A DNA stretch of 64,000 nt from Sulfolobus acidocaldarius SUSAZ (GTDB taxonomy: Archaea > Thermoproteota > Thermoprotei_A > Sulfolobales > Sulfolobaceae). Both the position numbers and the translations under genes were made by a program. The DNA is taken from positions 1,768,621-1,832,620 of the forward strand of contig CP006977.1 in NCBI GenBank assembly GCA_000508305.1. The letters are read 5' to 3'. Below are positions 1 to 64,000 of this stretch, piece by piece (the first letter of the stretch is position 1; each line of letters begins with the position of its first letter). The notes under the pieces were generated by a model. The model had not been told where the DNA came from and searched no databases. It saw nothing but the letters and a program-made list of their open reading frames with translations.

Positions 1-14
1 AGTTACCCACTGTT

Positions 15-1478
15 ATGTCGCAAGTCTTACATAGGCTAAATGCGTTACCATTTAGAAAGATCACTGTAGAGGAGAGTGGAAAAGAAAAGAGGAGTAGCGC
101 AGAGAGGGTGGGTAACAGTAGTGCTAGGATAGAGCTCCACCCGGAGGAATTTCCAAAAGTATCCTTTGCAACAGTTACAAGTATTGACTGGTATGGACCA
201 TCGCCCTATGGTAAGAGATATGTTGCAAACATCAATGGGGAGGAAGAACAGGAGGGGAAGATAGATGATTTAGACCTGAAAGTTGATGTGGCTGAGTGTT
301 TCGGCATTGCCTGTGACAAGGTTAAAGCCTCGGTGAAGATAAGGAGTAAGAAGGCACCAGTATCTATCAAGGGATTAATAGAGTGGTCTCTACTGAGTAA
401 GACTTTGATAAGGGAGTTGGAGAATTCGACAATAGGTAAAGCCTTAACTACGAATGAGGCGTGGATTGCTTTCCAGAGAAAGGTCATCATACCAAATGTT
501 GTTCCAAGGGTAGAAAAAATGAGAACATTGGATGAATTAAAGGCTGTGGATAAGGGTGGGCTAGTTATTTTTCCTAGAGTAGGTTGTTATAATAACGTAT
601 ACCAAGTTGATTTCTCCTCCATGTATCCATCATTAATAGTTAAATACAATATATCTGCTGAGACAGTGGATAAGTGTAATGATGTGGAGACTGAAATAGG
701 TCATATGATTTGCCTAAAGGAGAAGGGAATAGTGCCAGAAGCATTGGAGTGGTTAGTTAATAGAAAAGAGGAGTTAAAGAAAGTCGATAAGGAGAGAGCA
801 GAGGCGATAAAGTGGATTCTTGTTGCCTCATTCGGTTACCTAGGGTATAGGAACTCTAAATTTGGTAAAATAGAGGCTTATGAGTTAGTTACATATTTTG
901 CACGGAAGACATTAAGGAGAACAATAGACTTAGCTGGGGAACATGGGCTGGAGGTTTTACATGGAATTATAGACTCATTGATAGTTAGAGGAGATAGGAT
1001 TAGGGAATTTATTGACCACACACAGCAAGTTACAGGGTTAAAACTGAAAGAAGAGAAAATGAAATGGGTAATCCTATTTAATGCTAAAGACGGAACCCCA
1101 TATCCAATGAGGTATTTGGGAAAATTAGAGAACGGAGAGATGAAGGTTAAGGGGTTAATCAGGAAAAATATGCCAAACATTGTTAAGGAATTTCTTGAGG
1201 ACGTGGTTGAGGTAACGGGTAAAGCTGACACATGTGAGCAGATTGATGTAGGTGAAATTGACGTTATTTACAGGAGATACAGACAACGGGTTGCTCATGC
1301 AGAACCAAAGGATTATGTATTATGGGTCAAGAGAAAACCTTATGTGAGGGGGGTAAGGGGATTTTATGACGCGAGGAAGGGTTATAAAGGAAGAGATGTC
1401 TTCTATTATCTAGACTATTTAGAGAGAAGTTATGAGGTGATACTCTCTGCTCTCAACGGGATTCTCGACCTTAGATAG
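15..1478 (+). CDS. polB2: Family B DNA polymerase PolB2 (Dpo2) with disrupted active site
   Basis: This is the polymerase core of a family B enzyme without a 3'-5' exonuclease domain; at 487 residues it is far shorter than the usual 750-900. Motif A is intact (DFSSMYPS, D199). The motif B region reads ASFGYLGY (about 271-278). Motif C, normally YxDTDS, reads HGIIDSLI, so the first catalytic Asp is Ile318 and only D320 remains. This matches the archaeal PolB2 group, which is described as having a disrupted active site and being linked to DNA-damage tolerance. The frame is open to the left edge of the window (from base 3), so the true start may lie outside. It is followed immediately by a RecA-like gene, which suggests one transcription unit for repair or lesion bypass. 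Confidence 0.88.
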   Translation: MSQVLHRLNALPFRKITVEESGKEKRSSAERVGNSSARIELHPEEFPKVSFATVTSIDWYGPSPYGKRYVANINGEEEQEGKIDDLDLKVDVAECFGIACDKVKASVKIRSKKAPVSIKGLIEWSLLSKTLIRELENSTIGKALTTNEAWIAFQRKVIIPNVVPRVEKMRTLDELKAVDKGGLVIFPRVGCYNNVYQVDFSSMYPSLIVKYNISAETVDKCNDVETEIGHMICLKEKGIVPEALEWLVNRKEELKKVDKERAEAIKWILVASFGYLGYRNSKFGKIEAYELVTYFARKTLRRTIDLAGEHGLEVLHGIIDSLIVRGDRIREFIDHTQQVTGLKLKEEKMKWVILFNAKDGTPYPMRYLGKLENGEMKVKGLIRKNMPNIVKEFLEDVVEVTGKADTCEQIDVGEIDVIYRRYRQRVAHAEPKDYVLWVKRKPYVRGVRGFYDARKGYKGRDVFYYLDYLERSYEVILSALNGILDLR

Positions 1479-2019
1479 GATAATACAAAGAGACGAGATA
1501 GTTGAGTTCTACTCTACAGACCACAATTTACTCTATGAGTTCTATCATAGGGTAATAGTCGTCTCCTCTCCCGTGAAAGTGATCATAGTAGGGGAAAGAG
1601 GAGGGCTAAATCCCTTACTAATAGAGAGATTTAAGAGAATATTTCAGAGAGACGGAGATATTTATATCAGAAGAGCATTTAAGGTAGAGGATGTTAGACC
1701 AACCATTGAGGAGATGGGAGACGAGTTTATACTAATTAACCCTTATCATCACGGTAAGAACTACACAGAGATTGTGGCAGGGATAAGAAAGACTAAGGGC
1801 AGAAAATTCTTGTTCAGTAGTATGGATAGAGAGGTTAATGGATCATTATTTGGCTCCCATTCTGTACACTCTATGATTAGACTTGAAAGAGGCGAAAGAG
1901 GATTTAAGGCTATAGTGGTCAAGAGTGTTATACTAAAAGAGGTGGAAATACCCTTCGGATACTGGGAAATTTTCGGCAAAGATGAGGGAGAGGGCTTAAT
2001 GAAGTGGATTGTGACTTGA
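1447..2019 (+). CDS. RecA/RadA-fold paralogue lacking Walker A, PolB2 partner
   Basis: The first conventional start is GTG at 1573, giving 148 residues. The same frame is open upstream to a TGA at 1438-1440 and encodes STGFSTLDRII, which resembles the RadA opening STG..LD.LL. I therefore prefer a start near CTG 1447, six bases after GAGGTGA (1434-1440). The rest follows the RadA layout: a beta strand and helix (VKVIIVGERGG), an IYIRRAF segment like RadA NIYVARAF, an aspartate-poor Walker B region (FILINPYHHG), and a C-terminal stretch similar to RadA's HS...LERG.....VVKS. Where RadA has the GxxxxGKT loop this protein has EFYSTDHNLLYEF, so ATP binding is probably lost. The gene overlaps the polymerase 3' end. 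Identity as an inactive RecA paralogue is inference from fold-like motifs. Confidence 0.68.
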   Translation: MLSTGFSTLDRIIQRDEIVEFYSTDHNLLYEFYHRVIVVSSPVKVIIVGERGGLNPLLIERFKRIFQRDGDIYIRRAFKVEDVRPTIEEMGDEFILINPYHHGKNYTEIVAGIRKTKGRKFLFSSMDREVNGSLFGSHSVHSMIRLERGERGFKAIVVKSVILKEVEIPFGYWEIFGKDEGEGLMKWIVT

Positions 2020-2845
2020 TTTATAAGGAAAAAGTGATCTGTAAGTAAAGACGCTTCATAATTAGAGATGAATTAAACGTTTAGCTAAGTGTTTCCAGAG
2101 AAAAACCTCTCTCACATTAACCTAGTATAGTTCAGGTTTAAGTTAGCTTCTTCTAAATCAGACATATACACAGTAATTCACTTATTAGGTCTCTAAGCCC
2201 ATCTTTACCTTTAAATAGACTAATTTTTATCAGTTTTCCTTAATAGTTACGTTAAATTAAAAGGAATATTTATGGTTACGAGATATAAACCAAGTTGAAA
2301 ATTACTTTAATATTGATTTAAACGGAACCTTTGTTTAGTGGCTAAGTATTTCATAAAACCTTCTCCTAAAAACTCATTGAATATCACTTTGCGTCTCTAG
2401 AGAATTTTATATGAAATGCCATAATCAGTTATCCAGGGCTCAATCACCAATCTTGCCCTGCCCAGCGAAAATCATCATCAGTCTTGATTATAATAAAGTC
2501 TCTATTATAAGTCTTAATCTGATTAAGTTGTATTGAAATTTATAACTATGTAATTCTTCAGATGGGAATTTGTGTAAAATTTGACAATGAAGGTCTTATT
2601 ATTACTGAAAGTAAAGTAATTGTCTGTCTGAAATACTTATTAAAAAATCAGGTTCCATGACGCAATATGACCTATGACAGTTCATTTAAGACTATGAACT
2701 TCCACTGTTCATAAACAGTTAAGCGTCGCTTCTTCGCCTAATCATTAGGAAAGTAAATAAGTATGAAGAACTTTTACGAGATTTATTTGATAAAGAGATA
2801 CCACATATGTTTAAGTTTAAATAACTTTGACGTGAATTTAATTTT
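2020..2845. other. Long AT-rich intergenic region
   Basis: I see no convincing protein gene here. The region holds a candidate C/D box RNA on the minus strand (2425-2480) and two small inverted repeats: GTTCAT/ATGAAC at 2680-2699 and ACTGTT-CATA-AACAGT at 2704-2719. The second is a perfect 6-base stem with a 4-base loop and might be an operator or RNA hairpin upstream of the coiled-coil gene that begins at 2846. Confidence 0.5.
2425..2480 (-). ncRNA. Candidate C/D box small RNA
   Basis: A GC-rich island sits in AT-rich intergenic DNA. Read on the minus strand it starts with TGATGATGA (C box RTGATGA, 2480-2472), has an internal TTGGTGATTG (C'-like, 2450-2441) and ends with CTGA (D box, 2428-2425). 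The total length of about 56 bases is typical of archaeal C/D methylation guides. The stretch between C' and D (about 13 bases, around AGCCCTGGAT) would be the guide. The D' box is not canonical. A TATA-like TTATTATAAT lies about 20-25 bases upstream on the same strand. Box motifs are seen; function is inferred. Confidence 0.42.
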
Positions 2846-3634
2846 ATGAGTAGTGACGTTGATGTTATAGTAGAAAAGATTATTAATAATCCTAGACTGT
2901 TAGATGCGATTTTTAACAGATTCTATGAGAGAGTTAAGGAAGAATTAATAATTAAGAGAATTGAGGAATTAGAAAAGAAAATTAGTGAACTCGTAAATAA
3001 TAGTAATAGAATCTGGGAAAGCATAGAAAAACAAAGAGAAGAGACCAAAAGAATCTGGGAAAGCATACAAGCAACACAAAACGAAATAAAGACTCTACAA
3101 GAAGACAACAAGAAAATCTGGGAAAGCATAGAAAAACAAAGAGAAGAGACCAAAAGAATCTGGGAAAGCATACAAGCAACACAAAACGAAATAAAGGGGA
3201 TTAGAGAGGAAAATACAAAAATATGGAAAGCAATTGAGAGAATGAATGTCTCCTTCTCTGCATTCACCTCTAGAAGCGGTCACTACATCGAGAGGACTAT
3301 TATGAATTTGTATAAGGAGGCATTAGAATTGCACGGAATTGATTCCTCTAAAGTAACTCATGGCGTTATTGAGGATACTGAAGGGGTAGTTCATAAAGGT
3401 AGGAAGTATGAGATAGACTTCTATGAAACTAACGGCGTTATTTATCTATTCGAAATAAAGAATCATGCAGATGAAGGGGCAATAGAACAATTAGAGATCA
3501 GGGAGAAAATATTAAGCTCTATATATAAAAAACCAATAAAGAAATTTCTTGTAGCTAACTCAATAGAAAAAAGAATTAAGAGAAGAGCTGAGAGGATAGG
3601 GATCACCGTAATCGCTGGTATAGTAGTCGAATAA
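2846..3634 (+). CDS. Coiled-coil protein with C-terminal PD-(D/E)XK-like domain (DUF3782-type)
   Basis: This is a 262-residue protein. Residues about 35-135 are a long coiled coil built from IWESI..QREETKR and IQATQNEIK units repeated with a 35-residue period. Residues about 140-262 form a nuclease-like fold with the order D191, then E203-I-K205 (D...ExK), as in PD-(D/E)XK enzymes. Such coiled-coil plus nuclease-fold proteins (DUF3782 type) are common in Sulfolobales; their substrate is unknown. It stands alone, preceded by about 800 non-coding bases and followed by a TnpB element. The coiled coil has expanded recently by exact DNA duplication (see the repeat entry). The nuclease assignment rests on the motif only. 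Confidence 0.75.
   Translation: MSSDVDVIVEKIINNPRLLDAIFNRFYERVKEELIIKRIEELEKKISELVNNSNRIWESIEKQREETKRIWESIQATQNEIKTLQEDNKKIWESIEKQREETKRIWESIQATQNEIKGIREENTKIWKAIERMNVSFSAFTSRSGHYIERTIMNLYKEALELHGIDSSKVTHGVIEDTEGVVHKGRKYEIDFYETNGVIYLFEIKNHADEGAIEQLEIREKILSSIYKKPIKKFLVANSIEKRIKRRAERIGITVIAGIVVE
3010..3196 (+). repeat. 82-bp perfect tandem duplication inside the coiled-coil gene
   Basis: Bases 3010-3091 and 3115-3196 are identical over 82 bases, offset by 105 bases (35 codons, so in frame). The intervening 23 bases differ. The exact identity at the DNA level points to recent duplication that lengthens the coiled coil by five heptads. Confidence 0.93.
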
Positions 3635-3811
3635 AATGCATTAGATACTTTGGTTATTGTGCCTTATGAGTGAGTACTCCTCATTTATGAATTTCAGGTT
3701 CTCTATTTAGTAAAAATTACATAAATAGGTTTTAAGGTAATCTTCGTCATAAACACACTCCCATTTCAGGCATAAAAACCTAAAATTAAAGCTTAAAGGC
3801 AACAGAGATTT

Positions 3812-5287
3812 CTGACCCACTCCCCGCCCTAAAGGGCGAGGATTCTGCTAGGGTCTAAGGCGTTACTCCCCTTTAAGGGAGATACTCCATTAGACGTAAC
3901 AAGAAAGGAAAGAGGTTTTTTCAACACGTCAATAATCTTCTTCACGCCTAGTTTCATAATGTTCAACGCTCCGTTAACGTCACTATGAAGCTTATGGCCA
4001 AAAGGACAGTTTACCACCCCCCTAGGCCTTCTATCAACCTTAACCCCATGATAAGCACAGAAACGTGACGTATTATACTCAACAACTAGAAACGTCTTTA
4101 TACCATATTCATAAAGCCTATTCACTACAGCGTCTATCAACTTACCATAAGACCATATGTTCACAGTAAACTTGTTACCCTTGTCCTGAGAGATGAAGTA
4201 AGGATAACCCAAATACACCGTTGAAACACCAAGATCCCACAAGGACTTAGCCAAGTGAGAGGCTAACGTTCTGTAATAATGAAGAAGCCTACGGTACAAC
4301 TTTGCGAATAATCTTTTCCTTTCCCTCAACACTTCTTCCCTAGCTTTCCCTTCTTGAATCTTTTCAACCTCACTCCTCAACTTGTCAAGCTCGGCAATCT
4401 TCTTCTGAAAATAGAAGTAATCGCTCTTAATGAGAGAACCACGGTAAAAGAGTATTGTACCATCATTAACAACAACAGTAGCCAACATGTTTACACCAAG
4501 GTCAATTGAGGCTACCTTCTCGCCTTTGGGCTTCTCAACTTGAATCCTTTCTCTTTCGCCGTGAATGATAAGAGAGTCCTTCATTGGCTTACCACTCTTC
4601 TTTGCAGTTATTCTACCAACGTCAACGGGAATGTGGGCATAAAACTTGTTACCTTCAATGTGGATTTCTAGCCTACCTTGTGCACCAAACCACCTTAACC
4701 TACCTTCAAAGGGTATTTCAATTTTCCAATCCTTCAAAAAGAGAGTGTGTTTTTCCTCATCAACCTCATAGCGGTCTTGCCTAATGACTAGGATTAACTT
4801 CCTCTTTCCTCCCTCTTTCCAATAGCCTGGCACTGAAACGTGGTCCACGAATGGCGGTTTCTGTTTCAGTAACGAGAAGAAGGATGACCAAGCTTCGTTG
4901 TTCTTCTGTAGTACTGCTTGAGTGTTAACTCCTAGAACTTTCTTATACTTCTCGTAATACTTTTTCCACGTGTTCTTTAGGTCAACTTTCTTTTCTTGAA
5001 AGAATTGTTGCCTTCTTTCGTAGTTTACTTCATTCCACAGCTTAGCAGATGAGTCTGCCAACTTGCTCAATTTCCTCTGTTGATGCCCATTAGGGAAGAG
5101 CCTCATAACGACTGTTCTGACGCTTCCCTCTGGTATTGCGGGAGTAATCGGCTCCCGCTCCTCATCTTTAGGAAGTTCACCAGAAGGAAGCGTCATAAGG
5201 GGAAAATTGTTTTTATTGATTAAAAAATTTGGGTTTATTTTTATAGTAACTTACCCCGCCTTAAAAGGCGAGGTTTGTAATTCTTTT
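3812..5287 (-). mobile_element. IS200/IS605-type element carrying only tnpB
   Basis: The element is read on the minus strand. The right end carries the hairpin CCTCGCCC-TTTA-GGGCGGGG followed by AGTGGGTCAG (ending at 3812). The left end carries AAAAGAAT-TACAAA, then CCTCGCC-TTTTAA-GGCGGGG (5287 down to about 5250). Subterminal hairpins without inverted repeats or target duplication are typical of the IS200/IS605 superfamily. No TnpA (HUH Y1 transposase) gene is present, so movement would need TnpA in trans. The base before the proposed left end belongs to TTGAT. The boundary is inferred by alignment to the seven short relatives in this window; an alternative left end lies at 5276, after TTAC. 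Confidence 0.72.
3829..5196 (-). CDS. tnpB: TnpB/OrfB RNA-guided nuclease-family protein
   Basis: The protein is 455 residues. It has an N-terminal helix-turn-helix and wedge region (RTVVMRLFPNGHQQRKL), then a RuvC-like core with SIDLGVNMLAT (catalytic D232) and HSDVNGALNI (D406). In the region of the RuvC-II glutamate this family has VYLGYPYFISQ, with no acidic residue at the usual place; E373 (VVEYNTS) is the nearest candidate. The zinc ribbon is reduced to C380-x2-H383 and C397-x3-H401 rather than four cysteines. The stop codon lies in the loop of the right-end hairpin, as expected if the 3' end also encodes the omega RNA. A TATA-like ACTATAAAAATAAA lies upstream on the minus strand. Activity cannot be judged from sequence. 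Confidence 0.9.
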   Translation of the reverse strand: MTLPSGELPKDEEREPITPAIPEGSVRTVVMRLFPNGHQQRKLSKLADSSAKLWNEVNYERRQQFFQEKKVDLKNTWKKYYEKYKKVLGVNTQAVLQKNNEAWSSFFSLLKQKPPFVDHVSVPGYWKEGGKRKLILVIRQDRYEVDEEKHTLFLKDWKIEIPFEGRLRWFGAQGRLEIHIEGNKFYAHIPVDVGRITAKKSGKPMKDSLIIHGERERIQVEKPKGEKVASIDLGVNMLATVVVNDGTILFYRGSLIKSDYFYFQKKIAELDKLRSEVEKIQEGKAREEVLRERKRLFAKLYRRLLHYYRTLASHLAKSLWDLGVSTVYLGYPYFISQDKGNKFTVNIWSYGKLIDAVVNRLYEYGIKTFLVVEYNTSRFCAYHGVKVDRRPRGVVNCPFGHKLHSDVNGALNIMKLGVKKIIDVLKKPLSFLVTSNGVSPLKGSNALDPSRILAL

Positions 5288-5673
5288 ATCAATGTATTTC
5301 ATCTATCCTTAATCCTAGTTATTTCTAAAACATAAGTTAAAGGCTAAATTAACGCTCTAAATCATGTAGAGAAAAATAAGGAAAAAAGAAAGGATAGACT
5401 AAATACAAGGGTAATTCATACATACGCCAAGATTAATTCGACATACTTAACTTTACAAATTCTGAGTGAATTCTTAATATATGAGTCTAAAACTTTGATG
5501 ATTGCACTAGTGAAACCTTACATAATCAAGTAATTCATAAAATATTAAGCCGAACCTGAATGCTCCATAATTAACTTCATTGAAGTATTTTTGTAATAAT
5601 ATTAAGCTCTCTTTTCTTTATGGCTAAGATGCAGAAGAATTATATAAATTACCTATCAGTTTCTTATGTTAAT
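5288..5673. other. Intergenic region
   Basis: AT-rich, with no gene seen. It contains the promoter of the small ORF that follows. Confidence 0.5.
5639..5649 (+). promoter_or_regulatory. TATA box for the leaderless small membrane ORF
   Basis: TTATATAAATT lies about 26 bases before the ATG at 5674, the spacing expected for a leaderless archaeal transcript. Confidence 0.5.
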
Positions 5674-5790
5674 ATGACCACTGTAAACTTGGCTCAATCT
5701 AACCAGGAGATAGTTGAGTTGTTAGTGCCTGTTATAATCGGCTATATGTCGTTATTCATTTCATCTATTTACGTCTACAGAATTGGTTAG
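5674..5790 (+). CDS. Small single-span membrane protein (38 aa)
   Basis: ATG at 5674 opens a 38-codon frame. After a short polar N-terminus (MTTVNLAQSNQEIVEL) comes one hydrophobic segment (LVPVIIGYMSLFISSIYVY) and a short basic tail. A good TATA box sits about 26 bases upstream, which fits leaderless expression, and the next gene begins seven bases after the stop. These features make it likely to be real although it has no recognisable family. Confidence 0.5.
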   Translation: MTTVNLAQSNQEIVELLVPVIIGYMSLFISSIYVYRIG

Positions 5791-5796
5791 ATTGTT

Positions 5797-6093
5797 TTGA
5801 AAAGAGACTCAACGTCACTCGTTTCAGCAATTATCTTCCTACTTAATCCCTTGATTATATTCTCTTTATTATATTCACCTAAAAATTATGGCTTTGTTTC
5901 TGTTGGATACTATCTAGTACAGCTGTTATACCTTATGTCGTATTATTATCTAGAAAAAGATTGGAAGAAATTTGTAGCCTTTACAGTAGCTCTGACTCTT
6001 ACCTCTCCACTTTCTTATTTCCTATATAAAATAGAGGGAAAAGAGCTTCACCGTGAAAGTCAAAAAGCAAATCTGAAATTATCAAGGGGTTGA
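5797..6093 (+). CDS. Small multi-span membrane protein of unknown function
   Basis: TTG start, 98 residues, with three hydrophobic segments (about 8-27, 33-50 and 58-75) and a charged tail. It follows the 38-residue ORF with almost no gap, so the two probably share a transcript. Its last third (from about base 5999) is antisense to a decayed DUF2079-type reading frame on the other strand, so the C-terminus may be a rearrangement product rather than the original end. The segment before that, with YYYLEKDWKKF, reads like a normal membrane protein. No function can be given. Confidence 0.55.
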   Translation: MKRDSTSLVSAIIFLLNPLIIFSLLYSPKNYGFVSVGYYLVQLLYLMSYYYLEKDWKKFVAFTVALTLTSPLSYFLYKIEGKELHRESQKANLKLSRG

Positions 6094-6511
6094 ATAGATA
6101 TAAAATAGTTAAAATCAAAGGAAGCCTTGAATTCCCATTATTTCCTAAAACGATATTGACTATCCTGTAAAGATATATGGAAGATAATGATATTACAACA
6201 GTTTGAATTATTGATAGAGTTAACCATGAAGGAAATAAATAGTAGATCGGTATAGCTAAGAAGAGTATTAAATAGGGATGAATAGCTAAACCGCTAAGGC
6301 ACCAAATGATAAGAAGTTCACTGAGTCATAAAATATTTTTTCACCCGTAAATTGTAGAGTAAAACTCCTGCATAAACAACCCTAGGTCAAAGGCTCCGGA
6401 TAAGAGGTCATAAAGTCTGATGAAGAATAGAAAGTTAACCAAAACCTTGAAGAATATTATTGCGACAAAGAGAACCATTACTCGACCTCTCAATGAAAAT
6501 TTTAACCTCAT
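5999..6511 (-). pseudogene. Decayed DUF2079-type membrane protein
   Basis: Reading leftward from ATG 6511, the first 56 codons give a membrane protein N-terminus with the DUF2079-like FDLGLFMQEFYSTIYG, then a TGA at 6343-6341. One frame over, the sequence continues with EKIFYDSVNFLSFGALAV, then a second frameshift leads to GLAIHPYLILFLAIPIYYLF and later LLFDFHGEALFPLFYIG, ending at TAA 6001-5999. The order matches the DUF2079 pattern (DLGIF.Q, F..S.NFL.., HP...LF..P.Y..FPS, DFH.EAL). At least two frameshifts mean it is not translated as one protein. The family assignment is from memory of the pattern. Confidence 0.62.
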
Positions 6512-6732
6512 TCTTAAAGATAGATTGTATGGGCTTCATTTAATAGTTTATCCTGATCTATTAGCTCATGTTTAGTGACCTGATATAAACTTCAGAAATT
6601 AAATATAACATAATTGTTAAATTTAGGATGTTATACGTAACTCAGATAAAAATACGAACTCACTACCTCCTATATATTGTGTAGGATTTATTTTTATACA
6701 TGTATATTGAATATATTAAGTGGCGAAATTGA

Positions 6733-7437
6733 TTGAAAAATTGTCAAAAATGTGGTTACTCCAACTCTGACGATGCAAAATATTGTGTAGCATGCGGATA
6801 TCCTTTTCCTGAAACAGCTTCTGAGCAGCAAACACCTTTACAACCTCAACCTGCACCAGAATCACCTAAGAGACCATTTCCGCTGTTCAGGGTTATTGCG
6901 ACAGTTGTAGCTATAGTAATTGTAATTGGTGTGGTAGCTATATTATTAAATACTAATTCCGTATTCAAATCCACTCCTAATTTTAGTGCTGCTGCGGATA
7001 ACTCCTTTGGAGGAAACTGGATGACACAAAAGAATGAGTCTGGTGTAGCTCAAAGATCTAACAACTCCATAGTTATCACATACTTAAATGGCTCTACGAC
7101 CTCTATACCCCTTTCTCAAATCTCAAATACCCCAGGTAACGGTATTCTGTTTACCGCAGCCAGTAAATTAGAGGTTTATGACTTAGTTAATGGGACTAAC
7201 CAGATTGTCTTGGAGATATTTACATATAACTCAACTACTTCCATGTCCATGATAAATCCTCTTCTAACAAACGCTACAGCTTATTATACTGCCTACAATT
7301 ACTCCAAAGGCACTTTCTATCTGAGTGAAGGTGAAGCGTTTACCACAAATGGTCTAAAATTATTTATTGTAGACTTTTACAATTTCATGCCCTCAGTAGA
7401 GAATGTTACTACTTTTCTCAATCAAATTGTAAGTTAA
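6733..7437 (+). CDS. Zinc-ribbon, membrane-anchored extracellular protein
   Basis: TTG start (an in-frame TGA directly precedes it), 234 residues. Residues 1-22 form a zinc ribbon with two CxxC pairs (CQKCGYSNSDDAKYCVACGY). A Pro/Gln-rich linker follows, then one membrane segment (about 54-72, VIATVVAIVIVIGVVAILL), then an extracellular domain of about 160 residues rich in Asn-x-Ser/Thr, as in glycosylated Sulfolobales surface proteins. This architecture (zinc ribbon inside, beta-rich domain outside) suggests a sensor or surface protein; no specific function is recognised. A TATA-like TTTTTATA lies about 40 bases upstream. Confidence 0.8.
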   Translation: MKNCQKCGYSNSDDAKYCVACGYPFPETASEQQTPLQPQPAPESPKRPFPLFRVIATVVAIVIVIGVVAILLNTNSVFKSTPNFSAAADNSFGGNWMTQKNESGVAQRSNNSIVITYLNGSTTSIPLSQISNTPGNGILFTAASKLEVYDLVNGTNQIVLEIFTYNSTTSMSMINPLLTNATAYYTAYNYSKGTFYLSEGEAFTTNGLKLFIVDFYNFMPSVENVTTFLNQIVS

Positions 7438-7461
7438 ATCCTCTTTTTCTTAATATCAAGA

Positions 7462-7504
<43 letters not shown>

Positions 7505-7541
7505 GTAATATTTTTACATTCTCTGCGTCTTTACTGGTGTG

Positions 7542-8183
7542 TCATTTCAATTTACTATAAACTAAATGAACTTCATCTCCGCACTGGCATATCTTAGCGT
7601 CTACAAGTCTTAACCTAGGTGACTCATCTCCCTGAAAACCTTCTCCTTGAGCTAGACTCACCCCATTGCCAAATATCCTTGGTGAGACTGTAACCCTAAT
7701 TTCGTCATACATGTTCTCTTGAATCATGCTCCAAATTAAATTACCTCCCCCTTCAATCATCAATCTTCTCACGTTGAAGCTTTCATAAAGGTCAGAGAAT
7801 ACATCACTTAACTCATTGAACCTCCTTACTATTACACCTCTTTTTGCAAGCTCATCCTGCTTACTCTTATTATCGCTTTTAGTATAAACCAGCGTCAACG
7901 GAGGAGTAGAGAATATTTTAAGTGATATATCTAGATTTAGACTTTTACTTACTATTACCCTTATAGGATCTTTGTCCTTTTTCTTAGCGTATTTCACTGT
8001 TAGGGAGGGGTTATCTACCCTCACTGTGTTTCCCCCCACCATAATCGCATCGACCTCAGCTCTGAGCTGATGTTGCCTTTGTTTATCTATTGGACAGCTC
8101 AGTTCACTATAACCTGTCTTAGATGCGAGCCTTCCGTCAATACTTATCGTAGAAAAGATAATAATGTAAGGTCTATTATTCAT
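7542..8183 (-). CDS. Riboflavin-pathway pyrimidine reductase (RibD C-terminal type)
   Basis: The 213-residue protein matches 2,5-diamino-6-ribosylamino-4(3H)-pyrimidinone 5'-phosphate reductase, the NAD(P)H-dependent step of archaeal riboflavin and deazaflavin synthesis. Family signatures are [11 protein letters not shown] (11-20), [18 protein letters not shown] (44-61), VIVSK, and [13 protein letters not shown] (about 141-153), which form the dihydrofolate-reductase-like fold. The length is normal for the stand-alone archaeal enzyme. Its neighbour upstream on the same strand is a glycerophosphodiesterase 51 bases away; the link is probably only positional. Confidence 0.88.
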
Positions 8184-8234
8184 TTCGTATTCACTGGTAG
8201 ATTTAAATCACAGGTAAAAAATATATTATCAAGT

Positions 8235-8930
8235 TTATGCGCTCTTCTTTCTCCCTTTAAATACTTCTATCATCTTCCTTGGGTTGTCCGTAGTTAAAGC
8301 ATCAATTCCAATTCTTTCCAGTTTTCCGGCTTGATCTAAGTCATTTACTGTCCATGCATCAAGTTTTAAACCACTATGATGAGCAATTTTTACATCCTCT
8401 TCGGTTACAAGTTCATGATAAAATGCTAACCAGTCAGCCTTGACTTCCTTAGCAATTCCTAAAAACCAGTTTATCCTACCTACAAAAATTATCCCTGTTG
8501 AGATTTTTTCCTCTATTTCCTTCACCCTCTTAACGGAGTCAAAATCAAATGATATTACGTTTACATTATCAACTAGACCTCTCTCCCTTATTGCCTTTAC
8601 AACTCTTTCCTCGATTGATGAGTAGAAAGCGCTCGACTTCTTGATCTCCACAACGTAGTTAAAATCACCTACTGTTTCTAATACTTCTTCAAGGGTGGGA
8701 ACCTCGATCCCAGTAACTTTCCTTAACCTCTCTAATGCCAACTCACTAACTTGAACCATCTTACCGTTGATTAAAACAGCATCGTCATGGAAAACAATCA
8801 CTTTATTATCACTGGATAAATGAACGTCTAGCTCGATTGCATCTACACCTAAATTTTTAGCTATTAAAAAAGACTGGATGGTGTTCTCCTTCGCCTCCAA
8901 TGGAGCGCCCCTATGACCTATTATGAGCAT
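8235..8930 (-). CDS. Glycerophosphoryl diester phosphodiesterase
   Basis: The 231-residue protein begins MLIIGHRG and carries the full catalytic set of the GDPD TIM barrel: H6-R7, E15-N16-T, E33-x-D35-x-H37 and H48-D49, with VVEIKK near residue 96 and a final LTTDNPRKM typical of the family. It hydrolyses glycerophosphodiesters from lipid turnover to glycerol phosphate and alcohol; in archaea the natural substrate would be derived from ether lipids, which is inference. No signal peptide, so cytoplasmic. Confidence 0.9.
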   Translation of the reverse strand: MLIIGHRGAPLEAKENTIQSFLIAKNLGVDAIELDVHLSSDNKVIVFHDDAVLINGKMVQVSELALERLRKVTGIEVPTLEEVLETVGDFNYVVEIKKSSAFYSSIEERVVKAIRERGLVDNVNVISFDFDSVKRVKEIEEKISTGIIFVGRINWFLGIAKEVKADWLAFYHELVTEEDVKIAHHSGLKLDAWTVNDLDQAGKLERIGIDALTTDNPRKMIEVFKGRKKSA

Positions 8931-9187
8931 AATAATTATTTGGTAGATGTAACATAAAAAAGTGTTAATATAGCAGTCTAGGGTTACTTTAGATACTGAA
9001 AAGTTCAGATTTGTTTACCTTGTAAACAATTCTTTTATAAGTCTCTCCTCAGATTATTTAATCCTGTCTTTTTGTATGCATTTTAATTTTGGAAGATTTT
9101 TTAATTGATATTTAAACTTCTTTATCTATTTTCCAACCCTAACTGTTAAGGTGTTGAACTTATTTCCAGTAACGTTTCCCCTGCATT

Positions 9188-9538
9188 ATGATAAAAATAA
9201 AAAACGTTTATGATAAACCAGAGATTAGCGACGGGATTAGAATATTGATCGAGAGAACATGGCCAGCCTCCGTAACTAGAGGCTCTATCGATATGTGGCT
9301 TAGGGATCTTGCCCCATCTGAAGAATTAATAGCATGGTATAATTATGAACCACAAAAATGGGAGGAATTTAAGAGAAGATATTTAGAAGAGTTGAGGTAT
9401 AATCCAAAAGTTAAACCTCTATTAATGATAGTTAAGTTGACTAACGTTGTAACATTTCTATACTCTGGTGACTCTGAACATAATAACGCAGTTGTGCTCA
9501 AAGAATACATAGAAAGTTTAATAAATAAGGAAAGTTAA
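9188..9538 (+). CDS. DUF488 family protein, copy A
   Basis: The 116-residue protein has the DUF488 pattern: VYDKPEISDGIRILIERTWP, MWLRDLAPSEELIAWYNYEPQKW in two parts, then [21 protein letters not shown]. The common RLWPRG motif is altered to RTWPASVTRG. Function unknown; the family is often found near redox or stress genes. Its stop lies 11 bases before the start of an HTH_10 regulator, so the two are probably co-transcribed. A second, inverted DUF488/HTH_10 pair is present at 26.4-27.4 kb. Confidence 0.85.
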   Translation: MIKIKNVYDKPEISDGIRILIERTWPASVTRGSIDMWLRDLAPSEELIAWYNYEPQKWEEFKRRYLEELRYNPKVKPLLMIVKLTNVVTFLYSGDSEHNNAVVLKEYIESLINKES

Positions 9539-9549
9539 TATTAGAAGAT

Positions 9550-10170
9550 ATGGGTGCTGATGATGTAAAGAAACCTATGAGTGTCACATTTATTATAGAG
9601 AATCACCCTTGCTTAATTATGAAATTGTTTCAAGAACTTAACATAAGGGCAGAAATTAACAATGTAAAGATGAGGGAGAGTGTTACTGACCACATCGCAA
9701 CCCTGAAGTTAACTGAAAAATTACTCAGGGAGTTGAGGGAAAGGAGATCAAAAACCTTAAGGATAAGCGAAAACAGTGTCTGGATTAGGACGGAAGGCTG
9801 TAAGGTGTGTAAAATCCTCTACCTGAGTGACGCTGTGGTTGAAAAAGTGAAAGTTGTAGGAAATAATGCAGTCATGTACAAACTCATTGTTCCAAATCTG
9901 CTCTCCTTGAAGAGTCTTATCGACGAGTTTACTAAGATAGGTGTAAAGGCTATAGTAGGTAGTACATCTGAGCTAGATGAAGAGCAACTGACGGAAAGGC
10001 AATTAGAGATATTGAAATTATCATATAAGATGGGTTTCTTTGATATTGAGAGGAGAATAACCATGACGGAACTAGCTGAAAAACTTGGGATAAAGGCTCC
10101 TACTTTAGAGGAGATATTGAGAAGAGCTTTAAGAAAGGCAGTTAAGTATTACCTAGATAAGAAGGGGTAA
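9550..10170 (+). CDS. HTH_10 (bacterio-opsin activator-type) regulator, copy A
   Basis: The 206-residue protein has a conserved N-terminal sensor-like region (about 10-140) with a GCKVC cysteine pair near residue 80, and a C-terminal HTH_10 domain starting at LTERQLEILKLSYKMGFF and ending with LAEKLGIKAPTLEEILRRAL. Such proteins bind DNA and respond to unknown signals; the CxxC-like pair suggests metal or redox sensing, which is inference. It is paired with DUF488 and has a paralogue at 26455-27081. Confidence 0.88.
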   Translation: MGADDVKKPMSVTFIIENHPCLIMKLFQELNIRAEINNVKMRESVTDHIATLKLTEKLLRELRERRSKTLRISENSVWIRTEGCKVCKILYLSDAVVEKVKVVGNNAVMYKLIVPNLLSLKSLIDEFTKIGVKAIVGSTSELDEEQLTERQLEILKLSYKMGFFDIERRITMTELAEKLGIKAPTLEEILRRALRKAVKYYLDKKG

Positions 10171-10290
10171 AAATTTTCAAGTCTAACTTCATGCAATCCC
10201 ATGTGCTACAAATAATACCGTAGCTACAAATAGGCAACTTCCACTTTACGCAGTTTCAACTTCGCTTCTTCATTCGTATTACTATAGATC

Positions 10291-11697
10291 TTAAATCTGC
10301 GGTTTCATTTCATGCCAAGGAAACATCCTCTCATAATTCAATGATAATCTCAGTACTCCAAAGTCGTCATACGGTTTCCCAACAATCTGCATACCGACTG
10401 GTAGATTATTAACAAGACCTGCTGGAATACTTGAGGCTGGTTGACCGGTGAGGTTAAATGGGAATGAGAAGGGTGACCATTCTCCAAAGCCCACCCTCTG
10501 TCCGTTAATCTCATTGGGACCAATACCTTCTTCAATCTTAAACGCAACAACAGATACAGTTGGAGTAATCAGATAATCGTATTTCTGGAAAACATTAGAC
10601 AATTTAGACCACAGTCTGTCTACCTCATTATCAACTTTTACATAATCGTGATAGGTGAGTTTCTCAAAGTACGGTAACAGGAAATTGAGATAAGGCTTGT
10701 ATGTGACTTTTTTCCACTCCTCTAATTTATCGTAAATAAAGGTAGCAAATTCCACTGTAATCTTGGTCATTAAGGCTTTGTATAAGTTTGGGAGTTCGGG
10801 GTTTATCTCATCGATTACCTCTACACCTAGTTCCCTCAACCTGTAAACGGAGTTCTCGATAACTTTTTCCACTTTACTATCTACTACCCCATATCCCAGG
10901 TTCCTCGAATATGCAATCCTGAGTTTTTTCGCCTCGTTCCAATTTAGCTCTCCATCGAAGTTTATTTTAGGCACTGTTAACGACCTCCTATCCCTTAAGT
11001 CAGGTCCAGAAAGTACTCTCATTGTAAGTATAGCATCGCTCACATATCTCGTAATAGGACCATCCACGCTTATTCCTCGGAATGTGTTTGGTGGTGGATA
11101 CTTAGGAATTACATGTGGTGATGGTTTGAAGCCAAATACTCCACAGAAGCTAGAGGGTATCCTTATTGACCCTCCTCCATCATTGCCTATAGAGATTGGG
11201 GAAAGACCCAAGGCTACTGCTGCTGCAGAACCTCCACTTGACCCTCCTGGGGTTCTTGATAGATCCCATGGATTTCTAGTTACACCAAAAAGGGGGTTAT
11301 CTGTTATTCCCACAAGACCAAACTCAGGCATATTCGCTTTTCCTAGGACAAGAGCTCCAGCCTCTTTTAATCTCTCAGATATAATGGAGTCTTCATTTGG
11401 TACAAAGTCCTTGAATAATACACTCCCAAAGGTGGTCCTAACCCCCTTAGTTAAGATGTTGTCCTTAATTGTAACCGGGATACCATGGAGAGGTTTACAT
11501 ATTCCTTTTTTGGCTAAGGAGTCCATTTCTTTAGCTTCTGCAATTACCCTATCATTAAGCGTAACTATTGCATTCACTTTTGGGTTCAGCCTGTTTACTC
11601 TTTCCAGAAATTTAATGATTAATTCCTCAGAAGAAATTTCGCCACTACAGACTTTTTCCCTTAAGGAATGCACATTTTCCCAAAAAAGATCTTGCAT
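10291..11697 (-). CDS. Amidase (amidase signature family)
   Basis: The 468-residue protein contains the Ser-cisSer-Lys triad of the amidase signature family: K78 in GIPVTIKDN, S153 in GGSSGGSAAA, and nucleophile S177 in GGGSIRIPSSFCG. The length is normal. It hydrolyses amides to acid and ammonia; it could be a general amidase or a GatA relative. No gatB or gatC gene is next to it, which favours a catabolic amidase. Alone on its strand, followed by no obvious partner. The ATG at 11697 fits the family N-terminus. Confidence 0.9.
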   Translation of the reverse strand: MQDLFWENVHSLREKVCSGEISSEELIIKFLERVNRLNPKVNAIVTLNDRVIAEAKEMDSLAKKGICKPLHGIPVTIKDNILTKGVRTTFGSVLFKDFVPNEDSIISERLKEAGALVLGKANMPEFGLVGITDNPLFGVTRNPWDLSRTPGGSSGGSAAAVALGLSPISIGNDGGGSIRIPSSFCGVFGFKPSPHVIPKYPPPNTFRGISVDGPITRYVSDAILTMRVLSGPDLRDRRSLTVPKINFDGELNWNEAKKLRIAYSRNLGYGVVDSKVEKVIENSVYRLRELGVEVIDEINPELPNLYKALMTKITVEFATFIYDKLEEWKKVTYKPYLNFLLPYFEKLTYHDYVKVDNEVDRLWSKLSNVFQKYDYLITPTVSVVAFKIEEGIGPNEINGQRVGFGEWSPFSFPFNLTGQPASSIPAGLVNNLPVGMQIVGKPYDDFGVLRLSLNYERMFPWHEMKPQI

Positions 11698-11912
11698 AAT
11701 TTCTAAAGGTTACTAAAATAAATAAACCTTATTTAGCACAATAGGGTCTACATTATGCATGAAATTCTATTTACACACGTGAATAATATTCCAGATGACT
11801 GTGATACTGTAAAGTTTCACATCTCGGTATTCTTTCCCTTGCAGGAAAGCTGTCATAAATGAAAATTGAAAGAAAAATTTAATATTAATGCTATACGTAA
11901 TTTATAACGGAT

Positions 11913-12359
11913 ATGAAAGTAAACAAGAATAAATTAAAGATTAAGAGAGGTATGTCGGATTCTATTATTGCTCTAATTTTGACCATAATAGGTCTCATAG
12001 CAGTTATAGCTGTAGTATTATTCACTTATGGTCTAGCTGGTACAATTCCTAGACAAGAACCAGTAGAGGTTATAGGTAGTGGAACATTGACTGGTTATGG
12101 TGAGGTCTATAATTTGACAGTCACCTTGAAGAATTCAGGAACAAGTGATGTAAACATAACCAGTGTTTGGATAGCAAACATGAAGTTCGTACCCGTTAAT
12201 CCACAAAGTTCAATTTTAAGAGCAGGGCAAACACAGACTATGACATTCGAAATAAAGAGTAATTCAAATGTAACATTTACCAAGCAGTCTGAGTACAGCG
12301 CTACAATATACTTTAATACTGGTTTAGGACTACCTGTAGTAGTTACCTACACTGGCTAG
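11913..12359 (+). CDS. Type IV pilin-like secreted protein (class III signal peptide)
   Basis: The 148-residue protein has a basic start (MKVNKNKLKIKRG), a likely PibD cleavage site after RG, then MSDSIIALILTIIGL and a hydrophobic helix to about residue 38, the layout of archaeal pilins and archaellins. The rest (about 45-148) is a beta-rich extracellular domain with many Asn-x-Ser/Thr sites and the pattern VTLKNSGTSDVNITSVWI. No assembly ATPase or platform gene is nearby, so it may use a pilus machine encoded elsewhere or form part of the cell surface. Confidence 0.8.
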   Translation: MKVNKNKLKIKRGMSDSIIALILTIIGLIAVIAVVLFTYGLAGTIPRQEPVEVIGSGTLTGYGEVYNLTVTLKNSGTSDVNITSVWIANMKFVPVNPQSSILRAGQTQTMTFEIKSNSNVTFTKQSEYSATIYFNTGLGLPVVVTYTG

Positions 12360-12450
12360 ATTTTTAAAAGGTAAGTTGGAAGAGAAAAGGTGTAAGAAGG
12401 AAAATTAACAAAGTAAGCCCAAATAATTTCAACTTCAAAACGTTATTTAA

Positions 12451-14109
12451 TTACTCGTAACCTGATGGTTTTCTGACTAACAAGTATATAATTAAAAGGA
12501 TTATGATTCCGGCAAACACAACAAATATGTTCTCGTAGTTAAGGCGAATAATTAACCTCTCGGTTATGGGTTGAGTTACTGTTATCGTATCACCGGGTAG
12601 TAGATTATAAGTCCCCTCGTATGCGATAGTGTATAACAGCGGTCTATAATTGGGTATGGTTATTTCTGATCCGTTATTCTGCCACGTCAATATTCCGCTC
12701 ATATTGACTAAGTACTGAAGTTGGGCTTTCACTGTGAGGTTGAAAGGTCTATTTATGGTAATGCTAGTTGAGGGTACTACTTTAGTAATAACATACCTGG
12801 TGTTATTTGATAAGTAATAGTTCGAGGTTGATATAGTGATCCTAGTATTTTCTGGGTACCAGCCCGATTTCAGGGTTGTATTAACACCGTTAACAAGTGC
12901 TATGACCGGAATTGAAGAGATTACATTCAATTTATAGTAAAACGTATATTTGGGAGTGAACTGTACAGAGCTAAACCAGGTTGATGAATTTATTATAAAT
13001 TTTACCATTTTTTGCGTAGAAGTATGATTAAGTAATGCAAAGGAATCATTACTTAAGGAGTAATTGGAGTAAAGGTAAATCGATAAGGGAGAGTTTATAT
13101 ATGCTGTGAAGTTGTAGAATTTATTTCCGTCAACGATAAATGGTATTGGGCTAGAAATATTGACGAACGTAAAATAGGGTGTTGGTGGGTTAAAATTATT
13201 TGTTAATTCCCCTTTGTTCAGGTTACCTGTTGTAACATGGGCAAAGCCCTGCCTATCTACATATACGGTCAGGTTACTTCCAGATTCAGCAGTATCAAAG
13301 CCGTAGTTGTAAACATCATTAAATGGTAACCATTTTCCATCTTTTAAATAGTACATAGCTAAGAGACTTGACATCTCCTTAAATGTAGTACGTTCCCCGT
13401 TACTAAATCCTCCCCAAACTAATTCCACGTCCTTTTTTAGACCATAATAAGAATACGAACCCTGATTGTATACATACGTATAAGAATTCTGTACCACAAT
13501 CTGCGCAGATGTGGTACCCTGTACTGGAATTATAACGTTGTCATAAACTTGAACCTTTGGCGATATTATTTTTCCGTTCTGGAGTATGATATATCCAAAT
13601 GTGACTAGTGGTCCTCTTACAGAGGGAGTAATATTTATGAACAGGTAGAAGGACAATGGGAAGTTGTAATATATAGTCTGTTGAGAAGAGGTACCATAAA
13701 AAGTCTGAGGAGCTTGGCATGAACTACATGTTGAAATGTTTCCACTACCTATGACTTCTGATATATTTGAGTTCATTTCAGTTGCATTCCATATATTGTC
13801 ATTAAAGAAGAGCGTGTTATTATTGGTTATAAAGTTCGCTACATTTTGAACCCAGAAGTAATATGTGTTGCTAGGAGTGTCGACCTCAAGTATTGCATTT
13901 AGTTGAAGAGATGCACCATATGGCTGATAGAAGCTTGAATTGTAGGCTAATAGTGATGAAATGTTCGCATAGCCTAGTATCGATATGGTTGTAATATTGG
14001 GACTTATACTCGAAATTCCAACAGGAGCTGTCACTGCAAAACTAATGAGTGGCGATAGGGTTAACATGAGAAATATTAGGACTACAATTGTGGTGGCTTT
14101 TCGCATCAA
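12451..14109 (-). CDS. Thermopsin-like acid protease (peptidase family A5)
   Basis: The 552-residue protein has a signal peptide (MMRKATTIVVLIFLMLTLSP to about residue 26), then the thermopsin family core: GISSISPNITTISILGYANI, AYNSSF, GASLQLNAILEV and YYFWVQNVANF. It ends with a single membrane helix (about 526-545) and a short basic tail, so it is probably tethered outside the membrane at acidic pH. Many Asn-x-Ser/Thr sites suit an S-layer-side protein. It converges with the pilin-like gene. Thermopsins are acid endopeptidases; the substrate here is unknown. Confidence 0.88.
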   Translation of the reverse strand: MMRKATTIVVLIFLMLTLSPLISFAVTAPVGISSISPNITTISILGYANISSLLAYNSSFYQPYGASLQLNAILEVDTPSNTYYFWVQNVANFITNNNTLFFNDNIWNATEMNSNISEVIGSGNISTCSSCQAPQTFYGTSSQQTIYYNFPLSFYLFINITPSVRGPLVTFGYIILQNGKIISPKVQVYDNVIIPVQGTTSAQIVVQNSYTYVYNQGSYSYYGLKKDVELVWGGFSNGERTTFKEMSSLLAMYYLKDGKWLPFNDVYNYGFDTAESGSNLTVYVDRQGFAHVTTGNLNKGELTNNFNPPTPYFTFVNISSPIPFIVDGNKFYNFTAYINSPLSIYLYSNYSLSNDSFALLNHTSTQKMVKFIINSSTWFSSVQFTPKYTFYYKLNVISSIPVIALVNGVNTTLKSGWYPENTRITISTSNYYLSNNTRYVITKVVPSTSITINRPFNLTVKAQLQYLVNMSGILTWQNNGSEITIPNYRPLLYTIAYEGTYNLLPGDTITVTQPITERLIIRLNYENIFVVFAGIIILLIIYLLVRKPSGYE

Positions 14110-14171
14110 TTGTATGCATTGATACTACATATTAAAAGATTCTCAATACAAATTTAGACCTTAGTGACAAG

Positions 14172-14214
<43 letters not shown>

Positions 14215-14493
14215 GTAATTCAAAGACTATTTTATGAGGTCTAGTAGAAAATATGCATTCAACGAGAATATATAAAAAATAGGTTTATTTTACATGAAAT
14301 TGTTATCTAGAAATTACACATATGTAACTTAATACATCCTCCAAGTAATTTTTAAATACGAAATTGAGTGTTTAATAACAATCTTGAAACGAATTTATTT
14401 TATCTCTAAGTAAAACTAAATTTTATTCAATACAAGCTATAACTCGTTATTTCAATAATAAACTTTTTATTCGTTTCGGTGTTAAGAAGAATT

Positions 14494-15276
14494 ATGGCAT
14501 CAGAGTCAATTACTGTTGCAGTAAAGAACAATTATGTTGTGATCCAGTGGGTTAAAAACTTGGACAACGTCCTTCCACTCATACCTAATATTGTTGAGTC
14601 ACAGGGTACTACAGTGAAGATGAAATTCTCTAGACTTATGCTCAACTTTGAATCAGAATTTCTTGTTGAACCGTCTTTGATCTCAGATGATGTTGTGGAA
14701 TATAATTTCAGAGATAATAAGGGAAATAACTTCAGGGTAACTTTCGTAGCTGAAGGTAAGAGTACAATAAGAGTAGTTATATCTTATTTCGGGGAAAGAG
14801 AGTGGATAGTAGAAGGAGAATTTGATAGTATTTTAGAGGAAATAAGGGCAGGTATATTAAGAGATGTTTCAGATATACCTGAAACACGTCCACAATTGGG
14901 AAACAATAATGAAACCACTACTATTCCAAATGATTACTCAAAAAACCTTTCTAGATTATCCTACCTTTCAAAGCTCACCTTGAAGAGTAAGTTCACTAAG
15001 ACTCAGACTGTGGCAATTAACGTAGGGGGACTGGTGGACTATTTGCAAGATATAGTGAACCAGTACTCAGAGTACCCTGTTATATATATATCAGGAAGCG
15101 GTGGATCAGCATTCAGGATTTTGTTCATAAATAATGAAGTTAAGGGGATTTATGTTCTAAAGGAGGGAAAAGAGTACTTTGGCAATGAAGACATTTTGAA
15201 TACCTTATCTGGAGCTTTTAAGGTTCAAATTTACGCTATAGCATCACCCAAAATATTAGAGGAAATTAAAGAATAA
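14494..15276 (+). CDS. SRPBCC/CoxG-like two-domain protein, paralogue 1
   Basis: A GTG at 14479 would give 265 residues, but ATG 14494 aligns with the paralogue start and sits about 25-30 bases after AACTTTTTATTCG, so I prefer it. Residues 1 to about 125 look like an SRPBCC/polyketide-cyclase-type lipid-binding fold (VIQWVKNLDNVLPLIPNIVE, then EREWIVEGEFDSILEEI). A linker is followed by a conserved C-terminal domain of about 115 residues (YSKNLSRLSYLSKL, YPVIYISGSGGSAFRILF, KEYFGNEDILNTLSG). The function is unknown. Paralogues are at 18533 and 43785. Confidence 0.78.
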   Translation: MASESITVAVKNNYVVIQWVKNLDNVLPLIPNIVESQGTTVKMKFSRLMLNFESEFLVEPSLISDDVVEYNFRDNKGNNFRVTFVAEGKSTIRVVISYFGEREWIVEGEFDSILEEIRAGILRDVSDIPETRPQLGNNNETTTIPNDYSKNLSRLSYLSKLTLKSKFTKTQTVAINVGGLVDYLQDIVNQYSEYPVIYISGSGGSAFRILFINNEVKGIYVLKEGKEYFGNEDILNTLSGAFKVQIYAIASPKILEEIKE

Positions 15277-15470
15277 GCAAGTATCTTTGACTTAGCCATT
15301 CATAGAGCTCTTGAGATGAGACAATGAGCCTATAGTGCAATAAACAGACCAATTTATGAATAAAATCCAGCTATGGAAAATCCTAGGCAACAAAATTCTC
15401 CGTATATTTCGTTTAATTCACTGAAAATTTACATATAGACAAATAGCTTATTGTCTGCTCTCTCTAGTCC

Positions 15471-16238
15471 TTAATACACTAAATAAATTGTATTTATGGA
15501 AAACCGTCTGTGATGTCTTCTATTAATAGACGTGCCCCTCCCATTATCCATTACTTCTTCTATTCCGAGTCTTGATAAGATATACCCTATAAACGGTATG
15601 AAATGAGTAACAGGTATGGCTATAAGTACTCCTCCTACCTTTAATAAACCACTCCTATAGATTCTCCCTACTCTATATAAACCGATACCGAGGAGCAGTT
15701 GCCCTATCGTGTAAAGTAGCGTAAGTAGCAAAAAAGAGTATGTAAAGAGTGAAAAGTCAACTGAAGGGACGATATAATTCAAGGAGAGCACTAAGTATCC
15801 AAAGGACATCATATAAAGTAAGATACAGATTAATATTAGGCTTGTACCTACTCTACCGATTCTCACTTCTTTAGGATAATTTGTGAATCCTCTCCTAATT
15901 TTAACAATTCCCGGTATCACATAAAACGCTAGCGCTACATAAGTTATAAGAACTACACTACTAAAGTATAGTCCATAAGGGTTTCCACTTTTATCAGGAA
16001 TTGTTGCAATAAATAGCAATGACGTTTCTAGACCTATTATTCCCCCAGTCTCAAAACAGGCTAGAATAGTAACTGACAGAGGATTGGACAGGTAGCTTAT
16101 TAATATATCCTGATACCCACCCTGCATTATCAAATAAGTGTAATAAAGAGAAAATATTATGAAGAAAACATAAAACAGTCCTACTCTAAATAGTCCCGTC
16201 TTTATTTCCTTAGGTCCATAAAATCTTCCTCTAGGCAT
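15471..16238 (-). CDS. Six-span membrane protein, probably DUF973
   Basis: The 255-residue protein has about six hydrophobic segments. The pattern near the C-terminus, LGIGLYRVGRIY followed by LLKVGGVLIAIP and FIPFIGYILSRLGIEEV, matches DUF973, a family of integral membrane proteins abundant in Sulfolobales. It ends with a basic His/Arg-rich tail. No function is known. It stands alone, with a long non-coding region upstream. Confidence 0.68.
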   Translation of the reverse strand: MPRGRFYGPKEIKTGLFRVGLFYVFFIIFSLYYTYLIMQGGYQDILISYLSNPLSVTILACFETGGIIGLETSLLFIATIPDKSGNPYGLYFSSVVLITYVALAFYVIPGIVKIRRGFTNYPKEVRIGRVGTSLILICILLYMMSFGYLVLSLNYIVPSVDFSLFTYSFLLLTLLYTIGQLLLGIGLYRVGRIYRSGLLKVGGVLIAIPVTHFIPFIGYILSRLGIEEVMDNGRGTSINRRHHRRFSINTIYLVY

Positions 16239-17079
16239 TATTTAAAATAGCTAATATCGCAAAATAAAAGAATTTTGATCGTATTCATAAATATATAGAA
16301 TTAAATGTTAATAGATAAAGAATGAAGGGAGTCTTTTTTGAGGTCAGAGTATTCAAAATTTTTGAGGTACTTCTCGTTAACACGTACTGAAGACCAAAAT
16401 GTTTAAATTCCGAGCTTATGATCCTAAGAGAATATATTTGTCTTACAACCTAAAATGGTAAATTGCGTTATATATGATTGCTAACACCGCTCTATCAAAG
16501 TTTAATCTTTTAACATGCTAAACTCATAGAATTATACTATTTTTAATTCTACGTCTCTCAAAATCTTAACATCATTTGAGTTTTTATTACATAATTGAAG
16601 AATAGATTTATGGATGACTATGGTTTTAAAATGCTGATGTTAACTTTTTCAGTCTTATTCTCTGATCATGATCAGCGGAGACAAAAGCTCTTAACCTCAG
16701 GTCTACTCACTATTTTACTTTAAGTTTTACGTGAAATAATAATTTTAGCCACGTTCATCGACTCCGCAAGTCTAATCCTAGTTTCTTGTACTTAGTCCTT
16801 TCATATTATTTAAACATATTGAAAAGCTATTATATAAATAGCTTTTTAATTTGAAAATACTTTAAACTCTTCAGGTTACACACAAAATTTTATCTTTCAA
16901 ACTTTGAGAGGAAATATACGAATTTTTCATTTTTAACAAATAGCACAAAACTAAATAAAAATTTTCTATCTATCCCTTTTTGAATTGACTATATCTGTTT
17001 TTCAACTATTTAATATTATACCCTAAGAACTTAGGTGTAGATTTTAAATATCTATCTATTGTATACATGAAAGAAATAG
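16239..17079. other. Long intergenic region with perfect palindrome
   Basis: No gene is seen on either strand over about 840 bases. It contains the perfect 14-base palindrome CTGATCATGATCAG (16662-16675), possibly an operator. The right end carries TTTTAAATA (about 17042-17050), a TATA-like site suitable for the membrane gene at 17080. Confidence 0.5.
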
Positions 17080-17637
17080 ATGGTTGGAACACTTCCCTTT
17101 ATAGAAAACTACAAAGCAACTAGCTACAACTACGACAAAATAATAACGGCAAATTTTCCCATCAATTCTTTAACTAATGTTATTAGGGAGTTCCCTTATG
17201 AATTCTTAGTCTTCTCTTTTTCACTAATATTCACCGGTCTGGTGTTATATTTCGATAACGGGGTCAGAAAAGGTATAACAGAGGTGTTTAAGGGCAATTT
17301 AACGTTAAGTAGAATCTTCTGGATTATCATAATAGGAGGTAACCTCATAGACGCTGTAGTTTCAAGTATTGCATGGATAAACTTTGATGCGTCAGACTAT
17401 AACATATTTCTCCAGCCATACGATAATATTAATGCGTATTATGTTGGCATAATGATGTTGTTTACTATAAAGATACTAAGCATATTGGTCATTTACGTTT
17501 TAAGTACGCTTGCGGGAAAAGTATGTGCCAAATGCAAAACTGCCATCCTAGCTTGGACTAGTGGTCTGGTTATATTCTTAGCCTCATACATATTATATTC
17601 ATTAACAACATACTTAATATACTTCAGAATTCTATAA
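17080..17637 (+). CDS. Four-span membrane protein of unknown function
   Basis: The 185-residue protein has about four hydrophobic segments (around 43-60, 79-97, 121-141 and 152-180). Between the third and fourth lies LAGKVCAKCKTAILAW, a CxxC pair that may bind a metal or form a disulfide. ATG 17080 lies about 34 bases after a TATA-like site. No family is recognised and no partner gene is adjacent. Confidence 0.65.
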   Translation: MVGTLPFIENYKATSYNYDKIITANFPINSLTNVIREFPYEFLVFSFSLIFTGLVLYFDNGVRKGITEVFKGNLTLSRIFWIIIIGGNLIDAVVSSIAWINFDASDYNIFLQPYDNINAYYVGIMMLFTIKILSILVIYVLSTLAGKVCAKCKTAILAWTSGLVIFLASYILYSLTTYLIYFRIL

Positions 17638-18532
17638 AAGATAAGTTAACCATGACAGGAATTATTTCAAGAACCTTGATAATCAGCCTTGGAATTGATG
17701 ATAATTTAGGAAAATTGGTGTATAATGAGTTTTTAGTTTAAAGTCAATGAAATCCGAGAGCATAATCAAACCATCTTAATCCTGTATATTAAGTTATAAA
17801 TATCAAAGAGAATTGAAGCTTTCAATATAAGTATGACTTCATGAACTTGAGTTTAGAACAAGTCGTTGGTGTATAGTTATTAAAATTTGGACTAGCTGAG
17901 TATTACCTTCCAGTCACAGTAATACTATTACAATTTGAATTATATTACATTAGTAACCTATTTAGAAAATTACTCATATACTATATATATTATAAGATCT
18001 TAGTAATACTTGACTTTAGATAAGACCACAATCAATATAAAAATGTGTTCGAAAAAATCAAACTACTTCCTAATATTTGCCTTCCTCCTGTTATAGTATC
18101 GTATTTCAGAGCAATCGTAGACCATTAATCGTGCTTGAGACCTTTTCATCCACTTACCTAAAACTCCTGTGCTAGCTTTATAATAAATAACTTAAAAATG
18201 TACGGCTTATTCCGAATGACGTGTGACGATCTAGCTGACTTCTTCCCCGCCCTAAAGGGCGAGGCTTTCGTCATTTTGTAAAATGATATTTGTCCTGAGA
18301 TAATCATAGGCTTTCCTGATATAACAAGTGAAATACTAATTACTTTCACCCTTAATATTTACCCGCTTGTTGAGTGAAGAAAACGTATTATATTTTACTT
18401 TTTAGAAATTAACTGAATTTTCCTAATACAATTACTATTTTATCTTTCTCAATTTATATCAAGATATATCTAAAACTAATACCGATGAGAGTATAAATAT
18501 ATTTATATATGATCAAATACGGTTTTGTTTCC
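17638..18532. other. Long intergenic region
   Basis: No protein or RNA gene is convincing here. It holds one mini hairpin element (18235-18277). TAAATATATTTATATATG just before 18509 is a strong TATA element for the following gene, placing transcription start near 18530 and supporting ATG 18533 as its start. Confidence 0.5.
18235..18277 (-). mobile_element. 43-bp mini hairpin element, copy 3
   Basis: Same length and hairpin as copies 1 and 2 with a few differences: the left spacer is AAAATGACGAAAG and the right side reads AGAAGTCAG. TTAC (18281-18278) again precedes it. Confidence 0.7.
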
Positions 18533-19303
18533 ATGAGGTCAGAAACAGTAGTAATAGGCGTGGACAATATCGATCATGCTTTAGAGTGGGCAAAAAATCC
18601 TGACAATGTTTTAGGTGTTATACCCAGTGTTGTTGGTGTTGAAGATGGGTACATGATATTAAGATTTAGAATACTATGGTTCTTCAGACTAACCTCGAGA
18701 TTTAAGATCCAAACTCCAGTTATTTCATCAGATTCAGTTGAGTGGTCTGCAGTAGATGATAAGGGTAACACATTCGGAATAGGATTTTACCACGAGACAG
18801 AGGACATGTTAAGAGTCACGTTAACTTACAAGGGTGAGAAGGAGTGGATTGTTGGAAGGAATCTAAATAAAGTGTTGGAAGAGATAAGAAAAGGTATTCT
18901 AAATGACATGGATAAGGCTGAAATGTACGAGATAAAGGAAAATGGTGAAAATGAAGAGGATTATTCACAAAACCTCTCAAAGCTATCTTATCTGTCCAAG
19001 TTGGTAATGAAATCCAAAATGGTGAGAACGCAGAACGTAGCTTTAAATGTAGGTGGCGTGGTTGATTATCTGCAAGAGGTAGTTTCACAGTTATCAGAAT
19101 ATCCTGTTGTATATATCTCAGGAAGCGGACCATCGGCTTTTAGGGTATTATATATAAATGGAGAGGTAAAGGGAGTGTATGTGATGAAAGACGGAAAGGA
19201 GTATTTTGGAAAGGAAGACATTTTAAACACTCTTTCAGGCAACTATAAGACTCAGGTATACGTAATGGTCTCACCAAAGCTTTTGGAGGGAATTAGAGAG
19301 TGA
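18533..19303 (+). CDS. SRPBCC/CoxG-like two-domain protein, paralogue 2
   Basis: An ATG at 18509 is possible but lies inside or next to the TATA element; ATG 18533 (MRSETVVIGVDNIDHALEW) aligns with paralogue 1. The layout is the same: an SRPBCC-like N-terminal fold ending in EKEWIVGRNLNKVLEEI, a charged linker, and the C-terminal domain YSQNLSKLSYLSKL, YPVVYISGSGPSAFRVLY, KEYFGKEDILNTLSG. The C-terminal half is more conserved between the two than the N-terminal half. Its stop overlaps the GTG start of the flavodiiron-like gene by four bases, so the two are translationally coupled and may act together. Confidence 0.8.
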   Translation: MRSETVVIGVDNIDHALEWAKNPDNVLGVIPSVVGVEDGYMILRFRILWFFRLTSRFKIQTPVISSDSVEWSAVDDKGNTFGIGFYHETEDMLRVTLTYKGEKEWIVGRNLNKVLEEIRKGILNDMDKAEMYEIKENGENEEDYSQNLSKLSYLSKLVMKSKMVRTQNVALNVGGVVDYLQEVVSQLSEYPVVYISGSGPSAFRVLYINGEVKGVYVMKDGKEYFGKEDILNTLSGNYKTQVYVMVSPKLLEGIRE

Positions 19304-20064
19304 GGATCCATAAGCCATATATTATTCATGAGGATAAGGACCACAAATTTGTCTGGCTAGGGCTTGATGAGTCTGATTACGAAAAAGGTTTACTGACGAA
19401 TCAGTATTTAATTGTAGACGGGGACAAAGGTATATTATTGGATCCAGGTGGGTATTTTGTATTTGAAAGGGTATTTAAGAACTTAAAAGATTTCGTAAAA
19501 CCTGAGAATATTATTGGGCTGTTCTATTCCCATCAAGATCCAGACGTAGTAGGAGCAATGAACCTCTGGCTAGATACCTGCCCTAACGCTAAAGTGTACA
19601 TATCAGAGATCTGGGAGAGATTTTTACCTCATCTAGGTATCTCAGATCCAAGTAGTGCAGAAAGAATTATAAAAATACCAGACAAAGGTATGCAGTTTAA
19701 GATAGAGAAAAACGAAGTGAGAGCCATTCCTGCTCACTTCCTCCACTCCGAAGGAAACTTCCACGTTTATGACGTTAAATCTAAGGTTTACTTTTCAGGA
19801 GATATAGGGGCAGCGGTATTCCCTAAAGGAAAATGGAGTCTTTATGTACAAAACTTTGATGAACATGTGAAGTACATGGAGTGGTTCCATAAGAGATACT
19901 TGCCCACAAGAAAAGCCTTAGACATTTGGCTGAAAAGGGTTAAGGAATTAGATATAAAGATCATTGCACCACAACACGGTTCCATATTTGAGGGAGATAA
20001 TGTAAAGAAGTTCATTAACTGGTTAGACAAGCTAGATAAGGTAGGGATAGATCTGATGGAATGA
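19300..20064 (+). CDS. Metallo-beta-lactamase-fold protein of the flavodiiron (ODP) type
   Basis: The 254-residue protein resembles the oxygen/NO-reducing diiron domain of flavodiiron proteins but has no flavodoxin domain. Metal ligand motifs: H78-x-D80-x-D82 (SHQDPDVVGA), HFLHSEGNFHVYD (about 141-153), SGDIGAAVF (about 166-174), and PQHGSIF near residue 229. Such stand-alone proteins may act with a separate flavodoxin or as hydrolases or sensors. It starts at GTG 19300, overlapping the upstream SRPBCC-type gene by four bases, so its role is probably linked to that unknown protein. Confidence 0.82.
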   Translation: MRIHKPYIIHEDKDHKFVWLGLDESDYEKGLLTNQYLIVDGDKGILLDPGGYFVFERVFKNLKDFVKPENIIGLFYSHQDPDVVGAMNLWLDTCPNAKVYISEIWERFLPHLGISDPSSAERIIKIPDKGMQFKIEKNEVRAIPAHFLHSEGNFHVYDVKSKVYFSGDIGAAVFPKGKWSLYVQNFDEHVKYMEWFHKRYLPTRKALDIWLKRVKELDIKIIAPQHGSIFEGDNVKKFINWLDKLDKVGIDLME

Positions 20065-20401
20065 GACAGAAAGAAATAAAAGATGTTAAGTTATTGGGCT
20101 GTTATTCAGAAATATCTGAGTTTTTTGTAGACTGTACATATTTCTACATAACTGTTTATTTTCATTTCCAACCAATAAACTCTACCCGTATTCACTCTTT
20201 AATGATAAACAGAATTCTCGTTTACGTAAAATAAGCATCGACGTTCTATTCTCCTGAGCTTCTAATAAATGCAAAAATTTTACTAATAGGCTGCTTCTGA
20301 GCAATAAAGAACTATGATTTAACCTAAAAAATACCGAAAATACATAGTGCTCTATTTTCTACCTAGAAAAGCCTATATAAGAAGTTTTCATAATTAATAC
20401 T
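20065..20401 (+). promoter_or_regulatory. Intergenic region with MFS promoter
   Basis: No convincing gene. GCCTATATAAG at about 20371-20381 is a good TATA box about 26 bases before ATG 20402, predicting a leaderless transcript for the transporter. Confidence 0.5.
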
Positions 20402-21802
20402 ATGGATAAAACTTATATCCAAAAATCGATACCTAAAAGATCTACATATACAGTCCTATCTGCTATGGGCTATTTTTTGGACGGATATGATCTCAGTGTG
20501 ATATCTGTGTTCACATTTATCTTACTGACTTATAAGATATTTCCTTATAACTCTTTCACTCTAGGTTGGGTTAGCGGATCAGCACTTTTAGGTGCTATGG
20601 TAGGAGCAGTTTTATTCGGGCATTACTCTGACCGAATTGGTAGAAGATATCTGTATGTGTTTGACCTGATATTTTTTGTAGTCTTTGCCGTGTTATCTGC
20701 CCTCTCCACTAACCTTATTCAAATGATAGTTTTCAGGTTCTTCATAGGATGGGGAGTCGGTGCCGATTATGCCTTAAGTCCAGTATATGCTTCAGAAATG
20801 TACCCAAATATGGAGAGAGGTAAGGGATATGGCTGGGTTTGGTCATTCTGGAGTATTGGAGCAGCTGTAGCGTTTTCAGTAGGTTACCTATTTTACTTAA
20901 TCAACCCAATAACTGCCTGGAGGTGGGCGTTAGGTCTAGGTGCAATTCCTGCAATAATAACTATTCTCCTGAGGACTAATCTTCCTGAGTCTACAAGGTG
21001 GAATATTGCTCAAAAAGGAGAGAAGGCTGTTGAAGAAGCTAAATTACTGAGGAGGGAAACTGGTATGACTGATGAGGATATTAATAACCTTATCAAGGAG
21101 AAACAAAAATATGAGAAGTTAAGTGCAGGCTCAATAACTGCTCTATTCAAAGGTGAGTGGGCTAAGAGGACTGCCATAGTATGGACCCAATGGATTCTTT
21201 ATGACATTGGAGCTTATGGATTTGGTCTTTATTCGCCTAGTATTCTAAATTTGCTAGGTATTAAGGGTGCTTTAGCTATACTATTCTCCGCATTACTATA
21301 TATTCCAGGGTTTTTGGGTGCATTGGGAGCTGCATATCTTAACGACACAGTTGGAAGGAGAATTCTACAGCTATTAGGCTTTGGTTTTGCGACACTAGGT
21401 ATGGTCTTTGTTGCCTTAGGAGCTACAATAGGTGGCTTATTCGCTATCGCCTTGGGTATAATAGGTTTAGTATTTTGGTACGGAATGGGAAACCTTGGAC
21501 CTGGAAATACTATGGGACTTTACGCAATAGAATTGTTCCCAACTAAGTTAAGGTCTGTGTCTATGGGTTCAGCAACTGCTATTACTAGGTTTGTATCATT
21601 TTTGAGTGCCTTCGAGTTTCCATTTATCGTTTCTGCTTTCGGAAAACTACCATTCTTTGAACTATTGGTGATAGTTAGTGCAATGGCATTTATATTCACT
21701 TTAATATTTACCCCAGAAACGAAAGGACTTTCCTTAGAGCAAATATCTACGTATAAATATACTAGAGGTAAACTTGTCCCTCCTGATGATAGAAAAGAGT
21801 AA
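20402..21802 (+). CDS. MFS transporter (sugar/metabolite:H+ symporter type)
   Basis: The 466-residue protein has 12 predicted membrane helices. It carries the MFS signature between helices 2 and 3 (GHYSDRIGRRYLYVFDL, about 80-96), its repeat in the second half (YLNDTVGRRILQLLG, about 318-332), and the sugar-porter-like end PETKGLSLEQI. The loop after helix 6 (LPESTRWNIAQKGEKAVEEA) is also of sugar/metabolite symporter type. It imports an organic solute with protons, which fits an acidophile; the substrate is not evident. The gene stands alone. Confidence 0.9.
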   Translation: MDKTYIQKSIPKRSTYTVLSAMGYFLDGYDLSVISVFTFILLTYKIFPYNSFTLGWVSGSALLGAMVGAVLFGHYSDRIGRRYLYVFDLIFFVVFAVLSALSTNLIQMIVFRFFIGWGVGADYALSPVYASEMYPNMERGKGYGWVWSFWSIGAAVAFSVGYLFYLINPITAWRWALGLGAIPAIITILLRTNLPESTRWNIAQKGEKAVEEAKLLRRETGMTDEDINNLIKEKQKYEKLSAGSITALFKGEWAKRTAIVWTQWILYDIGAYGFGLYSPSILNLLGIKGALAILFSALLYIPGFLGALGAAYLNDTVGRRILQLLGFGFATLGMVFVALGATIGGLFAIALGIIGLVFWYGMGNLGPGNTMGLYAIELFPTKLRSVSMGSATAITRFVSFLSAFEFPFIVSAFGKLPFFELLVIVSAMAFIFTLIFTPETKGLSLEQISTYKYTRGKLVPPDDRKE

Positions 21803-22007
21803 AGACTGGGTTAATTTGAAAAACTGTTTTTCCCTTAGTCTTAATTTATTGTATACAAGCTTCATCTATGTGTTTAAACTACGTCTATTGACGTCATACT
21901 GAAGTTGGATACTTTCCAGTAAATGATCTTAATTTTATGAATTGAATTTTAATATTTTTAATATTCTTATCTTAAAGGATAAATAGAAGCTAAAACAACT
22001 ATTCTGT

Positions 22008-22610
22008 ATGGAAAAACGAAAGGAATACGAGGGTAGTGACCTAAGCGTAGTAAAGACCATAAGGATACCTAAGAGGATGGAGGAATTTTTAGATAAAGTT
22101 TCACTGGAGGAAGACATGAAATTTAACAGTATTATAACTAGAGAACTAGAAAAATACATGTTCTTTACATACAAAATTCGTAAATTCGATAAGGAGAAAG
22201 AGATTACGATATCTAGTAGATTTTTTGAGCTTGTACTAAATTGTATGACTGATGATTTGAATTCCATAGAGGAGAAAGCCTATCAGGCAGGGAAAAAATG
22301 GGGAAAAGAGTACCTATTCATTTGGAGTAAAGAGTTACACAATAAGAAATATGCAAAATACGATAAGTTATCGATCTTCATCGGATTCCTAGATATTATT
22401 TCTAAGTATTCCAATTTGTTCAGATATGATATCGTAGAGGATAGAGAGAGTATCTCTATTATATTATCTCACAACTATAACTACAAATATTCGGTCCTAA
22501 TAGCAAATTATTATGAAGGATTAATAGAAAATATTCATGAACTTGTTAACAAAAAATGTAAAATAGAACCAATGGAAAAAAGTATAGTCTTTACCTTTAA
22601 AAAAGATTAG
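22008..22610 (+). CDS. Putative ribbon-helix-helix regulator with unknown C-terminal domain
   Basis: The 200-residue protein begins with a segment like a ribbon-helix-helix DNA-binding domain (VVKTIRIPKRMEEFLDKVSL, then MKFNSIITRELEKYM, about 14-55). The remaining 140 residues are a helical and beta region (YQAGKKWGKEYLFIW, YDIVEDRESISIILSHNYNY) of no recognised family, perhaps ligand-sensing. It lies between the MFS gene and the amine permease, and might regulate one of them. Function is inference. Confidence 0.6.
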   Translation: MEKRKEYEGSDLSVVKTIRIPKRMEEFLDKVSLEEDMKFNSIITRELEKYMFFTYKIRKFDKEKEITISSRFFELVLNCMTDDLNSIEEKAYQAGKKWGKEYLFIWSKELHNKKYAKYDKLSIFIGFLDIISKYSNLFRYDIVEDRESISIILSHNYNYKYSVLIANYYEGLIENIHELVNKKCKIEPMEKSIVFTFKKD

Positions 22611-22669
22611 CTAAAAGGTGTTAAATCTCTCTTAAGCTAATTAGGCTAGTTAACAGAGTCTTCCTCTTT

Positions 22670-24061
22670 TCATCTTTTGAGTCTCCTTGATATCATTAAG
22701 TAAATTGCCCCTCCTACGACCCACAACACTAAAGTTAACACGCCTATGAGGACAGGTATATTTATGGCGCTGGTGATTAACTGACTGTAAAACACGAAGC
22801 CTATAATTGCCTCAATTACTGCTACAAGTATTATATTACCTATGCTTAATGCATTATTCCTTTTTACAACAATTAACATGCTTATGTTTACTGTAAATAT
22901 GGCTATTAGGAAACCAAATGTCGTGGTAACCCCAGTAGCAATAAATATATTGGCTGGAGTAAAAATAAGTGACATTATAACGAAATAGACAGCTGTAAAT
23001 ATGAACGTGAATAAAGCAGCAATATGGGGAGTTCTCCTTCTTTTATGTATTTCACCAATTCTAGATGGCAATAATCCGTCTCTACTCATCGCATACATGA
23101 CTCTAGTTACTGCATTGGTAAACCCACACGCACAGGCTATATTACTGTTTATAAGAAGAGCAGTTAAAATTATAGCTAAGATGGGACCACCGAAATTATA
23201 TGCTTCTATCAAACCTGGGGCAAGATAGTTGAAATATGAGCTCATGTTGTTAACACCCCATCCTACAGTAAATGCCTCAGAGCCTATCAGATATACAATA
23301 CCTACTATTAGTGCAGCTGTGAACACGCCCTTTGTAATCGTATTTTTTGGATCTTGAGCTTCTTCTCCGAGGACGGAGACAGTTTCATATCCAGTGAAAG
23401 CTAAAATACCAAACGAAACGCCGAGACCAAGATTAAGTACCTGAGGCTCAGGTACATAAGCTAGCGTAAATGTTTGTGGATCTGGAGGCACTTTGGAAAA
23501 TATCAGAAGCGATGTGGCAATTAGAACTGAAATTTCTGCTAAACTCATAGTAAGTGTAAATTTTAGAGATGGTCTTATTCCCATATACGATATAAAAACC
23601 GCAATTGCGGCATTGGCTAGACCAAATGGTATCCATATCCAATCTGGTAAATTTAACCCTAACTCTTGAAGTCCCGTAGGAACCATTAGCCCCATTATTA
23701 GATAGACAAATATTATAACTGCAAATATGTAAACGATATAAGACATACTGGCTATGAAGGCTACTTTTTTCCCTAACCCTCTCTCTATAAATGTATATAT
23801 TCCACCTGCGCTTTGGATGTATCTAGATATTATGCTTATTCTTGTAGCATCAAGCAGTATAGCAACTAATGCTATCAATACGGCTAATGGCAATCCGCCA
23901 TATACGAAAGCAGCCGCACCAGTTAGTGTACCTATAGTGGCAGCTGCAGGAGCTGCTGAAGCTATACCTTGTGCTAAAACCTCTCTATACCGAGCTACAC
24001 CTTTAGCTAAACCCTCACCTTGTTCGGTTTGCTCTTCCTTTTTGCCCTTAGTTTCATCCAT
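22670..24061 (-). CDS. APC-family amino acid/amine permease
   Basis: The 463-residue protein has about 12 membrane helices. Its N-terminal region VLAQGIASAAPAAATIGTLTG matches the APC helix 1 motif, and the segment GFTGYETVSVLGEEAQDP-like (FTGYETVSVLGEEAQDPKNT) near residue 235 is the APC helix 6/loop signature. It is transcribed divergently from a copper amine oxidase, with 150 bases between them, so an amine (for example a biogenic or aromatic amine) is a reasonable substrate. That is inference from context; the family itself transports amino acids and related compounds. Confidence 0.9.
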   Translation of the reverse strand: MDETKGKKEEQTEQGEGLAKGVARYREVLAQGIASAAPAAATIGTLTGAAAFVYGGLPLAVLIALVAILLDATRISIISRYIQSAGGIYTFIERGLGKKVAFIASMSYIVYIFAVIIFVYLIMGLMVPTGLQELGLNLPDWIWIPFGLANAAIAVFISYMGIRPSLKFTLTMSLAEISVLIATSLLIFSKVPPDPQTFTLAYVPEPQVLNLGLGVSFGILAFTGYETVSVLGEEAQDPKNTITKGVFTAALIVGIVYLIGSEAFTVGWGVNNMSSYFNYLAPGLIEAYNFGGPILAIILTALLINSNIACACGFTNAVTRVMYAMSRDGLLPSRIGEIHKRRRTPHIAALFTFIFTAVYFVIMSLIFTPANIFIATGVTTTFGFLIAIFTVNISMLIVVKRNNALSIGNIILVAVIEAIIGFVFYSQLITSAINIPVLIGVLTLVLWVVGGAIYLMISRRLKR

Positions 24062-24211
24062 TTTAATTCGAATTAACTATTATATAAAACTAATATTTAA
24101 TCATATTTTGTAAGATAATGTATTATAATGTATTACTTTATAATACAAAATATATATTTATAGTTATATTTTCTTAAGTAATATTGGTTATATAACCTTG
24201 GGTGAGAAGGA
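24062..24211. promoter_or_regulatory. Divergent promoter region, permease / amine oxidase
   Basis: Very AT-rich 150 bases. AAAATATATATTTATAG (about 24147-24163) and GGTTATATAAC (about 24186-24196) are TATA candidates for the plus-strand oxidase, which is also preceded by GAGAAGGA, a ribosome-binding site before GTG 24212. TAATTAACTATTATATAAAAC-like sequence near 24067-24090 serves the minus-strand permease. Confidence 0.5.
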
Positions 24212-26206
24212 GTGGTTGAAGAAAGCAAAGTAAACTCTAGTTTAGTTAAGTCACCGTTAGATCCCCTAGACGATAACGAAATAGAGATAGCAGCTCAAGT
24301 AATTAGGGAAAAGATAGTCCTAGAGAAAGGAGAGAGCATAAAATTCATTGCCATAATGCTAAACGAACCGGAGAAAGATGATTATTTAAAGTGGAAAAAA
24401 GGAGAGAAAAATATCGAGAGACAAGCATTAGTCAAGTTTTACAATCCTGCAGAAGAGGGTAAAGTATATGAAGCAATAGTTTCAATTGAGTCCCGATCAA
24501 TTGTTTCTGTTCATGAGATAAAGAATGTTCATGCACCCATAACCTTAGATGAATTTGGAGAATGCGAAAAGGCTGTAAGGAACGATAAACGAGTTCAAGA
24601 GGCTCTACAAAAGCGCGGTATACTTCCAAATGACCTTAATCTTTTAATAGTAGATTGTTGGTCTCCAGGATATGTAAATGAGGCTGAACGTGATAAAAGA
24701 CTGGCTATAGGGTACATGTGGATTAAAAAAGACATAAAAGACAATAATTATGCTCGTCCAGTACACGGACTTATGCCATGGGTTGACCTAAATAAAATGG
24801 AAGTAGTTAGAATTGACGATTTTGGTGAGGCGCCTCTTCCTGAGCTCAATAGTGACTACGCGCCTGAGAGAAGGAAAGACGTGCAAGAGGATAGCCTTAA
24901 ACCCATTGAGATACTTCAACCTCTAGGAAGCAGTGTGGTGGTTAACGGTTATGAAATAAAATGGTATAGGTGGAGGTTGAGGATTGGTTATACGCCAAGG
25001 GAGGGTCTTGTTTTATATGACGTAAGATATAATTATAAAGGAAAAGAAAGACAAATCATTTACAGGGCATCCGTTGTAGATTTAATGGTTCCTTATGGAG
25101 ATCCTTCTCCATTCCACTACAGAAAAATGGTTCTTGACGCGGGAGACTATGGTCTAGGAAACTTTATCGTTCCCCTGAAACATGGTAATGGTGAGCTCTA
25201 TGACTGTGACTGTTTGGGTGAGGGTATTTATCATTTCGATGTAGTCAGAGCAGGTTCAGATGGTAAACCTGTAAAGATAAAAAAGGCTATATGCGTACAT
25301 GAAGAGGACTTTAACGTAATATGGAGACACACTGATCTGAGAAGCGGTGAATCAGAGGTAAGGAGAAATAGGAGACTTGTTGTCTCGTTCTGGGCTACAC
25401 TAGCTAACTATGATTATGGATTCTTTTGGCACTTTTATCAGGATGGTAGTATTGAACTGATGGTCAAATTAACGGGTATAATAAATGACGATGCTGTGCA
25501 GAAAGGACAAAAGAGAAAGTATGGAACGCTTGTTACCCCAGAGGTATATGGACCTATTCATATACACTGGTTTAACATTAGACTGGATTTAGATATTGAC
25601 GGACAAATAAATAGGGTATATGAGGTTAATCTAAAACCAGATAGTATAGGACCTGAAAACCCATTGGGTAACGCGTTTTATGCGGAGGAAACTTTATTAA
25701 AAAATGAGTTAGAGGCTAGAAGACATGTAAATCCTCAAAGTGGCAGATATTGGAAAATAGTTAATCCGAAAAAGTCCAATTATTTAGGAGAACCCACTGC
25801 ATACAGATTTATCCCTAGAGAAAATGTAGCATGTCCATTGCCAGAAGAATCCTTTGTAAGGAAGAGAGGAGGCTATATAAATTATCATCTATGGGTCACT
25901 CCATACGATCCAAATGAAAGATATGCTACTGGAGATTATCCCTATGAAAGGATTGGTGAAGGATTACCTAAATACGTGGAAAAAAACAGGAGTATAGTGG
26001 ATAAGGATATCGTATTATGGTACACATTGGGAGTTGAGCATGTAGTGAGAGTTGAAGATTGGCCAGTAATGCCAGTAGAAATGGCTGGATTTATGTTAAG
26101 ACCTGACGGATTCTTCGATGAAAATCCGTGCATAGATTTGCCAAGAGAGTTATCATCTAATAACGAGAATAAATATAGAATGAAACACAGTCATGGAAAC
26201 CATTGA
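24212..26206 (+). CDS. Copper amine oxidase (primary-amine oxidase)
   Basis: The 664-residue protein has the full catalytic set of topaquinone copper amine oxidases: catalytic base D309 (LDAGDYGLG), TPQ precursor Y400 in ANYDYGFFWHF, copper ligands H450 and H452 (IHIHWFN) and H610 (HVVRVEDWPVMP). Spacing agrees with bacterial enzymes. It oxidises primary amines to aldehydes with release of ammonia and hydrogen peroxide. No signal peptide is seen, so it appears cytoplasmic. It is divergent from an APC permease, suggesting amine uptake and oxidation. It starts at GTG with GAGAAGGA six bases upstream. Copper amine oxidases are uncommon in archaea. Confidence 0.93.
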   Translation: MVEESKVNSSLVKSPLDPLDDNEIEIAAQVIREKIVLEKGESIKFIAIMLNEPEKDDYLKWKKGEKNIERQALVKFYNPAEEGKVYEAIVSIESRSIVSVHEIKNVHAPITLDEFGECEKAVRNDKRVQEALQKRGILPNDLNLLIVDCWSPGYVNEAERDKRLAIGYMWIKKDIKDNNYARPVHGLMPWVDLNKMEVVRIDDFGEAPLPELNSDYAPERRKDVQEDSLKPIEILQPLGSSVVVNGYEIKWYRWRLRIGYTPREGLVLYDVRYNYKGKERQIIYRASVVDLMVPYGDPSPFHYRKMVLDAGDYGLGNFIVPLKHGNGELYDCDCLGEGIYHFDVVRAGSDGKPVKIKKAICVHEEDFNVIWRHTDLRSGESEVRRNRRLVVSFWATLANYDYGFFWHFYQDGSIELMVKLTGIINDDAVQKGQKRKYGTLVTPEVYGPIHIHWFNIRLDLDIDGQINRVYEVNLKPDSIGPENPLGNAFYAEETLLKNELEARRHVNPQSGRYWKIVNPKKSNYLGEPTAYRFIPRENVACPLPEESFVRKRGGYINYHLWVTPYDPNERYATGDYPYERIGEGLPKYVEKNRSIVDKDIVLWYTLGVEHVVRVEDWPVMPVEMAGFMLRPDGFFDENPCIDLPRELSSNNENKYRMKHSHGNH

Positions 26207-26341
26207 GGGATCATAGGTGCCTTCCCATGAGAGTGTAAAAAGGTATAAGAGAATACTCCTTTTTTACCATCTTATATTGATGATAATATCTTCAGCGACG
26301 ATAATTCTCTTCTTGCTCAATCATTTGTGAGGTTTTTGAAT

Positions 26342-26384
26342 CTGACTTCTTCACCACCATAAATGGCGAGGCTTTCCTTACTAT
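26342..26384 (-). mobile_element. 43-bp mini hairpin element, copy 4 (diverged)
   Basis: The most diverged intact-length copy. The stem core CCCTTTAGGG has become CCATTTATGG, a compensatory C-G to A-T pair change that keeps the hairpin. The left spacer is ATAGTAAGGAAAG, TTAC (26388-26385) precedes it, and the right end still reads AGAAGTCAG. Confidence 0.62.
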
Positions 26385-26454
26385 GTAACTAGGTAATGTA
26401 TCAGGATGACAGATCAGCTCTTCGTTCCAGCACGTTTTTCTTGTTCCAATATAT

Positions 26455-27081
26455 TTAGCTCTTTCTGTCCAAATAATATTTTACAGCCTTTTTTAGAGCT
26501 CTCCTCAGTATCTCCTCTAGCGTAGATGCCTTTATCCCCAATTTATTGGCTAATTCCTTCATAGAGATTCTCCTATCAACATCAAAATAACCAGATTTGT
26601 AAGCCAATCTCAGGATTTCCAATTGTCTGTCTGTCAACTCACTTTCGTCAATTTCTGATACATTAGCGACCGTAGCCTCTACTCTTATGCTGTTCAATTC
26701 CTCTAAAAACTGTTTTAATGCGGAGAGATTTGGCAATAAAAGTTTATACATAACAGTAGCTTTACTTAGCACCTTTACCTTTTCCACAATTAGGTCAGAG
26801 TGATAGAGTAGCTTACAAACTCCACAGCCGTTCGTCCTTATCCAAATAGTATTTTCATTTATCCTTAAAGTTTTAAGAGACCTTCTCTTTAGTTCCTTAA
26901 GTATATCATCATCTATCTTAAGGAGGGCAATATGATCAGTAACCTGGTCCCTTAACTTAACATTAGTTATCTGAGCCCTAATTTCATATTTCCTAAATAT
27001 GTCTAAGACTTCGCATGGGTGTTTATCCAGTAGAAGTGTAACTTCAATGGGTCTCTTTGAGGCAAAGACCATATGTAACAA
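26455..27081 (-). CDS. HTH_10 (bacterio-opsin activator-type) regulator, copy B
   Basis: The 208-residue paralogue of the regulator at 9550, collinear over its whole length: HPCEVLDIFRKYEIRAQI, WIRTNGCGVCKLLYHSD, and the C-terminal HTH_10 domain LTDRQLEILRLAYKSGYF with LGIKASTLEEILRRALKKA. The GC.VC cysteine pair is kept in both. It lies 16 bases downstream of a DUF488 gene, as in copy A, so the pair was duplicated as an operon. The two may respond to different signals. The final helix end (KYYLDRKS) is nearly the same as in copy A. Confidence 0.88.
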   Translation of the reverse strand: MLHMVFASKRPIEVTLLLDKHPCEVLDIFRKYEIRAQITNVKLRDQVTDHIALLKIDDDILKELKRRSLKTLRINENTIWIRTNGCGVCKLLYHSDLIVEKVKVLSKATVMYKLLLPNLSALKQFLEELNSIRVEATVANVSEIDESELTDRQLEILRLAYKSGYFDVDRRISMKELANKLGIKASTLEEILRRALKKAVKYYLDRKS

Positions 27082-27097
27082 CTCTTTCTAAAAAAGA

Positions 27098-27445
27098 TTA
27101 TTTTGTTAACAAACTTTCAATATACTCCTTTAAAACTACCGCACTATTGTAAGGTGATTTAGTGGCATATAAAAATGTGACATTTTCACTTCTCCTTATT
27201 ACCTCGACTAAGACTTTAACCTTAGGGTTACTTTTAAGTTCCACCATATACTTATGCTTAAACTCTTCCCACTTTTCAGGTTCATGATTAAACCATTTCC
27301 TTAACTCGTCTGATGGAGCAATATCTTTCATCCAAATATCCACTATGTCTTTCTTTACTCCTCTAGGCCATAATCTGTCAATTAAGATTCTGACTCCATC
27401 ATCAGTCTCAGGTGTCTCGTAAACTCGCTTGACCTTAATCGTCAT
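27098..27445 (-). CDS. DUF488 family protein, copy B
   Basis: The 115-residue protein carries a fully canonical DUF488 pattern, including [32 protein letters not shown] and [20 protein letters not shown]. In copy A (9188) the WPRG motif is changed, so copy B looks like the more conserved member. It is the first gene of a two-gene unit with the HTH_10 regulator. Function unknown. Confidence 0.87.
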
Positions 27446-27746
27446 ATTTTACTATTAGAAAACAAAATTAATAAACAATTACCCTCAGAGTTTAGGTCTT
27501 CTTGCTCAAAATCTAGTCTCTATGTGCTTGCTGAAGAACATTAAAACTTGACCCAAAATATGACTTCTGCAAAGCCTTCGAATATTTTGTAAGCAATCCA
27601 AGTACGGATTTATTGAGCCCTAAGTAGTTTTAGTTTATTTAATCATTAACATGACACAATCGTGACAACTACTTACATGGAAAATAATCTTTGTGTTAAA
27701 TTAACACAGGAAAATAATAAATTAGAAAATTAAAGAGATTAAGAAC
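27446..27746. other. Intergenic region
   Basis: Divergent promoter space between the DUF488 gene and the epimerase; no gene is seen. Confidence 0.45.
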
Positions 27747-28535
27747 ATGATTCTAAAAAAGGGACGTGCTGAGGCTGAGATCCTAAATAAGGGAGCCTAC
27801 CTTTACTCATTTAAAATTAATGGGAAAGATCTAGTTCTCCAGGGAAATACTGATAGAGTTACAAGAGGTGGTATGGCAGTCCTAATACCCTTTGCTAACA
27901 GGATAAAGGGTGGAGAGTACACATTTGATGGGATTAAGTATGAGTTACCCAAGAACAAAGAAGGAAACGCCATTCATGGACTGGTCTTAGATAAGGAGTT
28001 TTCAGTTATACATAATGAAAGGGACTTCGTGATCCTAAACTATCTCTTAGAGGATAAGGGTTACCCGACAAAGCTGAATTGCCTTGTCCTGTATAAGCTA
28101 TTCGAGAATGGTTTTATGAATAAGATAGTAGTTCAGAATGTTGGAGATAAAAGAGCACCCTTAACAGTGGGAACACATCCATATTTTGTGGTTTCCAGTG
28201 ACTGGGAAATAATTACAAGGGGAGAGGTAAGGAAACTAGAGAGTATTGACAATATACCAACAGGGGAAATAAAACAGGTTAAGCTAAGTCACGGGGAATA
28301 TGATGACTGTTTTATCATCAGAGGAGATATAATTTTGAAATCAACTCATTCAAAACTGAAAATAACTAGGAGGAAAAACCTGAATTACATTCAAATATAT
28401 ACTGGTGTTAAAGGAGCTGTTGCCATTGAGCCCATGAGTGGGGCTCCAGACGCTATCCATAATAAGATGGGTATTAAGGTAATTAAACCAGGGCAAAAAC
28501 ACGAATTCTCATATGAAGTGAGATTTTATCTTTAA
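27747..28535 (+). CDS. Aldose 1-epimerase (galactose mutarotase-like)
   Basis: The 262-residue protein has the galactose mutarotase fold signatures: IPFANRIKGGEYTFDG (R52), NAIHGLVLDKEF (H77), TVGTHPYF (His near residue 145) and the catalytic-glutamate region VAIEPMSGAPDAI (about 232-244). It interconverts alpha and beta anomers of aldoses or a related sugar phosphate. It is slightly shorter than bacterial enzymes but similar to archaeal ones. No sugar catabolic genes are directly adjacent. Confidence 0.86.
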   Translation: MILKKGRAEAEILNKGAYLYSFKINGKDLVLQGNTDRVTRGGMAVLIPFANRIKGGEYTFDGIKYELPKNKEGNAIHGLVLDKEFSVIHNERDFVILNYLLEDKGYPTKLNCLVLYKLFENGFMNKIVVQNVGDKRAPLTVGTHPYFVVSSDWEIITRGEVRKLESIDNIPTGEIKQVKLSHGEYDDCFIIRGDIILKSTHSKLKITRRKNLNYIQIYTGVKGAVAIEPMSGAPDAIHNKMGIKVIKPGQKHEFSYEVRFYL

Positions 28536-28564
28536 TTAGCATATAAATGATAAGTAGTAGTAAA

Positions 28565-28687
28565 CTAGATAACAAATAATGTATATTTCCCTGGTGAAAC
28601 CAAGAGACTAGTTGTGATTTTCCTTATATCGAGCCTTCTCCTCCTGATTAGTTTGGACAAATCTTGAATATACTCCTCTAAGGTCAT
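28565..28687 (-). CDS. Possible small ORF (40 aa)
   Basis: ATG 28687 opens a 40-codon frame, basic in the middle (LSKLIRRRRLDIRKI) and ending in LVSPGKYTLFVI. It lies between two converging genes. The composition looks protein-like but there is no clear promoter or family, so it is only a candidate. Confidence 0.28.
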   Translation of the reverse strand: MTLEEYIQDLSKLIRRRRLDIRKITTSLLVSPGKYTLFVI

Positions 28688-28771
28688 GAATTACACATGG
28701 TTAAAAAGGGATTTACTACACTTAAATGGTCTCCACTAAACATATAGTCTAAAGTGAATAATAACGTAACT

Positions 28772-29539
28772 TCACTCTATGATCTTTCTGAACCTAAGTG
28801 ATGCTATGATGTACATTACTGCATCAAAGAGTATGGCAACTAAAATATCGATGAGAGTCGACGAGAAATTCCCCGTTATCATGAAGCTCCTGCACAGGTT
28901 TACCCCATAAGTCATGGGATTAATTATCGCTACGTACTGTAGAACTTTAGGCATCAACTGTAAAGGATATAATGCGTTACTGGAAAAGAATAATGGAAGA
29001 ATCATAGCTTGTCCAATACCCATAAATCTTTCCCTAGTCTTCATAAACGAAGCAATAATGACTGAAAGTGAAGCAAAACCACTGGATATTACGATAATTA
29101 TAGGAATTGTAGCTATGAAGAAGAGGGGGCTATAAAATCTCACACCTAGAAGTAATGCAATGGGAACTAATATAAGGAGTTGAAATAGTCCTCTAACTCC
29201 TGATGCTAATGATCTCCCTATTATTATTGCGTATCTAGGAGAAGGTGTTGTAATTAGCCTCTTCAAAATCCCCGATTCTCTCTCCCAAACTAAAGTTAAA
29301 CCGTAGAATACCGAGACAAACACTGTGGACTGCATTATTACTCCTGGAGTTATGTAGTCTATATATGGTATTCCAACGAGTATTGCTCTAGTTCTGGCTA
29401 TGATTGTGCCATAGATTATTAACCAAAATATTGGCTGCGCAGCTCTTATGTACAACTCTGTTCTATCATGCATTATCCTTCTTAATTCCAGTTCAAACAT
29501 TGACATTAGATAACGAAAAGAGCTAACTAACATTTTCAC
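28772..29539 (-). CDS. ABC-2 type transporter permease
   Basis: The 255-residue membrane protein has six predicted helices and the ABC-2 permease pattern: a cytoplasmic N-terminus (FELELRRIMHDRTELYIRAA), PIFWLIIYGTII, and the conserved WERESGILKRLITTPSPR loop. It starts inside the last four bases of the upstream ATPase frame (29536-29539), so the two were translationally coupled. Together they resemble a DrrAB-type drug or lipid exporter. The permease is intact but its ATPase gene is frameshifted. Confidence 0.88.
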   Translation of the reverse strand: MKMLVSSFRYLMSMFELELRRIMHDRTELYIRAAQPIFWLIIYGTIIARTRAILVGIPYIDYITPGVIMQSTVFVSVFYGLTLVWERESGILKRLITTPSPRYAIIIGRSLASGVRGLFQLLILVPIALLLGVRFYSPLFFIATIPIIIVISSGFASLSVIIASFMKTRERFMGIGQAMILPLFFSSNALYPLQLMPKVLQYVAIINPMTYGVNLCRSFMITGNFSSTLIDILVAILFDAVMYIIASLRFRKIIE

Positions 29540-30514
29540 CCACCCCTTATTCTACTCCTGGCTTGACGTATTTCCTTAACATCGCCCCTTACACTGATGG
29601 TCTTACCCACATATGCTATAAATACATCGTCTAAAGTTGTTCTCCTTATACCTATTCTTTCAAACTTGATATGAGCATTTTTGAGCTTCTCTAGTACAAG
29701 CGAGAGGAGGCTATCTGCGTTATCTACTGAAATTCTTACCTCTCCGCTAGAGTAGATAATTTCCTTCACACCTTCTAAGCTACTAATCTCCTTCTCTATT
29801 ACGTTAAAATTCGTTTCATCTATTTCGAAATATATTAACCTCTTGATTAATTGATTTCTTCAAATTCTCTGCGGTTCCTACTTTTACAATTTTACCCCTG
29901 TCGATCAAGGCGATTTTGTCTGAGTACTCATCAGCCTCATCCATATAATGGGTGGTAAAGAATATCGTCATCTCGTTCTCCTTCTTGAAGCGCCTTAATT
30001 CGTCCCATACAGTTTTTCTGGTTAAGGGATCAAGACCTATTGTTGGTTCGTCCAGAAATAAGATCTTAGGTTTAGTCAACAATGAGCAGGCTATCTCCAA
30101 TCTCCTTACCATGCCCCCGGAGTAGGTTCTGACTAAGTCATTCTTTACATCATATAATCCCATTTTATCCAAGATTTCTTCAATTCTCTGTTTCCTCTGA
30201 TCTGAAGGTATACCGTATATCTTTGAGTATATTAGTAGGTTTTCATAGCCTGATAAATCAGCCCATACACTAATTTCCTGAGGGACATAACCTATAATTT
30301 TCCTTATTTTATCTCCCTCTTTCGCTACATTATACCCGTTCACATAAGCCTCTCCACTAATGAAAGGAATCTGGGTTGTCAAGATTCTTATTAACGTAGT
30401 TTTACCCGCTCCATTAGGTCCCAATAATGCAAAAGATTTCCCATATTCCACATCAAGGTTTACACCATTTAACGCCTTTACGTTTCCCTTATATATCTTT
30501 GTAAGGTCTCTCAC
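29536..30514 (-). pseudogene. ABC exporter ATPase (DrrA-like), frameshifted
   Basis: The first frame (30514-29816) encodes 232 residues with Walker A GPNGAGKTT, the signature YSGGMVRRLE and Walker B ILFLDEPTIGLDP, ending abnormally in QEVNIFRNR. The family's C-terminal domain continues in another frame: YFEIDETNFNVIEKEI, then the segment to stop at 29536 with IGIRRTTLDDVFIAYVG, the typical DrrA end. One extra base between about 29835 and 29860 explains this; 29536-30514 is 979 bases, one more than a multiple of three. The ATPase core could still fold. A nine-T run just before the GTG start may hide a second slip, since one more T would join an upstream ATG (30543). Confidence 0.8.
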
Positions 30515-30888
30515 ATATATTCCAAAAAAAAATCTGGATTCATGTTAAGATATTGATAAAATTTAGGTTTAAATAGTTATTGAGATCGGTAATAAATTCT
30601 ATTTGCCTCATACTTAAGGTCTTCTAAATAAATTGATTACTTATAGTATTGCAGAAAGGGAGCATTTTTGTAGCACAATCCTATATTAAAGTATATTGTT
30701 AATAAATACCTTCAGTTATTCTGTGTGTCCGTCTTTAAACTTTAATATATAGAATAAGTTCTATCCACAACAATTACTCATACTTGTCTTGAATTGTGGG
30801 GTCTAAGAATGTAATCATAAGAATAATGAAAGACTTATGGAAGTAAAATTCTAAGGACAACTTTACTGTTAAGCCCATCTAATATATC
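30515..30888. other. Intergenic region
   Basis: AT-rich, no gene seen; it holds the presumed promoter of the exporter ATPase. Confidence 0.45.
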
Positions 30889-31518
30889 TTAAATACTGAG
30901 GATTTTGACCGCATTACTTAGTATTTCCTCATCCACAATCTCTGGGAAGGGAACATAAGGATAATGACTTCCAAATATCAATTTTTCTCTAGGAAATGTC
31001 TTAATTACATTCTCTGGAACAGAAGAGATGTCACCGTACACATTATTCAGTTGAAGGAGTTCTCTTGCCTCATTAACATAATTCGGATAGCCCAGACTTA
31101 TCAATACTACTTTTAACCTGAAATTCTTGAGAACTTCAGTTAGTTTAGAGGGATCTCCCTTACCTCTACCTGTGTAGATAAATAGGGGTAAATCGTGGTC
31201 TTCAGTGAACTGATAAACGTCATTAGCTTTATCAAGATCAAAGTCATGATTGATTGGATTTAAGACAATTCCCACTATTCCCTTATCTAGTTGTCTGCCA
31301 AGTTCAACTCTTGCAGGAACTCTGCACTTTAAATTGTATATTCCTAGTTGAAGGTAATCTCTACTTCTATTCCAGAGGTATTGCTGATAGAAACCGTCAA
31401 CACAGCAATTACACGAGTACTTATATGATGGGTTTAAAACGACGTAATCGAAATTGTCTCTAATCTCTTTAGCATTTACGCCGTATATACCGAGATGCTG
31501 ATGTGTATCGATTTTCAT
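30889..31518 (-). CDS. Amidohydrolase-superfamily (TIM-barrel) hydrolase
   Basis: The 209-residue protein begins MKIDTHQHLGIYG, the HxH metal-binding start of amidohydrolases. It has a middle segment VVLISLGYPNY, then VYGDISSVPENVI and LIFGSHYPYVPF, which corresponds to the FGSDxP end of amidohydrolase-2/TatD-like enzymes with the Asp replaced by His (FGSHYP). It is shorter than usual (250-300). A Cys-rich stretch YSCNCCVDGFYQQY is unusual. Likely a metal-dependent hydrolase or decarboxylase; the substrate is unknown. Confidence 0.7.
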   Translation of the reverse strand: MKIDTHQHLGIYGVNAKEIRDNFDYVVLNPSYKYSCNCCVDGFYQQYLWNRSRDYLQLGIYNLKCRVPARVELGRQLDKGIVGIVLNPINHDFDLDKANDVYQFTEDHDLPLFIYTGRGKGDPSKLTEVLKNFRLKVVLISLGYPNYVNEARELLQLNNVYGDISSVPENVIKTFPREKLIFGSHYPYVPFPEIVDEEILSNAVKILSI

Positions 31519-31561
31519 AGTAACTATCTAGTCTAGCCAATAAAAATGGTTTTACGTTAGA

Positions 31562-31604
31562 CTGACTTCCTCCCCGCCTTGAAGGGCGAGGCTTTCCTCA
31601 TTTT
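31562..31604 (-). mobile_element. 43-bp mini hairpin element, copy 5
   Basis: Left spacer AAAATGAGGAAAG after TTAC (31608-31605). The stem differs from copy 1 by two base changes (CCCTTCAAGG core), so the tip of the hairpin pairs less well. The right end AGGAAGTCAG is kept. Confidence 0.7.
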
Positions 31605-31760
31605 GTAACAAATACTTGTAAGGTATCAGAGACTTAGGTCGATTATCCAGATAAATTGGATTAAGGACAAAGATCTTCAGGATGTTTAAACTTTTTAGAC
31701 ATCTTAGAATAAAAAATTATTTAGATTTGATATACTGTGGAATGAAACTAACTAAATTAG

Positions 31761-32672
31761 TCATACCTTAACATTACTCCTTTTTATCGCAATCCTGAGC
31801 GTTAGTAGCAAGACTCCTCCTATCAATGCCATTATGCCCAAAAATAATGCACCAACAGCATAAGTACCGGTAACTTCTTTAAAATATCCAAAAATATAAG
31901 GACCGACAAATCCACCTAGATTTCCAATAGAATTTACCCATCCTACTGCTACAGCCCTAGTTTCACCTGCTAATACAGACTGTGGAACTGGCCAAAATGA
32001 TGGGAACGCAGCATATATTCCTATCGCGGCTATGACCAATGATATAAATAAGGTATCTGGCGATGCGTGACCCAAAAGTAAATAAAATAGTAACCATCCA
32101 ATGAATGCTACTACCATCGGTAAAGAACTATGGAAGAACCTTTCATTAGTTCTGTCTGATTGTCTTCCTACTATTATCATAGATATTGCAGCTATAGTAT
32201 ATAGTATTCCATTAATTATTCCGACTATTAGGTTGGATGTCCCAAATATGCTTTTAATTGTTGATGGCGAGAAGAAGGTTATCCCATAGAGTGATGTAAC
32301 TATTGCAAAGTAAACAAAGGCTAATGTTAATACCCAAGGGTGAAATAAACCTACTCTAATTGACTTTACAAAATTTTGTGGCTTACTCTCTTTCTCTGCC
32401 ATTAGTACAGTTTCTAAATGCTTTTTCTCATGGTCAGGTAACCATTTAGCATCCTTAGGCCAGTCGTCCATTGTAAATAAGACTACAAGCCCCCAAATTA
32501 TTGATGGAATTCCTTCAAGAATAAATAACCATCTCCAACCTGATAATCCGAACCAATCTACACCCAGTAAAAATCCTCCTATGGGTGAAGCAACAGCATT
32601 TGATATGGCTACGGCAGACATAAATAGTCCTACAGCCCTAGCCCTTTCCTCGGATGTAAACCAGTGGGTCAA
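31761..32672 (-). pseudogene. MFS transporter lacking its N-terminal part
   Basis: The 303-residue frame begins at a TTG with LTHWFTSEERARAVGLFMSA, which corresponds to the middle of an anion:cation-symporter-type MFS protein (YWF...ERARA after helix 4). The first four helices, about 120-130 residues, are missing. The frame continues upstream without a start to about 32700 (SLCIIVY), where it runs into the promoter of a LivG remnant on the other strand. The rest, including QSDRTNERFFHSSLP, is intact. This looks like a gene truncated by a rearrangement; a shortened product is possible but unlikely to transport. Confidence 0.75.
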
Positions 32673-32702
32673 GTATACTATAATACAAAGTGAGGTGATT
32701 TT

Positions 32703-33374
32703 TTGCCTTCTCTTGAAGTTAATTCAGTTTTAAAACGTTTTGGTGGTTTGGTCGCACTTAATGAAGTGAGTCTTAAGGTCGAAAATTCAAAAATTACTCT
32801 TCTCATTGGTCCTAACGGTAGCGGGAAATCAACTTTGATTAACGTTATTTCAGGCATATATAAGCCGGACTCTGGAAAAATCGTACTAGATAACATTGAT
32901 ATTACAGGTAAGAAACCCCATGAAATCTTTAAACTTGGTATCGTTAGGACTTTTCAAAATCCTCAAGTATTTCCTAACTTGAGTGTACTTGATAACGTTA
33001 TTTTAGGCAGGAATCCTATACGAAGCGAGTCTGTTTTTAGGTCCATGATAAAGAGTCTTTGGAGGAGGGAGGAGGAAATGTTAGTTGAGGAAGCATTTAA
33101 CATATTAAAATTAGTTAAATTGGATAAAATGTGGGTTAAGCAGGCTAAAGTGTTAAGCTGAGGTCAATTAAAGCTACTTGAGATAGGCAGAGCATTGATG
33201 GCAAACGCCAAGGTTCTTCTGATGGACGAGCCCTTGGCTGGAGTTAACCCTCAATTAGCTAAAAGTCTCCTTAACCTTCTTGCAGATCTAAAGAAGAACA
33301 TGAGTATACTAATGGTGGAACATAGGCTGGACATAGTTTCTGAGTATGCAGATGGTCCTTCTTGCCCTATATGA
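32703..33374 (+). pseudogene. LivG-type ABC ATPase with nonsense codon in the signature motif
   Basis: A TTG start follows GAGGTGA by four bases, and TATACTATAATAC upstream could be a promoter. The first 152 residues contain Walker A GPNGSGKST and the LivG insert TFQNPQVFPNLSVLDNV. At 33159-33161 a TGA replaces one Gly of the LSGGQ signature (VLS-stop-GQLKLLEIGRALM). The same frame then continues with Walker B VLLMDEPLAGVNP and MVEHRLDIVSEYADG before a second stop at 33374. The end of the domain is lost at a junction with a LivM fragment. The family belongs to branched-chain amino acid uptake. Confidence 0.82.
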
Positions 33375-33667
33375 TGCTAGTATTAGGCGGAGCTGGGACT
33401 ACGTTAGGTGCAGTTATCGGTACCCTGGTGTATACAACACTGTGCCATCTAGTGGACATATACAAACAACAGCTAGGATCAATACTTAACTTCGACCCTG
33501 TATGGCTACAATATATTCTGTTTGGACTCTTATTGACTGTCTTGTTAGTTCTAAGACCAGAAGGAATATATCCTGAGAAAAATAGATCGCTGCTCAAACC
33601 AAAGGAATTGAGTAAAGCAGACAAAAAGGAAGAGACAACATCAAGTAGTAATTCAGGGTCATCATAA
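33362..33667 (+). pseudogene. LivM-type permease, C-terminal fragment
   Basis: The 101-residue frame starts PYMMLVLGGAGTTLGAVIGT, the conserved late segment of branched-chain amino acid permeases (LivM), and ends with the last helix and RPEGIYPEK followed by a hydrophilic tail. Everything before that, about two thirds of a permease, is missing. It overlaps the end of the LivG remnant by 13 bases in another frame, so a deletion has joined the 3' part of livG to the 3' part of livM. Confidence 0.72.
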
Positions 33668-33859
33668 TGCATGTGGAGTAAGGGAAGGATTTTTATGTTA
33701 CTTGTTAATGATACTGCCATTCAGAGCATTTTACTCAACATTATATAGTAGTTTTATGCATAATTATCTGAATAAATTATAACGAAATTTTATTGTGTAA
33801 AAATAACTAAATACTAAAGGTTTTAATATTTAAAGTTTTAAATAATATAATGAGAGGGT

Positions 33860-34804
33860 TTGAAGGAAAAATTACTTGAATTCAGAAGTGAAGGAGTGAT
33901 TCATAAGAAGTTCAAGGCGACTTCAGTAGGATATGACTGGAACTCATTCCCCATGAAACTTTATCAAATAGGCAAGAGGCTATTCTGGGATCCGTCAAAG
34001 ATAGATTTCTCAAAAGACAGGGAGGACTGGAAAAAACTAAGTAGAGATGAAAAGAATTACCTTCTGAATATAGTCTCACTCTTCATGGCTGGGGAAGAAG
34101 CAGTGGCAGTTGATATTACTCCCTTAATATCAACCATGATTGATGAGGGAAGGGTCGAAGATGTAATCTATTTAGAACAGTTTGCCTTCGAGGAGGCTAA
34201 ACATGCAGAGGCATTTAGAAGATTTTGCGATTCATTAGAGATAAATGATGACTTGACAATTTTTACCACAGAGTACAATCCGTGGTATCAGAAAATTTTC
34301 TATGAGGAACTACCAAGCGTAATGTGGAAGTTACGAGTCGATCCGTCCCCTGAGAATTTAGCAGTAGCAGTTACAACTTATAACCTTTATGTTGAAGGAG
34401 TAGCTGCTGAAAGTGGGTATAAAACCTTTAAGCATATATTTAATAGCCTAAATTTAATGCCTGGGTTATCAAAGACCGTAAACTTAATTGCAACAGACGA
34501 ATCTAGGCATATAGCTTACGGAACTTATTTGATAACCAGGCTTATAGTGGAGAACGGTGAGAGTATCTACAGAAAAGCAATAGAGCAATTCAACAAACTG
34601 GTTGGGATAGTTCAATCTCTAACTAGACCATTAACTAAATTACCTTTTGGATTGACCCCTGATTTCACCATAGAAAATAGGAAACAACTAGTTAACGCTA
34701 GGCTAATGGTAATTGAGAGAGCCCTAAAGATGACCCCTGAGCAAGTCAAAAACTTTTCGCCAAAAGACTTAGGTGTAATAGAGGAGATTAGGTCTGACAA
34801 ATAA
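33860..34804 (+). CDS. R2-like ligand-binding oxidase (R2lox)
   Basis: The 314-residue ferritin-like protein has all residues known for R2lox: metal ligands E79, E112, H115, E179, E214 and H217, and the Val82/Tyr174 pair that forms the ether crosslink near the Mn/Fe site. The constant offset of 11-12 from the Mycobacterium protein supports this. R2lox proteins bind a long-chain fatty-acid-like ligand and activate oxygen; their substrate is unknown. It starts at TTG 33860 with GAGAGGG just upstream. It sits alone in a region of decayed transporter genes, and a second R2lox begins at 63437. Confidence 0.9.
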   Translation: MKEKLLEFRSEGVIHKKFKATSVGYDWNSFPMKLYQIGKRLFWDPSKIDFSKDREDWKKLSRDEKNYLLNIVSLFMAGEEAVAVDITPLISTMIDEGRVEDVIYLEQFAFEEAKHAEAFRRFCDSLEINDDLTIFTTEYNPWYQKIFYEELPSVMWKLRVDPSPENLAVAVTTYNLYVEGVAAESGYKTFKHIFNSLNLMPGLSKTVNLIATDESRHIAYGTYLITRLIVENGESIYRKAIEQFNKLVGIVQSLTRPLTKLPFGLTPDFTIENRKQLVNARLMVIERALKMTPEQVKNFSPKDLGVIEEIRSDK

Positions 34805-34823
34805 GAAATAATAAAGACTAAGA

Positions 34824-34840
34824 TTTTTTTCCTTTTCTTC
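34824..34840 (+). terminator. T-rich terminator after R2lox
   Basis: A run of seven T followed by CCTTTTCTT about 20 bases after the R2lox stop, typical of archaeal transcript ends. Confidence 0.45.
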
Positions 34841-34867
34841 AGTTAATTTTGATGGAATGTTCTTATA

Positions 34868-36718
34868 TCAATCCTGTTGTACCTGTTCTCTCACTATATT
34901 TTCAATTTCCTCAGTCCTGAAGCCACTGTAAACTGCTAAGTAATGGAATACCAACCCTATTATAACCACTAGTATGGTATCATAAGGGAAAGGTATTATA
35001 GGGGTGTACTGAGTAGTCCAAAATTACCAATGAAACTTATAACATATGTTGCCAGAATCATGCCTATGAACCAAAGACCGCTTTTTATGTACTTTCTGCC
35101 CTTTTCATTAACAGCTAAATATCCGATTAGGCTAGGGATTATTGACATTCCAAGAAATCCTAGGAAATACATTATAAAGCTCCCAATTAAGTTATAAGAG
35201 GAATTCAAAACATTTACGTATGCGAAGTAAGCTAAGAGCATGTTAGATAAGAGTTGAAGTAGTCCTAAAGTTACTCCCAGTGCTCCACTCATATTTAATT
35301 CCTTAACTGCGTAATATATCCAGAATATTGGCACTAGAATGAACAGGGATGTCAGTATGTAAAATATGGTTGTAAAACCTGACAATATCCCACCAGCATT
35401 GCTGACACAGTAGCTATTGACGTGATAATCTTACTTCCCACTAGCCTCACTGGTCTCCTAAGATCGGGAGCAGTTCTTCTCAATGTCTGTAGACCTATGC
35501 CACCCATTACGTAAGTGAAAACTGTAGCTAATGAACTAAAATTCACAAACAAGTACCAACTAGGGAATGGTAGTAAGAACAGTATTCCTACGACGAGCGT
35601 TGCAATGAGAGAGAAGATTGGTATTTTGTACTTATTGAGTCTTAGGAAGAACTCTGGAAAGTACTTATCTGCAGCTATTCCGTAGAAGGTCCTTGTGGTT
35701 GTACCAATATACACTAGACCAGTACCACTGGGAGAAATTACCGCGTCCACAAGTAGAGCATAACCCCAATATACCAATACCGCTAAACCTAGAGCTTTTC
35801 CACTATTCTTTAGTTCGTTATAGAAGGGTCCACTTGCCCATGAGCTAGAAGTAAGAGCAGTCCAGTTACCTGGTGTTGAGATACCTGCTGAGGTCCAGTT
35901 TAATGCTCCAATAAAAGCTATTTGAAGTAGTGTATAAATTATGATGGCTATGGCGAGCGAGAGAACTATTGCCCTTCCAATTTCCCTTTGAGGATTTTTT
36001 GCCTCTCCAGCGTATACTCCACTGGTTGCCTAAATCCTAGATAAGCGTATACTATACCGCTAGCAGGTATTGCATAAAATACATCTATTAAGCCATTTAA
36101 ATTACCAGTTGGTATGAAACCATAGGATGCGAAATTCTTTGAATTAAACGCAAAAAATAGTAATATAAAAGTTACAGTTGGAACTATTAACTTCCATATT
36201 GTTATATCAGTGTTAGTTTTACCGAGTGCTTTTATTCCGAAATAGTTAACAAAAGAGAAGACCACCATTAGGCAAATAGCCAAAAGAATTCCATATACTG
36301 TGAGTACATTCACACCATTAACAGATGTGGTGAGAAAGTTGAGTGGGCTAATTGAGGCTAGATATTCCATAACAGCTTCAGCCTCTATTGAAGGAGTAGT
36401 CACTGCAGATATCAGGTACAATACAGCTAACATATAACCAGCGTAACTTCCATGGCTATAATGAGGATATCTCACAATTCCATCACTTCTTGGAACAGCG
36501 GTGCCTAATTCAGCATAAGCCAGACCAATGAATATTATTAATATACCACCAATTACCTAGGAAAGGACAGCTGAAGGTCCAGCGATAGACACTGCACTTA
36601 ATGCTGAAAATAACCAAGCAGATCCTATAATCCCTTCTAGTGCCAATGATACCAGATCAATTAAGGTTAGCTCTCTTCTAAGTTGTTTATCTGTATTAAG
36701 GGTCTTCTCTTCTACCAT
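34868..36718 (-). pseudogene. APC-family amino acid permease, multiply disrupted
   Basis: From ATG 36718 a permease begins (MVEEKTLNTDKQLRRELTLI) and meets an in-frame TAG at codon 54 (36559-36557). It continues in the same frame to about 36025 (AYLGFRQPVEYT). The family sequence then shifts frame (GEAKNPQREIGRAIVLSLA), shifts again near 35390 (SAMLVG / SGFTTIFYI), and a third time near 35000, ending in FRTEEIENIVREQVQQD at TGA 34870-34868. One nonsense codon and three frameshifts rule out a full product. It is distinct from the intact permease at 22670. Confidence 0.85.
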
Positions 36719-36942
36719 AAGCTCTTAACATGGTAAAAATTTTTTTAAAATTATCTGAAATCAAGTGGTTCAATTCTTATCATAACGTCCTAGAACCGGT
36801 TAAATATTCAATACTGTAGATTTACCTTTTATGACAATATTCAAACACTGAAATTGGAATCTATTCTGTACTATTTCGGTTAACTCAAGAGTGTAGTTTA
36901 AATCTATTTCTTTAAAAAATTTCTACATTCATGTTTCCTCAG

Positions 36943-37293
36943 CTGACCCACTCCCCGCCCTAAAGGGTTCCTTTAGAGCGATTCACAGGTTTATGATTTA
37001 CCGCCTTCACCCTCATCATCTCATAACTAGTGAGTATCACCCACCCCACTCCACACATCCAGCGGTAAACCAAAGGCTAGGTCTTCAGCCACTTTACCCC
37101 TATCCCTCTGGTCAAACCCTCATTCCACCCTCCTTGAGACTCAAGGATATTGTTTTTCAGCATGAGGACACTTAATTGAACTAATATACCCATTTCCATA
37201 GGTTTCCTCACGCACCATTTAACCAAATTTAACATCTTAACGATACTATAAAAACCTCACCCCGCCTTAAAAGACAAGGCTTGCCGATTCTTA
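36943..37293 (-). mobile_element. Remnant of a TnpB-type IS200/IS605 element
   Basis: The right end keeps CCCTTTAGGGCGGGGAG and TGGGTCAG (ending at 36943), as in the element at 3.8 kb. The left end keeps AAGAAT and TTTTAAGGCGGGG (37293 down to about 37258). Only about 350 bases lie between, against about 1475 in the full element. A minus-strand frame ends MRVKAVNHKPVNRSKGTL with its stop in the hairpin loop, the same arrangement as the intact tnpB. This is an internally deleted copy, in the same orientation as the intact one. Confidence 0.7.
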
Positions 37294-37516
37294 GTCACTC
37301 TCTAATTTATCTTATATATGTAAGAATTCAGTAGATTCGTCTTACATACTTGACAGGAAATATTTGTATCTAAAGATATATCGTTATTAATTTAAAAACA
37401 CTAAAATATTCTAACCCTATTAGATAAAGAGTAAAACAATCAATGTATATGTGAGATTAAAACTGTATTGTAAAGTTTTAAAAACATGCAATAAAATATA
37501 AACTTGGTGTATAGTT

Positions 37517-39991
37517 TTGCCCTCCAAATTAAAAATTCCAGATGAAATATATCATAACTACAAAGACCTCTTCGGTGAAAAAGTTATAAATGACAGAATT
37601 GTAAGCGTTGAAGGACTAATAGAGGAACTTTCGATAGAGTTTTCCGATGAGATAAAGAGAGTAATTAGTAAGAGGAGGAAATGGTTAGAGACAAAGGATT
37701 CAGTATCATCAAAAGGGTCATTTCCCTCATGGGATGAAGTTTTTGTGGACGCAGATGGTAATAGGAGAACTTTTAGAGAGATAGTCCAAGGAATGATAGA
37801 TAATTTCCTCCAGAGACAATCTAGTTTAAGGTGGAGGTTAAATGATCATGTACCTATACCAAATGACGCCCATCCTATAAAGAACCCTGGACTAGAAATC
37901 ACTGGACCTTGGTATCCGTTAAGCAGGGCTTACAACCAGGTAAATACAGATGTAATATCTGCAATGGAAGATGAAGAGGACGCCTCACCCGCCTGGTACA
38001 CTCCCTATGGATCAGGAAAGAGTATCGCTGACGTTTGGGACGCTAGAAAGAACGTTAAACTTTTCCTTTCAGGGAAAGCGCCCAATCCTTATTACGAAAA
38101 GGGTAAAACGTACACTTTGAATAAGCCTAGAGATAAATGGCCTACTATATTCCACAGGCTCCCAGGATTACATCTCCTTGACTTTGATATCACATTGGAC
38201 GGAAAACCAGTACCTGCAATTATAGTCTCAGCTGTAATCTATACACTTAATAATTACATAAGCCTTAGGAACGCTGGCTCGGGAGTCTACTTCTACCTAC
38301 CTAAAACACAGACACCTGAAGAAGCTCTGATAGTGGAAAAAATACTCAGAAGAATTGAGGAGAAGTTAGGGTTACCTATTGGAACACTTAAATTAGCACT
38401 ATTATATGAAGAAGTTAATGCCGGAAGATACTTTCCAGTTATATTGTGGATATTTAGGGAGAGATTAATAAAATCCAACAATGGTAGATGGGATTACTTA
38501 GGTAGTCTCATCGAGATGTGGTTACAGGAGAGGGTTCTTCCTGACCCACAAAACATAACAATGACTTCGCCGAACATGATGGCTTACCAGAAATATAATG
38601 CGTTAATAATGTTACTTGCAGGAGCAAAAAATGGCGAGGCTGACGCTGCACCAGTTGGAGGAATGGCTGCTGTAATGCTCTATCCTCAAAGTGATGCTTT
38701 TGAAAGACATAGATATAACTTAAAGGCATTGAGAGGAATTAAACTGGATAAGCTCAGAGAAAGACTAATAGGACTTATCTTTGTGGGAGACATTAAAGGG
38801 AAGGTAACACTTGAAGACATCTTGAAAGGGAAAGTCCAAGGTAAACTGTATGACATGTTTAGACAAAGTTGGGTAGCTACAAAGGAAGAGGCTTATGTTG
38901 AGGCTGGAAATAAACCCTTAAAGGCCAGCTTAGAGGAGTTACAAAAAATGATAGATGCTCCTGTTGAGTACGTCACAGTAGAGGGTACTAAGATGACCAC
39001 TGTTGACAGTGGACTCACACCTGAGGAGAGGTCTCTATTCCAGAGACTAGGTTTAATAGACGAAAATGGCAAGATAACACCCTGGGTTATAACTAAAGAT
39101 ATGATTGATACGCCAGAGAAGTTACTCCACAATAAGGAGTTGTGGGGAGGAAAGAGCATATGGAATGCCCTTTATGACATACCCGATGGGGAGATTACGC
39201 CTGAACATGTCCAACATGCATTCTACATGGCAGCGAATTACGGTTTCCAGCTATTAAATGGTAATTTAGCAGCGGCTATAGACGATTATGAGGTTAAGCA
39301 GAGGTTCATGAACGATTTAGCTACTTACAGGATATTCACTTCTTGGCTGTGGAGCCTGGTGAACAGGGATGCAATAACTACAAAAGAAGGATATATTAAA
39401 GCTCCTAAATTAACAAGGGACGGCGTTATCCCTGCAGAGAATGTGCTAAAAGTTGCCAAAGGTACTAAAGTGAAGGATATATTCGAGGAAATATGGAAGT
39501 TACATTTCGATTGGACTAATGAATTTTACAAGGAGCAGGACATGAGAGTTGCCAATAGACTGGTAGAGACATTTGGAAAAACTAATGATAGCTCAGTAGT
39601 TGAAGAGATATACAATGTAATATCAAAGGCATATAACGCGGGACCCTTTAGACAGATGTCGGCAAAGGAAGCTGCCGAGAAGATCGGTAAACTGCTTAAC
39701 ACTCAACCTTCAAAGATTGAAGAGGAATTGATAAAGCTTGCACCGAGATTTGACAGGGAGATGGCACCAGTTATTATGGAAATTTTAATGAGACAATTCC
39801 TATATCCTAAATACATAATGAACAGCGGAAAGATACTATTTGTACTCTCGCCATTAGATCCAGAGAAGAGGTTGAAAGTAATGGACAGTATATTCTCGTT
39901 CAGGGAGATGGTTCAAGATAAGGTAAAAAGAGGAGAGCTTGATCCAGTAGTATTGGAACTATATGACTACATCTACGATGATTATAGATGA
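37517..39991 (+). CDS. aceB: Malate synthase (large archaeal form)
   Basis: The 824-residue protein matches the large crenarchaeal malate synthase, much longer than AceB (about 530) and different from GlcB. Visible features include a long N-terminal region, HRLPGLHLLDFDI, PKTQTPEEALIVEKILRRIE, MTSPNMMAYQKYNALIMLLA and VGGMAAVMLYPQSD. It condenses glyoxylate with acetyl-CoA to malate, the second step of the glyoxylate bypass, and lies about 490 bases upstream of isocitrate lyase on the same strand. It starts at TTG 37517, with AAATATAAA (about 37494-37502) as a TATA box. Separate promoters are likely given the gap. Confidence 0.88.
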   Translation: MPSKLKIPDEIYHNYKDLFGEKVINDRIVSVEGLIEELSIEFSDEIKRVISKRRKWLETKDSVSSKGSFPSWDEVFVDADGNRRTFREIVQGMIDNFLQRQSSLRWRLNDHVPIPNDAHPIKNPGLEITGPWYPLSRAYNQVNTDVISAMEDEEDASPAWYTPYGSGKSIADVWDARKNVKLFLSGKAPNPYYEKGKTYTLNKPRDKWPTIFHRLPGLHLLDFDITLDGKPVPAIIVSAVIYTLNNYISLRNAGSGVYFYLPKTQTPEEALIVEKILRRIEEKLGLPIGTLKLALLYEEVNAGRYFPVILWIFRERLIKSNNGRWDYLGSLIEMWLQERVLPDPQNITMTSPNMMAYQKYNALIMLLAGAKNGEADAAPVGGMAAVMLYPQSDAFERHRYNLKALRGIKLDKLRERLIGLIFVGDIKGKVTLEDILKGKVQGKLYDMFRQSWVATKEEAYVEAGNKPLKASLEELQKMIDAPVEYVTVEGTKMTTVDSGLTPEERSLFQRLGLIDENGKITPWVITKDMIDTPEKLLHNKELWGGKSIWNALYDIPDGEITPEHVQHAFYMAANYGFQLLNGNLAAAIDDYEVKQRFMNDLATYRIFTSWLWSLVNRDAITTKEGYIKAPKLTRDGVIPAENVLKVAKGTKVKDIFEEIWKLHFDWTNEFYKEQDMRVANRLVETFGKTNDSSVVEEIYNVISKAYNAGPFRQMSAKEAAEKIGKLLNTQPSKIEEELIKLAPRFDREMAPVIMEILMRQFLYPKYIMNSGKILFVLSPLDPEKRLKVMDSIFSFREMVQDKVKRGELDPVVLELYDYIYDDYR

Positions 39992-40476
39992 GTAGGGATA
40001 AAGTGTCCCCATATTTCTTTTTTAACTTGCAAATGAAAACAATTCTAAATAGTTTTTCAATGAAGTTGTAAATGTAGTACAAAATTATTTTTTAAGTAAA
40101 GATTTTAAATTGAAAAGTTTTCACTTTTCTCCCTAAAGTTGATTTTAAGGTAAATATAAGCATAAACTAAGAATGTAAATAACACAATTTTAGAGCCGAC
40201 TAAAAAGTATAAAATTACTTGTTAGATATATCTAATGAAACGGAAAATTACCATAAAAATAACTCATAAAACTCGATTTTATGGATGGTCTTTGAAAAAT
40301 GATTTTTGCGTAAAGTAAATTTGACACTACAATTATAAATACGTAGAATATTGTCTAGTTTTTATTTATTTACGTCTCTTTACTGAAAAGAAACCAATAA
40401 AATACCTTTTATATCTAAACATTTTGAATTAAAACTTATATATTAAAATATTGATATAATAGTTGGGGTTCAAAAT
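39992..40476 (+). promoter_or_regulatory. Intergenic region with isocitrate lyase promoter
   Basis: About 485 very AT-rich bases with no gene. ACTTATATATTAAAATATTG (about 40434-40453) is the best TATA candidate for isocitrate lyase, with GGGGTT near 40465 ahead of TTG 40477. Confidence 0.5.
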
Positions 40477-41790
40477 TTGAATATAAGAGATATATGGAAT
40501 GAGGAAACGAGGAGAATTGAACAGGAGTGGTCAGAAGACCCTAGATGGAAAGGAATTAAGAGAAGTTACACAGCCTCTGACGTAGTAAAGTTAAGAGGAT
40601 CTGTTAGAATTGAATACACTTTAGCAAAATTAGGGGCTCAAAAGTTGTGGAAGTTATTAAACACTGAGCCCTATGTTGCCACCTTCGGTGCCTTGACAGG
40701 CTCCCAAGCGGTGGAAATGGCAAAAGCAGGGTTAAAGGCTATATATGTAAGCGGATGGCAAGTCGCCGCAGATAATAACTTGTCAAATCAAACTTATCCT
40801 GACTTAAGCTTATACCCCTCTAATAGCGTACCGAACCTGATTAGGAGATTAAATAACGCGTTATTAAGAGCAGACCAAATATCATGGAGTGAAGGAAAAC
40901 GTGATGTAGACTATCTATTACCTATCGTGGCTGATGCAGAGGCTGGCTTTGGTGGTCCAATTCACGCATTTGAACTAACAAAGGCTATGATTGAAGCAGG
41001 TGCTGCTGGTGTACACTTTGAAGATCAGTTAGCTTCCGAAAAGAAATGTGGTCATCTAGGCGGAAAGGTATTAATTCCCACAGGCGCATTCATAAGAGTA
41101 CTGAATGCAGCCAGACTGGCTTCAGATGTCTTAGGTGTACCGACAATATTAATTGCAAGAACAGATGCACTAAATGCTGCATACTTATCTAACGATATTG
41201 ATGAGAGAGATACTGCCTTCTTGACTGGAAAAAGAACTCCCGAAGGTTATTATGAGGTTAAAGGTGGTATAGAATACACGATCGCAAGGGGATTAGCTTA
41301 TGCGCCTTATGCTGACTTACTATGGTTTGAGACCTCACGTCCAGACTTAGATGAAGCTAAGCAATTTGCAGACGCCATTCACGCTCACTTCCCAGGAAAA
41401 ATGTTAGCCTATAACTTATCTCCATCCTTCAACTGGAAGAAGTTTATGGACGACTCAAAGATTGGTAAGTTCATAGAGGAATTAGGTGACATGGGATACA
41501 AGTTCCAGTTCATAACCCTAGCAGGCTGGCACTTGATAAACTACCACACATTTACACTAGCAAGAGCCTACAAGAACGAGGGAATGCTAGGTTACGTAAG
41601 GTTACAGGAGCTGGAGTTCCAAGCTCAAAGGGAAGGATATACTGCAGTAAGCCACCAAAGAGAAGTAGGAACCGAATACTTCGACCTAGTACTAACAATA
41701 GCCTCAGGAGGAAACGCATCAACAACAGCAATGAAAGGATCAACTGAAGCAGAACAATTCGTCCAAGTAGAACAAAAAGCCAGAAAATGA
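40477..41790 (+). CDS. aceA: Isocitrate lyase
   Basis: The 437-residue protein has the isocitrate lyase signature [16 protein letters not shown] with catalytic C191 and H193, the substrate-binding [21 protein letters not shown] (metal-binding Asp), and [12 protein letters not shown]. It splits isocitrate to succinate and glyoxylate, the first step of the glyoxylate bypass with malate synthase upstream, allowing growth on acetyl-CoA sources. It starts at TTG 40477. The last 167 bases before codon 435 are repeated exactly at 43524-43690. Confidence 0.95.
41614..41780 (+). repeat. 167-bp perfect repeat, source copy in isocitrate lyase
   Basis: Bases 41614-41780 (inside the 3' end of the isocitrate lyase gene) are identical to 43524-43690, same orientation, offset 1910 bases. 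Confidence 0.96.
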
Positions 41791-41804
41791 AAGCCTAATT
41801 AGTC

Positions 41805-41811
41805 TTTTTTT
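41805..41811 (+). terminator. T-run terminator after isocitrate lyase
   Basis: Seven T about 15 bases after the stop codon. Confidence 0.5.
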
Positions 41812-42513
41812 ACAAGATCTCTCCCTACATTTTTATAACCTTTCCTGAAAAATTTTGGGTTGTTATTTCAACTGACCTAAACTAACTTAATTTTATATAC
41901 AAACCTGTGATTAATGCTCTAATAGCGCTTCAAAGGTTAAGTATGTTATTCATTAACTTTTCTGAGCTAAGCATATTACTACATATATTATTACCTAATT
42001 TTCTAATTACTCCTCTAAGAATTTAGGATGATAACTAAAATAGTAGGGAAATGAGCGTCTAGTTAACCTTAGTTAGTTCGGTTTTGAGATGAGATAAGTA
42101 GACTGACTTCCTCCCCGCCTTGAAGGGCGAGGCTTTCCTCACCTTCTAAATCCGTTTATAGGATATAAGATACTAAAGGTTAAGGTAAATCATTGAACAA
42201 ATATGAACTATATCATGAATGACATGTTTCAGATCGTCATAGAAGGAGGAATGTTTCTGCTATAAGTAAGAAAGTTCTGGCTTGAGACTTAGTTTTAGAG
42301 CTTTAAACCCCTCACTCTAATACATAGATATTATGGCTTGATGAGACGAACGTACTAACACATAAATGCTCTTTAGCTACAGATCTGACTTTCTCTAACT
42401 ATCGTGACTGTTTTTATACTTTTATATACCTTTAGGGGAGGAGATGTTGATTATTCACCAAAAAAGTTTGAAAATGTAATAATATTATATATGAAATTAA
42501 ATCAGTAACACAT
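41812..42513. other. Long intergenic region
   Basis: No gene found on either strand. It contains a mini hairpin element at 42103-42145. Confidence 0.5.
42103..42145 (-). mobile_element. 43-bp mini hairpin element, copy 6
   Basis: Same hairpin as copy 5. The left spacer is AAGGTGAGGAAAG and the preceding four bases are TTAG rather than TTAC, the only such exception. Confidence 0.66.
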
Positions 42514-42921
42514 CTATCTTGTTACAAGTATTATTCCCCTGGTATCGAAACTATTCTTGTTAAGAAATTCATAGAACATTCTATCTAGAGTAACTAAAGG
42601 TATTTTAGTAAAACTGTGGGATGAATATAATATAGCGTCAAATATATCATTCCAACCTTTGCTTACAATATCGTATACAACATTTAAATCTAGTTCCTCC
42701 ATTAGAACAAGGTTGACAGTATGGTTTATATAAGATAGACCTTTAATTGCGTCCTGCGGTATTAGTCCTAACCCGAGTTTCCTCGCCTCCTTTATTACAA
42801 CTGCAATAAGCTCTACCAGCATCAAGGAAGGGTAGTATATGTTCTTGCCTTCTAGTAAATTTTCGTTAACTCCTCTAACTTTAATACCTAAGAAGGGGAG
42901 TAAAAGTGATGTATCAACCAT
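42514..42921 (-). CDS. vapC: VapC-type PIN-domain toxin
   Basis: PIN-domain ribonuclease of about 135 residues. Acidic active-site residues are seen in MVDTSLLLPFL, LMLVELIAVV, DIFDAILYSSH and PLVTLDRMF, in the correct order. An upstream ATG at 42954 is possible, but ATG 42921 gives the usual PIN start MVDTS and an 8-base overlap with the antitoxin stop instead of 41 bases. It cuts RNA when free of antitoxin. It is paired with an AbrB-type antitoxin upstream. Confidence 0.86.
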   Translation of the reverse strand: MVDTSLLLPFLGIKVRGVNENLLEGKNIYYPSLMLVELIAVVIKEARKLGLGLIPQDAIKGLSYINHTVNLVLMEELDLNVVYDIVSKGWNDIFDAILYSSHSFTKIPLVTLDRMFYEFLNKNSFDTRGIILVTR

Positions 42922-43141
42922 TAATTCCGAATGATCTAGTAATTTCTTCTCCAACCTTTTCTACCTCATCAGCGTCTATTTCTGCCCAATATCCCGTTGG
43001 TCTCTTGAGGGGAACTAAGGTAATTTTATCGCCTTCTCTTGTAACCACTAGTAAATCTCCCTCCTTTATTTTCATTTCGTCAACGATCTCTTTAGGTATG
43101 TATATCGCATATTTCCTCCCCACTCTTAGAACTTTTGCCAT
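42914..43141 (-). CDS. vapB: VapB-type AbrB/SpoVT antitoxin
   Basis: Small swapped-hairpin AbrB DNA-binding protein: MAKVLRVGRKYAIYIPKEIV, then MKIKEGDLLVVTREGDKITLVPL. ATG 43141 gives the standard N-terminus (75 residues); the frame is open to 43174. The C-terminal part (EIDADEVEKVGEEITRSFG) would bind the toxin. It overlaps vapC, and probably represses its own operon. Confidence 0.85.
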   Translation of the reverse strand: MAKVLRVGRKYAIYIPKEIVDEMKIKEGDLLVVTREGDKITLVPLKRPTGYWAEIDADEVEKVGEEITRSFGING

Positions 43142-43784
43142 GTGATCATTCTGGTAAATCTTACTAATAAGCATTATCTGACCACATGGATCACTGAGAC
43201 TGAAAAACCTTACTTATTGCCTAGCTGAGTGTTGGGTAGTATATATATTTCACACACTTAATGGTCATACGAGGTATGTGGGCACGAATGCTTAAAGAAG
43301 ATCTCATAGGCTTCACTTTTGTGTGAATAGGCCGTTGTAGCCATTAACCAATAAATTAGGTAAACTTGTCTGAGACGTAAAGTATTGTATATAGGAATAT
43401 ATAATCTAATTTTGTATAGACAACACACTATAGTTAAATATCAATTAGGCTTTCTCTAGATGAAATGTGATTCTTTTAGTTTTATTCATTACTTTTTGTA
43501 GTTACCTTTGATTATGGGGGTTAGAGTTCCAAGCTCAAAGGGAAGGATATACTGCAGTAAGCCACCAAAGAGAAGTAGGAACCGAATACTTCGACCTAGT
43601 ACTAACAATAGCCTCAGGAGGAAACGCATCAACAACAGCAATGAAAGGATCAACTGAAGCAGAACAATTCGTCCAAGTAGAACAAAAAGCTACAAGATTA
43701 GACTGCATTCTAGAAAATTCAAAAAATCTATATGTTTAACTTTTTTTAAAAAAAGTTTATAAGCACAAAAGTTATCCTGCACTT
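43142..43784. other. Long intergenic region with copied isocitrate lyase fragment
   Basis: No gene is seen. It contains the repeat described next and, near 43757-43766, GTTTATAAGC, a TATA-like site about 25 bases before ATG 43785. Confidence 0.5.
43524..43690 (+). repeat. 167-bp duplicated fragment of the isocitrate lyase 3' end
   Basis: Perfect copy of 41614-41780 in the same orientation. Copy flanks differ from the source. Directly after the copied part comes TACAAGAT, which also occurs at 41811-41818 after the isocitrate lyase gene, so the copy may extend past the stop with a 30-base deletion. There is no start codon context of its own, so it is not expected to be translated. Confidence 0.95.
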
Positions 43785-44585
43785 ATGAAAGAAGAGTACG
43801 TAAAAGAGATTCCGATTAGGGCTGACAGGTCTTCAATAATGAACTTATTAACTGATGCACATCTTTTCGTGGGTATATCTGGTCACATATCAATATACAA
43901 GATTTTTGATACAACTTTAAATGATTTTGTGCCTCAGGCTGATGCTAATAACCCTGGAGATAAATATAAGATAGCTTTTCTTTACCAAGATGAGTCAGGT
44001 ATATTATATTGTTTAAATGGTGTTCTTCAAGGTCCTCAAGTTAATTCAAATACTGTAGCTTACTCAGGACATACAGACGATGAACAGTTGAGCTTGGAGA
44101 TTAACTTCGATGTTAAAGATGACAATGTAATAGGGAAAATGAGCATAGAGTATAGTTCTGGTTTCTTTGACCTATTTAAGAGGAAATCCTTCAATAAAAA
44201 GGCTAAATGGTACGGTAACATGGCAGAGCATATATTAGTTAAACATTACTCATGGTACCTTAGTAAGTTAGGTCCGTCAATAAACAATAACCTTGTGGAG
44301 ATCTCTAAGGCAAGTGGTGACGTTAATGAGTTGATAGCGAAACTTAGAGGTTTAATGAAATTCAATAATACATTCTTTGTCTTGAAGGGAGATGACTTCA
44401 AAATGGTAGGAAAGATAAGTAACGGGGACATTGTAAACGCTAAGTTGACCATATCAGGTAAGGTCTATGTATATAGGGAAGCAATAGCAAAACTATTTGC
44501 ATTGACAGGTAATGCTGAACTAAAGGTCTATAGAATGTCGTCTGATGACGCTATTATGGCTGTGCTGGAGAATATGGAACAATGA
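43785..44585 (+). CDS. SRPBCC/CoxG-like two-domain protein, paralogue 3
   Basis: The 266-residue protein has an SRPBCC/CoxG-like N-terminal fold (YVKEIPIRADRSSIMNLLTD, about 4-23, to AEHILVKHYSWYL near residue 160) and a C-terminal segment (about 190-266) that aligns in outline with the C-terminal domain of the proteins at 14494 and 18533: FFVLKGDDFKMVGKISNGDI, GKVYVYREAIAKLFALTG, LKVYRMSS. It is more distant than the first two are from each other. Function unknown; such folds often bind hydrophobic ligands. ATG is about 25 bases after a TATA element, consistent with leaderless expression. Confidence 0.7.
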   Translation: MKEEYVKEIPIRADRSSIMNLLTDAHLFVGISGHISIYKIFDTTLNDFVPQADANNPGDKYKIAFLYQDESGILYCLNGVLQGPQVNSNTVAYSGHTDDEQLSLEINFDVKDDNVIGKMSIEYSSGFFDLFKRKSFNKKAKWYGNMAEHILVKHYSWYLSKLGPSINNNLVEISKASGDVNELIAKLRGLMKFNNTFFVLKGDDFKMVGKISNGDIVNAKLTISGKVYVYREAIAKLFALTGNAELKVYRMSSDDAIMAVLENMEQ

Positions 44586-44852
44586 GAGATATTCTTTTTC
44601 TTGTGATCCATCCAATAGATTTTTAGATAATTAGATGTGATGAACGAGACAAAACTACTTATATTAGCCAAGGTTAAAGAAAATGAATGAAATCTCGTAT
44701 AAGGCTTTATAGTTAACTTACGAATAAGTGACCTAACTCTAAGATTCCTCCTGATAATAAACATGTTGAAGCGTAATGTGTTTGAGGAGATAAAAATTCA
44801 AGGTAAGGAGAATCAAAGTTTAAGATAATTGTTTAATTTGAAGTTTCACCAA

Positions 44853-45212
44853 TTATACAAGAGCTAAATTAACTAACCTTATTACATCCTCCCTTAGCAA
44901 CCTAACTTGATCTTGGGAGAGATTAACTTCATGGAAACCTTCTATATGTAATATCCAGGCTGATAACCATAAGGACGATATACTACTATAGAATTTCTCC
45001 AGCTCACTGACAGCCTCGAAATAGAGCTTAGATGTCCAATGATTTAATGACTTAACTCTTCTGACTACGCTTACATTATTTTTTAAGGATAGGATTTTTA
45101 TTGACTCCTCAGCAGCCTTATAATACTTCTCAGAAGCCTGAACAACATCACCCCTAGACAACAACTCATCAGCTTCTTTTAGCAACTTTGTTATTGAGTC
45201 TTTCGTCAGCAA
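44853..45212 (-). CDS. PaREP1-family protein, downstream copy
   Basis: The 119-residue helical protein has the PaREP1 core EADELLSRGDVVQASEKYYK plus AAEESIKIL near residues 13-42. TTG 45212 is the first start; TTG 45185 is also possible and reduces the overlap with the upstream gene. PaREP1 proteins are crenarchaeal, often in tandem families, with unknown function; some resemble HEPN-like helical bundles. Its 5' end overlaps the 3' end of the second copy, and the two share an 86-base identical segment. Confidence 0.72.
   Translation of the reverse strand: MLTKDSITKLLKEADELLSRGDVVQASEKYYKAAEESIKILSLKNNVSVVRRVKSLNHWTSKLYFEAVSELEKFYSSISSLWLSAWILHIEGFHEVNLSQDQVRLLREDVIRLVNLALV
45088..45173 (-). 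repeat. 86-bp perfect direct repeat shared with 45419-45504
   Basis: Bases 45088-45173 and 45419-45504 are identical (offset 331), covering the PaREP1 core of both genes. Sequence outside is much less similar. Confidence 0.94.
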
Positions 45213-45555
45213 CCTGTACTAATTTTACAATATTTTCTCTATAAGCTTTAACCTGTTGGCTGTCCATGTTTACAGTTATAAGTGCGATCGCCGATCCCCA
45301 GCTCTCGATAATCCACTTCCCTAAGATTGACGATAACGAGAAAACACACTTGTTCAATAGCTCTCCACTCCATCCTTCATTATTGGTCTTATTGATGACT
45401 TCGAGCTCTAAAACACTTGATAGGATTTTTATTGACTCCTCAGCAGCCTTATAATACTTCTCAGAAGCCTGAACAACATCACCCCTAGACAACAACTCAT
45501 CAGCCTCCTCCAAGTATACATCAGCTGAAGTTCTTAGCTTTAGCATAGTATCCAC
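45169..45555 (-). CDS. PaREP1-family protein, upstream copy
   Basis: The 128-residue protein has the same core (EADELLSRGDVVQASEKYYK) at residues about 17-36, followed by a different helical second half (SLSSILGKWIIESWGSAIAL). The stop lies inside the 5' end of the downstream copy, so they form an overlapping tandem pair. The shared core arose by duplication or gene conversion, since flanking parts differ strongly. Confidence 0.75.
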   Translation of the reverse strand: MDTMLKLRTSADVYLEEADELLSRGDVVQASEKYYKAAEESIKILSSVLELEVINKTNNEGWSGELLNKCVFSLSSILGKWIIESWGSAIALITVNMDSQQVKAYRENIVKLVQVADERLNNKVAKRS

Positions 45556-45677
45556 TCCATCAATTATTATTATATACTTTATAAATTATAAATTACATTT
45601 TACGGTCCTAGTATGTGTATTTATCATATCTACTTCTAAAATCATATTCGTCTACAGCATTGAAGTTCTAAACCTAG

Positions 45678-45719
45678 CTGACTTCCTCCCCGCCCTGAAG
45701 GTGAAGCTTTCCTCATTTC
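45678..45719 (-). mobile_element. 42-bp mini hairpin element, copy 7 (stem damaged)
   Basis: TTAC (45723-45720) precedes it, the left spacer is GAAATGAGGAAAG and the right end AGGAAGTCAG is intact. The left stem arm has lost a base and reads CTTCACCTTCAG, so the hairpin is broken. Confidence 0.66.
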
Positions 45720-45855
45720 GTAAATAAAAATACAGTAATCATATCTCATCAACATAAATCAGTAATATCGATTATCATGTGTAAATTATGGTGACATAAC
45801 CTACATTACCACGTATACTCATAAAAATAAATATGTTAAAATTTGATCATAAATT

Positions 45856-46974
45856 ATGAAGGTAAAAGATGTCAAGGTTCACGTACTTAAGGTACCCTTA
45901 CCTGAACCAATACAGTTTTCATGGGAGCCTTTACCCCATCAAGATTATACGTTCAGTCTAATAGAGCTAAAAGGGGAAAATGGAGTAAAAGGTTATTCAG
46001 CCATAGAGCTTGGAAGTACGTACAAAGCATTTATAAACACCTATGTGAGACCACTTTTGGTTAATCTTCAGATAGACCTTGAATTAATACCCGATAGATT
46101 CTTACAAATAGGCTCATGGCTAATACAAAGGACTGGTGCATTAGAAGTTGCTATTTGGGACTTAATAGCTAAAAGTAATCAGTTACCTCTATATAAAATG
46201 TTAGGAGGAAAGAGGAAGAAAGTAAAGGTATATGCTAGTACCGGGAGATTAATGGATGTAAAGGAAACTATTGACTTAATAAATGATTATTATAGTAAGG
46301 GAATTGACATTGTGAAAATAAGGTTTAGGAGAAATTCTATAAAGGACGATTTGGCACTCCTGAGAGAAATAAGGAAGACATTTGGCGATAGTATAAGAAT
46401 AGCAGTAGATGCTAATCAAGCATGGAGTTTCACTCCACCATACTGGGATAGAATGACAGCGCTTAAGGTCGCTAAAGAGCTGGAGGAGTACCATGTGGAG
46501 TGGCTTGAGGAACCCCTTTACAGGGAGGATATAGAGGGATATAGATGGCTGAGAGAGAGAAGTAATATCAAGATCAGCGGGGGAGAACTGGAATATGATT
46601 TGAGTAGGTTTAAGGCATTTGTGGATTCTAAGGCTCTCGATATAATTCAGGCTGATGCCGTTTACTCAAACGGTATAAGAGAATGTAGAGTTGTTGCCTC
46701 TTTAGCTGAGAGCCATAACTTGGAATTCTTACCACATGCATGGGATCCAGGAATGGGTTGGGTGGCTAACCTTCACTTATCGGCCTCTCTACCTGAATCT
46801 CTGACAAAGTATATAGAAACTCCCTTGGATCCACTGTGGTGGTTCAATGATGTACTTTTTGCTATTACAAAGAACAAGATAACAATAGAAGATGGTTACG
46901 CTATTCTACCAGAGGGTGGAGGTCTAGGACTAGAGGTAAGTGATGAGGCAATAAAAAAATATGAAGTAGAATGA
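45856..46974 (+). CDS. Enolase-superfamily enzyme, mandelate racemase subgroup
   Basis: The 372-residue protein has the N-terminal capping domain and TIM barrel of the superfamily. Active-site residues: K154-x-R156 (KIRFRR), metal ligands D185 (VDANQAW), Glu in WLEEP (about 218-219) and E244 (SGGELE), and the D267/H294 dyad (IIQADAVYSNG; LPHAWDPGMG) typical of the mandelate racemase group. Such enzymes are acid-sugar dehydratases or racemases acting on carboxylates. The exact substrate cannot be told. It is a single gene on its strand with a TATA-like AAATAAATATG just upstream. Confidence 0.88.
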   Translation: MKVKDVKVHVLKVPLPEPIQFSWEPLPHQDYTFSLIELKGENGVKGYSAIELGSTYKAFINTYVRPLLVNLQIDLELIPDRFLQIGSWLIQRTGALEVAIWDLIAKSNQLPLYKMLGGKRKKVKVYASTGRLMDVKETIDLINDYYSKGIDIVKIRFRRNSIKDDLALLREIRKTFGDSIRIAVDANQAWSFTPPYWDRMTALKVAKELEEYHVEWLEEPLYREDIEGYRWLRERSNIKISGGELEYDLSRFKAFVDSKALDIIQADAVYSNGIRECRVVASLAESHNLEFLPHAWDPGMGWVANLHLSASLPESLTKYIETPLDPLWWFNDVLFAITKNKITIEDGYAILPEGGGLGLEVSDEAIKKYEVE

Positions 46975-47069
46975 GATTTTAGTACTGAGGATCGGAAACA
47001 GTAATGTACGAAAAGCAGTCTAAAGGAGAAAAGAAGGAAGAAAAAAGGAAGAAAGAGAGAAAGGAAAAA

Positions 47070-47318
47070 TTAACATTCTCTTACTACATCAACTTTCATG
47101 AAACCATTTTCTTTACCTTTATCCTCTATCTTGAGGTTAAGATCATTTACCTGTAAGATGTATTTTAGGCTAACATACCAGTCATAGTCATTCATAAGTA
47201 TCTCTACTGCCTCTCCACACTCCTGGATCTTTTTTATAGCTGTTAGCATTATCATTAAGGGGCTTTTACTTCCACAACTGTCTATTTTATCCAACTTTAC
47301 GGTCTCTATTATTCTCAT
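47070..47318 (-). CDS. TusA-like sulfur-carrier-type protein
   Basis: The 82-residue protein has the TusA/SirA-like outline VKLDKIDSCGSKSPLMIMLT, AIKKIQECGEAVEILMND and a C-terminal strand MKVDVVREC. The usual CPxP motif is altered: Cys15 is followed by GSKSPL, and a second Cys is the last residue. Its start overlaps the stop of the rhodanese gene by four bases (47315-47318), so they are co-translated and a sulfur-relay role with the rhodanese is plausible. Family assignment is tentative because of the changed motif. Confidence 0.6.
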   Translation of the reverse strand: MRIIETVKLDKIDSCGSKSPLMIMLTAIKKIQECGEAVEILMNDYDWYVSLKYILQVNDLNLKIEDKGKENGFMKVDVVREC

Positions 47319-48193
47319 GGTTCAGATCCTTTCTTCACTGGTGAACCCACAACATTACCCCATTCAGCCCATGACCCGTCATATACTCTGACTGCTGGAT
47401 ATCCCAGTATGTACTTTAACACAAACCAAGTGTGGGCAGCTCTTTCCCCTATTCTACAGTAAGTTATAACTTCCTTCTCAGGTGTTATACCAGCATTTTG
47501 ATATATTTTCTTTAACTCGTCCACTGACTTAAACTCACCGGTCTCAGGATTCACAGCCTGAGCCCATGGAATATTTGCAGCACCTGGTATGTGACCTCCA
47601 ACTTGGGTTTGCTCATCAGCATACTCTGGTGGTGCCCTTATCTCACCTGTAAATTCCTTTGGAGATCTAACATCTACTAACACTAGTGATTTACCAATCT
47701 CACCTTTATTCAATCTCTGTAACAGTTCCCAGAAGAACGCTCTATGGCTACCCCAATCGACTTTCTTCACCTTATAACTACCCTTAGGATATTGTGGCTC
47801 CTTAGGTCCTTGCTCAGTTGGTAAGCCTTCTTTCGCCCATTTGGTTCTCCCTCCGTTAAGCACTCTTACATCATCATGACCGTAAGCCTTGAATAGCCAG
47901 AATGCGTAAACAGCAAACCAGTTGTTATAGTCCCCGTAAAGCACAATAGTTGTGTCGTTGTTTATCCCCTTTGATTCCATTAGTTCTTCAAATTGAGAGG
48001 GCTCAATAAAGTCTCTTACAACTGGGTGTCTGAGATCCTCCCTCCACCTAATTAGTACAGCTCCAGGAATGTGCCAAACATTGTATGCAGTACTTGGATC
48101 ATAGTCTACCTCTGCTATCCTAACTTTAGGATCCTTTTGATGATCTAAAACCCATTTATAATCTACTATTACTTGTGTTGTAGTTTGTGTCAT
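47315..48193 (-). CDS. Thiosulfate sulfurtransferase (two-domain rhodanese)
   Basis: Tandem rhodanese domains: the N-terminal inactive domain (DYKWVLDHQKDPKVRIAEVD to VRVLNGGRTKWAKEGLP) and the C-terminal active domain with the catalytic loop CRIGER (Cys near residue 242) followed by RVYDGSWAEWGN. It transfers sulfane sulfur from thiosulfate to an acceptor. The frame is open to TTG 48202, but ATG 48193 is about 20 bases after the TATA-like AATATTTATAC, while the TTG lies too close, so I choose 48193. It is coupled to a TusA-like gene and lies beside the sulfate assimilation genes. Confidence 0.9.
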   Translation of the reverse strand: MTQTTTQVIVDYKWVLDHQKDPKVRIAEVDYDPSTAYNVWHIPGAVLIRWREDLRHPVVRDFIEPSQFEELMESKGINNDTTIVLYGDYNNWFAVYAFWLFKAYGHDDVRVLNGGRTKWAKEGLPTEQGPKEPQYPKGSYKVKKVDWGSHRAFFWELLQRLNKGEIGKSLVLVDVRSPKEFTGEIRAPPEYADEQTQVGGHIPGAANIPWAQAVNPETGEFKSVDELKKIYQNAGITPEKEVITYCRIGERAAHTWFVLKYILGYPAVRVYDGSWAEWGNVVGSPVKKGSEP

Positions 48194-48323
48194 ACTGATC
48201 AAGTATAAATATTTAGTCCTGAGTTTAAATCCTTTAAGAAATGTGCAAGTCTAGGAAATATTGTATCTTTTCTAAAAATTTCAGCCTTTATCTACCTTAA
48301 CCATTGAAAGTAATCTTATGTTA

Positions 48324-48590
48324 TTATTTGCCTTTGGCTAAAACCAGAACTTCATTAATTACCTCGTCAATATTACTAACACTACTATACTTTCTCCTTA
48401 TCTCATCCAAACTGATCTTCTTCTCGGTCATATGTTTAATAAGAACATCGTAGGTAATACCAACAAGGATTTGATCGTCTATCTTTCCCTTATACTTCGT
48501 CCTTAACTTATCAATTACCTCGTCTACCGTACACCCTTTACTCTCAGTCGGGGTAGAAAGAATTTTATTATCCTTTAATTTCCATGTCAT
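48324..48590 (-). CDS. Small protein of unknown function in the sulfur cluster
   Basis: The 88-residue, mostly helical and highly charged protein (VDEVIDKLRTKYKGKIDDQI, LDEIRRKYSSVSNIDEVINE) has no recognised family. It sits on the same strand between uroporphyrinogen methyltransferase (51 bases upstream) and rhodanese. One Cys at residue 20 is present. A link with sulfur assimilation is positional only. Confidence 0.6.
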   Translation of the reverse strand: MTWKLKDNKILSTPTESKGCTVDEVIDKLRTKYKGKIDDQILVGITYDVLIKHMTEKKISLDEIRRKYSSVSNIDEVINEVLVLAKGK

Positions 48591-48641
48591 ACTAGTAACT
48601 TGTCTGAAGAGACTAAATATCTTTTGATTTTAAACTTCACT

Positions 48642-49337
48642 TTAAGAAAATTTCCATAACAAGCTTCTCATTTTAACAACGTCTCCTAATATCAACATTG
48701 ACGGAGAAGAAGGTCTAACATTAACTAAATCCTTCAACTTCATCACGCTAACCCTTTGGTCAACATATGTTCCATGCTCTACTACTGCAACGTCATCTAA
48801 AGATGATCTCCTTGACATCAGACCCTTACTTACCTCTTCCAATCTTTTACCAGCCATTAATACAACTAATGTCCCTTTATCTGGGACTTTACTGAAGTCA
48901 AATAAGTTTCCTCCCTCTGTGACCCCTGAAAGAACCGTAACCATGTCAGAGAAACCATTCGAGGTTAAAGGTATACCAGCATAAGCTGGAACTGAGTTTA
49001 CTGCAGAAACTCCAGGTATAACTTCGCACTGAATTCCCTCAGCAATCATGTTGTAACATAATTGAGGACCTCTACCAAATACGTATGGATCCCCATTTTT
49101 TAGCCTTACAATAACGTCATATCCTCTTAGATACCTTCTAATCACTTCAATTTCATCTTCGTCAGAAGACAACATGTACTTTACGCTGTTTTCCCTAGCA
49201 TAAATTACAGCCTGAATAGTCAACTTATCATATATTACAACGTCTGCCGCCTGTAAACACTTTAAACCTTTCAGGGTTAATAGCTCAGGATCTCCAGGAC
49301 CTGCACCAATTACAATTACTTTCTTTTTAAGACTCAC
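48642..49337 (-). CDS. cobA: Uroporphyrinogen-III C-methyltransferase (SUMT)
   Basis: The 231-residue tetrapyrrole methylase has the family motifs GAGPGDPELLTLKGL (11-25), RLKNGDPYVFGRG (about 77-89) and PGVSAVNSVPAYAGIPLT (about 103-120). It makes precorrin-2, the precursor of siroheme, which the sulfite reductase next to it needs. Its GTG start overlaps the 3' end of the sulfite reductase gene by 11 bases, and GGAGGTGA lies nine bases upstream. There is no fused dehydrogenase/ferrochelatase domain, so those steps are encoded elsewhere. Confidence 0.93.
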   Translation of the reverse strand: MSLKKKVIVIGAGPGDPELLTLKGLKCLQAADVVIYDKLTIQAVIYARENSVKYMLSSDEDEIEVIRRYLRGYDVIVRLKNGDPYVFGRGPQLCYNMIAEGIQCEVIPGVSAVNSVPAYAGIPLTSNGFSDMVTVLSGVTEGGNLFDFSKVPDKGTLVVLMAGKRLEEVSKGLMSRRSSLDDVAVVEHGTYVDQRVSVMKLKDLVNVRPSSPSMLILGDVVKMRSLLWKFS

Positions 49338-51225
49338 TGAACTTGCTCACCTCCTCAAGTCTCATGGATAGGAGCTTATGGTACTCAGTATATCCCTCAA
49401 CTTTTTTATCAAACTTATGTGGTTTCATTAGGTCTTTGACCTTTTCATGAGACTTCAACCACTCAATTATTTTATCGTTACCTAGTTTCCTAAATACCTC
49501 ACCGGGAGTCTTTCCTAAATCTTTATTCATCTCATAGAGCTGGAATAACGCCACATTCACATCTGCTAATCTACTTGCTGGAACTTGATATAGGTAAATT
49601 ACGTTCTCGTTGTGGTCAATTAGAGGTTCCCCCACTCTTTCCTTGTCCCCACCAATCTTAAGCATATATAGCTCATACCCACTGCCAATCCATCCTATTG
49701 GATGTAACGCGGGTCTGGAACATTGTGCTACACAACCAGAGACACCAATGGATACATCACTATTACCCCATCCTCTCCCCTCTAATTCGTCAATAAGTTT
49801 GGGTAGAAATCTCTCAGAATCTGTAAAGGACATCTTACACGTCGGAAAACCTACACACGCACTTGAAATAGTTCTTAATTTCGAGTAAGGTTTGCCATTC
49901 CTTAAACCATAACCAAATTCCCTCAAAATGTTTTCTATTTCATGTTTGTCCTCATCTGATATTTCCGAAATAATTAAATGCTGGTTTGGAGTGATAAAGA
50001 ACTTAAGGTTCTCAAATTTATCAGCGATATATCTTACCATTGATTTAATTCTACCGTTTTGGTTATCTATGAGTCTACCATTCTCTACAAAGATACCAAA
50101 AATCCATTTATCTCCAAATTTTTGCCAACCCAAGTGTAAATCCCTTATTAGATTCACCTTAACTACTGGGCCTAATTCCACACCACTATATTCCTTTATT
50201 CTCTCTCTCATCCAAATAATTCCAAATTTATGAACAACGTATTTCAACCTAGCCCAATGCCTATTCTTCCTGTCCCCCCAATCCTGTTGTATCCTAACTA
50301 TAGAGTCTAAAACTTTCAATAGGTCGTCCTCGCTTACCGTACCCAAAGGAAGTGCTAAAGCAGAAAATGTCGGATAACCATTATTCTCGCCCATTCCTCC
50401 ACCAACATATAACTGATATTTATCTATCTTTCCACTTCTGGAGACAAGGGGGACTATTCCAATGTCGTTGGATTTAGCTTCTATACAGTCATCCACATAA
50501 TAATCTTCTCCTATTTTCATTATTCCAGCAATTCCTATTTTGAACTTCCTAGGTAGCAAGTTATCTGCATATTCGTAGTGTCCCTCAGGATTTTCCTCTC
50601 GTAAAGTTGATGATGCCTCTTCACTTAATTCAAAAACTTGGATGTACAGATTAGACGGAAGTCTAAAATATCTAGCTATCTTACGTGCTAAATCGTTGGA
50701 ATTGAATATCCCATAGTAACTAGATATGGGGCAACCTACAGTGTTCCTTACGTTATCTCCACAGCCGTTAAGCGTAAAGTATCCTGTCTCTGCTATCTCC
50801 CTAATCGCATTTACTAAATCTCTCTTCTTAACATGATGAAACTGTATATCTTGCCTTGTTGTTAACTTTATACTGGGTTGATTGAACGCAGTGTAAGCAT
50901 CACTAATAGTATACTTATTTGCTATGTCATCGAACATTCTCCATTGCCTAGAGGATATTGGACCTCCTCCAGGTATTGAAACCCTTATCATGTAGATCCA
51001 GTCTTTAACCTGACTGATCCTAGCCTTCTCCCTGTGGAACTCCACATAAATACCAAAGCTTTTGGCTATTAGGGACACTTCATTCTCTAGATCCTCTCTC
51101 GTCAAATTTTTAAGAGCGTTCTTAACGTTTATGGTATCTTCTTTTAGACCCCTAGTTTTAGCTTTTATCTTCTCTTCTTCAGAGTAGTTCCCTGGATCTG
51201 TTTTAAATTGGGGTTCGATAGGAAT
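49327..51225 (-). CDS. Siroheme-dependent sulfite reductase (ferredoxin/nitrite reductase family)
   Basis: The protein has two sulfite/nitrite reductase repeats and the siroheme-4Fe4S cysteines C417-x5-C423 (ACVGFPTCKM) and C458-x3-C462 (SGCVAQCSRP), numbered from TTG 51105. It reduces sulfite to sulfide with six electrons. TTG 51105 gives 592 residues, but the frame extends 40 codons upstream with the family-like SEEEKIKAKTRGL and no ATG, GTG or TTG. GAGGTGA (51238-51232) lies six bases before ATT 51225, so I propose a start there. The frame is continuous with the upstream reductase gene except for its TGA. Confidence 0.85.
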   Translation of the reverse strand: MPIEPQFKTDPGNYSEEEKIKAKTRGLKEDTINVKNALKNLTREDLENEVSLIAKSFGIYVEFHREKARISQVKDWIYMIRVSIPGGGPISSRQWRMFDDIANKYTISDAYTAFNQPSIKLTTRQDIQFHHVKKRDLVNAIREIAETGYFTLNGCGDNVRNTVGCPISSYYGIFNSNDLARKIARYFRLPSNLYIQVFELSEEASSTLREENPEGHYEYADNLLPRKFKIGIAGIMKIGEDYYVDDCIEAKSNDIGIVPLVSRSGKIDKYQLYVGGGMGENNGYPTFSALALPLGTVSEDDLLKVLDSIVRIQQDWGDRKNRHWARLKYVVHKFGIIWMRERIKEYSGVELGPVVKVNLIRDLHLGWQKFGDKWIFGIFVENGRLIDNQNGRIKSMVRYIADKFENLKFFITPNQHLIISEISDEDKHEIENILREFGYGLRNGKPYSKLRTISSACVGFPTCKMSFTDSERFLPKLIDELEGRGWGNSDVSIGVSGCVAQCSRPALHPIGWIGSGYELYMLKIGGDKERVGEPLIDHNENVIYLYQVPASRLADVNVALFQLYEMNKDLGKTPGEVFRKLGNDKIIEWLKSHEKVKDLMKPHKFDKKVEGYTEYHKLLSMRLEEVSKFSES

Positions 51226-51231
51226 GTTAGT

Positions 51232-51951
51232 TCACCTCTCCCTGAAATGCAAACCACATTCCTTATCTCCTGACTGCTCCCACCACCACCTTCCTGCTCT
51301 AGGATGCTCCCATGACTTGACAGCCCTAGTACAGGGTTCACAACCTATGCTCTTATAGCCCATGTCATAAAGCTTGTTATAGGGCAAATTATTCCTCTTA
51401 ATATACTCCCACACTTGCTCCCATGTCCAGTCAGCTAAAGGATTGATTTTTATTATACCACCGTTCACCTCATCTACCTCTATCTTTTTGATTTTAGTTC
51501 TGGTCACATTCTGCTCTCTCCTAAGCCCCGTTATCCAAGCATCTAAACCCTTTAAAGCCCTTTGTAGAGGTTTAACTTTTCTTACCTCACAACAGAGCTT
51601 CCTAAACTCTACACTCTTGTAAAATAAATTAACGCCATATCTATTCACCATATCTTCAACGTCTTCTTTATCAGGAAAATATATCCTAATTTCAGTCTTT
51701 GGATACTTAGTTCTTAATTCGTCAATAAGATTATATGTCTCTTGGTTTAATCTTCCCGTATCTATAATGAAAATTATAGGCTTATCGGCAATTTGATTCA
51801 TTATATCCAGAATTACAATATCCTCTGCCTGTAAACTACAGGCTAGTGCAATCCTTGGATAAAACTCATGAATACTCCATCTTAATACTTCTAAAGGTTC
51901 ACTATTCTCAAAGTGATTATTTAGTTCCTCGATCTCTTTCTGGTTAAACAT
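51232..51951 (-). CDS. cysH: PAPS/APS reductase
   Basis: The 239-residue protein of the PAPS reductase family contains LACSLQAEDIVILD (ATP-sulfurylase-like PP-motif region), WITGLRREQNVTRT, NPLADWTWEQVWEYI, and the C-terminal catalytic ECGLHFRER. CC and CEPC cysteines (LCCEVRKV; GCEPCTRAV) indicate a 4Fe-4S cluster, as in APS-using enzymes. It reduces activated sulfate to sulfite. It is the first gene of the minus-strand unit cysH, sulfite reductase, cobA, and diverges from ATP sulfurylase. Confidence 0.92.
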   Translation of the reverse strand: MFNQKEIEELNNHFENSEPLEVLRWSIHEFYPRIALACSLQAEDIVILDIMNQIADKPIIFIIDTGRLNQETYNLIDELRTKYPKTEIRIYFPDKEDVEDMVNRYGVNLFYKSVEFRKLCCEVRKVKPLQRALKGLDAWITGLRREQNVTRTKIKKIEVDEVNGGIIKINPLADWTWEQVWEYIKRNNLPYNKLYDMGYKSIGCEPCTRAVKSWEHPRAGRWWWEQSGDKECGLHFRER

Positions 51952-52061
51952 ACTACAAACGACTACTGATAAAATAGTGTAGTTTAAATTTTAGTATTTC
52001 GATATATGCAACTTTTGCACAAGTAACTAGAAATATAAATATGTATTGTAGTTTTAGTGTA
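51952..52061. promoter_or_regulatory. Divergent promoter, cysH / ATP sulfurylase
   Basis: AAATATAAAT (52031-52040) is a TATA box about 26 bases before ATG 52062, predicting a leaderless sulfurylase mRNA. On the minus strand GCATATATCG or AAATTTAAAC can serve cysH. A shared regulatory site is likely, but I see no clear operator repeat. Confidence 0.55.
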
Positions 52062-53294
52062 ATGATTGGGCATGGAAAGATTGAAATTAGTGAGAGAATT
52101 ACAAAAATTAATGATTTTAAGGAATTAAAATCTGTTGAAGTGAAAAGACAGATAGCTCATGAAATTATAAGCATAAGTTACGGCTTTTTATCGCCATTAA
52201 GAGGTTTCATGAATTATGAAGAGGTAGACAGTGTAGTAGAGGAGATGAGGTTACCAAATGGTGTTCTTTGGCCTATACCAATAGTTTTAGACCTAAATGA
52301 GAGCGAAGCTGAGGAAGTAAAGGAGGGTGATGTAATTGGATTCACGTATATGGGTAAACCTTTAGCTATAATGAAGGTTGAAGAGAAATTCAGTTACGAT
52401 AAGGGTAAGATGGCTGAGAAAGTTTATAAAACCAGAGATGTAAAGCATCCGGGAGTAAAAAGAACTCTCTCGTATAAGGAGAAATTCGTTTCAGGTGAAG
52501 TTTACCTTGTGAACGTGCCTAAGTTTACCTCAGTTTATTCAGATTTTTGGTTGACACCTAGGCAACATAGAGAGTTATTCGAAAGGATGGGATGGAAAAA
52601 AGTAGTTGCATTTCAGACCAGAAATGTACCTCACACTGGACATGAGTACTTAATGAAGTTTGCTTGGTTTGCAGCAAATGATGGATTAAGAGTTGATGAG
52701 CCTAGAACTGGAATATTGGTCAATGTGGTCATAGGCGAGAAGAGGATAGGTGACTACATTGATGAGGCAATACTATTAACACATAAAGCACTTGTTGATG
52801 CGGGTTACATCAGCAAGAGAGTTCATAAGCTCTCATTCACGCTATGGGATATGAGATATGCTGGACCTAGAGAGGCTTTGCTTCATGCAATTATTAGGAC
52901 TAACCTGGGCTGTACACACCACATATTTGGAAGGGACCATGCAGGGGTAGGGAATTATTATTCACCATACGAGGCTCATGAAATATTTGATAAAATAAAT
53001 GAGGATGATCTTCTTATTAAACCTATTTTCATAAGGGAAAATTACTACTGTCCAAAGTGTGGAACTATAGAAAATGATATCTTATGTGACCATGATTCAG
53101 ATAAGCAGGAGTTTAGTGGAAGCCTAATAAGGAGTATAATTATGGACGAGGTTAAACCAACAAAGATGGTTATGAGATCTGAAGTTTATGATGTGCTCAT
53201 GGAGTCAGCTAAAAAGTATGGATTTGGAACACCGTTCGTTACAGAGGAATACCTAAATAGGAGAGAGAGTATATTTGAATTAAGTGATGTATGA
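52062..53294 (+). CDS. sat: Sulfate adenylyltransferase (ATP sulfurylase)
   Basis: The enzyme has the family motifs FQTRNVPHTGHEYL (TxxxxHxGH), GRDHAGVGNYYSPYEAHEI and a zinc-binding YYCPKCG...CDHD segment, as in thermophilic ATP sulfurylases. It activates sulfate with ATP to APS, which the divergent reductase gene uses. The frame is open to ATG 52041, but that ATG overlaps the TATA box; ATG 52062 (MIGHGKIEISERI, 410 residues) fits leaderless transcription. The stop overlaps the next start by four bases. Confidence 0.93.
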   Translation: MIGHGKIEISERITKINDFKELKSVEVKRQIAHEIISISYGFLSPLRGFMNYEEVDSVVEEMRLPNGVLWPIPIVLDLNESEAEEVKEGDVIGFTYMGKPLAIMKVEEKFSYDKGKMAEKVYKTRDVKHPGVKRTLSYKEKFVSGEVYLVNVPKFTSVYSDFWLTPRQHRELFERMGWKKVVAFQTRNVPHTGHEYLMKFAWFAANDGLRVDEPRTGILVNVVIGEKRIGDYIDEAILLTHKALVDAGYISKRVHKLSFTLWDMRYAGPREALLHAIIRTNLGCTHHIFGRDHAGVGNYYSPYEAHEIFDKINEDDLLIKPIFIRENYYCPKCGTIENDILCDHDSDKQEFSGSLIRSIIMDEVKPTKMVMRSEVYDVLMESAKKYGFGTPFVTEEYLNRRESIFELSDV

Positions 53295-53599
53295 TGAGAG
53301 TGTATATTTGGCTCAGTGAAGAGGTTGCAAAAAAGTTAGAGGAGCTTGGTATCAGATATGGTAAAGAGGTGCTTGGAGGTATGAAGAGGTTGGAAATTGA
53401 GGTAGAGGAGGAAATAGTGAAGAGAATTGTGGAAGTACTTCCAAATGCTAAAGTGGATAGGAGCACAACCAATTCCATAGAACTTCTTCCAAAGCACTTT
53501 AAAGAGAAGGTCATACAACTACTTCTGAACGGGAGAACCGATCCAAAGGATGCCTTAATAGAGGCGCTGAACATCTATGCTAAACAAAAACAATCTTAA
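53291..53599 (+). CDS. Small conserved-looking protein coupled to ATP sulfurylase
   Basis: The 102-residue protein of unknown family is mixed alpha/beta (MRVYIWLSEEVAKKLEELG, KRLEIEVEEEIVKRIVEVL). ATG 53291 overlaps the sulfurylase stop by four bases (ATGA), so it is translationally coupled and may act in sulfate activation. It contains no cysteine and no obvious catalytic motif. Confidence 0.68.
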   Translation: MMRVYIWLSEEVAKKLEELGIRYGKEVLGGMKRLEIEVEEEIVKRIVEVLPNAKVDRSTTNSIELLPKHFKEKVIQLLLNGRTDPKDALIEALNIYAKQKQS

Positions 53600-53848
53600 G
53601 CAATGTAATTTTTTGAGAATTATCATGGCTTTCAAAAATTTACAATACTAAGGCTAAGTCGGTAAATATCATTTTTATTTACAACAGGTAGTTTCAAAAA
53701 TATTTCAAAGATTTATCCTTGCTAAAAGAAAAATTATTAGGTTTAAAAATCTTTAAATAACATCGGATCCACAATTAGATGGTTTTTATCACCTAACTTC
53801 TTAAAACTCTATAAATAGTTTATTAACTTGTTAGGAGTATAAGAGTGT

Positions 53849-54784
53849 ATGAAGGCAGCTGTTCTTATCGCATATAACTCGCCTTTTGAAATCAGAAAAG
53901 ATGTGGAGCCAAATGGATCAGGAGTTATAGTTGATGTAGCAGCTACAGGTATTTGTGGACGAGATCTAGTGGTATGGAAGGGAGGATTCAGAAATCTGAA
54001 ATTACCACTGATATTAGGTCATGAGATAGTAGGCTATTATAAGGGAAAACCAGTAGCTGTTTATCCTAACTTATCCTGTGGAAATTGTGAATATTGTAAA
54101 GCTGGAAAAGAAAACTTATGCGAAAATGCGAAAATAATAGGAGAAGGAGAGATTACGGGTGGTTATGGAGAAAAAGTGATCGCGCCTGAAAAGAACTTAA
54201 TACCTTTACCCACTGAGGAGATGGAGAAGTATGCTGCTGCACTGGACCCTGTAGCCACTGCTATACATTCAGCCAAGTTAGCCAATCTAAATAAGGACAG
54301 CAAAGTATTGGTAACAGGAGCAGGAGGAGGAGTGGGAGTTCACTTAGTTCAATATTTAAAGCACATAGGTGTAAAGGAGGTTTACGGATTAACTTCTAAG
54401 GTGGACAAACTTAAAGAGCTTGGAGTAACTCCTATTACACAGATAAAGAACGAAAAGTTCGATGCGGTATTTGAACTTGTGGGCTCAAAGACTATAAATG
54501 ACTCTCTTAGATCCCTAAAGAAAGAGGGAACTTTAGTGTTAATTGGGAATGTGGAAGGAGAGCCAATAACGTTATTGAGACCAGCCTTAACTGTCATGAG
54601 ACAGCAGAAAATAGTAGGATCAGCAGCCTATACTAAGGAAGAATATGAAGAGGCAATAAGGATAATTGGTGGGAATAAGATTAAAATAATATATGAGAGT
54701 TATGAACTGGAGAGGATCAACGAAGCTTATAGAAAGCTAGCCAATAGGGAGATATTTGGAAGGGCAGTATTGAAACTAAGATAA
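53849..54784 (+). CDS. Zinc-dependent alcohol dehydrogenase family (MDR) protein
   Basis: The 311-residue MDR protein has GICGRDLVVWKGGF (catalytic Zn Cys35 region), LGHEIVGYY, structural-zinc cysteines CGNCEYCKAGKENLC (about 77-91), and the NAD(P) loop TGAGGGVGVHLVQYL (about 155-169). It oxidises an alcohol or reduces an enoyl compound. It is shorter than most (about 345), missing part of the C-terminal segment. It precedes the lipoate ligase gene and the fatty-acid-type cluster but is probably a separate transcript. Confidence 0.86.
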   Translation: MKAAVLIAYNSPFEIRKDVEPNGSGVIVDVAATGICGRDLVVWKGGFRNLKLPLILGHEIVGYYKGKPVAVYPNLSCGNCEYCKAGKENLCENAKIIGEGEITGGYGEKVIAPEKNLIPLPTEEMEKYAAALDPVATAIHSAKLANLNKDSKVLVTGAGGGVGVHLVQYLKHIGVKEVYGLTSKVDKLKELGVTPITQIKNEKFDAVFELVGSKTINDSLRSLKKEGTLVLIGNVEGEPITLLRPALTVMRQQKIVGSAAYTKEEYEEAIRIIGGNKIKIIYESYELERINEAYRKLANREIFGRAVLKLR

Positions 54785-54994
54785 TACTTAACTATCTCCT
54801 TCTCGCAGTCATAAAAAATGGTATATAATATTTTTTATTCGACGAAAATTCATGATACTTTTTCAATATCTCTATGGCTTGGCGTTTTAATACCACTTAC
54901 TTGAAGATTAGTTTTCCATGTATTTCACTCATAATATTGGTACTCTAAGTTATTATACAAAGTTATTATAGTTAGAGTAAATACTATACTATAT

Positions 54995-56119
54995 ATGGCA
55001 TCTATAAGCAGTGTAATAGGAAAAACAATGTTCATAAGCCAAGGTGAGTTAGCTGACACAGTAGCAATACCAGCAGCAATAATCTATGAAACAAAGCAGC
55101 TGAATGAACCTGTTTTGGTGGTCACAAGCACGGGTAAGAGTGGAATTAGCTTAGGCTACTTTCAAGATATTGACACTGAAGTGAACTTAGATGAGGCGAG
55201 GAGAAGGGGAGTAGATGTAATAAGGAGATTAGGTGTAGGAGGTGGTACGATATATGCCTCTAAGGGATCTAGTATGGCAATGTTCATGACATTCCCGAAG
55301 GACTTCTTCACCAATATGGAAAAAGCCTTCTGTCAAATAGGATCAGCAGCCGTTCATGCGTATTTCAAGTTAGGTGTAAAGGGTGCTTGGTACGATCATA
55401 TTGGCGATGTTAGGGTAGGATCCCCGAGAGCCTATAGGAAAATTACAGGATTTGGATTCACTACGATAGAGGATATACTGGTACTTAATATGGTGATAGG
55501 TGCAGGCAAAATAGACGTACAGGAGATGATAAATGTGATTAAAGTCCCTCCCGAAAAGTTCTCGGATAAAACCTCAAAGAACGTCCAAGATTACTTAACG
55601 TCTGTAGAGGAAGAGACGGGAAGAAAGCCCTCTGACGAAGAAGTCTATGAAGCCTTTAAAACCAGTTTAGAGGAGACCTTAAGGATAAAGTTAGAACCCC
55701 ATGAGTTCTCGGATCAGGCTAAAGCAATATTTAACAAGTATAAGGAGATGGCTAAATCAGACCAAAACCTATTCCTTAGATCCAGTGGAAAGAGATTCTC
55801 TAATATTCCTCAAGGGTATGTCGTAGGCTTCTCCAGATATAAGGCTAGGAAGTTGGTAGTTACGCATTTACTGACAGATGGTAAAGAGATTAAAGACATC
55901 ATGATAAGTGGAGATTTTTACTGCTCTCCATCAGAGTACTTATTTGAGCTTGAACAAAAACTTAAGGGAATCCCCTTAGACGATAAGGAAAAGATTTCAA
56001 ATACTGTAAATAGTGTGTTCACCAGTAAGAATTTCGAGATGCCAATGGTCAAAGTAGATGACATAGTGGAGTCGATCATTAGAGCTATAGATAATGCCAA
56101 ACAACAACTACACAAATGA
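54995..56119 (+). CDS. lplA: Lipoate-protein ligase A
   Basis: The 374-residue protein has the LplA catalytic start RRGVDVIRRLGVGGGTIYAS (lipoyl-binding loop R..GGG), GAWYDHIGDVRVGSPRAYRK (the lysine/lipoate pocket region) and an accessory C-terminal domain beginning ISGDFYCSPSEYLFELEQKL, so both LplA and LplB parts are in one chain. It attaches lipoate to E2 subunits or glycine cleavage H protein. Neither substrate gene is in the window. Confidence 0.82.
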   Translation: MASISSVIGKTMFISQGELADTVAIPAAIIYETKQLNEPVLVVTSTGKSGISLGYFQDIDTEVNLDEARRRGVDVIRRLGVGGGTIYASKGSSMAMFMTFPKDFFTNMEKAFCQIGSAAVHAYFKLGVKGAWYDHIGDVRVGSPRAYRKITGFGFTTIEDILVLNMVIGAGKIDVQEMINVIKVPPEKFSDKTSKNVQDYLTSVEEETGRKPSDEEVYEAFKTSLEETLRIKLEPHEFSDQAKAIFNKYKEMAKSDQNLFLRSSGKRFSNIPQGYVVGFSRYKARKLVVTHLLTDGKEIKDIMISGDFYCSPSEYLFELEQKLKGIPLDDKEKISNTVNSVFTSKNFEMPMVKVDDIVESIIRAIDNAKQQLHK

Positions 56120-56151
56120 ATAGGGAAGCATATTCCAAATTAAAGCTTCAG

Positions 56152-57639
56152 CTAAAGAGTATCCACGAAGATTATTTTTCTTATTTTTTTATAGAAGGCT
56201 ACCTTATCATTGATAAAGTTCATGATCTCCTCTTCACTTACTTTTCCCTTATATTCTTCCTTTAGTAAGACCTTAGCAAAGACTTTGTGACCGACCTCCG
56301 GATCCCATTCACCATCAACATAAGCTCTCTTTACAGCCGGATGTTCCTCAAGGAGTAGCTCCAGATCTCTTGGAAATATTGGATAAGCTTTGTATTTCAG
56401 GAACCTTTTCTTTAAACCTCTAAAGTATAGGAGACCGTTCTGGTCCATCATAAAGATATCCCCTGTATAAAGCCAACCGTCCTTAATAGCCTTAGAGCTC
56501 TCTTGAATATCTAAGATACCGTGACTACCATAACCCTTCATATTCCAAGGAGATTTGACTATCAATTCGCCATCCTGACCTATGGGCACATCCCTTGTAC
56601 CCGTCTCCTTGTCAACAATTCTTATCTTAACTCCAGGAAGAGGAATTCCTACACTACCATACACCTTGAGATTTGCAGGTTGGTATGTAACAATTAGTCC
56701 CTCTGTAAGACCATAAGTTTGTACTAATGGAAGGTTTAACTCCTCAAAATAAGCCTTCTGTAGGTCTGGAGGTACAGGGGCTGCTCCGGTTATACATAAC
56801 TTAAGCGAAAACTTTTCCTTCCTAAGATTTGGTAATATTTCCTTAAACACCATAGGAGGGGCAGGCCATGTAGTAACCCTATATTCTCGAATCAGATCTA
56901 GAGCCCTATTTGGATCATATCTCCTCATTAAAACAATTTTTCCCCTCTCCATAATAGTTTCTAACAGCGCGTCAAGCCCAAATATATGGGAGATGGGGAG
57001 AGATATCAGAATTGTGTTTTCCTCTCCTATTTCACCAACTCTGACCAAGGAACTAACATAGTTTGAGGAGATTAGTCCGTAATGAGTATGATAAACTTCA
57101 TATGTTCTTCCTATAATTCCTGCATAATGCATGGACACCGCTATATCTTCCTTAGGGTTAATCTTTACCTCGTCAGCATTAGAGGAAGAATCTAACTCAT
57201 TTAGGCTATTAAATGAAAAGACATTGTAACGTGACATCACCTCTTTCTCCCTCTTGTATATTTCCTCCTCAGTAACTATCATCTTTGGATCAGTCAATGA
57301 AAGTTGGTATTCAAGGTCCTTCCCTGATGACAATGGATCAATTAAGGCTACCCTTACTCCTAAAATTGAGGAACCAAAAAACACTGGGATAATCTGTGGA
57401 GCATTAGACATAATAAGTGAGATAGCATCTCCCTTTTTCAGTCCATGTTCCTTTAGGTAACTTGCGAAGCGTTTAGCGAAGGAGTATAAACTTGAGTAAC
57501 TGAATTCTTTTCCCTCAAAGACCAAGAGCACTGAATCGCCTTTCTCTCTCACAGATTTGTTCAACACCTCATGAATTGGAATCTCAGGGATGTTAAGATT
57601 ACTCAGGTTTTCAGGGTAAAACTTTGACCATATATCCAT
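56152..57639 (-). CDS. Acyl-CoA synthetase-like protein with degenerate catalytic motifs
   Basis: The 495-residue member of the AMP-forming family has an overall normal layout: SYSSLYSFAKRFASYL, LPLVQTYGLTEG (A5) and WLYTGDIFMMDQNG (A7). Two key motifs are changed. The A3 phosphate loop, normally TSGTTGxPKG, reads HYAGIIGRTYEV. The chain ends at KIIFVDTL, just before the A10 lysine segment (PKTxxGK). Adenylate formation is therefore doubtful. It is transcribed toward the lipoate ligase gene. It may bind a ligand without making CoA esters, or be a gene on its way out. Confidence 0.8.
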   Translation of the reverse strand: MDIWSKFYPENLSNLNIPEIPIHEVLNKSVREKGDSVLLVFEGKEFSYSSLYSFAKRFASYLKEHGLKKGDAISLIMSNAPQIIPVFFGSSILGVRVALIDPLSSGKDLEYQLSLTDPKMIVTEEEIYKREKEVMSRYNVFSFNSLNELDSSSNADEVKINPKEDIAVSMHYAGIIGRTYEVYHTHYGLISSNYVSSLVRVGEIGEENTILISLPISHIFGLDALLETIMERGKIVLMRRYDPNRALDLIREYRVTTWPAPPMVFKEILPNLRKEKFSLKLCITGAAPVPPDLQKAYFEELNLPLVQTYGLTEGLIVTYQPANLKVYGSVGIPLPGVKIRIVDKETGTRDVPIGQDGELIVKSPWNMKGYGSHGILDIQESSKAIKDGWLYTGDIFMMDQNGLLYFRGLKKRFLKYKAYPIFPRDLELLLEEHPAVKRAYVDGEWDPEVGHKVFAKVLLKEEYKGKVSEEEIMNFINDKVAFYKKIRKIIFVDTL

Positions 57640-57693
57640 AATATTATTTTTTATAAAAAATTAAAAAGTCTTTATGCGGAGTATTGGAAAAAA

Positions 57694-59667
<1,974 letters not shown>

Positions 59668-59746
59668 TATTATTAAATAAATAAGTGAGATATTAAAATT
59701 TAGTTTGAACCACAAAACTAATTAAGTTAAGCATAAAATATTAATT

Positions 59747-60934
59747 ATGTCCAATGTTGCTATAGTAGGTACTGGACATACAAAATTCGGAGTAAGAACA
59801 GATGTCAACCTTCAGGAGCTTGCGTGGGAAGCAGTTAAGCAAGCTCTTGAGGAAGCTAACTTGGAACAAAAAGACATAGAAATGTTTGTGGTAGGTAATG
59901 CAGGTGGATGGAGTTCTGAACCCCTCTCAGCAATAGCAATAGGAGAATACTGCAATTTAGCCCCCAAGGGAACTATGAGGGTTGAGGCTGCATGTGCTAC
60001 AGGAAGCGCAGCAATAAGAATAGCTTATCAGGCAATTAAGTCTGGTGAGGCTAAAGTAGCCTTAGTAATAGGAGTGGAGCAAATGAATCAGTCACCTCAT
60101 CCTGTAGCAGTAGAGATGATGGGGAGAGCTGGGAACTACTTCTGGGAATTCGAAAACTTCGGCTTAACATTCCCAGGTTACTATGCACTGTATGCGACCC
60201 GTAGAATGGCTAAGTATGGAATGAAAGAAGAGGATTTAGGTAGTGTTGCTGTGAAGAATCATTATTATGGAAGTTATAATCCCTATGCAACATTCCAAAA
60301 GCAGATAAAGATGGAGGACTATTCGAAATCAAGAGTTGTCGCATATCCATTAAAATTATATGATGCATGCCCAATTACTGATGGTGCAGCTGCACTTATA
60401 TTAGCCTCTGAGGAAGTAGCCAGAAAGATAACAGACTCACCAGTATGGATAGTATCACAAGGATTTGCCTCAGGTACAATCAATTTGTCTAAAAGAGAGG
60501 AGTTTCTGACTATAGACGCCTCAAGAGTTGCCACAGAGGAGGCTTATAGGAGGGCTAAGATCGATTTTAATGACGCTTGGAGGTATTTTGATGTCGCAGA
60601 TGTCCATGACTGTTTCACAATTGCTGAAATAATGGCTTATGAGGACTTGGGTTTTGCAAAAAGGGGAGAAGGTCATTTGATGGCAGGAAATGGGGAGACA
60701 TATATTGGGGGAAAGATACCAGTAAACGTTGACGGAGGATTAAAGGCTAAGGGACACCCAATAGGGGCAACAGGAGTAAGCATGGCAGTATCAATAACAA
60801 GACAACTACTATACAGGGCACACAAGGGAACACAGGCAGATATAAGAAACGGAATGGGAATAACACACAACGTAGGAGGAACAGGACACTACGCATACAT
60901 AACAATATACTCAACCAGAAAACCATCTGCGTGA
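59747..60934 (+). CDS. Thiolase (acetyl-CoA acetyltransferase, SCP2-type)
   Basis: The 395-residue thiolase has catalytic C83 in EAACATGSAAI, YDACPITDGAAALIL, the ADVHDCFTIAE region and GGLKAKGHPIGATGVS (catalytic His). It cleaves 3-oxoacyl-CoA or condenses acetyl-CoA. Archaeal thiolases of this type act with a DUF35 protein, which is the next gene, overlapping by four bases. It diverges from the dehydrogenase/hydratase gene, and the three form one metabolic module. Confidence 0.94.
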   Translation: MSNVAIVGTGHTKFGVRTDVNLQELAWEAVKQALEEANLEQKDIEMFVVGNAGGWSSEPLSAIAIGEYCNLAPKGTMRVEAACATGSAAIRIAYQAIKSGEAKVALVIGVEQMNQSPHPVAVEMMGRAGNYFWEFENFGLTFPGYYALYATRRMAKYGMKEEDLGSVAVKNHYYGSYNPYATFQKQIKMEDYSKSRVVAYPLKLYDACPITDGAAALILASEEVARKITDSPVWIVSQGFASGTINLSKREEFLTIDASRVATEEAYRRAKIDFNDAWRYFDVADVHDCFTIAEIMAYEDLGFAKRGEGHLMAGNGETYIGGKIPVNVDGGLKAKGHPIGATGVSMAVSITRQLLYRAHKGTQADIRNGMGITHNVGGTGHYAYITIYSTRKPSA

Positions 60935-61482
60935 TTTGTATGGGAACAGTAGAGATTAAGGAAAAGCAGTTCAATGAAATAGATAAGAGAATGTTAGAGC
61001 AGATTGATCAACTTATTAAAACATCTGGAATGCCCATAATAAGAGAACCAAAAACAAATAATCCATTGTGGGTTGATGTTAGGGATTTAACACAACGTTA
61101 CGTCATTCCAATTGGAAAAATATACAAGTTTTTTGAGTACTTGAACCAAGGGAAATTAATAGGCACAAAGTGCCCAAAATGCGGTACCATATATTTCCCT
61201 CCACAAGACGATTGTACAAGTTGTAGATTGTCTGGGCTCACTACCGTAGAATTATCTGGAGAGGGAGAATTACTAACATACACTATTATAACAGTTAAAC
61301 CTCTGAGTTTCATGCACTATCAAGATTACATAGTAGGTATAGCTAGACTAAAGGAAGGAATTAATGTCTTGGCATGGGTAAATGAGAATCCCAAAAATAT
61401 CCAGGTTGGAATGAAGGTTAAGTTATCCGTAGCGAAGAGGGAACCTGAAGGTTATATCACATATGAGTTAAGGAGAACTTAG
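60931..61482 (+). CDS. DUF35 OB-fold / zinc-ribbon partner of thiolase
   Basis: The 183-residue protein has a rubredoxin-like zinc ribbon (CPKCGTIYFPPQDDCTSC, about 78-95) followed by an OB-fold (GEGELLTYTIITVKPL, IVGIARLKEGINVLAWV). DUF35 proteins bridge thiolase and HMG-CoA synthase in archaea, channelling acetoacetyl-CoA. GTG 60931 overlaps the thiolase stop; ATG 60940 is an alternative start. Confidence 0.92.
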   Translation: MICMGTVEIKEKQFNEIDKRMLEQIDQLIKTSGMPIIREPKTNNPLWVDVRDLTQRYVIPIGKIYKFFEYLNQGKLIGTKCPKCGTIYFPPQDDCTSCRLSGLTTVELSGEGELLTYTIITVKPLSFMHYQDYIVGIARLKEGINVLAWVNENPKNIQVGMKVKLSVAKREPEGYITYELRRT

Positions 61483-61559
61483 GCTTAAGGAGCTAAAATG
61501 GTAATAAAAAACTAAATTTAAAAACTAAATTTTTTACCTCTTTTTTAAAAATGGTAATA

Positions 61560-63248
61560 TTAAGAAGAATTATATAAGTCCTTATATCTGTCCCTTAATA
61601 ATTTCTTATCAAACTTTCCTGTACTTGTTTTAGGTATTTCATCAACAAAGACAATATCATCTGGTAACTGCCACTTTGCAAACTTCTTAGACAAGTGATC
61701 AAGTAGTAACTTCTTTACCTCGTCCTTAGGCAAACTCTCGTAGTCTGACTTAAGCACTACAATAGCCAAAGGTCTCTCACCCCACTTAGGATGAGGAACA
61801 CCAACAACACTAGCCTCCCTAACATAAGGATGAGCCATCAAAAAGTTCTCCAAATCAATACTACTAATCCACTCACCACCACTCTTAATAACATCCTTTA
61901 ACCTATCAACAAGCCTAATATAACCCAAAGGATCAACAACACCAACATCACCACTCCTCCACCAACCATCAGGGGTAAAAGATTGTGATGTTCTGGGGTC
62001 GTTATAATACTCTCTGGTTATCCACGGTCCTCTAATCCAGATCTCGCCTACACTCTTACCGTCCCATGGCAACTCCTGATTAGTAATTGGGTCAACAACC
62101 TTAACCTCAACGCCAAAGACGATCAATCCCTGTTTCATTTTAAGGAACTTATCCTCAGCAGGTAAATTATCTATTTCTGACTTGGCGAAACCCACGGATA
62201 CCACTGGACTAGTCTCAGTTGCACCATATCCCTGATAAACTTCCACACCATATTTAGCAAGTTCTGAAACTAGTTTGGATGGTGGTTCCTGACCTCCCAT
62301 AGAGATCTTTAAGCCCTTGAGGTCTGGTTTAGGATCCATCTTTTCCAGTCTTTTAAGTAGCTCAATTATTATAGTAGGCACTGCGGCAGTTCTAGTGACC
62401 TTATAGTTCAAGATGTAGTCTGTTAGACTCTCAGGCGTAGGCCTTCCAGGATATATCTGTCTACATCCCTGCATTGCGGCAGCAAAAGGAGTTCCCCATC
62501 CATTGGCGTGAAACATTGGAACAACTTGAAGTAATGTGTCTGTGGGTCTCATATCATGAGCTACCGTCATTGCATGAAGCACTACAGACCTGTGCGAGTA
62601 GAAAACTCCCTTAGGCAGACCTGTTGTTCCTGAGGTAAAAGCAGCATAAGCGGCGCTCTTTTCATTCACTTCTTCAAACTTTCTATTTGGCGAGTGAGAT
62701 TTTATTAATTCCTCATATCCGTAAACTTTAGATGACAGATCCATCCCTTTTAGGGGCTCTATCTCCTCAAGTGACTTATCACTCATTACCACAATGAAAT
62801 CAAATTTGTACTCCTTAGATAAGATCTGTGCAAGGAGTAACAGTGAGTCGTCTATAAATAGACCTCTAGCCTTAGTGTGTTTTACAATATAAATTAAGTC
62901 AGAGGGGTGAAGCCTGAAATTAAGCTCTAATAGGACTCCTCCTATGGAAGGAACTGAAAAATACGACTCAAAGAACCTGTGATCGTTCCAGTCTATTATA
63001 CCCACGACATCACTGGGTTTTACATCGAGTTCTCTCTCCAGAGCATTAGCCATGCTACGCACTCTGTCTAAGACCTTTCCGTAGTTTAGAGTATGTAGCT
63101 CTCCACCTTGAAGTCTCCGATCGGAAATAATCTCCGTTGTAGGATGAATTTTCCCCGCGTATTCAAGAATTTTATGGACGCTCAATTGCCAATCATCGTT
63201 TGTAGTGGATTTAGCTCCATCGATCATAATGTATAATAGATTTAGCAA
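61560..63248 (-). CDS. Medium/long-chain acyl-CoA synthetase (AMP-forming)
   Basis: The 562-residue enzyme has complete motifs: A3 [16 protein letters not shown]5 [13 protein letters not shown]7 [13 protein letters not shown]8 [15 protein letters not shown] and the A10 lysine in [14 protein letters not shown]. It activates a carboxylic acid to its CoA ester and can supply the beta-oxidation module beside it. The stop (61560) faces the DUF35 gene. The upstream ATG-rich N-terminus ([14 protein letters not shown]) has an alternative start at M8. Confidence 0.93.
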
Positions 63249-63436
63249 TTTTATATATTTAATGTGAAATATTAATTGTAAGTTTCCATGTCAATAACAT
63301 TATTGATTATCCAATTTTCATTTATTAGTTTGATACGTTTAATTGATTTTATTAAAGAAAATAAATAGCTAAAAATAAAGGAAAAAATTTTTTAATAGGA
63401 AGTAATACAGTTATATTAATTAAGGGTGAAATAGAT

Positions 63437-64000
63437 ATGATTAATTCAGAGTATGGAAATACTACCAAGGAAGGAAAAATACTTCACAATAAGTTTAAAT
63501 CAACTGTAGAGGGATTAGACTGGAACACGTTTCCCATGAGATTATTTGAAATTGGAGAGAAATTCAGGTGGACTGCATATGAGCTAGATTTTTCTAAAGA
63601 CCGAGAGGACTGGAAAAAGCTGAAGCCATCTGACAGAACTCAGAACAAAATTATATCGTCTTATTTCCTAGCAGGAGAGGAGTGCGTAGCCAGAGATATA
63701 TTACCCTTAGCAAACGCAATGGAGGAATTGGGGTTAATTGAAGAAGCCCTTTATCTTACACAGTTTGCAAGAGACGAAGCTAATCACACTGTAGCTTTTA
63801 GAAAGTGGTTTGAGAGTGTAGGTGAGACAGAAGGAATATATGACTTCACCTATAAGAATGAGCCTTACAGGAGACTATTCTACGAGATAATACCAACAGA
63901 CATGAGAAAATTATATAATGATCCCTCTCCTGAAAATATCGTAAGAGCAGTAGTCTCCTATAACTTTGTGGCTGAAGGCATATTAGCTGAAACAGGATAT
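63437..64000 (+). CDS. R2-like ligand-binding oxidase, second copy (3' end outside window)
   Basis: 188 codons are visible and remain open at the right edge. Metal ligands and crosslink residues of R2lox align with the first copy: E81, V84, E114, H117, Y175 and E180; the two C-terminal ligands lie beyond the window. It shares EGLDWNTFPMRLFEIGEKF and DFSKDREDWKKL with the copy at 33860 (SVGYDWNSFPMKLYQIGKRL). It diverges from the acyl-CoA synthetase gene, which suits a fatty-acid-like ligand. Confidence 0.88.
   Translation, partial: MINSEYGNTTKEGKILHNKFKSTVEGLDWNTFPMRLFEIGEKFRWTAYELDFSKDREDWKKLKPSDRTQNKIISSYFLAGEECVARDILPLANAMEELGLIEEALYLTQFARDEANHTVAFRKWFESVGETEGIYDFTYKNEPYRRLFYEIIPTDMRKLYNDPSPENIVRAVVSYNFVAEGILAETGY

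Follow-up and report, generated by a model that had tools for sequence, protein, structure and literature searches.

The closest described counterpart of the locus analyzed here is the archaeal PolB2-PPB2-iRadA system. Makarova et al. (2014; PMC4104785) described the operon with its inactivated RadA and arCOG07300, and Timinskas (2025; PMC11791011) named PPB2 and iRadA, modeled a heteropentamer, and likened this heteropentamer to the Pol V mutasome. The complex is a computed model, and the cited papers, including PMC11791011, demonstrate no physical interaction in any species. In S. islandicus and S. solfataricus the polymerase, also called Dpo2, has no exonuclease activity, extends mismatches, and shows primer extension similar to that of the replicase Dpo1; the S. 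islandicus enzyme, a robust polymerase, has the motif C sequence IID, and Dpo2 is needed for damage-induced (targeted) mutagenesis (PMC8764526, PMC11791011). Single deletion of polB2 (Saci_2156) in S. acidocaldarius leaves UV sensitivity normal, with effects mainly when polB3 is also deleted, and a triple polymerase deletion leaves the spontaneous mutation rate unchanged (PMC7785828). Damage-inducible expression of the operon has been reported for relatives (PMC11791011). In bacteria, a damage-induced mutagenesis cassette includes ImuA, a homologue of RecA that lacks Walker motifs (PMC6511836).

The locus and its conservation

The window, i.e. the whole stretch of 64,000 nucleotides that was analyzed, begins within polB2. 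The genes for PPB2, PolB2, and iRadA form a single colinear cluster in that order, the first of them lying outside the window:

L002:6134-6373, immediately upstream of polB2, outside the window: PPB2, a small helical protein of 79 aa (MGRTQPSFT...)
1..1478, + strand: 3' part of polB2 (Dpo2), residues 90-581 of 581 (whole gene L002:6354-8099, 581 aa)
1447..2019, + strand: iRadA, 190 aa, RadA/Rad51 fold without Walker A, predicted start CTG at 1447-1449, overlapping polB2 by 32 bases

We are highly confident that the locus represents the PolB2 mutasome operon (PPB2-PolB2-iRadA), presumably damage-inducible, in a Sulfolobus species near S. acidocaldarius. The operon proteins are 95-96% identical to those of a sister species in the same genus. 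What can look like a striking pair of a dead polymerase and a dead recombinase is thus part of a published lesion-bypass system, and the pairing is not new (Makarova 2014; Timinskas 2025).

Across the family, iRadA has PolB2 nearby in 29 of 31 genomes, and whole-genome searches found PolB2, PPB2, and iRadA alike to be missing from the other two (G014 and G030). Since the neighborhood is the same in 29 genomes and both genes are absent from the remaining two, the pairing of PolB2 with iRadA is not due to chance. PPB2, polB2, and iRadA are kept together or lost together. G014 and G030 are near-complete Sulfolobaceae genomes whose sister species have the trio, an apparent joint loss of the mutasome.

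Downstream of iRadA, about 800 bases (2020-2845) contain no ORF of at least 60 aa. They are followed by a 262-aa ORF (2846-3634) in which a 105-base tandem repeat (2.1 copies) encodes a coiled coil; its C-terminal part resembles DUF3782 (E 8.6e-5, just short of the Pfam cut-off) and is likely nuclease-like. On the minus strand, 3829-5196 encodes a TnpB/OrfB-type protein of the IS605 family (Pfam OrfB_IS605, Cas12f1-like_TNB).

PolB2 and its catalytic residues

The polB2 frame (3..1478) continues past the left edge of the window. The gene begins 268 bases upstream of it, so the ATG at position 15 encodes an internal methionine. Three comparisons place PolB2 among the B-family DNA polymerases: Pfam (DNA_pol_B, E 1.5e-13, matching the polymerase domain only, residues 248-404), a PDB profile search (Pyrobaculum PolB 5mdn, E 3e-36), and the fold of its model (pLDDT 88.5; B-family match in Foldseek, E 3e-29). 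The following elements bear on its activity:

549..554, + strand: DK motif, D273-K274, invariant in 29 relatives
609..611, + strand: catalytic Asp of motif A, D293, invariant
804..857, + strand: motif B / finger helix, residues 358-375, AIKWILVASFGYLGYRNS, nearly all invariant
960..977, + strand: motif C, HGIIDS (H410-G-I412-I413-D414-S), with I412 at 966-968 and D414 at 972-974

The usual YxDTDS of motif C has become HGIIDS, with Ile (I412) in place of the first Asp and the second Asp (D414) retained. The first-pass annotation had correctly noticed the missing first Asp, from which it took PolB2 to be catalytically inactive, and this conclusion is not supported. It corresponds to a reading in which a dead PolB2, together with a dead RecA paralogue, serves only as a scaffold while another polymerase carries out the lesion bypass, like ImuB with DnaE2. 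The altered motif C speaks for such a reading, as do the classification of PolB2 as inactivated between 2008 and 2014 (PMC4104785) and the small effect of deleting polB2 alone in S. acidocaldarius (PMC7785828). It is nevertheless very improbable: D293, D414, and D273-K274 are conserved in all 29 relatives aligned, the finger helix is likewise conserved, and orthologues with the same motif, such as the IID-bearing Dpo2 of S. islandicus, are robust polymerases (PMC8764526). According to the Dpo2 authors, metal is coordinated by the second Asp of motif C (PMC8764526, PMC11791011), which is the residue retained here. Among the 29 relatives, 53 of 86 invariant columns lie within residues 273-420. 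PolB2 is very probably not dead; the missing first Asp of motif C is no proof that a B-family polymerase is inactive.

The fold of iRadA

The frame of the gene overlapping the 3' end of polB2 is open from 1441 to 2019. An AlphaFold2 model of its product, built with 28 family sequences, reached a pLDDT of 87 and a pTM of 0.87. In Foldseek it gave 105 structure matches at E <= 0.001, and its closest solved structures were DMC1, RAD51, RAD51C complexes, and RecA (best E 1.2e-7). A RadA-like fold without a Walker A loop, which the first-pass annotation had proposed for this gene, was therefore borne out by structure prediction, with a Rad51/RecA-like fold and no Walker A motif in any of the 28 iRadA sequences. 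iRadA has no N-terminal domain, its 190 aa beginning at the core, and two parts of it are of particular interest:

1510..1533, + strand: YSTDHNLL, at the position of the P-loop after the first strand; GxxxxGK[ST] is absent
1993..2007, + strand: GLMKW at the C-terminus, conserved; possible PCNA-binding tail, a weak PIP-like motif without Gln

Descent from RadA could be recognized by fold comparison only. We had also sought sequence-level proof of it, and dropped that line: iRadA had no match in Pfam and NCBIfam searches or in a profile search against the PDB, and hhalign against RadA gave a probability of 3.6%. Makarova et al. (2014; PMC4104785) likewise found the relation to RadA undetectable by sequence in the most decayed iRadA group.

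With no ATPase site, the RecA-like part looks like a scaffold, and in view of the model it probably is one. All 28 sequences have the C-terminal GLxxW, some with Y replacing the W or I replacing the L, and clamp motifs have been reported in iRadA tails (PMC11791011). The tail may bind PCNA and so aid a distributive enzyme. In another genome (G008, L040 3571-4127), the iRadA frame is present as two overlapping pieces in different frames, residues 4-68 and 68-190, which could be explained by a frameshift, by recoding, or by an error in the sequence.

The start of iRadA

ORF callers that accept ATG, GTG, and TTG as starts place the second gene at 1573-2019, giving 148 aa, no overlap with polB2, and a loss of 42 residues. 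Upstream of the GTG at 1573, as far as the preceding in-frame stop (TGA at 1438), the iRadA frame has none of these three start codons, and homology to other iRadA sequences begins at 1447, at a CTG codon. Two further features are relevant:

1434..1441, + strand: Shine-Dalgarno site GAGGTGAT inside the 3' end of polB2, an 8-base match to the 3' end of the genome's own 16S rRNA, ending 5 bases before the CTG
1573..1575, + strand: GTG taken as the iRadA start by ORF callers, an internal Val codon that is GTA, GTT, or GTC in relatives

The CTG aligns with the ATG of relatives (CTG CTC TCA ACG GGA TTC here, ATG CTG AAA ACC GGT TTT in G013), and species differences in the 31 codons from the polB2 stop to GTG 1573 are mostly at third positions. 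The octamer GAGGTGAT occurs three times in the window against 2.1 expected; it is not rare there, so its weight comes from its position and conservation. Because there is no usual start, a Shine-Dalgarno site lies 5 bases upstream, the ATG of relatives is in register, and the codons before GTG 1573 change mostly at third positions, iRadA is most likely initiated at the CTG.

CTG occupies the start position in the window genome, in the sister species, and in one further genome (G002). A fourth (G005) has ACG there, with a TTG 16 codons further upstream as an alternative. The remaining relatives have ATG, GTG, or TTG at this position or a few codons away. All four genomes with unusual starts fall inside one clade of six (support 100/99), in which, unlike elsewhere, polB2 extends 17-29 bases beyond the codon of the TGF motif of iRadA. 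We consider it likely that iRadA in this clade uses a near-cognate start (CTG three times, ACG once) served by a strong Shine-Dalgarno site in the lengthened polB2, that the weak start and translational coupling would keep the ratio of iRadA to PolB2 low, and that the usual ORF call is 42 residues short.

The main alternative to a CTG start is a +1 frameshift from polB2 within the overlap (1441-1476), which would make iRadA the C-terminal part of a PolB2-iRadA fusion. The frames do overlap, the usual start codon is absent, and in six related genomes polB2 passes the iRadA start region. Against this, in the majority of colinear relatives an ATG, GTG, or TTG stands at that site beside the polB2 stop, so iRadA is normally initiated separately; an ATG is retained in two of the six genomes with overlap; and a strong Shine-Dalgarno site lies 5 bases before the CTG. 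We give frameshifting a very low probability. The absence of ATG, GTG, and TTG before 1573 could also point to decay of iRadA into a pseudogene in this species, yielding the 148-aa fragment or no product, but its 190 codons are free of stops, it is 95% identical to its counterpart in the sister species and 65% to that in a third genome, the codons before the GTG vary mostly at third positions, and the GTG itself is an internal Val codon. Decay is accordingly extremely unlikely.

Initiation at the CTG, our preferred reading, seems to be a new detail. Searches of the open-access literature for non-AUG starts in Sulfolobus and for Saci_2155/2157 returned nothing on the start of the iRadA gene. 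It has a practical side as well, as an iRadA from this genus that is cloned or tagged according to the ORF callers would be a RecA core minus its first strand and first two helices.

PPB2 and the damage-response box

PPB2 was invisible to the first-pass annotation, as it lies outside the window. Its N-terminal MGRT is invariant in 21 PPB2 sequences, and the PPB2 gene of the window genome also has an ANTTTC box. Of 25 linked PPB2 genes, 24 have such a box no more than 110 bases upstream, and for 17 its position is -52 to -54, compared with a chance rate of about 1 in 5 for having a box by a rough estimate from base composition. ANTTTC is the element that Orc1-2 binds in the response to DNA damage (PMC9738581).

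In four genomes of genus g10, taken as Metallosphaera, PPB2 is unlinked from polB2-iRadA (L088 of G010, L089 of G025, L090 of G027, and L091 of G022, near position 1500 in each). These genomes first seemed to have no PPB2, and the idea that PPB2 is dispensable was dropped when a whole-genome profile search located the gene elsewhere. Each of the four unlinked genes is preceded by its own ANTTTC...CTCTC box, which speaks for joint movement of the PPB2 gene and its damage promoter. An unlinked PPB2 with its own damage box is independent evidence for PPB2 acting in the same damage response. We also tried the extended box, ANTTTC-RNT-CTCTC, as a search pattern for the regulon. It was too unspecific: the genome has 8 such sites, the reversed pattern gives 3, and only the site at PPB2 looked promoter-like.

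A putative mechanism

We propose that DNA damage would activate Orc1-2, which would bind the ANTTTC box and switch on PPB2-polB2-iRadA, as has been shown in relatives. PolB2 would then act as an active B-family polymerase, distributive and free of exonuclease, and, without proofreading, would extend primers ending in a mismatch or at a lesion, as has been shown for its orthologues; induction, polymerase activity, and the role in mutagenesis are all known from relatives and would apply here by analogy. In the published model (PMC11791011), iRadA, a RadA derivative that has lost ATP binding, docks onto a PolB2 loop as the next RadA subunit would in a filament, and a PPB2 trimer puts its MGRT arm between PolB2 and iRadA, touching the DK motif of PolB2. 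The GLxxW tail of iRadA may tether this predicted complex to PCNA. Translation of iRadA would be coupled to that of polB2, with ribosomes at the Shine-Dalgarno site inside the 3' end of polB2 and, in this lineage, a CTG start.

Comparison with known mutasomes

The locus shares with S. islandicus and the other archaeal PolB2-PPB2-iRadA systems (PMC4104785, PMC11791011) the three components, the gene order, the IID of motif C, the MGRT arm, the absence of Walker A, and the damage box. It differs from them in the predicted CTG start of iRadA in place of ATG, GTG, or TTG, in a polB2 lengthened into iRadA, and in a C-terminal iRadA motif without the Gln of the canonical PCNA-binding box.

The first-pass annotation had drawn its archaeal parallel, a mutasome of dead scaffold parts, to the ImuA-ImuB-DnaE2 systems. 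The half of it that stands is the coupling of an ATPase-less RecA-fold protein to an unusual polymerase, since ImuA and iRadA are both RecA-fold proteins without Walker motifs; the dead polymerase does not. The parallel is right but not new, because the PolB2-PPB2-iRadA mutasome had been published and compared with Pol V in 2025 (PMC11791011). ImuB is a dead Y-family polymerase, with synthesis carried out by DnaE2, whereas PolB2 is a B-family enzyme that keeps its catalytic Asp residues and has active orthologues. We therefore rejected membership of the locus in the ImuA/ImuB-DnaE2 group.

To our knowledge, eukaryotic Pol zeta has no iRadA or PPB2 subunit and lies outside the PolB2 group. It is a functional analogue of PolB2, being, as PMC8764526 argues, a proofreading-free B-family extender in lesion bypass.

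Bacterial Pol V (UmuC, a UmuD' dimer, and RecA) resembles the archaeal system in combining a polymerase with a small accessory protein that forms oligomers and with a RecA-fold subunit that, in the model, docks as a filament neighbor (PMC11791011). Pol V is built from the Y-family polymerase UmuC and the cell's active, ATPase-competent RecA, whereas the locus described here pairs a B-family polymerase with a dedicated RadA relative, iRadA, that has no Walker A motif and looks like a non-ATPase.
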